From: a virus
IMG/VR virus record: IMGVR_UViG_3300034374_000731
Location: 1-29,634 of that record
Length of the DNA stretch: 29,634 nucleotides
Strand: one strand, 5' to 3'
Every line of letters begins with the position of its first letter. Position 1 is the first letter of the stretch. The notes under the pieces were generated by a model, which was given only the letters and a program-made list of their open reading frames with translations, was not told where the DNA came from and did not search any database. The position numbers were made by a program, and so were the translations under genes. Shown one piece after another: positions 1 to 29,634 of the stretch.

Positions 1-74
1 CCGTGACCTGCGTCGAGATTGATACTACAAAGTTTTTAGAAGAGGTAATAAAAGAGAATGAGGCTAAACAATGA
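1..74 (+). CDS. C-terminal end of an unknown plus-strand gene (partial)
   Basis: An open frame beginning at base 3 runs to a TGA at 72-74 and gives about 23 residues, acidic and lysine-rich, ending KENEAKQ. Its start lies off the left edge. It overlaps the next plus-strand ATG at 58 by 17 bases, a typical arrangement for co-translated phage genes, which is the main reason to believe it. No function can be assigned from so short a tail. It could also be a chance open frame. Confidence 0.4.
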   Translation, partial: VTCVEIDTTKFLEEVIKENEAKQ

Positions 75-258
75 GCCTGAATGGAACTTTCCTTTAGACT
101 GGATGAACATAGGTGATAGTTTCTTTATACCAACATTGAAGCCATCATCTATGATATATTCAATTGACAGTGGAGCTAAACGCGCGGGGATTAAGGTCAA
201 GATATATGAAACTGTTAAAGATGACTACCTAGGCGTTAGAGTTTGGAGAGTACGTTAA
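58..258 (+). CDS. Small conserved phage protein, 66 aa, function unknown
   Basis: This 66-residue soluble protein has a segment GDSFFIPTLKP (residues 19-29), then a lysine-rich helix and a C-terminal strand ending GVRVWRVR. From memory, small proteins with a GDSFF(I/V)PTLKP segment and a VRVWR ending recur in marine phage genomes; I know no function for them. An AGAGG at 41-45 and a purine run just before the ATG may act as ribosome binding site; a second ATG at 103, just before the conserved segment, is an alternative start. It lies on the strand opposite the late operon and converges with it: its TAA at 256-258 overlaps the stop of the giant ejection protein gene at 255-257. It probably belongs to the early or replication side of the genome. 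Confidence 0.75.
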   Translation: MRLNNEPEWNFPLDWMNIGDSFFIPTLKPSSMIYSIDSGAKRAGIKVKIYETVKDDYLGVRVWRVR

Positions 259-3200
259 TCGCCAGAAGCTAGACCTAGCTCAACCATATTAGCTATTGTT
301 CTCTTATACATTAAGATTTGGTCTTTTATTGGGTCTAGTCTAAGTTTTCTTTCTTTTGCAGTCAATCCAGGCATTTTACGTATAGTCTTAGCTTGCTCAT
401 TTAACTCATCTAAATCAGCTTTTAAAGTGTTGTAGTCCTTAATAACAATTGGACCTGCTGGGAACTGAGATAATATTTCAGAATATTTTATTGGGTTAGT
501 TTCTTTAAATAAGTTTATTTTTCTATTTAACTCATCCACTTTTCTAACTGCATCAGCATACTCTCTTTGTTCTATATTTGAATATTTACTTATAAAACTA
601 TCGAAAAACACAGTGTCTCGTTTAGGATCAAACTGCTTATCACCTTTTAAAGTCAATCCTAAACCATATAAATCATGAGCTACTCTACCCACTGCATCAC
701 CATAGTTGTTAGCAAAGAATGCAATAACGTTAGGAGACCAATCTATCGCTCCGTTTGACATCTCAGCTAAACCTATTGAGATGTCTTTATATAATTCTGC
801 TACATTATCACTACCACCGTATGCACTACCATATTTTCTAGTTTGTAATGGGTTATAAATATTTTGACCAAATGCATTCATATTCATAGTGTATTCAAAT
901 ATAGGTTTTGCTACACTAGGCATAGCAGTATCAAGAGCCCACTGAAATGGATGTTCTATAGGAGACATTCTTGAGAATGGTAGTGGCATGAAAGAATCAA
1001 GAGTAATGTTAGATATGTTAGCTATCATCTCTGACATACTATATTTATCTGCGCCACCATATGCCGCAAGCTGTGCTCCTATAGCTGCAAAGCCTCCAGG
1101 TCCAAAGCCCCAAGGTAATTGTAGTACATCACCCTTTTCAAATCCTGGTATCCAGCTTATATCAAATCTAGCAAATCGAGTCCAACGTGCTGGATCATCT
1201 TCTCTTGTTTTATTATCATCATCGTCACCTAACATAGCTGCCATATGCCAAACAGCGTAACCCATACCTACACCAGCAGCCGCCATACCATACGCAGCTT
1301 TTCTTCGCTTATCAAAATTTCTACTCCAGTTTTCTAATGCTTCTGGGTTACCTTTTATTATGTCAGGTAAGTTACTTTCAGCTACATCTTTTCTTTGTAA
1401 TGCAGCATCCATAGATTCAAAGGCTCTTACAATACCTACAGCACTTGGTCTAAAGAACATAAACCACGCACCCATGAAATCACCATATATACCTCTTTCT
1501 TCAAAGTTTGATAGTCGTTTTGCATATACTACTGATCTTTCTATTGCTGCTCTTTCAATGTCAGCTGGTATTTGTTTACCTGTTCTACCTGGAGCATTCT
1601 GCGTTAGATAGTTTTCTTTATGAGTCTGATATGCAGCTGCACGGGTAGTAAGTTCAAAAGTGCTCATCCATACATCAAAGAAATCTTTTACGGTTTGTTT
1701 ATTTTTAGCTATTCCTTTCTGACTTCTTGCATAATTTTCTTGAAGTCTTTCATATGCAGTCTCGATAGACAAGGCTTGAGAATATGAAATCATACCTCCG
1801 TTTTGTAAATACTCATACATACTTTCTGGTAGAGTTTGTCCTTTTGCTTTTTCTGACGCTACATATGCTTCTAGTTCTTTTATTCTACCTTTGGTATACA
1901 TGTTCATTACTTTAGCAACTCTTATAAACCCACCATTGGTAATAGTCTTAGCTATTCTTTGTAAGTAACCTCCCATATCTTTTATGCCTAGATCAGCACT
2001 AATATAAAATATGTTTGTTATAGCATCTCGAACAAAGTTTAAGGTTGCAAAAGGAGGATTGAATCTAGTATGTAATTGACCTAAGAATCCTGTCATTCTA
2101 TTCATGAAAGCTACAAATTGAGGATTATCTGCATAAGAACCTCTAATTGCTTCTACTAATTTTTCATCTTTTATTTCTATTACTGCAATACTACCGTCGT
2201 CTAGGAAATGTAAGACAGTATTTTTCTTTTCTATGTCTTTTTGTAACCCCTCATCATTTGTATATCGTTGTTCGTAAGAATATATATTTAAAACCTTTCC
2301 ATCTATAGCTTTACCTCTTTTTTGTTTACCTGTTATAGGGTCTGTATATTCTACAGTTTGAGTAACTGCATTATAGATAGATTGTGTATAATTAATTCTT
2401 CCAGCTCTTGCAGCGGCTCTAGACGCATCTACCACTACCTGAACTATTGGATCTGAAGTTTCTCCTTCATTACCTTCAAACGAACTTTCTAATTTTTTTA
2501 ATTCTCTTGATAGCCTACCACCTGTAGGATTATAAAAGCTTTCAGAAGTTGAATCATAATCCCAATTATTGCTTTTTTTAAATGGTATATAGTTCTTCCA
2601 TCCATAGAATTGAATTATATTAAGTGCTTGAGGACTAGCGTAGTTTGCTTCTTGGTTTAGTCTCAAAGTCTCTTTATTAATTACATCCATAGACTCTCTA
2701 AATTTATTTATTACATTATATAGTTCAGGATCACGGTTCTTTAAAATTTCAAACTTTTGTCTTTCGGCATTAGCATCTTCATGTGACATTTCAGAAACGT
2801 TGTACCTAGAATTAGTTATATCTGCTGGACCTCCTTTTTTATTGGAGAAATAACTTACCCCTGCTACACTATCAATAGATAATTTACCTGAAAATCTAGT
2901 ATTGGGATTAGCTAATCTTCTAAGCATATTTTTATATTTTTCTAAATCAGCTATTTTTTGTTTGCTATCCTTCCATACTTTAGTAGTGATAACATTCATT
3001 ATCTCCGCCCGTAGCTCAGAAGGACTTGTTGTAGTATTACCTTTTTTTATTATTTTTTCATTACTTAGAGGTACATCTAGTAGATATTTTACTTCTCTTC
3101 GTTCGCCTTCGTGTAAACCAGTAAATATTGTTTTTAGTATACCTTTTGCATCTTCTTCTGATAGACCTCGTTGTTCTTGTAGTTTTAAATATTCTCCTAA

Positions 3201-6200
3201 TGAATTAGAATAGTTATCCATAGAAGGTTGAAGTTGTTTCATGTAAAAATCAGATAAACCAAATGCTCTAGTTAGTTGGTCAAACACATTGTTAAACCCT
3301 TCTACACCAGCTAACAGTAAACCAGACCTTTCTAGTTTGTCTTGTAACTTTTTAATATCAATTGATCTATTTGCAAAATTTCTTATAGCATTAGTTAAAC
3401 CTTCATCGCCGTTCTTAAAGAATCTTGAGAATGAATTTTTTAACCTATTACCTGAACTTCTTGTTTGTTCTTTATATAATTTAATATTATCATTTTGAAT
3501 TTCATCTAAAGTTTTTCTAGGGCGTTGCTTACTTTTTATACGAACTATTTCTGATACAAGTTTTATATTGTCGTCGCTCATCGAAGACTTTTTATCTTCA
3601 TTAATACTAGGGTGTATTGAGTTTTCAGGATACATTGCTTTTAATAATGCACGCATACCTGGAGGTAGTGGCTTTCTAGACTTGTTTGTGTAGTTTCTAA
3701 ACCTTTGTTTTTTCTTCCACACCTCCATCCTTTCTGGTTCAAATTTTACATTAGGAGCCATACCTGCATTGAATAGTCTTTCTGATACTCTAAAAGTGTC
3801 TTTTAATAAAGTATTATCTATATTTCCTAACCCTAATAATTCTGATACCCATTCAGTAAAAGTGTCAAACATTGATTTAAATATATTTGATTCTTCTGGT
3901 AAACGGTACCCTTGAGACTCAATACTAGGTATTTCTGTTAAGAATTTTTGAAAACGTGGATTTGAAAATGCCTCTGCTATAAATTCAAAAGGATCAGAAA
4001 GCCCATATAGATCATATTCAATTTTTCCGTCTTTATCTGTTGTGTATTCACCTCTATTAAATGCTTCTCGTCTTGCTGATTCAAGCATTCTACTTAACGC
4101 CACCTGCTCTGAGTCAGTCATGATATTTATCATACCATCTACTGTAGCCGCATGAGTGAGTTCATGGACTAATACTTTTAGAGTCCGGTAAGTAGACTGA
4201 CCATTTGATTTTCTTAAAACAATTCGTTGATCGTATTTTGCTCCTGGTACATCATACTTAACAGGTACACTTACAACTTTACCAAAAATTTTTACTATCT
4301 CATTGTATGTTTTTCCAGAAGGAGTATAGAATCCAGCAGAGTTGCTTTTATCTTCTTTGGTTACTCTTCTAAATTTACTAAATATATTAATATATTCTTT
4401 TTCTGGTAGAACAACTGTTGATAGCGCCTTCATACCTGGAACTGATTTTAGTTTATTTAATATAGACCCTAAAGTTCCATATGCACCAATGTTATTGTTA
4501 ATTCTTTGTACTTCTTGTGTATCACCGCTTGCCTTAGCTTCTTCTAATTGAGCCATTAATAAATCTATTACAGAACTTATATAATTTTCTAATTCTTTTA
4601 TAAGTCCAACAGTATCATTTTCATTCTTTCTTATTAAATACTGAACATCATTTTCTGAACCGTCAGAGAAGGCATCCTCAATAGTTTTTACTACATCTTG
4701 TTCATCACCTCTGCTTTCAAATGCTTCGTTTATAGCTACGTTGAATGGATTAACTGCCGCTGGTATTTCATTTATAATATCTATAGCTGAATCTATATCT
4801 GAGTCTATGCTCATCTCATCTATGGCTTTGTTTATAGCTGCTTGGTCAAGCTTAATATTTTCTTCTTGTATTTTATTTTTTGCAGTTTTTTTAAGTTTGT
4901 CTTTTATCTTTTTAAGTTCTTGTTTGTCTTTTGCTTGATTTACTGCTTCGGCTAACAAGGTTTGTTCTAAATCATCTATTTCAGTTACTAGGTCTCTAGC
5001 TTCTTGAAGCAAGTCTTTATTGTCTTGTTGATTAGCAAGTTTATCAGTATAGTCACCACCTCTTTTAAACATAGACTTATACTGACCAATGTCATTTTTT
5101 ATATCAGCTATTGAGTTATATCTACTATCTCTTGAAATATAATCAGCTACTATAGCGGAGTTAATAAATTCATCTCTAATCTTTTTACGACGTGCTTTAT
5201 CTTTTTTATCTACGTTCTGACCAGAACCAAACGTTGATGGAGTAGATTGAGAATCTGCTGCTTCCTCAAAGATATAATCTCCTATAGCTCTTCTTATAAC
5301 TTGATCCATACTTGTTGCTCCTACGAAAGGAGCATCTACACCTTCTACACTTCCTGTTTTCAAGAATGTAGGTATAGTTCTTAATTTTAGTGATTTAAGT
5401 TTGTTTACAAAGTCAGGATAATCTTTTATTCTACTTGCATATGCATCAAACTTCGCTGCTCTTTTAGCTCTTGTCTTTATCTCTAGAGCAGGTGTAGATG
5501 CTTGACCTTGATTAGCTGCTTTCTTTGTATATTCATTAGCTATTTTTTCAAAATTCTTTTTGTCACTATTTAACACATCAAACTGTGCTTTAGTTAGTTT
5601 CTTTCTTAAAACAGCTTCTACTGATTCAGGAGCTACTGTCTCGCCAAAAGCTAGAGGATTAGAAGTTTTGTTAAGGTTTCGCCCTTTATCTCTAAGTAAA
5701 AAGTCTGTTACAGTTGATACATCAGTATTAGGAAGAGTAGATTTTTGTCTAACTGTATATGCAATTGTCTGTCCACCAACTGATTCTTCATGATTAATAT
5801 AGTAGTCATCTAAGTTATTATTAGTTACAAACTCTGATATGCTAGTAAGATTAGATGAGGCGTATAAAGGTAGAGCATTTTCTTGGTCAGTAGGATTAGA
5901 TTCTGTATCTACTACTGTTTGGTCAAATAACTCATTAGAATCTCTTTTGTTCTTTAGATAGGTATCAGCTGCTCTTCTGCCTTCTGTTTTAAGTATGTGA
6001 TTATATATTGCTTCTGATTCTGCTAGACCGTCTGGAGTTATACTGTATGGCTCTGCTTTTGAAAAGTCTAAGCTTTTGTTTAATACTATTTGTTCTTCTA
6101 AATATCTTTTTAGTCTTTGCTTAAATAATCCAGTTTCTCTTTCATTCCTAAGTGATTGAGTAGTAACTTCACCAAGATCTAACCGTTGTTGTATAGGGTC

Positions 6201-7979
6201 TTTTTCAAGCTCTTCTAAAGCCATCTTAGAATCTATAGGTCTATCTGTAAATAGAGGCATCTGTTGAGTAATAGGATTACCATCTTTATCAGTACCTATT
6301 ACTACGTCTTGTGTGCCTGTTTGGATTCTTTCAAATCCTTCTCTTGCAGGTCCTAGTGCAGAGAGTAAAGCTCCCGTTCCTCTAATAACTGGGCTAACAT
6401 CACCTGCAGGGCTATCCATTGGTCCTCCGACAACTTCTCCAAGTCTTTGGGTATCGGGTAACTGTTCTCCGGATATAGTAGGCTCTGATTCAGGTATTGA
6501 AACGCCTCTTCTATCTGCGTCTTGCTGAGATTGCTCAGGTTGTCCAGCTGCTCGTAGTAATTCATCTTGTTTCTCCTTAGTTGACTTTTCTATCTCTTGT
6601 ATCGAAGGTAGTTTAAAGTCATCCTGTTGTAACTCAGGTTCAGGCGGTATTACTATATCCGCATTATCTAAGTCTATGTTATCAATGTCGGACTGCGCTA
6701 AATCAGCGTTTTCTCTTGCTTTGGCATTGTCTTCGCGACGCTTAACTTCTGCCTTTTCATATTCCCACCCTTTCCTACTTGATGGTTGGTCAGGAGGAGT
6801 TGGTTCTGGACCTTTTGGTTTTGGATCGCTGCTTACTTCAGGGTCTGAACTATCGTTAGATGACGTTGTAACTGTTGATCTTATACCCCCTATAGTAGCA
6901 GGAACAATAGGCATTGCAAAGCCTGCAGCTGCAGCGTTAATATATTCTTCTAATGCGGCTCTATCATCTAATGGTAAGTCAGCACCATATCTTTCTAAAG
7001 CAGTCTGTACTGCTTCGACTGGAGCTTCTTTTATACCTGTGATACCTATGTTTTTAGCTATATTTAAAAGTAGACTTTGTGTAGGTTTCGCTAATTTATC
7101 TAATGAACCAAGACCAATTTTTATTCCTATGTAATCAGCTAATGCATGAGCAGTACTTAAAGCAGCTAACTTACTTGTGCTTAGTTCTTTTATTTTTTCA
7201 AGTTGTAATTCAGGGTCTTCTATATCTTTGATAGCTTCGTCTACAGCTCTACCTGTAACTTCACCAGCACCAAACTTACCTGCCATACCTGTTAAAGCTA
7301 CTTTACTACCAGCTTTTTTGTAGATGTCTTTGATAGCCTGTTTACCTACTTCAGACTGTAGTATATCGCCTACTTCTTTTCTAAGCTCATCTTTTGTTAA
7401 GTCTTTAGCTTTGTCTATAAGACCTTTTTTAACTAACTCTTTACCGACAAACCCAGTCAATGCTCCGCTAACTGTACCTGCACCTGGTGCGACTGCACTA
7501 CCTATCATAGAACCTGCAATTGAAGTTACCAAAGCTTCACCAATCATACCTACACCTTGACCAGCTACAAACGGAACAAACTCAGTCAATACAGAAACTA
7601 ATCCTTTATCTAATGCCTTGGTAAACTCATCTGTTTCTTTTACACCTCTAGCGCCTATCTTACGTTCAGACTCATCCATATCAGCAAGACCACTTTTTAT
7701 TAAGTCATCACTGCCTGTAGCTTTACCTGCTAATACTTTTGCGCCACCTAAGATACCACCATATTGATCTTTATATTGACCTATACCACGAAGAAAGTCA
7801 CTGCCTTCTCCTTCTTTTAGTATTTTGGGTTGGTCAGATTGTTGACCGAATAAGCCTTGATTTGAAGCGTCTTGCCTAGCTTGTTCTACGCGTTGACGTA
7901 GTTGGTCAGAATCCTGCGATATATTATCTGGTATATTATTTATTTGTATACCATCTCTAGTAATAACTGAGTAAGGCAT
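255..7979 (-). CDS. Giant internal virion/ejection protein (T7 gp16 position) with metallopeptidase domain
   Basis: This 2574-aa protein is the last gene of the late operon, where T7 keeps gene 16, whose product enters the host envelope during DNA ejection. T7 gp16 is about half this length. In order: a Gly/Ala-rich hydrophobic stretch (about 129-178); a Pro/acidic linker (about 370-620); charged coiled-coil regions; a zinc metallopeptidase motif HELTH (H1272, E1273, H1276) followed by PFEFIAEAF with E1336 as a likely third ligand, the pattern of polyvalent-protein metallopeptidases; then about 1900-2250 rich in aromatic helices (for example NFVRDAITNIFYISADLG), recalling the large polyvalent domain LPD38; and a hydrophobic stretch near 2226-2250. 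I see no transglycosylase motif. The ATG directly abuts the upstream TAA without a Shine-Dalgarno, so translation is probably coupled. Role inferred from position, size and domains. Confidence 0.8.
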   Translation of the reverse strand: MPYSVITRDGIQINNIPDNISQDSDQLRQRVEQARQDASNQGLFGQQSDQPKILKEGEGSDFLRGIGQYKDQYGGILGGAKVLAGKATGSDDLIKSGLADMDESERKIGARGVKETDEFTKALDKGLVSVLTEFVPFVAGQGVGMIGEALVTSIAGSMIGSAVAPGAGTVSGALTGFVGKELVKKGLIDKAKDLTKDELRKEVGDILQSEVGKQAIKDIYKKAGSKVALTGMAGKFGAGEVTGRAVDEAIKDIEDPELQLEKIKELSTSKLAALSTAHALADYIGIKIGLGSLDKLAKPTQSLLLNIAKNIGITGIKEAPVEAVQTALERYGADLPLDDRAALEEYINAAAAGFAMPIVPATIGGIRSTVTTSSNDSSDPEVSSDPKPKGPEPTPPDQPSSRKGWEYEKAEVKRREDNAKARENADLAQSDIDNIDLDNADIVIPPEPELQQDDFKLPSIQEIEKSTKEKQDELLRAAGQPEQSQQDADRRGVSIPESEPTISGEQLPDTQRLGEVVGGPMDSPAGDVSPVIRGTGALLSALGPAREGFERIQTGTQDVVIGTDKDGNPITQQMPLFTDRPIDSKMALEELEKDPIQQRLDLGEVTTQSLRNERETGLFKQRLKRYLEEQIVLNKSLDFSKAEPYSITPDGLAESEAIYNHILKTEGRRAADTYLKNKRDSNELFDQTVVDTESNPTDQENALPLYASSNLTSISEFVTNNNLDDYYINHEESVGGQTIAYTVRQKSTLPNTDVSTVTDFLLRDKGRNLNKTSNPLAFGETVAPESVEAVLRKKLTKAQFDVLNSDKKNFEKIANEYTKKAANQGQASTPALEIKTRAKRAAKFDAYASRIKDYPDFVNKLKSLKLRTIPTFLKTGSVEGVDAPFVGATSMDQVIRRAIGDYIFEEAADSQSTPSTFGSGQNVDKKDKARRKKIRDEFINSAIVADYISRDSRYNSIADIKNDIGQYKSMFKRGGDYTDKLANQQDNKDLLQEARDLVTEIDDLEQTLLAEAVNQAKDKQELKKIKDKLKKTAKNKIQEENIKLDQAAINKAIDEMSIDSDIDSAIDIINEIPAAVNPFNVAINEAFESRGDEQDVVKTIEDAFSDGSENDVQYLIRKNENDTVGLIKELENYISSVIDLLMAQLEEAKASGDTQEVQRINNNIGAYGTLGSILNKLKSVPGMKALSTVVLPEKEYINIFSKFRRVTKEDKSNSAGFYTPSGKTYNEIVKIFGKVVSVPVKYDVPGAKYDQRIVLRKSNGQSTYRTLKVLVHELTHAATVDGMINIMTDSEQVALSRMLESARREAFNRGEYTTDKDGKIEYDLYGLSDPFEFIAEAFSNPRFQKFLTEIPSIESQGYRLPEESNIFKSMFDTFTEWVSELLGLGNIDNTLLKDTFRVSERLFNAGMAPNVKFEPERMEVWKKKQRFRNYTNKSRKPLPPGMRALLKAMYPENSIHPSINEDKKSSMSDDNIKLVSEIVRIKSKQRPRKTLDEIQNDNIKLYKEQTRSSGNRLKNSFSRFFKNGDEGLTNAIRNFANRSIDIKKLQDKLERSGLLLAGVEGFNNVFDQLTRAFGLSDFYMKQLQPSMDNYSNSLGEYLKLQEQRGLSEEDAKGILKTIFTGLHEGERREVKYLLDVPLSNEKIIKKGNTTTSPSELRAEIMNVITTKVWKDSKQKIADLEKYKNMLRRLANPNTRFSGKLSIDSVAGVSYFSNKKGGPADITNSRYNVSEMSHEDANAERQKFEILKNRDPELYNVINKFRESMDVINKETLRLNQEANYASPQALNIIQFYGWKNYIPFKKSNNWDYDSTSESFYNPTGGRLSRELKKLESSFEGNEGETSDPIVQVVVDASRAAARAGRINYTQSIYNAVTQTVEYTDPITGKQKRGKAIDGKVLNIYSYEQRYTNDEGLQKDIEKKNTVLHFLDDGSIAVIEIKDEKLVEAIRGSYADNPQFVAFMNRMTGFLGQLHTRFNPPFATLNFVRDAITNIFYISADLGIKDMGGYLQRIAKTITNGGFIRVAKVMNMYTKGRIKELEAYVASEKAKGQTLPESMYEYLQNGGMISYSQALSIETAYERLQENYARSQKGIAKNKQTVKDFFDVWMSTFELTTRAAAYQTHKENYLTQNAPGRTGKQIPADIERAAIERSVVYAKRLSNFEERGIYGDFMGAWFMFFRPSAVGIVRAFESMDAALQRKDVAESNLPDIIKGNPEALENWSRNFDKRRKAAYGMAAAGVGMGYAVWHMAAMLGDDDDNKTREDDPARWTRFARFDISWIPGFEKGDVLQLPWGFGPGGFAAIGAQLAAYGGADKYSMSEMIANISNITLDSFMPLPFSRMSPIEHPFQWALDTAMPSVAKPIFEYTMNMNAFGQNIYNPLQTRKYGSAYGGSDNVAELYKDISIGLAEMSNGAIDWSPNVIAFFANNYGDAVGRVAHDLYGLGLTLKGDKQFDPKRDTVFFDSFISKYSNIEQREYADAVRKVDELNRKINLFKETNPIKYSEILSQFPAGPIVIKDYNTLKADLDELNEQAKTIRKMPGLTAKERKLRLDPIKDQILMYKRTIANMVELGLASGD
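6353..6565 (-). CDS. Probable overprinted 70-aa gene nested in the giant ejection protein gene
   Basis: A 70-residue protein is encoded in the +1 frame inside the giant gene, opposite its residues about 472-543. It has its own ATG preceded by a perfect AAGGAG (6573-6578) with a 7-base spacer, one of the best ribosome binding sites in the window. The product looks like a real protein: amphipathic, acidic, Leu/Glu/Gln-rich, with two helical blocks (LSNLSKTQIEEAFQYLNQ, and LSEDQWIALQVMLAQLLEE) joined by a proline loop, ending YSLH. The overlapped part of the giant protein is a low-complexity Gly/Pro/Ser linker, which tolerates a second frame. Local DNA is visibly richer in G+C than its flanks. 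From memory, small marine phage proteins with a DL..LS...W..L..LL..LL.E pattern exist; unchecked. Function unknown. Confidence 0.6.
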   Translation of the reverse strand: MNYYEQLDNLSNLSKTQIEEAFQYLNQSLLYPENSYPIPKDLEKLSEDQWIALQVMLAQLLEERELYSLH

Positions 7980-9581
7980 TTAGAAGTCCGTTGAATAAAC
8001 AGGTTGACCGCCTGCTGTTGTACCAGGGTTTACAGGCTGTCCACTTTGAGTTCTAGGAGATCGAGCAGATCTACCTAAAACGGCTTCTCTTGCTTCTTGC
8101 ATCATAACTCCTATTCTTTCATTAACCCTTGCCAGTGCTTTCTGTTTTTCTGGACCATCTTTCATACGTTCATAATTTTCTCGTTCGGTATATAACTTAC
8201 CTATACCCATTTCTTTTGCATATTGTAATATTTGAGCTTCAGATTTAATATTGTACCCGTAAGCAGTAGCAGATATCTCTTTACCTCTGAGTTCAACATC
8301 AGCTGCAAATTGAGTTTTAGCATTTTCAAGCTTCCTTCTCTCTTTTTCAAGCTGAACTTGATAATTTCTGTTTTCAGCTGCTTCCATACTATCAAAACCT
8401 TTAGTAGCAATAGCGACATCTTCGGCACGCTTGGCTCTTTGTATTTCACTATCAAGTGCAAATATTTTTTGATCTAAACTATCTATAGTATTTAACTCAT
8501 CAGCATATGATTGCAATCCTTCTACGCCACCCTTAGCTATGTTTTGTAAAGCGAACGGAGAGTCTCCAGCAGCCATAGATAAACCTGCCCTTGCAAGAGC
8601 CATGTAAGGAGCGTCTTCACGTCTTCGTTCTGCTTTACTTTCTAACTCTGCTAATCTAGTTTCTAGTTTAGGAGTAACTGTGTCTTCTCCTATAAATTCT
8701 TTAAATGCCGCTGCTCTTTCTTTACCATAAGCTTTAGGGTCATCATAGGTTAAACCAGTCGTGTCAAACTCTGGTGGGTTAAACCTTAGTCTGTCATCTG
8801 TAGTCTCTACGCCTGTATCAGGTGCTGTCGGTTGGTCTACTGCAGCTTGTTCCGTTGTTGAACCATCATCAGAGTCACCATTCATTAAACTATAAGCCCC
8901 TAGACCTGCGCCAGCTAAAGAAGTTTTAGGGTATTTTCTAAATATACTAGGTCCATATTTCGCTACATCATTTGTCACCTGTCCTTTTAGTCCCGTTGTT
9001 GCTAACGATGTGCCTGTAGAACCTGGCATTTTAGAGCTAAAAGTTCTACCAAGTAATCTATTAAGATATCCTAAACCTGCTCTACCTACTCCCATTAGAC
9101 CACCTAAAACATAACCTTCTGATCCATCTTCATATACTGGGTTTTCACCTTTTTTAATAGCCTTATCTCTAATTTCTTTTTCATCTACTTCACCGCCTTC
9201 TTCAAAAGCTATGATACCGCCACCAGCATAGTTCTGACCTACATTACCTGCAGGTAAAGCACCAACACCTGAGCTAGCCATCATTTCTGGAGTTATTTCT
9301 GGTTGTGGTTGAGGAGCACCCATACCTGTTTGAGGAGGTGCAGGTTGATTTTGGGCGACCATGTTACCAATACCCATAGGCATATTTTCAGTTACAAGTT
9401 GTTCAGCAATAGACGCAGGTTGTTCTTGCATTGCTTGAAACTTTTCTTCACTATCTTTACGTCGTTGTAACTCACTTAATGCTAAAAAGCTAGGTACTTC
9501 TCCTGTTGGGTTTTGTACATAATTTATAATAGCCTCTTTAGGCATTCCTTTTAGTCTGTCTTGTATCTGAATAATATTCAT
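7980..9581 (-). CDS. Internal virion protein, 533 aa (T7 gp15 position)
   Basis: This large structural protein has a conserved-looking N-terminus (RLKGMPKEAI, then NPTGEVPSFLALSELQRRK at 24-42), a Gln/Pro/Met-rich linker (about 50-100), the motif YAGGGIIAFEEGG (118-130), a Gly-rich hydrophobic segment (about 157-178) and a long charged coiled coil (about 300-500). It sits between the gp14-like gene and the giant gp16-like gene, the position of T7 gene 15, whose product forms part of the ejection channel through the cell envelope. No sequence similarity to T7 gp15 is claimed. The start has an AAGGG eight bases upstream. The GGIIxFxxGG motif recurs in the 621-aa protein of the same module, suggesting a shared assembly or packaging role. 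Confidence 0.65.
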   Translation of the reverse strand: MNIIQIQDRLKGMPKEAIINYVQNPTGEVPSFLALSELQRRKDSEEKFQAMQEQPASIAEQLVTENMPMGIGNMVAQNQPAPPQTGMGAPQPQPEITPEMMASSGVGALPAGNVGQNYAGGGIIAFEEGGEVDEKEIRDKAIKKGENPVYEDGSEGYVLGGLMGVGRAGLGYLNRLLGRTFSSKMPGSTGTSLATTGLKGQVTNDVAKYGPSIFRKYPKTSLAGAGLGAYSLMNGDSDDGSTTEQAAVDQPTAPDTGVETTDDRLRFNPPEFDTTGLTYDDPKAYGKERAAAFKEFIGEDTVTPKLETRLAELESKAERRREDAPYMALARAGLSMAAGDSPFALQNIAKGGVEGLQSYADELNTIDSLDQKIFALDSEIQRAKRAEDVAIATKGFDSMEAAENRNYQVQLEKERRKLENAKTQFAADVELRGKEISATAYGYNIKSEAQILQYAKEMGIGKLYTERENYERMKDGPEKQKALARVNERIGVMMQEAREAVLGRSARSPRTQSGQPVNPGTTAGGQPVYSTDF

Positions 9582-9583
9582 AT

Positions 9584-10735
9584 TTAACCCTTACCTAATA
9601 TGTTATATAGTCCTAGACCAGCTAGACCTAAACCGCCGATCTGAGATGCAAGGCTTGGAGCTGGAGCATATTGTACTTGAGTTGAACCTAAAGCTCCCGC
9701 ATTACCACGAAGAATATTTGATTGATATTCGAGTAGATTGCGTTGATAATTTTGTTCTTCTTGGAACTGTTGATAAGCTAAGTTAAGTTGTTCTTGTTCT
9801 AATGCTTGTTTTTCACCAGCTGTTGCAGCTTGTGCTTTTAATCTTTCTAAGTTAGCCATCTGCTCTGTAGCACTTAATGCGCCTGTTGCCTTACCTGTTT
9901 CAAGACCCGTTTGTAATCCCGCCAAACCAATATCTTTACCAATCCCAGCTTGAAACTGTTCTCCTTGTTGACCTAGTTCAGCTGCTTGTAATCCCGATTG
10001 TATATTAGTTTGTTGCGCTTGCAACTGCCTTGCTTGATCAGCTTGGAACGCTTGTTGAGCTTGTTGGAAAGCTTTTGATCCACCTTCAGCTTGTATTTTA
10101 TTTAGTAAATCTTGAGTTGCACGATCTTGTTCAGTTTGCATTAATGCTTGTCTAGCACCACCAAAAGTACCTCTTCCAATAGCGCCCATAGAAGCGCCTG
10201 CTCTTTGAATATTTGCTTGTCTTAATGCTTCTTGTTTTTGTACATCAACAACAGCTTGTGTATAAGGGTCCATATATTGTTGAGCTGCACCAGTATCAAA
10301 AGTGCCTGTAGTCGCTGTACCTGGAGTGTATTGTGTTGGGTCATAATTAAAAGCTTGATTTAAGCCTGTAGCACCAGCATACCCTGCCTGACTACCGACT
10401 GTACCTAAAGTACCTGCAGCAGTTTGAAAGCCTTCAGGCGTGGTCATTCCTAAAGCTTCTTGTTGGACTTGCTGTTGCTCAGGAGTAAATTCGGCTAGTC
10501 TTTCATCTTCATAGGGTACAAATTTTTTCATTCCGATAACTTTACCACTACTATCGGTTTTATATACTTGTTTACCAGACTGTTTTAATAGTTCTTGATA
10601 AAAAGGTTTTGCGTATTCAGGTAAGTTAGTAGAATATGACGTAGACTGCTGACTGCCACCGCCGCCGCCTTTACCTCCACCCCAAAAGGTACAGTATTCA
10701 ACTGCAAAGGTTAATAATTTCCATAAATTAAACAT
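9584..10735 (-). CDS. Internal virion protein, Ala/Gln-rich, 383 aa (T7 gp14 position)
   Basis: The N-terminus is hydrophobic (MFNLWKLLTFAVEYCTFW), followed by a poly-Gly/Ser linker (19-29). Residues about 150-345 form a long Ala/Gln-rich helical region with QQYMDPYTQAVVDVQKQEA and many Q-A-Q repeats. The C-terminus is a Gly/Leu hydrophobic segment (about 362-383). Two hydrophobic ends around a helical body suit a protein that is stored in the capsid and inserts into the host outer membrane, as T7 gp14 does. The order GNAT-like, this protein, 533-aa protein, giant protein parallels T7 13-14-15-16. A GGAG precedes the ATG. The internal-virion role is inferred from order and composition. Confidence 0.65.
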   Translation of the reverse strand: MFNLWKLLTFAVEYCTFWGGGKGGGGGSQQSTSYSTNLPEYAKPFYQELLKQSGKQVYKTDSSGKVIGMKKFVPYEDERLAEFTPEQQQVQQEALGMTTPEGFQTAAGTLGTVGSQAGYAGATGLNQAFNYDPTQYTPGTATTGTFDTGAAQQYMDPYTQAVVDVQKQEALRQANIQRAGASMGAIGRGTFGGARQALMQTEQDRATQDLLNKIQAEGGSKAFQQAQQAFQADQARQLQAQQTNIQSGLQAAELGQQGEQFQAGIGKDIGLAGLQTGLETGKATGALSATEQMANLERLKAQAATAGEKQALEQEQLNLAYQQFQEEQNYQRNLLEYQSNILRGNAGALGSTQVQYAPAPSLASQIGGLGLAGLGLYNILGKG

Positions 10736-10737
10736 AG

Positions 10738-11160
10738 TTACTCCACTGGTAATTCATAAAATACAAACTTTTGTTCATATCCATCTTTTTTAAACACCTT
10801 TTCCCAACCTGGTCTGCCATATGATTCTATTATATTACATTCATTGTCACGAGCAAACTGCTGTAAAACTTCAAGCATAGGTTTTTTCCATTTAGGCAGT
10901 TGTTTACCACCTGTAAAATGCATTATTAGTGCCCTTGTTTGTGGATACTGAGAAATTTCTGTAACCACTGCACCATAAATGTTTTCAAAATCTTCAAAAG
11001 CTATCCATAATTGTTGAAGATGTCCTTTTCTTAATAGCTCTTGTTTTATATCTTCTTCGGTAAATCTGCCATATGTAAAATCAGCAGCACCTTTCATATA
11101 CTCTTTAATACTCGGCCATACAGCTTCAATATGTTCTGTAGGTATCCATGTTACTTGCAT
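10738..11160 (-). CDS. GNAT-fold protein resembling T7 gp13 (internal virion protein A)
   Basis: This 140-aa protein begins with a helix-rich segment (VWPSIKEYM at about 14-22), then a strand, a loop with a Gly pair (MHFTGGKQLPKW at about 80-91) where N-acetyltransferases bind acetyl-CoA, and a C-terminal GWEKVFKKDGYEQKFVFYE that looks like the GNAT-type final helix and strands. T7 gp13 is 138 aa and belongs to the same fold clan. Gene order with its three downstream neighbours supports the match. I cannot tell whether the fold is catalytic here; T7 gp13 is needed for virion assembly and is not known as an enzyme. Its start overlaps the end of the dioxygenase gene by ten bases, so the two are probably translated together. 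Confidence 0.65.
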   Translation of the reverse strand: MQVTWIPTEHIEAVWPSIKEYMKGAADFTYGRFTEEDIKQELLRKGHLQQLWIAFEDFENIYGAVVTEISQYPQTRALIMHFTGGKQLPKWKKPMLEVLQQFARDNECNIIESYGRPGWEKVFKKDGYEQKFVFYELPVE

Positions 11161-11861
11161 TTACTGTAGAACCTTTCTTCCCACTTTTTATGTTTGAAGT
11201 AGGCGCTAATTATATAAGGTGTAAATAATGATATCCATCTACACATCCAATTAAAAAACTTCCAAGGTTGTGATAGGGGTCTCATAATATCTAAAAACAA
11301 TATGGCTCTAGGTTTATCTGTATTGTTTATAGCCATATGGTCAAAGGTATCATCAAATAAAACCAACTCACCTTCTTTCCAGTGATAGGGCTCTTGCTCT
11401 ACCAACAATGTACATTCATTGTTACCCGGAACCACTGCACCTAAATGCATTCTTAATATACCAGACCAGGGTCCTTTATGAGGGTTTAAATAACTTTTTG
11501 GTCCTAGTACTGAAATATAAGCAGATTGTATGTCTTTGTATTTACTTAATATTTCTGTTATTTTTGGTGCAAACCTTTCATTACGTTTGAACCTAATTCC
11601 CATAGCTTTGAAGAAAAACATTCTCCAGCCATCATCCTTTGGGATATATGCTTGGTTTGGTGAGACATCTTGAAACACGACCAAGTTATCATAGCTTTTC
11701 AATATATCCTTTATTTCTTTTTGGACCTCTTCAAAGTTATCCTTGAGCTCTTTAGCTACTGGAAACACAAAGGGATCAAAAAACTTTTTATCACCTAAAA
11801 GCGAATACTTATGAAACGCTTTTCTAAACACTCGTTCACCAAGTAATTTTTTAACTTGCAT
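11151..11861 (-). CDS. Aspartyl/asparaginyl beta-hydroxylase-type 2-oxoglutarate dioxygenase
   Basis: This is a 236-aa enzyme of the Asp_Arg_Hydrox family (AspH, LpxO), Fe(II)- and 2-oxoglutarate-dependent. The signature is intact: H128 in NPHKGPW, R137 in the LRMHLG block, H175 in FDDTFDHMAIN and R185 in KPRAILFLD. The spacings fit what I remember of human AspH (first His to Arg 9 residues, second His to Arg 10). As in AspH, glycine (G130) stands where most relatives have the acidic iron ligand. The C-terminal PYIISAYFKHKKWEERFY matches the tail of bacterial AspH-like proteins. It lies between two internal virion protein genes: its ATG overlaps the upstream stop by one base and its end overlaps the GNAT gene. 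Substrate unknown: a virion protein, a host protein or lipid A are all possible. Confidence 0.88.
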   Translation of the reverse strand: MQVKKLLGERVFRKAFHKYSLLGDKKFFDPFVFPVAKELKDNFEEVQKEIKDILKSYDNLVVFQDVSPNQAYIPKDDGWRMFFFKAMGIRFKRNERFAPKITEILSKYKDIQSAYISVLGPKSYLNPHKGPWSGILRMHLGAVVPGNNECTLLVEQEPYHWKEGELVLFDDTFDHMAINNTDKPRAILFLDIMRPLSQPWKFFNWMCRWISLFTPYIISAYFKHKKWEERFYSKCK

Positions 11862-13726
11862 TAAGCAGGCATAAACCTTCCTGGATTAATTTCCTTACCT
11901 TGTTTTTTAGTTCCTGTTCGAGCCATACGAATTTTATCCATCATTTCGTATAAACGCTTAGCCCCTGCATCAGATGAACCATTACCTAAATGGCTAACTA
12001 CATCTGCCGGCACTACAAATTCACCATCTGATAAACGAGCTTCTTGTTCACCTTCAATTGTAGCTTCTATTTCATCAGACATACCATCGCCTACTTCACC
12101 GCCTGTTTCTAGGTAACCACCAGCTTGTAAAGATTCTAAGCCAAGAGGAGCATATACTGGTTCTTGATTTCCTGTAATTAAATTCAAAGCAGTACCTATT
12201 GCTTTAGGCCCTCCACTAACTTTAACTCCTAGACTATTACCTAGTCCAGCAGGCATGCCCATATTTCTAGTGTCATTACCTAAACCACCAGGAGCTACCC
12301 CAGGCACACCACCTCCGCCCCCTTGCCGAGTATTATTACCTAGTCCACCAGGAGCTACATTTGCAATACCTCCACCCATATAACCTTTTACTCTACCGCC
12401 TTTAGCTAAAGGTTCTAAACCTAAAGTTTGAGGTTTAGTAGGAGGGTTCATTTGTTGTTGAGCGAACCCAGAAGCTAATGCTGAAATTGCTCCGGGATTT
12501 AAACCCTTACTATCCTCTTCTTGTCCACTTGGAGCTAAATTTGGGTCCATACCACTTTGTTGGTTTTTTTCAGCAGTGGTTTTGCCATCATCTAATATAT
12601 ATTTAAATTGTTCTAGAAACTCAACATCAGTTATATCACCATCTGGACGAGCTACAAAGTTACCACCTACATCAACAATACCTTTTACTGGGATTCTTCT
12701 TATACTCGACCCTTTCCCAAAACTATAATTAGGGACTACCCCATATTCTGCTAGTGTAGCAAGTTGGTCAGGAGTGTATTCAGCTCTCTTAAATGCGTTT
12801 GTACCCATATTTAAAGGCATACCACCTGTATAGGGTTTAGTAATAGGAGTATCATTTAAGGGTTCTTGTTCCCCTGTATTTAAATTTAGGGTCGTCCCAC
12901 CTTCCGCATATTTTTGTACACGTCCGCCTTGTGCTAGTAATCTTAAGCTTGTATCACGATTTAGATAGTCGTCAATTCCTGTATCCATACTTAAGTCTAA
13001 TCTAGCATTAGGGTCATATTTATCTCTGCTATCACTTAATTTAATAGGTTCAGGATCAAATGCACCTGCTCCGCCAGCGACGCCTAGCCCTGTAATACCT
13101 AATTTACCTAGTCCCATTGCAGTGTTTCCATCACCTAATCTATCTACACCGGCCATAAAACTTGTATCTTGTGGTACTGGAGTTGATGATAGGGTTGATA
13201 GAGGAGATAAATCTATACCACGTGTACTAGTGATACCTGGCGCTCCTACATTTAAAAATTCATTTCCTGCTGATGATCCTAAAGTACCAGCAGTTTGGTT
13301 TCCTAAATTAACACCAAATCCAGATGAAGGCACACCTTGTCCTATTATATTTGACGTATTTATTGAACCTAAATCACCTGGTATCCCTACATTTTGAGCA
13401 CTTTGTAATAAGTTTTTTCCAGTAGCATCTGTTGCTGCTCTTAAAGCATCAGCATTTAACTGAGCGGTTGGTACTGTTGGCGCATTAGGAAGAACTCCAG
13501 GAGCAAAAGCAGATTTAAGACTTCCTCCACTCAATCCACCAAGTCCACCAGTAACAGCACCACCTAAAACATCTTGACCTGATAACGCAGCAATGCCTGC
13601 ACCTGTAGCTGCACCTGTGGCAATAGCGCTACCCGTAGCACCTAAAGCACCGCCAAACATACTGGCAGGGGCAAAATAACCCGCGGCTATTGGAGCTATT
13701 GCTCCTAAAACTCTACCTATACCCAT
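11861..13726 (-). CDS. Large Gly-rich internal virion protein, 621 aa
   Basis: The protein opens with a long Gly/Ala hydrophobic region (1-75). The middle is low in complexity (Gly, Pro, Asn, Ser). Three copies of a motif like GGRVxxYxxGG occur: AQGGRVQKYAEGG (265-277), AKGGRVKGYMGGG (441-453) and QAGGYLETGGEV (534-545). There are further duplications: VAPGGLGN(N/D)TR at 457 and 477, and LNLxTGxQEP at 280 and 514. The C-terminus (about 563-600) is compact: EARLSDGEFVVPADVV, then a helix LYEMMDKIRMAR, a block I remember from marine phage proteins. It precedes the T7-like ejection genes and follows the longest gap in the operon. A structural or ejection role is inferred from position; no enzymatic domain is seen. 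Confidence 0.6.
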   Translation of the reverse strand: MGIGRVLGAIAPIAAGYFAPASMFGGALGATGSAIATGAATGAGIAALSGQDVLGGAVTGGLGGLSGGSLKSAFAPGVLPNAPTVPTAQLNADALRAATDATGKNLLQSAQNVGIPGDLGSINTSNIIGQGVPSSGFGVNLGNQTAGTLGSSAGNEFLNVGAPGITSTRGIDLSPLSTLSSTPVPQDTSFMAGVDRLGDGNTAMGLGKLGITGLGVAGGAGAFDPEPIKLSDSRDKYDPNARLDLSMDTGIDDYLNRDTSLRLLAQGGRVQKYAEGGTTLNLNTGEQEPLNDTPITKPYTGGMPLNMGTNAFKRAEYTPDQLATLAEYGVVPNYSFGKGSSIRRIPVKGIVDVGGNFVARPDGDITDVEFLEQFKYILDDGKTTAEKNQQSGMDPNLAPSGQEEDSKGLNPGAISALASGFAQQQMNPPTKPQTLGLEPLAKGGRVKGYMGGGIANVAPGGLGNNTRQGGGGGVPGVAPGGLGNDTRNMGMPAGLGNSLGVKVSGGPKAIGTALNLITGNQEPVYAPLGLESLQAGGYLETGGEVGDGMSDEIEATIEGEQEARLSDGEFVVPADVVSHLGNGSSDAGAKRLYEMMDKIRMARTGTKKQGKEINPGRFMPA

Positions 13727-13783
13727 AATAAGTTCCTATAATATAAGTTGTATAATACCATTAAATATGTTACATATAAAGCT

Positions 13784-14443
13784 TTAATCCCTACTTACAT
13801 AGACTATTGAGCCTATTGCAGAAGGCGTTGCAGGTGATACATAGGGCGTTGTAGTCGCTGGTTCATTTAATAAATAAATTCCATCTGTTACACCTGATTC
13901 ATAAGCTTGGTCTGTTGCCCAATATAATGCAAAATTTTGTCCAGCTTCAACACTAAATACTATTGAAGAATATGCTAATAATAAACTTGGGTCACCTGTT
14001 GATTTTCTTGCAGGTAATGTAAACACAACTGATGAACGAGGTACATCACTTCCATTTACTTGTAACCATACTTTAGCATCATGTAGTGCGTTTGCTGTAT
14101 TAGAAAGTTGTAGACCATAGTCAATCTTATATACACCTGTATACTGTGCAGTCGCTGTGCTATTAGCGTTTAGAGTAAACCCAGAACCTTCTTCTAATGT
14201 ATCCCATAAAACTTTAGTAGGGGTATTATTTGCCGTAGCATACTGGTCATCATTATGAGATGCCGCAATGTGAGGGTTACTTAAATTAGCTCCACCGTTA
14301 GCATTTAAAAGGTTTTGGCTTAATGTATCTACTTGGTTAAAATAAAGTCGTAACTGGTTTCTAAACTGATCTTCGTTACTATTATTATATTCTCTATCAG
14401 ATATAACTAAGTTAGGAGCCTTTGTGGTTCTAACGATAGCCAT
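13784..14443 (-). CDS. Structural protein with probable C1q-like beta-sandwich, 219 aa
   Basis: The first 75 residues are helical and polar (DQFRNQLRLYFNQVDTLSQN) and end in SHNDDQYATAN. The rest is strand-rich, with GVYKIDYGLQLSN, VWLQVNGSDVPRS, FSVEAGQNFALYW: the alternating pattern of C1q/TNF-like jelly rolls found at the tips of phage tail proteins. It sits directly after the nozzle gene, sharing one base of its start with the nozzle stop (TAATG). This suggests a tail component, perhaps a trimer fixed to the nozzle. The fold is guessed from strand pattern only. Confidence 0.55.
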   Translation of the reverse strand: MAIVRTTKAPNLVISDREYNNSNEDQFRNQLRLYFNQVDTLSQNLLNANGGANLSNPHIAASHNDDQYATANNTPTKVLWDTLEEGSGFTLNANSTATAQYTGVYKIDYGLQLSNTANALHDAKVWLQVNGSDVPRSSVVFTLPARKSTGDPSLLLAYSSIVFSVEAGQNFALYWATDQAYESGVTDGIYLLNEPATTTPYVSPATPSAIGSIVYVSRD

Positions 14444-16374
14444 TAGCTTCTCTTACCATCTAGTCTAGCATCTACTCTTGGCATACCTAATTGCCACTGT
14501 GTTCCTACAGTGTTAGAAGCTATTTTAAAATTCATTTGTCTACCACGAGCTCTAATAAATACTTGGTTAGTATATTCATCAACAGTTGCAGTTGCAGTAA
14601 CTATGTCTTTAGCATTACTTGTACCCTCTACGCTTGCTGTAGCAGGAGTAGCTCCTGGAAAGTTTCTAACCCCAACAGTCATGGTAACTTCAGGTACAAT
14701 AGGCTCACCCGTTTGTGAATCAGTTGTATCAGATGAAATAAAGGAGACATCAGGTATTACCTTTTTCAATAACATAAATTTATCGCCATCTTCTATATCA
14801 ATATCTGATGATTCTATGTATGCATTTAGTGGTTGAGGTGCAGCTCCGTTTGGTTGTCCATTATCATTTCCGTTTTCATGTAGATATAAATACCCATCAT
14901 ATGCAGCGGTAGGATAATCAACTACAGTAGCGTCTACCCATGCGGTTCTTTCTAATGAACCATAGTACCAAATTTGTTCTTGGTGATTATAGATAACATA
15001 GCTATCAATCTCATTAGACTGCGCAGAACAATAGAACCATATAACTTCATTAAATTCGTTATTACTTCCTGCAAAGAATAAATCAGATTGTTCAGAATTA
15101 ATATTACTAAATACATGTCGTTTTAATGTACAAGGTAAAGTATCAACTCGACCTGAGTATTGGAAGAACTTATCATTACCCATCCAATAAACAATGTTGT
15201 TTGCTTCAGCAACAGACTTAGGGCCCATAATATTAATATTAGATGAAATTTCTTGTAGACCAAATACTTCTTGTGTACCTAAAAACTGAATAGAAGTTAA
15301 AGAAAAGTCAGTCCAAACTAGTGTTTCCTGTCTAGTACGGAAGGCTGTAATAATTTCAGACCCTGTTTTAAGTCTTAAGAACCCCGCAGTATTAGTAACA
15401 GTAGGTTGCCAATTCTCTGGCTCAGGCCCTATATCTGTATCAACATTAGCCCACCTAATTAATAGAGGATCAAACTCACCTACATAAGTTGGGGTATTAG
15501 AAGCATCATATGCAGTGCATCCAAAAGCAAACAAATGTCCTGTAGGGGCAAACAATACTTTAGTAACTTGTTCTGGTACAGCAACTGCACCTGATATATC
15601 TTTTAAGTAAACAGCTCTGTTACTCAAAGCACTGCTATATTCCCAATAAAATATGTCCCCATTTAAGTAGTTAAATATTAAATCATTATTAAATTTGTCT
15701 TGGAAATATAGTCTAGGTCTAATAAATATAGGCTGATTAGAACCTGAACCCCATGTAAGTCTAGACCAAACATCTGTACCCCAACCATATCCTTCTGTAG
15801 CTCTAGCAGCGCCTGTATTAATTTCAAACTCTACATCAATAGAAGACCCACCACCCGTAGCATCTGAAGTAGCAGCTGATGCAACTGTAATAGCCACTTG
15901 GCTATCATCAACACGAGTAACAATATGGTCACCATTTATTTCAGCAGCTAATACACCCCCTACATCGGTAGCACCACTAATATATACCTCATCTCCAGTT
16001 AGTGCACCATGCCCAACAATGTTTATTAGTACAGTAGTGCTACCATTTAATGTTTCTATACAGTCGTCTGTTGTAGGAGTAGTAAAAGAAGCTCTAATAG
16101 GAGTTACATCATGTAACGTTGTACCTGCAGCTATATAAAACTTAGTGTTAGTACCTACGCCATATAATAAAGCCCCAGTGTTAGTACTATAAGAATATAA
16201 GCTTCTAGCCGACCCATCATATTGGTCAAAAGTTTGTACTATCCAACCACCTATTTTTTCAGGAAAACCTTGTCTAAATCTAATTTTATCGCAAGAATAC
16301 CAACCGCCTTCACTAGAATAGTTAGTTACGTCTTTGTTAATCCCTGGTTTAAATGTTAATTTTGTTAGTGCCAT
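14443..16374 (-). CDS. Tail nozzle / P22 gp10-like tail tube protein
   Basis: This 643-aa protein starts MALTKLTFKPGINKD and has an early block EGGWYSCDKIRFRQGFPEK followed by strand-rich sequence throughout, with YxWxx-type repeats such as WANVDTDIGPEPENW and IWYYGSLERTAWVDATVV. This layout is typical of nozzle proteins of short-tailed phages (P22 gp10, T7 gp12 type), which form the distal tube through which DNA leaves. An upstream in-frame ATG would add nine residues but overlaps the lysozyme gene; the chosen ATG at 16374 has an AGGGG Shine-Dalgarno eight bases upstream and starts right after the lysozyme stop. It is followed by ejection protein genes, as in T7. Confidence 0.75.
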   Translation of the reverse strand: MALTKLTFKPGINKDVTNYSSEGGWYSCDKIRFRQGFPEKIGGWIVQTFDQYDGSARSLYSYSTNTGALLYGVGTNTKFYIAAGTTLHDVTPIRASFTTPTTDDCIETLNGSTTVLINIVGHGALTGDEVYISGATDVGGVLAAEINGDHIVTRVDDSQVAITVASAATSDATGGGSSIDVEFEINTGAARATEGYGWGTDVWSRLTWGSGSNQPIFIRPRLYFQDKFNNDLIFNYLNGDIFYWEYSSALSNRAVYLKDISGAVAVPEQVTKVLFAPTGHLFAFGCTAYDASNTPTYVGEFDPLLIRWANVDTDIGPEPENWQPTVTNTAGFLRLKTGSEIITAFRTRQETLVWTDFSLTSIQFLGTQEVFGLQEISSNINIMGPKSVAEANNIVYWMGNDKFFQYSGRVDTLPCTLKRHVFSNINSEQSDLFFAGSNNEFNEVIWFYCSAQSNEIDSYVIYNHQEQIWYYGSLERTAWVDATVVDYPTAAYDGYLYLHENGNDNGQPNGAAPQPLNAYIESSDIDIEDGDKFMLLKKVIPDVSFISSDTTDSQTGEPIVPEVTMTVGVRNFPGATPATASVEGTSNAKDIVTATATVDEYTNQVFIRARGRQMNFKIASNTVGTQWQLGMPRVDARLDGKRS

Positions 16375-16375
16375 A

Positions 16376-16861
16376 TTAAGCCCCTGACATAAACATCGCA
16401 TGCTCCGCGAGTCGACGTCTTACTAATCCTTGTAGTATTCTACCACCTGCCCTTCTATACATTAAAAGAACTTCTCCAGCACGCGTTTTATCACCACGGA
16501 GAAATGCCGACCGAATTGTCGATCTTTGAAATGTCCCCAAACCAAGATTAAAGCTAAAGCTGACAAGAGCATCAAACTCAGACTGTGTTGGTTGCAGAGA
16601 ACCCAGCAGACGAAGTACGCCACGCTCGAAGCGTTGTAAGTCGTATTTAAGTAGTCCATCTACTTCCTCTTTTGTCCATACTCTGTTGTCTTCTGGTTTT
16701 AATTTATATTCTTTTCTATCTGCTAAATTCATCACTAGTTGCCTAGGATATAATGCATGCCCACAACCTATTGTCCACACATTTCCGCTACACATGTATG
16801 GCCTATACCGGACCCCCTCGAAATACTTGATGAGGTCTATACCTGTTGCTGATGTTTTCAT
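16376..16861 (-). CDS. Endolysin, GH24 phage lysozyme
   Basis: This 161-aa muramidase cleaves the NAM-NAG bond of peptidoglycan at lysis. The catalytic triad is visible: E15 (KYFEGVR), C24 (PYMCSG) and T30 (WTIGCGH), with the 9- and 6-residue spacing of T4 lysozyme E11/D20/T26; Cys at the middle position is also known from P1 Lyz. The C-terminal half has the expected QSEFDALVSFSFNLG and an Arg-rich GLVRRRLAEHAMF end. No signal peptide or signal-anchor is seen, so export needs the holin gene immediately upstream, whose stop overlaps this ATG by one base (TAATG). Confidence 0.93.
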   Translation of the reverse strand: MKTSATGIDLIKYFEGVRYRPYMCSGNVWTIGCGHALYPRQLVMNLADRKEYKLKPEDNRVWTKEEVDGLLKYDLQRFERGVLRLLGSLQPTQSEFDALVSFSFNLGLGTFQRSTIRSAFLRGDKTRAGEVLLMYRRAGGRILQGLVRRRLAEHAMFMSGA

Positions 16862-17349
16862 TACCTACGTTTATCCCAGTGCCTTGATCCAAACCAAAAT
16901 CCTATAATAGAGGCAAAAATTGCCATTTCATCGTCAGAAAAAATAATAGCTATGGCTGTAACAAAATCTACGCCAGACTTCATAGCCCAAATTAATCCTA
17001 CGATGTCGATAAATAATACAATAAATACAAAAATATAGGTGATAACGGGACGAACACTAGCACGCAAATTAATAACCCAAGGAGATGCTCCTTCCGAAAG
17101 ATTTTTATCATGCTTATACAACGCCATTCTTTCTTCGGCATAAGTTTGCATTTCAACTTGGTCTGTTCTAAACTCTTCAACACGTTCTTGTGACGCAAAG
17201 CCTTTTTCGGCAAGAGCGAGAGCTCGCTCCATATCCAATCTAGCCATTTCCAGTTCATGTTTCTGATCACCTTTTTGTTTAAAAAAGTCTAGTATGCTTG
17301 GTAACCCTGATGTAGCAAATCCTAAAATACCTGATAATATACTTAACAT
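16861..17349 (-). CDS. Holin of the three-TM family (GTA-holin-like)
   Basis: This 162-aa membrane protein has a short hydrophobic N-terminus (MLSILSGILGFATSGLPSIL), a long charged helix (about 25-95, EMARLDMERALALAEKGF), then hydrophobic segments beginning SVRPVITYIFVFIVLFIDIVG and ending with FASIIGFWFGSRHWDKRR. The SVRP entry and FWFGSR exit are the pattern of the holin family described for gene transfer agents and many marine phages. It should form the inner membrane lesion that lets the lysozyme out. It is next to the lysozyme gene with a one-base overlap, which supports the lysis role. Confidence 0.8.
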   Translation of the reverse strand: MLSILSGILGFATSGLPSILDFFKQKGDQKHELEMARLDMERALALAEKGFASQERVEEFRTDQVEMQTYAEERMALYKHDKNLSEGASPWVINLRASVRPVITYIFVFIVLFIDIVGLIWAMKSGVDFVTAIAIIFSDDEMAIFASIIGFWFGSRHWDKRR

Positions 17350-17357
17350 ATTGTTCC

Positions 17358-17450
17358 TTATTTAGTTACTATAGCAAAAGCATACTCAGTTACAAGTATT
17401 GCAAACGCTACACCTAATGCTACACTCAAATACCAAATAAAATCTTTCAT
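17358..17450 (-). CDS. 30-aa single-pass membrane peptide at the head of the lysis cassette
   Basis: The ATG at 17448-17450 begins one base after the stop of the 624-aa fibre gene, and the frame gives MKDFIWYLSVALGVAFAILV, then TEYAFAIVTK. It is one hydrophobic helix with a charged N-terminal start and a lysine end. No good Shine-Dalgarno is seen, so translation may be coupled to the fibre gene. Eight bases separate it from the holin gene. Possible roles are a holin partner, antiholin or membrane-disrupting peptide; the sequence does not decide. It fills an otherwise empty gap in a fully packed operon, which supports it being real. Confidence 0.6.
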   Translation of the reverse strand: MKDFIWYLSVALGVAFAILVTEYAFAIVTK

Positions 17451-17451
17451 A

Positions 17452-19326
17452 TTATGATGCTGTCCCAAAATAATAGCCTTCTGGTTGGTCGGTTGTTATC
17501 GTTGAAGGGAAAGTTCTACCTTGTCCATATATTAACCGTACTGCTCCACCAGCACCAGCACCTGATGATGAGCTATCATTACCACCTCCACCGCCACCAT
17601 ATGAATTACCAAACCCACCGTTCCATGCTTTTCCTGAACCAGTACCTGCACCTGTAGCAATAAACCCAGCACCCACTTCATTAGCAGGAGCTCCAACTGT
17701 GGTCCAACTAGTATCGAGAGCATTTCTAACGTTACGATATTGATTAACTGATATTCCTGTAGCAACTGTATTACCTGTTGAATCGTGAGTGCCTCCGCGC
17801 CATCCTCCAATACCATCAGCAAATGAACCTACAGAAACTGAAGATGCAGTCACAGATGTGCTTATAGTATAAGTTCCTACTCCGCCAGTACCTGTACCTA
17901 ATGCAGTGATATAGGTTCCTAAAGGAATTGCTCCGCCTGAACCCGCAACGGTTCTATTAGCACTGTTATCATAATCTGTAGCAACTGAGTCATCAAATAT
18001 ATAGCTTCCTACTTTTAAGTTGCCTACAGAAGTTACAGAAGTTACAGTCATAGTTGTACCAGAAAAATTAGCTACTACAATATTACTAGAGCCTCCCATA
18101 CCGCCCCCTCTGTATGAGGCTGGAGGATTTGCTCCTGACCTTCCTTCTCCGTATATACCTACGCCGCCACCGCCTCCGCCTCGGTCGCCAGAACCAGAAC
18201 CATTACCACCGGCACCACCTGAATTACTGCCTCCATTACCATCATATCCAGCAGCACCACCACCGCTACCAGCAGTAGAAGCATCAGTACTTCTTCTATC
18301 GGCGCCATATCCTCCACCATCTCCGATATAAACACCGCCCATACAGGTTCTTGATGGAGAATAATCTCCTCCATAATTTACATTGTTATCTCCAGAATCG
18401 CCGCCACCACCCCTTACTAGTGTGGTTCCTTTCCAAACATAAGATGCATAATACGTTGCTGTAATAGTAGTGCCGTCGGTTATAGATGACAATGCCGTAA
18501 TTTTAACTGTACCTGTACCAGGGTCTGCTACCGAATTACCATCAGCAGTGGCTGAAAAAGTTGTTCCAGGATTGCTATTAGCCGCGCCAAACTGAGTAAA
18601 ATCAGTAGTTCCTGTAGTCTCAATAGTATACTGAAGGTCATCATTCGGTGCTTTTTGTATACGAGAAACAGGGTAAATTAATTTAACTCTAAAAGCCCTT
18701 GCTGAAACAGCGCTAATAACTTCAAATTCACCACAACACGGTTTATATGTACATTCTATTACTACAGTATCTCCAACTTGAAAGGTATGGTCTGAATTTG
18801 TTGTAAACCATGCTTCTGTATATCCTGATATTTGACGAATAGTAATATTAGTGAGAGTTCCGGTTAGTCTAACTGGAGCTGTGTCTGAAATAATAAACTG
18901 ACTTCCCGTAGCATCGTTAGCTGGATAAGTAAAATACTCCCTATTTCCACCGTAACCAACGTAAACATAGTATGTAGTACCGGGAGTTACACTTATATTA
19001 TTTTTATAGCCAAGACCGCCGCCACCTCCACCAGGTCCGCCTCCACCACTACCGGCACCATAACCTCCACCACCTACACAAACAGTAGATATGCTTGTTA
19101 CCTCATCTGGGCATACCCATGTATGTAGACCTGGACTTGTAAAAGCTTGTTGTCCATAATAGGTATAAAACCGATTATAAAAATCAGAAAATGCTATAGC
19201 TCCTGAAGCTTTATCTCCAAGACTTCTTACATTAGCATCATTCATGCTAATCTGTGCCGTAGCTGTATAATCTAACTCAACATTAGCCTGACTTAACGAC
19301 ACTTGTCCTGATGCGGGCATTGTCAT
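17452..19326 (-). CDS. Large glycine-rich tail fibre/adhesin, 624 aa
   Basis: The N-terminus (MPASGQVSLSQANVEL, then SLGDKASGAIAFSDFYNR) is a block I know from phage fibre proteins and may attach the fibre. Next come FTSPGLHTWVCPDEVTS and a first Gly-rich run (about 84-106), strand-rich spacers, a second long Gly/Ser/Asn-rich region (about 306-410), and a third (about 570-595) ending GGAVRLIYGQGRTFPST. Gly-rich layers of this sort resemble the polyglycine-II adhesin tips of T-even gp38 proteins. The role is therefore binding of the host surface. An AAGG lies about 13 bases before the first of two close ATGs. It lies between the S74 fibre and the lysis genes. Confidence 0.75.
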   Translation of the reverse strand: MTMPASGQVSLSQANVELDYTATAQISMNDANVRSLGDKASGAIAFSDFYNRFYTYYGQQAFTSPGLHTWVCPDEVTSISTVCVGGGGYGAGSGGGGPGGGGGGLGYKNNISVTPGTTYYVYVGYGGNREYFTYPANDATGSQFIISDTAPVRLTGTLTNITIRQISGYTEAWFTTNSDHTFQVGDTVVIECTYKPCCGEFEVISAVSARAFRVKLIYPVSRIQKAPNDDLQYTIETTGTTDFTQFGAANSNPGTTFSATADGNSVADPGTGTVKITALSSITDGTTITATYYASYVWKGTTLVRGGGGDSGDNNVNYGGDYSPSRTCMGGVYIGDGGGYGADRRSTDASTAGSGGGAAGYDGNGGSNSGGAGGNGSGSGDRGGGGGGVGIYGEGRSGANPPASYRGGGMGGSSNIVVANFSGTTMTVTSVTSVGNLKVGSYIFDDSVATDYDNSANRTVAGSGGAIPLGTYITALGTGTGGVGTYTISTSVTASSVSVGSFADGIGGWRGGTHDSTGNTVATGISVNQYRNVRNALDTSWTTVGAPANEVGAGFIATGAGTGSGKAWNGGFGNSYGGGGGGNDSSSSGAGAGGAVRLIYGQGRTFPSTITTDQPEGYYFGTAS

Positions 19327-19328
19327 AA

Positions 19329-20510
19329 TTATTTACCTTTTAATTGTTCTATTTCAGCTTTTAGTTCTTTTATTGCTGCAAATGCAAGTGATACTAATTT
19401 TGGATAGTCAACTGCTAATGAGCCATCTTCTCTTTCTCTTACCGCTTCTGGAAGCACTGCTTTAACATCTTGTGCAATAACACCTATATCATGTTTTTGA
19501 ACAAAGTAGCCGTCTTCACCGCCGTGGTCTTTAATGTAGTCAGCAGTCCAATCAAAGGTTTTACCGCCAATATGGTTTACTTTATCAAGAGCATTATCTA
19601 TATCTTTTACATTTTCTTTAAACTTAATATCAGATGAGTAATATGCAGTAATATTATTAGTAGCTCTAATTTCACCTGTAGTACCCGATGCTGCTGTACC
19701 GACACCGAATGAGTCAAATTGAACACCAGATGCAGTCCCTAAACCTAGACTTGTTCTTGCAGTGGCTCCTGATTCAACTACCCAATTAGTACCATCCCCT
19801 ACAATAAAGTTACTATCAGTTAAAGCTAGTCCTGATATATCGTCTAAACCGGCATTCCATGCTTGTACTTGAGAGCCTATAGAAACCCCTAAACTTGCTC
19901 TAGCAGTAGCTCCTGATTCAGCTACCCAATTAGCACCATCACCTACAATAAAATTACCATCAGTTACTGTTAATCCAGATATATCATCTAAACCAGCATC
20001 ATATGCTTGAACATCAACGCCTACTTCAACACCTAAATTCTGTGTAGCTCCCAAAGCTGTTGAAGCTCCTGTACCCCCTGAAGTTATAGGAGCAGGTCCA
20101 GTGAGATTTATACCAGTAATAGCATCAATAACATTAGTTCCATCTACAAATACTAAAAAAGCTTCTCCACTAGGTATATCTACCCCAGTACCAGCAGCAG
20201 TTTTGACTGTTACTGTATCAGCTAGATTATTATTGATAATGTATAACTTTTCAATTGTAGGTACTGTTAAGGTTCTTGCCCCTCCAGAAGTACCTGTTAA
20301 ATTTAATCTTAGGTTACGTGCAGCTTGAGAACTATTAGTGTTTGTTAGCGTTAAAGTTACATTTGACCCAGTAAATGAAACGTCAGCTGACCCAGTAATT
20401 GCTTCTTCTACTGCTGTGCCTAAGTTAATATTGGTAGTAGCTCCCCAAACACCTGACTGTTCACCCGTGCCGATAAGCTCAAATTTTAAATCTGAATATG
20501 TACTTGCCAT
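19329..20510 (-). CDS. Tail fibre with C-terminal S74 intramolecular chaperone
   Basis: This 393-aa fibre has an N-terminal strand-rich domain (SDLKFELIGTGEQSGVWG at 6-23, common in phage fibres), a GGTGAST element (145-151), two tandem 48-residue repeats (about 164-257) each with VQA(Y/W)(D/N)AGLDDISGL and NFIVGDG, and a C-terminal S74 peptidase/chaperone domain (about 292-393). The domain carries S293 and K298 in SDIKFK, the Ser-Lys pair that cuts the chaperone off after trimer folding, then DIGVIAQDV and LAVDYPKLVSLAFAAIKEL. Autocleavage before S293 would release about 101 residues and leave a mature fibre of about 292. This is the only fibre in the window with its own chaperone domain; two others have separate chaperone genes. 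Confidence 0.9.
   Translation of the reverse strand: MASTYSDLKFELIGTGEQSGVWGATTNINLGTAVEEAITGSADVSFTGSNVTLTLTNTNSSQAARNLRLNLTGTSGGARTLTVPTIEKLYIINNNLADTVTVKTAAGTGVDIPSGEAFLVFVDGTNVIDAITGINLTGPAPITSGGTGASTALGATQNLGVEVGVDVQAYDAGLDDISGLTVTDGNFIVGDGANWVAESGATARASLGVSIGSQVQAWNAGLDDISGLALTDSNFIVGDGTNWVVESGATARTSLGLGTASGVQFDSFGVGTAASGTTGEIRATNNITAYYSSDIKFKENVKDIDNALDKVNHIGGKTFDWTADYIKDHGGEDGYFVQKHDIGVIAQDVKAVLPEAVREREDGSLAVDYPKLVSLAFAAIKELKAEIEQLKGK
19740..20021 (-). repeat. Two tandem 48-residue (144-bp) repeats in the S74 fibre
   Basis: Residues 164-211 and 212-257 of the fibre repeat VQA(Y/W)(D/N)AGLDDISGL, NFIVGDG and ESGATAR(A/T)SLG. The DNA copies have diverged at third positions, so this is an old protein repeat and not a fresh duplication. 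Confidence 0.9.
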
Positions 20511-20535
20511 AATAAATCCTTATTTTTTCATTATT

Positions 20536-20742
20536 TTATCTTGTTTTGCCCGACATTGGAATGCTTGTAACATAGATACCTATGTGTCTTTTTTCGTCCC
20601 ATTGTTCGCCACAATCAGAACATGTACCAGACTCATATTCATGAGTATCTACAGCCATACCACAGTTAGAACATTCAAGGCCTACTTCATAAGCACATTC
20701 AACTGTTCCGTCTTCTTTTTTAGTTGCTTCAACTTTTATCAT
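20536..20742 (-). CDS. Small zinc-ribbon protein, 68 aa
   Basis: Two CxxC pairs, C24-C27 (CSNC) and C41-C44 (CSDC), sit 14 residues apart, the layout of a zinc ribbon. The rest is acidic with a short strand-rich end (HIGIYVTS). Another start would add six residues, but the ATG at 20742 overlaps the stop of the upstream repeat protein as ATGA and has GGAG ten bases upstream, so it is preferred. It lies among fibre genes. Its role is unknown: a structural zinc knuckle on the tail or a small regulator are both possible. Confidence 0.75.
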   Translation of the reverse strand: MIKVEATKKEDGTVECAYEVGLECSNCGMAVDTHEYESGTCSDCGEQWDEKRHIGIYVTSIPMSGKTR

Positions 20743-21719
20743 GCTGCTATCTCCGTCCATTCTGTTGTTTGTTCATCATTTACATCTGTCCATCCTGCTG
20801 ATTGAGACTCTGTTATATTAGTCCAACTAGCTGTCTGTGTATCTGTTATATCTGTCCAATTAGGTGTTTGAGCATCGTTTATATTACCCCAATTAGCTGT
20901 TTGGTTATCATTAATATCACTATATACAAGCACATTAACAGGCGGTACAAATGTAGTTCCATTAGCACTAACTCCGTTTACAAGAACTCCAGATTCAGCA
21001 ATAACTATTACATTACCAATCTGTGTAAATCCAGTAACCTTTGTTACAGGTATATAGTTATCTGATTCTGCTATCGCTATACCTAACTGAGTAGTTCCAG
21101 TGTTTCCAATAACATTAACTACAGCTTTAGATATGGTTACTACGGTGCCTGTTTGACCTGTAGCTTCAACACCGTTTGTTAATACTACTGCTTTAGCAAC
21201 TACTACTTCTTCACCTAACTGAGTAGTACCCACATTACCGGTTACATTTACTACTGCTTTAGCATCAACTACTACAGAGCCTGTCTCGCCTGTAGCTTCA
21301 TTACCTGTTACATTTACTACTGCTTTAGCATCAACTATTTCTTCGCCAAGTTGAGTTGTGCCTTCATTACCTGTTACATTAACTACCGCTTTAGATACAG
21401 TTGTTACAGTACCTGTTTGACCCGTTGCTTCATTGCCGGTTACATTAACTACAGCTTTAGATACTGTTGTTACACTGCCTGTTTGCCCTGTAGCTTCATT
21501 ACCGGTTACATTAACAATCGCTTTAGCATCAACTACTTCTTCGCCAAGCTGGGTAGAACCTTGAACGCCTATAGCATTAACAACAGCTTTAGCATCAAAA
21601 GTAACAGTACCTGTTTGACCTGTAGCTTCAACCCCAGTAACCGATACGGCAACGCTTACGCCTTCAGTTATGGCTAAACTGGAAAAGGGGACATCACTTA
21701 ACGGCCCAAAGCCAAACAT
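20739..21719 (-). CDS. Repeat-built putative tail/adhesin protein, 326 aa
   Basis: A short N-terminus (MFGFGPLSDVPFSSLAI) leads into about ten 22-residue repeats (25-244) of two alternating kinds: VNVTGNEATGQTGTV... and VNVTGNEGTTQLGEE.... A spacer follows, then five 11-residue repeats (268-322) with the pattern DIxDxQTxxWT, so that a Trp occurs every 11 residues. The first array should form an extended beta-solenoid or strand ladder; the second may form a Trp-stacked beta structure. From memory, both kinds of repeat occur in uncultured marine phages. It lies in the fibre cassette between a chaperone gene and a zinc-ribbon gene. An adhesion or fibre role is inferred. Confidence 0.7.
   Translation of the reverse strand: MFGFGPLSDVPFSSLAITEGVSVAVSVTGVEATGQTGTVTFDAKAVVNAIGVQGSTQLGEEVVDAKAIVNVTGNEATGQTGSVTTVSKAVVNVTGNEATGQTGTVTTVSKAVVNVTGNEGTTQLGEEIVDAKAVVNVTGNEATGETGSVVVDAKAVVNVTGNVGTTQLGEEVVVAKAVVLTNGVEATGQTGTVVTISKAVVNVIGNTGTTQLGIAIAESDNYIPVTKVTGFTQIGNVIVIAESGVLVNGVSANGTTFVPPVNVLVYSDINDNQTANWGNINDAQTPNWTDITDTQTASWTNITESQSAGWTDVNDEQTTEWTEIAA
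20754..20918 (-). repeat. Five 33-bp coding repeats (11 aa, one Trp each)
   Basis: The unit is (D/N)(I/V)xDxQ(T/S)xxW(T/G), repeated five times at the C-terminus of the 326-aa protein. At DNA level the copies share a gtttg/tctgt...attagtcca-like core with substitutions. Confidence 0.9.
20988..21647 (-). repeat. About ten 66-bp coding repeats (22 aa) of two types
   Basis: The units share AKA(V/I)VNVTGN and differ in the middle, being EATGQTGxV or GTTQLGEE. The two types alternate irregularly. The last two units (ending near VTGFTQIGNV) are diverged. Near-identical 66-bp units make this stretch prone to length change by recombination. Confidence 0.9.
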
Positions 21720-21729
21720 CTACGTTCTC

Positions 21730-22086
21730 CTATTCAGTTGGTTTTGTTGGCCAGATTACATTATCTGGAAACCCTTCTTGTTGCGGTATATCTAGTAACG
21801 CCTGTCTATAATCTAACCATGTTTGTTTTTGTTCTGCGGTAAATGATTCCCATCTCATAGGATTCATTGTATCAATCATATTTTTTATTTCTAAGTCTCT
21901 ACTTCTTCTGACTAGTTTTGCTTTGGTTGGGTCTGTCCAAGTTTCACCATTCCAAATCCAACCTATTTGGCCAATATCATTAGCTAAAACTTCTTCATTA
22001 TTTTTAGGGATATAATCTTCAACAGAGTCTACTATTACTCTATTAAGAACTATTTTTGTGTCTTTGTCTAAAATACAAATAATCAT
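21730..22086 (-). CDS. Tail fibre assembly chaperone, second copy (Phage_tail_APC type), 118 aa
   Basis: The C-terminal half has a charged helix (KAKLVRRSRDLEIKNMIDTM) and then WLDYRQALLDIPQQEGFPDN with a WPTKP ending, the pattern of the Phage_tail_APC family: WxxYRQxLRDIxxQEGFPxxVxWPxKP. The N-terminal half is a small strand-rich domain (MIICILDKDTKIVLNRVIV). Such proteins help trimeric fibres fold and are usually encoded next to the fibre they serve. It directly follows the 389-aa Gly-rich fibre gene (4-base gap), so that fibre is its likely client. It is paralogous in its C-terminus with the 149-aa protein at 23274-23723. Confidence 0.8.
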   Translation of the reverse strand: MIICILDKDTKIVLNRVIVDSVEDYIPKNNEEVLANDIGQIGWIWNGETWTDPTKAKLVRRSRDLEIKNMIDTMNPMRWESFTAEQKQTWLDYRQALLDIPQQEGFPDNVIWPTKPTE

Positions 22087-22090
22087 TTTT

Positions 22091-23260
22091 TTATCCTGCT
22101 AAATATTCAATAATAAAGATACATCCATCACCGCCCGCACCGCCTGTTGCACCTGCTGTGTTATCAACGGCTGACGAACCACCACCACCTGAACCATATA
22201 ATCCAGCATCGCCATTTGCAGTACCAGCAGCAACAACAGTAGCACCAATGCCACCACCACTAATTTTACTATTACCGCCATCTCCACCTTGTGTTAATTC
22301 AGTAACAGCATATCCATCAAACCCAGAACCGCCTGGACTTGGTATATCACCACCTGATGCAGTTCCACCCCCTCTTCCAGAAAATTCAGCAACGCCGGCA
22401 CCACTTCCACCTTCTCCGCCTGTTCCACCATTTCCAGTTAAGGTAGTTGTATATGTTCCATTAGCAGTAAATGTTGTTGTGCCACCATCTCCACCATTAC
22501 TGGCAATAGCACCACCTGTTCCACCTGCGCCTAAAGAATAAGTACATGATGTTCCTATTTCTGCTTTGGTATAAAATTTAATAGCACATCCACCAGCACC
22601 ACCACCTCCAGCAGCAATTTCAGAACCCGTATCGTTATTATCATTACCACCGCCACCGCCACCGCCACCTTGTGCAAATACTTCTGCATAAAGTAAATTT
22701 GATGGTACTGTATAAGTTGTGCCGCTTGTTAATATAACTCTGTTAATATCCGAAATATTATCTATCCATGATGGAGGAGCATCTCCATTAGATGCTAATA
22801 CTTGATTAGATGTTCCGTATGCAGTAACAGAATTACCTGTAGAAAAACCACCATTAGGAGTAATAGATAATCTTCTAATATTATTAGTTCTCAAATCAAC
22901 ATAACCTGCATCTTGAGCAGTAATTCTTAAAGAATCAGTTCCTCTATGAATAAGATCTGTTGTAGTATCAGCACCAGTATTATTACGAATAAATCTTGCA
23001 CCATAATCACTATAAGTAGCATCACCAACTAAATCTACATAAGCAAAACCATCGCCTGTTCTATTTTTTCCTATTTCTATAGAACGATATTCTGTTGTAG
23101 AAGCATTTAAATCTAAATTGCCATTAATAGTTTGGCCAGTAGTAAATGTATTTGCTACATCATTCTTTGTGGTGTCTGCGTCATATGCCTGTACACTCGT
23201 GCCAATATCTGAATTTGTTAATATTCCAGAAGGTACAATAATAGTTGATAATGTTGTCAT
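22091..23260 (-). CDS. Glycine-rich tail fibre/adhesin, 389 aa
   Basis: Residues 17-49 are a linker almost identical to one in the 377-aa fibre (VQAYDADTTKNDVANTFT). A strand-rich stalk with LRITPNGG-like elements (SITPNGGFSTGNS, about 132-144) follows. From about 193 the protein is a glycine-rich adhesin domain: an eight-Gly run at 198-205, then AAGGGGAGG, TGGEGGSGAG and similar runs to the C-terminus (CIFIIEYLAG). This looks like gp38-type polyglycine-II tips that contact the receptor. The chaperone gene follows immediately. Receptor binding is inferred from domain type and position. Confidence 0.78.
   Translation of the reverse strand: MTTLSTIIVPSGILTNSDIGTSVQAYDADTTKNDVANTFTTGQTINGNLDLNASTTEYRSIEIGKNRTGDGFAYVDLVGDATYSDYGARFIRNNTGADTTTDLIHRGTDSLRITAQDAGYVDLRTNNIRRLSITPNGGFSTGNSVTAYGTSNQVLASNGDAPPSWIDNISDINRVILTSGTTYTVPSNLLYAEVFAQGGGGGGGGNDNNDTGSEIAAGGGGAGGCAIKFYTKAEIGTSCTYSLGAGGTGGAIASNGGDGGTTTFTANGTYTTTLTGNGGTGGEGGSGAGVAEFSGRGGGTASGGDIPSPGGSGFDGYAVTELTQGGDGGNSKISGGGIGATVVAAGTANGDAGLYGSGGGGSSAVDNTAGATGGAGGDGCIFIIEYLAG
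23114..23212 (-). repeat. Fibre linker module, copy 2 (33 aa)
   Basis: This segment encodes residues 17-49 of the 389-aa fibre and pairs with 24767-24868 in the 377-aa fibre. Protein identity is about 80% and the DNA shares long runs such as attaatagtttgg and catcattctttg. It is a candidate recombination point for fibre exchange. Confidence 0.85.
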
Positions 23261-23273
23261 TCTTTATTCCTAT

Positions 23274-23723
23274 TTATTCAGGTTTACTCGGAAATGTTAC
23301 GTTAAATGGGAAACCTTCTTGAGATGTTATATCTCGTAACTCTTGTCGATATGTTGCCCATACTGTTTTATCTACTGTGCAATCTGGTATTTGAGTCCAA
23401 TCTGAATCTTTGAGTAATTGATTTCTTTTTGCTCTTACTTCCGTTGCTTCTTGTTGTTCTCTGTCTATAATTTCTTCTGCTGTGTAATCATGAACATCAT
23501 AAGGCTGTATCCAAGCTCCATTAACTTCTACAGGTATACCTTTTATTATATATTGTGTTGCATTGTTGTATGTAGGTTTTTCAGCTACTGTGCATGGGTA
23601 TACATTGTATTCTGCTAAAGTTTCTAACGGAATCTCTTTAGGAAAAGAGACATTTGGGTTATCTTGACGAAGTTGACCTATTGTATATGTTTTAGGTCCA
23701 TCGTTTGTAATTTTAATAAACAT
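23274..23723 (-). CDS. Tail fibre assembly chaperone (Phage_tail_APC type), 149 aa
   Basis: The C-terminus (about 97-149) reads RAKRNQLLKDSDWTQIPD, then WATYRQELRDITSQEGFPFN and a final FPSKPE, which is the full Phage_tail_APC pattern. The first 95 residues form a separate domain (MFIKITNDGPKTYTIGQLRQ...) of a kind often fused to these chaperones. The expected role is to fold or trimerise a fibre protein. It sits between the LamG-like protein and the 389-aa fibre, so either may be the client. The ATG has an AAGGA a few bases upstream. Confidence 0.85.
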   Translation of the reverse strand: MFIKITNDGPKTYTIGQLRQDNPNVSFPKEIPLETLAEYNVYPCTVAEKPTYNNATQYIIKGIPVEVNGAWIQPYDVHDYTAEEIIDREQQEATEVRAKRNQLLKDSDWTQIPDCTVDKTVWATYRQELRDITSQEGFPFNVTFPSKPE

Positions 23724-23732
23724 TTAATTTCC

Positions 23733-24362
23733 TTATAGTGTTCCAAAAGTTGATACATCAAAAGCCGCATCTTCAGCCCAGTATCTAATTTCATTTATAG
23801 TACCACTAAAGCTACTCATATACCCAGTTCCAAGGTCTGCTGCATTAGTATTAACTTCACCATACCCTTTACCTGCAGTACCATATATATTACTACCTGG
23901 AGATGAAGGCGTGTCTGTAGCTAATTCTATTAATTCATTAACACTTCCCTGACCACCTACTTGAACGTAAGCTTTTGCTGTTGTAGTTGAAACATCAACT
24001 GTAAAATAATAAGTGCAAAATGTTCCAGTATAGGCAGATATATCTACTTCAAAAAACGCTGTTAATGTATCATCAATGCTTTCCCAAGCTGTACTCCCAT
24101 CATATGCTCTAAATCTTAAAGTGTTACTATCAACACCGATAGATAATCCAGTGCCAGTTCCTCCTAAATCTATTAATATACCGTTATTTGACCCAACAGT
24201 TAAATCTATAGCAATTAAAGTGTCATATGGATTTGCAACGCCGCCCGCTGTTGAACTTGGAATAGTTGTTATGGTGAAATCAGGTGTTCCAAAGTCTGCT
24301 TCATAATTTTTAGGACTATTAGCCACTACAGCTGCTCTTAATCCATGTGCTAATATACTCAT
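23733..24362 (-). CDS. LamG/concanavalin-like adhesin, 209 aa
   Basis: After MSILAHGLRAAV the protein is strand-rich with TLIAIDLTVGSNNGILIDL, NTLRFRAYDGSTAWES, a central TYYFTVDVSTTTAKAYVQVG and a final GTINEIRYWAEDAAFDVSTF. The last block is the closing strand pattern of LamG-type jelly rolls (INEIRxWxxxxxxxxI). Such domains bind carbohydrates or proteins, so a receptor-binding role on the tail is likely. A longer frame starting at 24491 would overlap the upstream gene with implausible Cys/Trp-rich sequence; the ATG at 24362 forms a TAATG with the upstream stop and is chosen. Confidence 0.7.
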   Translation of the reverse strand: MSILAHGLRAAVVANSPKNYEADFGTPDFTITTIPSSTAGGVANPYDTLIAIDLTVGSNNGILIDLGGTGTGLSIGVDSNTLRFRAYDGSTAWESIDDTLTAFFEVDISAYTGTFCTYYFTVDVSTTTAKAYVQVGGQGSVNELIELATDTPSSPGSNIYGTAGKGYGEVNTNAADLGTGYMSSFSGTINEIRYWAEDAAFDVSTFGTL

Positions 24363-25495
24363 TAGCTTAAGTCTCCAACATAAGCAGCATAGGTTACTCC
24401 AGCTACTTTCCATAATTCTACTACTGTATAACCTGTTGTCGCTAGTGTAGGAGCAGAACCACCAATCCATTGGTCTACTAGAGATGTCCATGTAATGGTG
24501 TAAGCAGAGCCATCATCAATCATTAATGTTACGCTTTGACCTGCAGCTAAACTATCTGTTGGTGTTGAGTTGCCAGACAATGTCCATGTCTGTATATTGC
24601 CACTGTTTGCTGAAATAGCAGGGGTTGTTCCTGTCACTGCGACTACTGTCTCAAGGAATGATGTAGCACGAGTAATACCTGATACATCTAGTTTATAAGT
24701 AGGACTCGCAGTACCAATACCTACTCTGTTATTAGTAGAATCTACATAGAGTGTATCTGTGTCTACAGTGAGGTCAGCATTAATAGTTTGGTTAGCAGTG
24801 AATGTATTAGCAACATCATTCTTTGTTGTATCTGCATCATATGCTTGGACTGTAATTCCTATGTCAGCTGATGTAAGTGCGACTGTACCCGACCCAATAG
24901 CTAGAGCGTAAACTTGCCATGTAGTACCGTCATATAAAAACTGTATACTAATACCCTCTACATCACATGTTAAATCTTCAGCAGCCCCAACGATTGTAGA
25001 ACCATTTCTAGCTACGGTTAAATTATTAGTAGACCAATCGTCCCCATCAACTATAATTACTTGGTTACCTGTTGAAGGAGATGCTGGTAAAGTTACTGTA
25101 AAAGAACCGCCTGATGTATCCGCTATAACCCCATCATTAACAAGGGCAGTATAGTTTGCTGTTTTTAAAGTATAAGTTATGATGTCTGGAAGAACAACGC
25201 TTTTTCCAGCAGGATATGTTACGAATACTTCTTTAGTACCAGAACCAAAATTGACTAAACTTCCAGAATTAGAAGAAGATAAAACAGTATCTCGAGATAA
25301 AGTCGTACCTGATGCGGTATAAGTTCCAATGCCTACTTCCCAATCAGCTGCTAAAGCTATAGTATAATAAGTAGTATTGCCATCACCAATAACAGAAAAG
25401 TCATCATAGCCAGTTGCGGCTGGACCTAATGTAAATGTTCCGGTACCAGTACTAGTTGATGTAACCTTGACTCTATCTTTTAATACCAACGCCAT
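24362..25495 (-). CDS. Tail fibre protein, 377 aa
   Basis: Residues 4-100 are a strand-rich N-terminal domain (VLKDRVKVTSTSTGTGTFTL, then GSGTKEVFVTYPAG) of a kind found at the attachment end of marine phage fibres. Residues about 110-200 hold a beta domain with TANYTALVNDGVIADTSGGS and IQFLYDGTTWQVYA. Residues 210-243 are the linker shared with the 389-aa fibre. After it comes NNRVGIGTASPTYKLDVSG (255-273), a signature that usually leads to an S74 chaperone; here it leads instead to a different C-terminal domain ending VELWKVAGVTYAAYVGDL. The protein therefore looks like a recombined fibre that lost its chaperone and relies on the separate ones downstream. Confidence 0.78.
   Translation of the reverse strand: MALVLKDRVKVTSTSTGTGTFTLGPAATGYDDFSVIGDGNTTYYTIALAADWEVGIGTYTASGTTLSRDTVLSSSNSGSLVNFGSGTKEVFVTYPAGKSVVLPDIITYTLKTANYTALVNDGVIADTSGGSFTVTLPASPSTGNQVIIVDGDDWSTNNLTVARNGSTIVGAAEDLTCDVEGISIQFLYDGTTWQVYALAIGSGTVALTSADIGITVQAYDADTTKNDVANTFTANQTINADLTVDTDTLYVDSTNNRVGIGTASPTYKLDVSGITRATSFLETVVAVTGTTPAISANSGNIQTWTLSGNSTPTDSLAAGQSVTLMIDDGSAYTITWTSLVDQWIGGSAPTLATTGYTVVELWKVAGVTYAAYVGDLS
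24767..24868 (-). repeat. Fibre linker module, copy 1 (34 aa)
   Basis: This segment encodes residues 210-243 of the 377-aa fibre and matches 23114-23212 in the 389-aa fibre. The shared core is VQAYDADTTKNDVANTFT. The S74 fibre has a related VQAYDAG version. Confidence 0.85.
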
Positions 25496-25508
25496 TATAG
25501 CCTCCTAG

Positions 25509-25961
25509 TTAGGCTATACGAATAATAGCGTTCGATGCGTCTGCTGCTGGGAAAATAATAGAAAAGTCGCCGTTTGTAGAAGTCTTATCACCACCAAATG
25601 CTAACACAGCTACAGCAGTATTACTGTTAGTACTGTTATAAATTAACGCACCGTTTGCAGTAATAGTTGCAGAAGACCATGTAGTATCAGAAAAATCTAA
25701 GAACGCTGTTGTACTTGATGATGTTGGTACTTGTGAAATGGTTAAAGTGTTTCCGCCCGCTGAATATCCTGTACCTGATACTTCGTTAGTAACTGAATAT
25801 GCAGTTGTTGTTGAATCTAATGTAGCTGATGAAGTGTACAACGCGATTTTAAATGTATCTGCTGTATTAGCACTTCTTGCTACGTTTGTCGTATTAAAGT
25901 TATGGCCCCCACTTAGAAGCTCAACCTTAAATGACGTACACATTGCTTGAGTGATTGCCAT
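25509..25961 (-). CDS. Conserved small structural protein, 150 aa
   Basis: The protein is Thr/Ser/Ala-rich and strand-rich throughout, with MCTSFKVELLSGGHNF at the start, TFKIALYTSSATLDS, TNEVSGTGYSAGGNTL in the middle and GDFSIIFPAADASNAIIRIA at the end. I know this layout from many phage genomes, where it is annotated only as a structural or hypothetical protein. It lies between the adaptor genes and the first fibre gene, so it may link fibres to the tail or decorate the virion. No enzymatic motif is visible. Confidence 0.7.
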   Translation of the reverse strand: MAITQAMCTSFKVELLSGGHNFNTTNVARSANTADTFKIALYTSSATLDSTTTAYSVTNEVSGTGYSAGGNTLTISQVPTSSSTTAFLDFSDTTWSSATITANGALIYNSTNSNTAVAVLAFGGDKTSTNGDFSIIFPAADASNAIIRIA

Positions 25962-25963
25962 AA

Positions 25964-26236
25964 TTATATCTCCAATATTTTAACTAAATCTGAATGTCCT
26001 GCGTCTCGCAGTTTATTTGCCAAAGTTGTGCGGTCAGAAGTTACCGCTTGTTTTAGATATTTTACTAGAACTTGTCTAATATGTCCTCTAAATGCTTCTG
26101 CTTGTTCCCTAATTAAAGGGTTTGCATCTTTACTTACATACATTATTTTATCTAATGCTCGGTCTGCTAATTCTTCAGGAGTAAACCCCCGTCCAGATGT
26201 TGTATTTACTTTAAAATCTATTCCGTCTAATATCAT
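25964..26236 (-). CDS. Small helical conserved phage protein, 90 aa
   Basis: Residues about 17-90 are helical: FTPEELADRALDKIMYVSKD, then REQAEAFRGHIRQVLVKYLK and a charged end ANKLRDAGHSDLVKIL. Its start overlaps the end of the adaptor gene by four bases. From memory, proteins with this FTPEE...AFR...LV.Y...A..SDRTT layout accompany the adaptor gene in marine phages. It could be a small connector or assembly factor; the function is unknown. Confidence 0.7.
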   Translation of the reverse strand: MILDGIDFKVNTTSGRGFTPEELADRALDKIMYVSKDANPLIREQAEAFRGHIRQVLVKYLKQAVTSDRTTLANKLRDAGHSDLVKILEI

Positions 26237-26868
26237 TGTTCTGGGTACCTTATTTGTCCACTGCGATAACTATCGCGTCTATTTTTACCTTCACCTAGTT
26301 GTTTTAATAAAGCCATAGCCTCTAAATATCTTTGACTATAATTCTGCATTATATCAGGTTCTTCTTTAAGATATGTAGCTGCTTCCAACAAAGTTCCATA
26401 CAGTAAAGCACTATCAAAATTATTACCCAACCAAGTAGTGCCAGCTGTAACGATAGACTCAGGGTAATAATAGTAATGAAGCTCAACAGTGTAGTTATCA
26501 TCTGGTGTAGGACCAAGTATAAACGTGTTGTCATCAAATATTGCATAATATTCTGGCTTTCCATAATAAGCCGCATCTGTATCTGGAAACGACTCCCTAA
26601 TAAAATTAACATCTTTATTTAACAAATATGTATATTGGTTATCTGAATCAATAACTGCTAAACTAAATGTTGATAGCCAGTCTGTAGGCGTTGATAAATA
26701 CTTATTACCTGTAGTTGTATTACCTGTCTGGTTGCGTCGTAAATCAGGTAACTGAACTGTATTATAAATACGCTGTTCAGCTTGCTCTATAAAAGTATTT
26801 ATGTCAGTAGTAGTAAACTGATTTTCTGCATATGAATTTACAGCTGCTACTAATTCTGCGTAAGTCAT
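26233..26868 (-). CDS. Head-tail adaptor protein (SU10-type), 211 aa
   Basis: The N-terminus (MTYAELVAAVNSYAEN, then INTFIEQAEQRIYNTVQLPD) is the opening of SU10-type phage adaptors, which form a ring below the portal and receive the tail. The middle has strand-rich sequence with LSTPTDWLSTFSLAVID, KPEYYAIFDDNTFILGPTPD and VELHYYYYPE; the end is helical (LLYGTLLEAATYLKEEPDIM). Length and layout fit the family. It lies near the gp4-like gene, consistent with a connector complex of gp4-like and adaptor rings above the nozzle. Confidence 0.85.
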   Translation of the reverse strand: MTYAELVAAVNSYAENQFTTTDINTFIEQAEQRIYNTVQLPDLRRNQTGNTTTGNKYLSTPTDWLSTFSLAVIDSDNQYTYLLNKDVNFIRESFPDTDAAYYGKPEYYAIFDDNTFILGPTPDDNYTVELHYYYYPESIVTAGTTWLGNNFDSALLYGTLLEAATYLKEEPDIMQNYSQRYLEAMALLKQLGEGKNRRDSYRSGQIRYPEQ

Positions 26869-26877
26869 TATTTATCC

Positions 26878-27048
26878 TTATGCCATTGGTCCACGAGCTT
26901 TAGTGCCTTTTGTTGCAGCACCATTACCACGTGTAACTACACCTTCTGTCTTTACATCTTTTTCTGGGTAACCACAGCAAGAAATATCTTCACTATAGTT
27001 TTCTGGTTGCTTATATGTTACCTTAGCGCCTTTTCTATCTTTATTCAT
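26878..27048 (-). CDS. Small basic Gly-rich protein, 56 aa
   Basis: The ATG at 27046-27048 follows an AGGAG with an 8-base spacer and opens a 56-codon frame that fills the gap between the adaptor and zinc-ribbon genes. It begins MNKDRKGAKVTYKQPENYSE, has a Cys pair (SCCGYP) and ends TRGNGAATKGTKARGPMA. The GxGAATKGxKxRGPMA ending is one I recognise from small proteins in marine podovirus genomes. The basic, Gly-rich, probably unfolded tail suggests binding to DNA or to another virion protein. Function unknown. Confidence 0.75.
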   Translation of the reverse strand: MNKDRKGAKVTYKQPENYSEDISCCGYPEKDVKTEGVVTRGNGAATKGTKARGPMA

Positions 27049-27058
27049 AATTATACTC

Positions 27059-27412
27059 CTAAGTTATTGTTATGGTAACCGTGCCAACCTGTCCGGTACC
27101 TTCCAAATCATCTTCAATATCAGGTATTGCTAGTCCATTATTTAAACCAACAGGATTCCACCCATATTGATAATCTCTTTGCTGTGTTAAGTTTAAATCA
27201 GGTCTAGGGTCTCTTACTGCTTGAGGGTCCTCTACCGGATACATACCTTGCATGTTTTGTGGGTGGTCTGGTTCCCAACATTCCTTACATACTTTAATCT
27301 CAGTATTAGTAGTTTTTATAGTTAACTTTTTTAATTCTTTTAACTTATACTGAAACCCACATCTATCACAATTTCCAATTGCGCGTTTACCAGCTGTAAA
27401 CTTACTAGCCAT
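27059..27412 (-). CDS. Zinc-ribbon structural-module protein, 117 aa
   Basis: An N-terminal zinc ribbon is clear: C15-C18 (CDRC) and C42-C45 (CKEC) with a WEPDHPQ after it. The segment MYPVEDPQAVRDPRPDLNL (57-75) and the strand-rich end complete a protein type I recognise from marine phage head-tail regions. It is placed between the gp4-like and adaptor genes. It may be a small virion part held together by zinc. No nuclease or DNA-binding motif is seen beyond the ribbon. Confidence 0.75.
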   Translation of the reverse strand: MASKFTAGKRAIGNCDRCGFQYKLKELKKLTIKTTNTEIKVCKECWEPDHPQNMQGMYPVEDPQAVRDPRPDLNLTQQRDYQYGWNPVGLNNGLAIPDIEDDLEGTGQVGTVTITIT

Positions 27413-27421
27413 GTTAAACCT

Positions 27422-28102
27422 TTACAAATATTGAGGACGAGGGACTAATCTTAAGTCTGCTTTTTCTCTATCCTCTGTAGAAGCCAATAACCATTGTTCT
27501 TCATACTCTTGTTTTAAAAATTGAATTCTATCAAAAGCCTGTGGCAATTTTAAACTTAAATAATACGCTAATCCTGCAACTAAACAAGGTAAGAATCTAA
27601 ATGGTATATCTTGTGTGTTAACACCATTACCTGCATCTTCCATTCTTCTTAAACGCCAATATTTGAATGTGTATGTATCATTATCTGGAAGAGGCCATAC
27701 ATTAATATTAGGTTGAGCTACTTGTCTATTTATCCAAACTTGTATAGGTCTACCTGTAGAGTTTTTGTTAGGAATCGTAGCATACGTAGGTGCAGAAATA
27801 CGTGTAATATTAATATCACTTTGTGACTGTCCTGTACCTGTTCTAATTACTTGTTCTAACAAATCTATAGTATCAGCAGGTAGGTTATATGTACCTGTGC
27901 CAGAAGTAAGACTTATTGCTCCTTCTTCTATAGTCCATAAATTTACTCCTCGATTTGCCCATTCTGCAGTTAATAAATTTAAACTACGTCTAGCAGTTCT
28001 TAAGTCATATCCAGTACGTAGCTCAGCACCGCATCTCTCAAATGCTTCTTCGACTATTTGATTTAAATCTAAGTTAAATGTTACTGTTCCTGAAGTTGCC
28101 AT
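27422..28102 (-). CDS. P22 gp4-like tail accessory / head-completion protein, 226 aa
   Basis: The first third is helical (LDLNQIVEEAFERCGAEL, then RRSLNLLTAEWANRGVNLW at 37-55), matching the LxxLLAEW..xG pattern of gp4-type head-completion proteins that sit between portal and tail. The rest has a strand-rich insert (GTGTYNLPADTIDLLEQVI, PNINVWPLPDNDTYTFKYW) and a helical C-terminus (AYYLSLKLPQAFDRIQFLKQ). In short-tailed phages this protein closes the filled head and takes the tail. The product stop is ten bases from the next gene start. Position next to the adaptor gene supports the call. Confidence 0.75.
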   Translation of the reverse strand: MATSGTVTFNLDLNQIVEEAFERCGAELRTGYDLRTARRSLNLLTAEWANRGVNLWTIEEGAISLTSGTGTYNLPADTIDLLEQVIRTGTGQSQSDINITRISAPTYATIPNKNSTGRPIQVWINRQVAQPNINVWPLPDNDTYTFKYWRLRRMEDAGNGVNTQDIPFRFLPCLVAGLAYYLSLKLPQAFDRIQFLKQEYEEQWLLASTEDREKADLRLVPRPQYL

Positions 28103-28380
28103 TATTTAGTCCTTCTTTTTAAAGGTGCTACTCTTCTTGGTTTACCTTTTGGCTGACCAAGACTTTTCTTTTGTGCTATCCGAGACTTCTTCTCAGCTGA
28201 TGTCATTTCACCCGAAGTTTTGGGGGTCTCGGTTGACACTCGTTTGCTAGGTCGGCAATACGGAGTACCTCGCGATTCCCCTTTCTGTCTACCGCACGGT
28301 TTGCCGGTCCTAACATCTTTCCAATCTTCTTTAAACCAGCGTTTAAGTGCAGCACCTTTAGCTGTCTTTTTAACTGCCAT
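28102..28380 (-). CDS. Small basic phage protein, 92 aa (LKxWFKExW family)
   Basis: The protein carries LKRWFKEDWKDVRTGKPCGR (12-31), then GESRGTPYCRPSKRVS and a Lys/Arg-rich tail. From memory this block appears in small proteins of marine phages and in proteins of giant eukaryotic viruses, often under a DUF name (DUF5872, as I remember it). The high positive charge and two Cys suggest nucleic acid binding or a small virion part. Its stop overlaps the start of the gp4-like gene (TAATG), and an AAGGA lies eight bases before its ATG. Function unknown. Confidence 0.75.
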   Translation of the reverse strand: MAVKKTAKGAALKRWFKEDWKDVRTGKPCGRQKGESRGTPYCRPSKRVSTETPKTSGEMTSAEKKSRIAQKKSLGQPKGKPRRVAPLKRRTK

Positions 28381-28547
28381 TATTTTCCTTTGTTTTTACG
28401 ACATTTAGCTATAGCACCTGATGCATATGCGCTAGGGAAAACTTTGTATTGTGCTTTTACTTTTTTGTAACATGCATCTTTAACCGAACCGCCTTTTTTC
28501 ATAGCAACTGGTTTCATCGCTTTGCCCATACCGCGACACTTCATCAT
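28380..28547 (-). CDS. Small basic Cys-containing protein, 55 aa
   Basis: Two ATGs at 28545-28547 and 28542-28544 overlap the upstream stop (ATGATG against TGA). The frame runs MMKCRGMGKAMKPVAMKKGG, then DACYKKVKAQYKVFPSAYAS and GAIAKCRKNKGK, with its stop overlapping the next ATG. The block CYKKVKxxYxVFPSAYASGAIAKCRK is one I remember from small marine phage proteins, and giant viruses have proteins with a similar block. It stands directly before the LKxWFKExW protein, and the two may belong together. The KKGG element is shared with the two genes upstream. Role unknown; a nucleic-acid-binding virion protein is one option. Confidence 0.8.
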   Translation of the reverse strand: MMKCRGMGKAMKPVAMKKGGSVKDACYKKVKAQYKVFPSAYASGAIAKCRKNKGK

Positions 28548-28909
28548 ACCATGCGACCCTTTGTTTTACCCTTCATACAGCATCCATCACCTCGGTGTTT
28601 TTTAACTTTGCCCCCTTTTTTCATACCTGGTCGAACAGGTGCAGGTTTTGGTGCAGGTCCTCTTGGGTTCATTCCCATACCACCTCGTGTTGGCATTGGT
28701 GTTGGCATTGGTGTTGGCATTGGTGTTGGAGCAGGTTTTGGTGCAGGTCCTCTTGGATTCATTCCCATACCACCTCGTGTTGGCATTGGTGTTGGTGCAG
28801 GTCTACCTTCAAACGCACTGCCGGTTCTTCTTGGTACGGGTGTTCCCGCTGTGCCTACTCGTGTTGGCATTGGTCTTGTCATGCCTGGTCTTGTTGGTCT
28901 TCTTCTCAT
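28544..28909 (-). CDS. Pro/Met/Arg repeat protein with GKTKGRMV tail, 121 aa
   Basis: The chosen ATG at 28907-28909 has AGGAG seven to eight bases upstream; a longer frame to 28981 would run far into the previous gene. The product is MRRRPTRPGM followed by a proline-rich body with PTPM repeats and a duplicated block (GGMGMNPRGPAPKPAP), so probably unfolded. The end is KKGGKVKKHRGDGCCMKGKT and then KGRMV. The last 14 or so residues match the end of the upstream 138-aa protein. No enzymatic fold is possible. It may be a flexible virion or DNA-binding protein. Confidence 0.75.
   Translation of the reverse strand: MRRRPTRPGMTRPMPTRVGTAGTPVPRRTGSAFEGRPAPTPMPTRGGMGMNPRGPAPKPAPTPMPTPMPTPMPTRGGMGMNPRGPAPKPAPVRPGMKKGGKVKKHRGDGCCMKGKTKGRMV
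28641..28795 (-). repeat. 65-bp duplication, 90 bp apart, one mismatch
   Basis: The copies lie at 28641-28705 and 28731-28795 and differ at one base (g at 28667, a at 28757). Both encode the GGMGMNPRGPAPKPAP block. Near identity shows a recent duplication or ongoing homogenisation. Confidence 0.93.
28690..28729 (-). repeat. 12-bp tandem repeat encoding PTPM
   Basis: The unit ttggcattggtg occurs three times in a row and partly a fourth, between the two copies of the 65-bp duplication. A 12-bp unit keeps the frame when copy number changes. Confidence 0.93.
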
Positions 28910-28919
28910 AATATACTCC

Positions 28920-29336
28920 TTAAACCATTCGTCCTTTAGTTTTACCTCGAACAGCACAGCCATCACGCTTAACCATGCCACCTTTTTTATAAGATTTAGA
29001 ACTACATGAACCGCCTTTTTTATAATTGTTCTTAGTCATGCCCATACCAATCTTACCACCTTTCTTTTTCATAACAGCAGCAGGATTTCCTTTTTTAGGA
29101 GCAGGTTTAACAGTTCTAGTTCTTTCAGGAGATGGGGCCCCTGCAATACTTAATCCTGCTTTTAGTAGAGCATTATTAACAGCCTTTTGCTTATCTGATT
29201 CTGTTAATTCTTCGTTAGGACCAAACGTCTCCATGTCTTCAGTAAGAATTTTTTTCATACGTTCTTTTTTAGCCACGTCCTTAATACGTTTTTTCTCGTC
29301 TTCAGGTTTAATTACTTTTTTGTTTTTGTCGCCCAT
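28920..29336 (-). CDS. Basic KKGG-rich protein with GKTKGRMV tail, 138 aa
   Basis: The first 60 residues are charged and helical (EKKRIKDVAKKERMKKILTE); the middle is PSPERTRTVKPAPKKG; the end has three KKGG elements (KKKGGKIG, NYKKGGSCS, SYKKGGMV) and closes RDGCAVRGKTKGRMV. That ending is nearly the same as in the next gene and is one I have met in marine podovirus proteins. The ATG has AGGAG upstream and forms TAATG with the previous stop. It may be a minor capsid-associated or DNA-binding protein; the function is unknown. Confidence 0.75.
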   Translation of the reverse strand: MGDKNKKVIKPEDEKKRIKDVAKKERMKKILTEDMETFGPNEELTESDKQKAVNNALLKAGLSIAGAPSPERTRTVKPAPKKGNPAAVMKKKGGKIGMGMTKNNYKKGGSCSSKSYKKGGMVKRDGCAVRGKTKGRMV

Positions 29337-29473
29337 TATTTTCTCCTTTTGGACTTAGGTTTTTTTGTAAATTCTTTTCCTACTTTTGTAGGAACGCCAA
29401 CTTTCTTAGCAAACTTAGGATTGTTTGCTATAGCTTGCATAAAGCGTTCTTGCTTTTTACTCTTTGCTGGCAT
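29336..29473 (-). CDS. Small basic phage protein, 45 aa
   Basis: The 45-codon frame starts at 29471-29473 (AAGGA upstream) within the end of the holin-like gene, overlapping it by 17 bases, and stops in a TAATG with the next gene. The product is MPAKSKKQERFMQAIANNPK followed by FAKKVGVPTKVGKEF and a basic tail. The KSKxQxRFM...KKVGxPxxVGKEF layout is one I know from small proteins found in many tailed phages, function unknown. The overlap on both sides supports real translation. Confidence 0.8.
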   Translation of the reverse strand: MPAKSKKQERFMQAIANNPKFAKKVGVPTKVGKEFTKKPKSKRRK

Positions 29474-29634
29474 TTTCTTTCCTTCTTTTTACCCATGTTT
29501 GAACTGTTTTAGTTTCGTAAATACGAATACCTGTCCAAACGATTGTAAATATTGCAGCAACTTCCGGTAACCATTGCAGGACAGAGCCTACGGCAGTAAA
29601 TATAGAAGCTGCATCTATTGCGTGCTTTGTTGGT
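29457..29634 (-). CDS. Small holin-like membrane protein (partial, start off right edge)
   Basis: The readable 58 residues are PTKHAIDAASIFTAVGSVLQ, then WLPEVAAIFTIVWTGIRIYE and a basic tail ending KENASKE. There are one or two hydrophobic segments (about 9-22 and 24-38) followed by IRIYET and charged residues, a layout I recognise from small holin or membrane proteins of T7-like marine phages. The first codons are missing. A second holin-type gene lies at 16861-17349, so this one may act differently, for example as a pinholin, an antiholin, or not in lysis at all. Confidence 0.55.
   Translation of the reverse strand, partial: PTKHAIDAASIFTAVGSVLQWLPEVAAIFTIVWTGIRIYETKTVQTWVKRRKENASKE

Follow-up and report, generated by a model that had tools for sequence, protein, structure and literature searches.

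A modular repeat protein encoded in a phage tail-fibre gene cluster, a predicted tail appendage of an undescribed family

Overview

We analysed a viral record of 29,634 bases (the window, meaning the whole stretch of DNA), which encodes a 326-residue protein made almost wholly of repeats. This protein is a member of an undescribed family and is probably a virion tail appendage, that is, a fibre or adhesin component built of three modules, of a phage that we take to be a P22-like podovirus, in part from its neighbouring genes. The family architecture is modular, with an aromatic head, an exchangeable body of 20- or 22-residue repeats and a C-terminal Trp array, and the gene is encoded in the tail-fibre gene cluster. 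Its adjacency to a fibre gene, together with the gain and loss of repeats in close relatives, suggests that the product is probably a length-adjustable part of the putative host-attachment gear.

Repeat organization of the protein

The features of the gene are the following, all on the minus strand:

20739..21719, minus strand, whole ORF of the repeat protein, 326 residues (from the ORF list and the dN/dS against the orthologue in the relative L002)
21657..21719, minus strand, head, residues 1-21, starting MFGFGPLSDVPFSS, a form of the family head motif
20997..21656, minus strand, body of ten 22-residue units, residues 22-241, with TGxTG and TQLGEE types interspersed and the tenth unit divergent (repeat analysis)
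20931..20996, minus strand, decayed 22-residue unit and junction, residues 242-263, with low AF2 confidence from residue 252
20742..20930, minus strand, C-terminal array of 11-residue Trp units, residues 264-326, ending WTEIAA (repeat analysis)

The protein has the 326 residues originally predicted, and the stretch 20754-21647, in which the repeats were first noticed, corresponds to its residues 25-322. Arg, His and Cys are all absent. From the N-terminus, the short aromatic head is followed by the ten 22-residue units, the decayed unit, and then a Tyr and five Trp at 11-residue spacing (Tyr266, W277, W288, W299, W310 and W321), which agrees with the periodic Trp described at the outset. The uneven alternation of two 22-residue unit types was likewise recovered; along the protein the units run T E T T E T E T E, and a divergent one follows.

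Within residues 25-245 the identity is 0.51, 0.57 and 0.56 at lags of 22, 44 and 66 residues, the highest shuffled value at any lag being 0.26, and within residues 266-326 it is 0.44 and 0.49 at lags of 11 and 22 (highest shuffled value 0.35); the top lag was reached by none of 2000 shuffles, in the body and in the Trp array alike. At lag 11 the identity in the body is 0.052 (z -3.1), so that an 11-residue sub-period is absent from it, and the two architectures, which had been called nested, are in fact consecutive. The window units had also been described as near-identical at 66 bp, whereas they are diverged, with a median pair at 59% nucleotide and 55% amino acid identity, a best pair (the units at residues 66 and 88) at 84.8% and 91%, respectively, and a longest exact repeat in the gene of 31 nt. 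Near-identical units are present in relatives, where L029 and L009 contain exact repeats 113 and 109 nt long, respectively.

An undescribed family with exchangeable bodies

The family set was obtained from scans of viral contigs and three phage records, followed by a profile search across all frames, and contains 138 distinct complete proteins besides that of the window, with 166 to 1241 residues as stop-to-stop frames. One scan of the GTDB genome collection gave no relatives, and the same query gave 98 in viral contigs. Neither Pfam nor PHROGs has a model for the repeat family, and scanning 30 members yielded no more than scattered matches (E 5.5e-4 to 0.01); RICTOR_V (5.5e-4, below the cut-off), HicB-like and other weak profile matches were taken as chance matches due to repeat composition. 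The lack of a model means that such genes are read as 'hypothetical protein', which is the annotation of all three deposited relatives, and we did not recognise a description of the family in the open-licence PMC literature.

Near the N-terminus lies a head motif of aromatic residues spaced by five, Ar-[GAS]-x3-Ar-[SGA]-x3-Ar-[SGA], found in its strict form in 87 of the 138 distinct family proteins and in 0 of 2116 control ORFs (109/138 and 12/2116 for the relaxed form). Among the 87 strict cases, 50 are all Trp, 35 all Phe and 2 mixed. The window protein fails the strict motif because its head reads F-L-F at the aromatic positions. The motif also occurs mid-protein in L101, L108, L112 and L085 (around residue 160-180), and in L054 (74).

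The 22-residue body type of the window has the consensus KANVNVTGVEATGQLGTVTVTA, derived from 708 distinct units, and L019 carries a 20-residue version of it. Another 20-residue type is ETASGVDSISAAQTF-like (e.g. L021 and L030), and L020 has another 22-residue type. Across the 708 distinct units, positions 2/4/6, 9/11/15 and 18/20/22 show an alternation of hydrophobic or small residues, as expected for beta strands, and charge is rare at the hydrophobic positions with the exception of position 18, which is acidic in 16% of the units. The positional table took in only units with both Gly, so the invariance of these two residues is by construction. No parity is visible in the number of body units. 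In L005, a second ORF with family repeats (8871-9977) directly follows a 1237-residue repeat protein, so that a tandem pair of such genes exists in some phages.

The Trp array and the even-number rule

The units of the Trp array follow the pattern W-x2-[IV]-x-D-x-Q-[TS]-P-N, and the end of the array is fixed as WxxIAA: a C-terminal Trp is present in 139 distinct proteins among the 141 examined, and in 132 of them exactly five residues follow the last Trp. At least two strict Trp units occur in 97 ORFs, and 33 of these lie outside the 22-residue body profile while their arrays closely resemble the others in residue profile; among the 33, a few (e.g. L024 and L040) are diverged relatives of the window body, and the L046 frame 1190-3226 is unrelated. 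A like array terminates proteins with unrelated bodies.

The number of aromatic array positions per cluster is 2 (5 clusters), 3 (7), 4 (27), 6 (18) or 12 (1), and never 5 or 7. It is thus even in 51 of the 58 C-terminus clusters (144 distinct proteins), and all seven odd cases have three positions; the corresponding p-value of 1.2e-9 presumes independent clusters, which related phages are not, and the count leaves aside the body F/Y extensions (L063, L031, L109 and L151), the minus antisense ORF of L200, and the odd case L052 (3). The array indels between relatives, in L002/L004 and L185/L206, are both of 66 bp, i.e. two units. From the even counts and the two-unit indels we infer that the array works in pairs of 11-residue strands, each pair forming, e.g., a hairpin or a single coil. 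An alternation of two Trp-unit types within the pair is weak (identity 0.438 at lag 2 versus 0.393 at lag 1; 12 of 19 lineages).

The 2:1 ratio of 22 to 11 residues, to which attention had been drawn, holds insofar as Trp numbers are mostly even and the array indels span 22 residues, but the array is also found behind 20-residue bodies, and the match to the 22 of the body may therefore be incidental. The even-number rule itself is a concrete structural constraint for any model to explain.

Length variation among relatives

Whole-unit changes in copy number occur between near-identical genomes. L029 (210 residues) differs from L044 and L045 (166 residues) by one 132-bp, two-unit indel with zero mismatches elsewhere in the gene, and is 99.85% identical to L045 over 6434 bp, from inside the repeat gene downstream; an assembly collapse is possible for L029/L045, given the 113-nt exact repeat. 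It is less likely for L047 and L048 (62 and 39 nt), which differ by a 132-bp, two-unit indel and one mismatch and are 99.36% identical over 3106 bp, the upstream part being less alike (93.5-95%). Between L185 and L206, with flank identity of about 97%, 198 bp (three units) differ in the body and 66 bp (two Trp units) in the array, with 51 mismatches, and the 51-residue difference between L089 and L090 lies in a diverged 3' part, with no clean unit change. Lengths are equal in 50 of 60 close pairs at flank identity of at least 99%, 16 of 22 at 97-99%, 25 of 28 at 94-97% and 19 of 65 at 90-94%, where the pairs are not independent and some contigs were fetched twice. The suggestion that length varies between strains is therefore borne out in relatives, by 132-bp indels between near-identical flanks, but most close pairs have equal lengths and the window lineage showed no change in units: L001 has the same length, and L002, with 322 residues, has a 4-residue difference at the junction.

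Downstream of the repeat gene, at about 2771-4456, L029 matches L045 at shifts of about 430 bp, which suggests another large tandem repeat in the fibre cluster.

Gene neighbourhood and selection

The neighbouring features of the repeat gene in the window are:

19329..20510, minus strand, tail-fibre protein with a C-terminal Peptidase_S74 chaperone domain (PF13884, E 1.9e-16, and PHROG tail families)
20536..20760, minus strand, 74-residue zinc-ribbon-like ORF with a 22-bp overlap with the end of the repeat gene (sub-threshold zinc-ribbon matches)
21730..22086, minus strand, Phage_tail_APC protein of the tail-fibre assembly type, directly upstream (PF16778, E 1.9e-15)
27059..27412, minus strand, o117, a structural-cluster protein of 117 residues that ends in GTGQVGTVTITIT, a C-terminal tail similar to half a 22-residue unit

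The zinc-ribbon-like ORF, which is kept in place in the closest relatives, comes first downstream, followed by the S74 tail fibre; upstream are the Phage_tail_APC gene, a Gly_rich_2 gene and further structural genes. For 109 distinct relatives the downstream sequence is 1500 bp or longer; in 97 of them phmmer detected an S74 homologue on the same strand no further than 600 bp downstream, and in 12 it detected no adjacent one, and in seven of these twelve (L009, L029, L047, L048, L102, L109 and L115) tblastn placed it 16-17 bp downstream. Over 98 loci, tblastn gave an S74 homologue in 91, mostly 11-17 or about 232 bp downstream. On a wider scale, the repeat gene has on one side a gene with a match to phrog_2941/10775 (head and packaging / tail) and on the other a gene with a match to phrog_3287; a relative of this second gene bears the annotation 'phage stabilization protein' in MW202675. 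The L083 protein has its repeats joined to an N-terminal region that matches phrog_863 'tail fiber assembly' (E 9.1e-5), with a Gly_rich_2 match of 19.6 bits, below the cut-off of 24.3; this is the sole such fusion among the members scanned.

In family phages the homologues of o117 have a comparable C-terminal tail, [V/I]GTVTVTxT, like half a 22-residue unit, the resemblance being less clear in some phages with other bodies.

Relative to L002, the repeat protein has a dN/dS of 0.31, a sign of purifying selection and hence of a real protein. The Gly-rich gene at 17452-19326 (0.31) and the gene at 23733-24491 (0.35) have similar values, and those of S74 (0.15), the zinc ribbon (0.09) and the endolysin (0.06) are all below that of the repeat protein. 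By this measure, the repeat gene lies in a fast-evolving part of the cluster.

Three further observations concern the surrounding DNA. The S74 tail-fibre gene holds a 144-bp tandem repeat at 19744-20009 (1.8 copies, 84% matches). The minus-strand ORFs 23733-24491 and 24362-25495 overlap by 130 bp in different frames, and the matching ORFs differ in length in L002 and L003, so a start-site or frame problem is possible. A perfect 12-bp tandem repeat, with 3.6 copies of GTGTTGGCATTG, lies at 28687-28729, between the ORFs 28102-28380 and 28920-29336.

Structure prediction

With 30 sequences, AF2 gave a coil-like beta body, with pLDDT of about 54-75 over the repeats, 59 overall, and pTM 0.51, which suggests, at low confidence, that the body is a beta-solenoid; AF2 is reported to over-predict beta-solenoids for perfect repeats (PMC11795689). 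The Trp array is without structure in the full-length model, and modelling the array alone with 46 sequences gave no secondary structure (pLDDT 68.6, pTM 0.15), so the regular solenoid of stacked Trp that had been envisaged finds no counterpart in the models.

Foldseek gave no match in the PDB at E<=1e-3, and none at E<=10 for the Trp-array model; a separate match was one uncharacterised protein of an uncultured phage, A0A6J5P871 (3.5e-12). Sequence search of the PDB gave no relatives of the body, and for the array only a chance-level match (0.081). VIA-align ranks the curli subunit CsgA 8c50 (Z 21.5, rmsd 8.5 over 252 residues) first for the body model, and other matches include the secretion domain of EtpA (Z 18.8, rmsd 3.3 over 240), the tail fibre 9rkv of phage 7-7-1 (Z 12.1, rmsd 3.9 over 219 residues) and the left-handed helices of LpxD/GlmU (rmsd above 10).

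Possible function

No family or structure match in Pfam, PHROG or PDB names a function for the repeat protein, and its placement as a probable tail appendage draws on its gene neighbourhood, the fusion in L083, the shared Trp array, the strand-like alternation within the units, the dN/dS, and the finding of relatives in viral contigs but not in the one GTDB scan. In our proposal, the short aromatic-glycine head probably docks the protein on the tail, the 20- or 22-residue beta-repeat body would form an elongated rod whose length is set by the number of units, and the C-terminal Trp array, made of pairs of 11-residue strands ending in WxxIAA, may be the tip or a second docking surface. The number of units, and thus the length, would then have a putative effect on host attachment. 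A ruler, or a tuning of host range by unit number, as first suggested, is attractive as a hypothesis.

Alternatively, the repeats could form a fibre that decorates the capsid or head and is no part of the tail. This would agree with a gene lying between genes that match head-and-packaging PHROGs, and with the half-unit-like tail of the structural-cluster protein o117. However, the genes nearest to it are of tail-fibre, tail-fibre-assembly and S74 types, and in L083 the repeats are joined to a putative tail-type domain, which makes the head location rather improbable in our view. If the solenoid were an AF2 artefact, the protein could be an intrinsically disordered spacer or tether in which the unit number sets the tether length only, as the low pLDDT, the Trp array with no predicted structure and the AF2 bias described in PMC11795689 would allow. 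We consider such a tether unlikely, since the 708 distinct units show a strong alternation of V/I/L/A and polar residues and fixed Gly corners (Gly being required by the selection of units).

A curli-like amyloid subunit that the infected host would secrete, as described for some HTVC023P-type pelagiphages, was suggested by CsgA as the top VIA-align match and by HTVC023P itself having a weak relative of the repeat protein; phages of this type can carry a curli secretion system (PMC9599517). This fold match is weak, given its large rmsd and the low confidence of the model. The curlin repeat PF07012 was found in none of 30 records, among them the window and HTVC023P, with a positive E. coli control; CsgG (PF03783) was also found in 0 of 30 records, many of which, perhaps the window too, are fragments, with controls positive in 4; and the start MFGFGPLSDVPFSS, judged by eye, is unlike a Sec signal. 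The two profile results on these 30 records led us to reject the amyloid reading, which is very improbable.

Returning to the tail appendage, a bolder picture, doubtful as a whole, is that of a widespread undescribed appendage class in which interchangeable beta-repeat rods are joined at one end to a constant aromatic dock, either all Phe or all Trp, and at the other to a Trp tip that gains strands only in pairs. Length would be quantised in 22-residue steps and, differing between near-identical phages, would provide a length-based adjustment of attachment, and o117 might attach to the rod through a donated strand resembling half a unit.

The family is frequent in uncultivated phage contigs and has no model in Pfam or PHROGs. 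As an attachment part, if it is one, it would offer a readable marker of receptor-module diversity, and the length variants of near-identical phages would be natural test pairs for appendage length versus infection.

Comparison with known systems

The curli subunits CsgA and CsgB have strand-turn-strand repeats of about 22 residues, with a Gln/Asn ladder. The repeat protein resembles them in its repeat length and in the VIA-align of its model, topped by CsgA, and differs in having conserved Gly instead of the ladder, the curlin profile and CsgG being unmatched in the 30 records. The long tail fibre of the Agrobacterium phage 7-7-1 (9rkv), as described in PMC12796354, has a beta-helical middle section like the modelled body and, unlike the repeat protein, is a trimer with a jelly-roll tip; the PDB sequence search detected no sequence relation between the body and 9rkv.

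Pelagiphage tail fibres with repeat shafts, as reported in PMC3909814, and S74-bearing fibres share with the repeat protein a like gene neighbourhood and a fast-evolving module, and in the former the repeat pattern of the shaft is specific to each phage, as here. In contrast to tail fibres, the repeat protein is outside Pfam and PHROGs, lacks both a T7-type tail-fibre N-terminal domain and an internal S74, and has exchangeable repeat bodies and a Trp array. The tandem BACON repeats of crAss-like phages are also alike in lying beside tail genes, in their origin by duplication and in their proposed role in host binding (PMC6949934); BACON domains are Ig-like, whereas the units of the repeat protein have 20-22 residues. 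None of the 30 members matched BACON or Ig-like Pfam families at E<=0.01, and, in contrast to the BACON repeats, the copy number of the repeat protein differs between near-identical phages.
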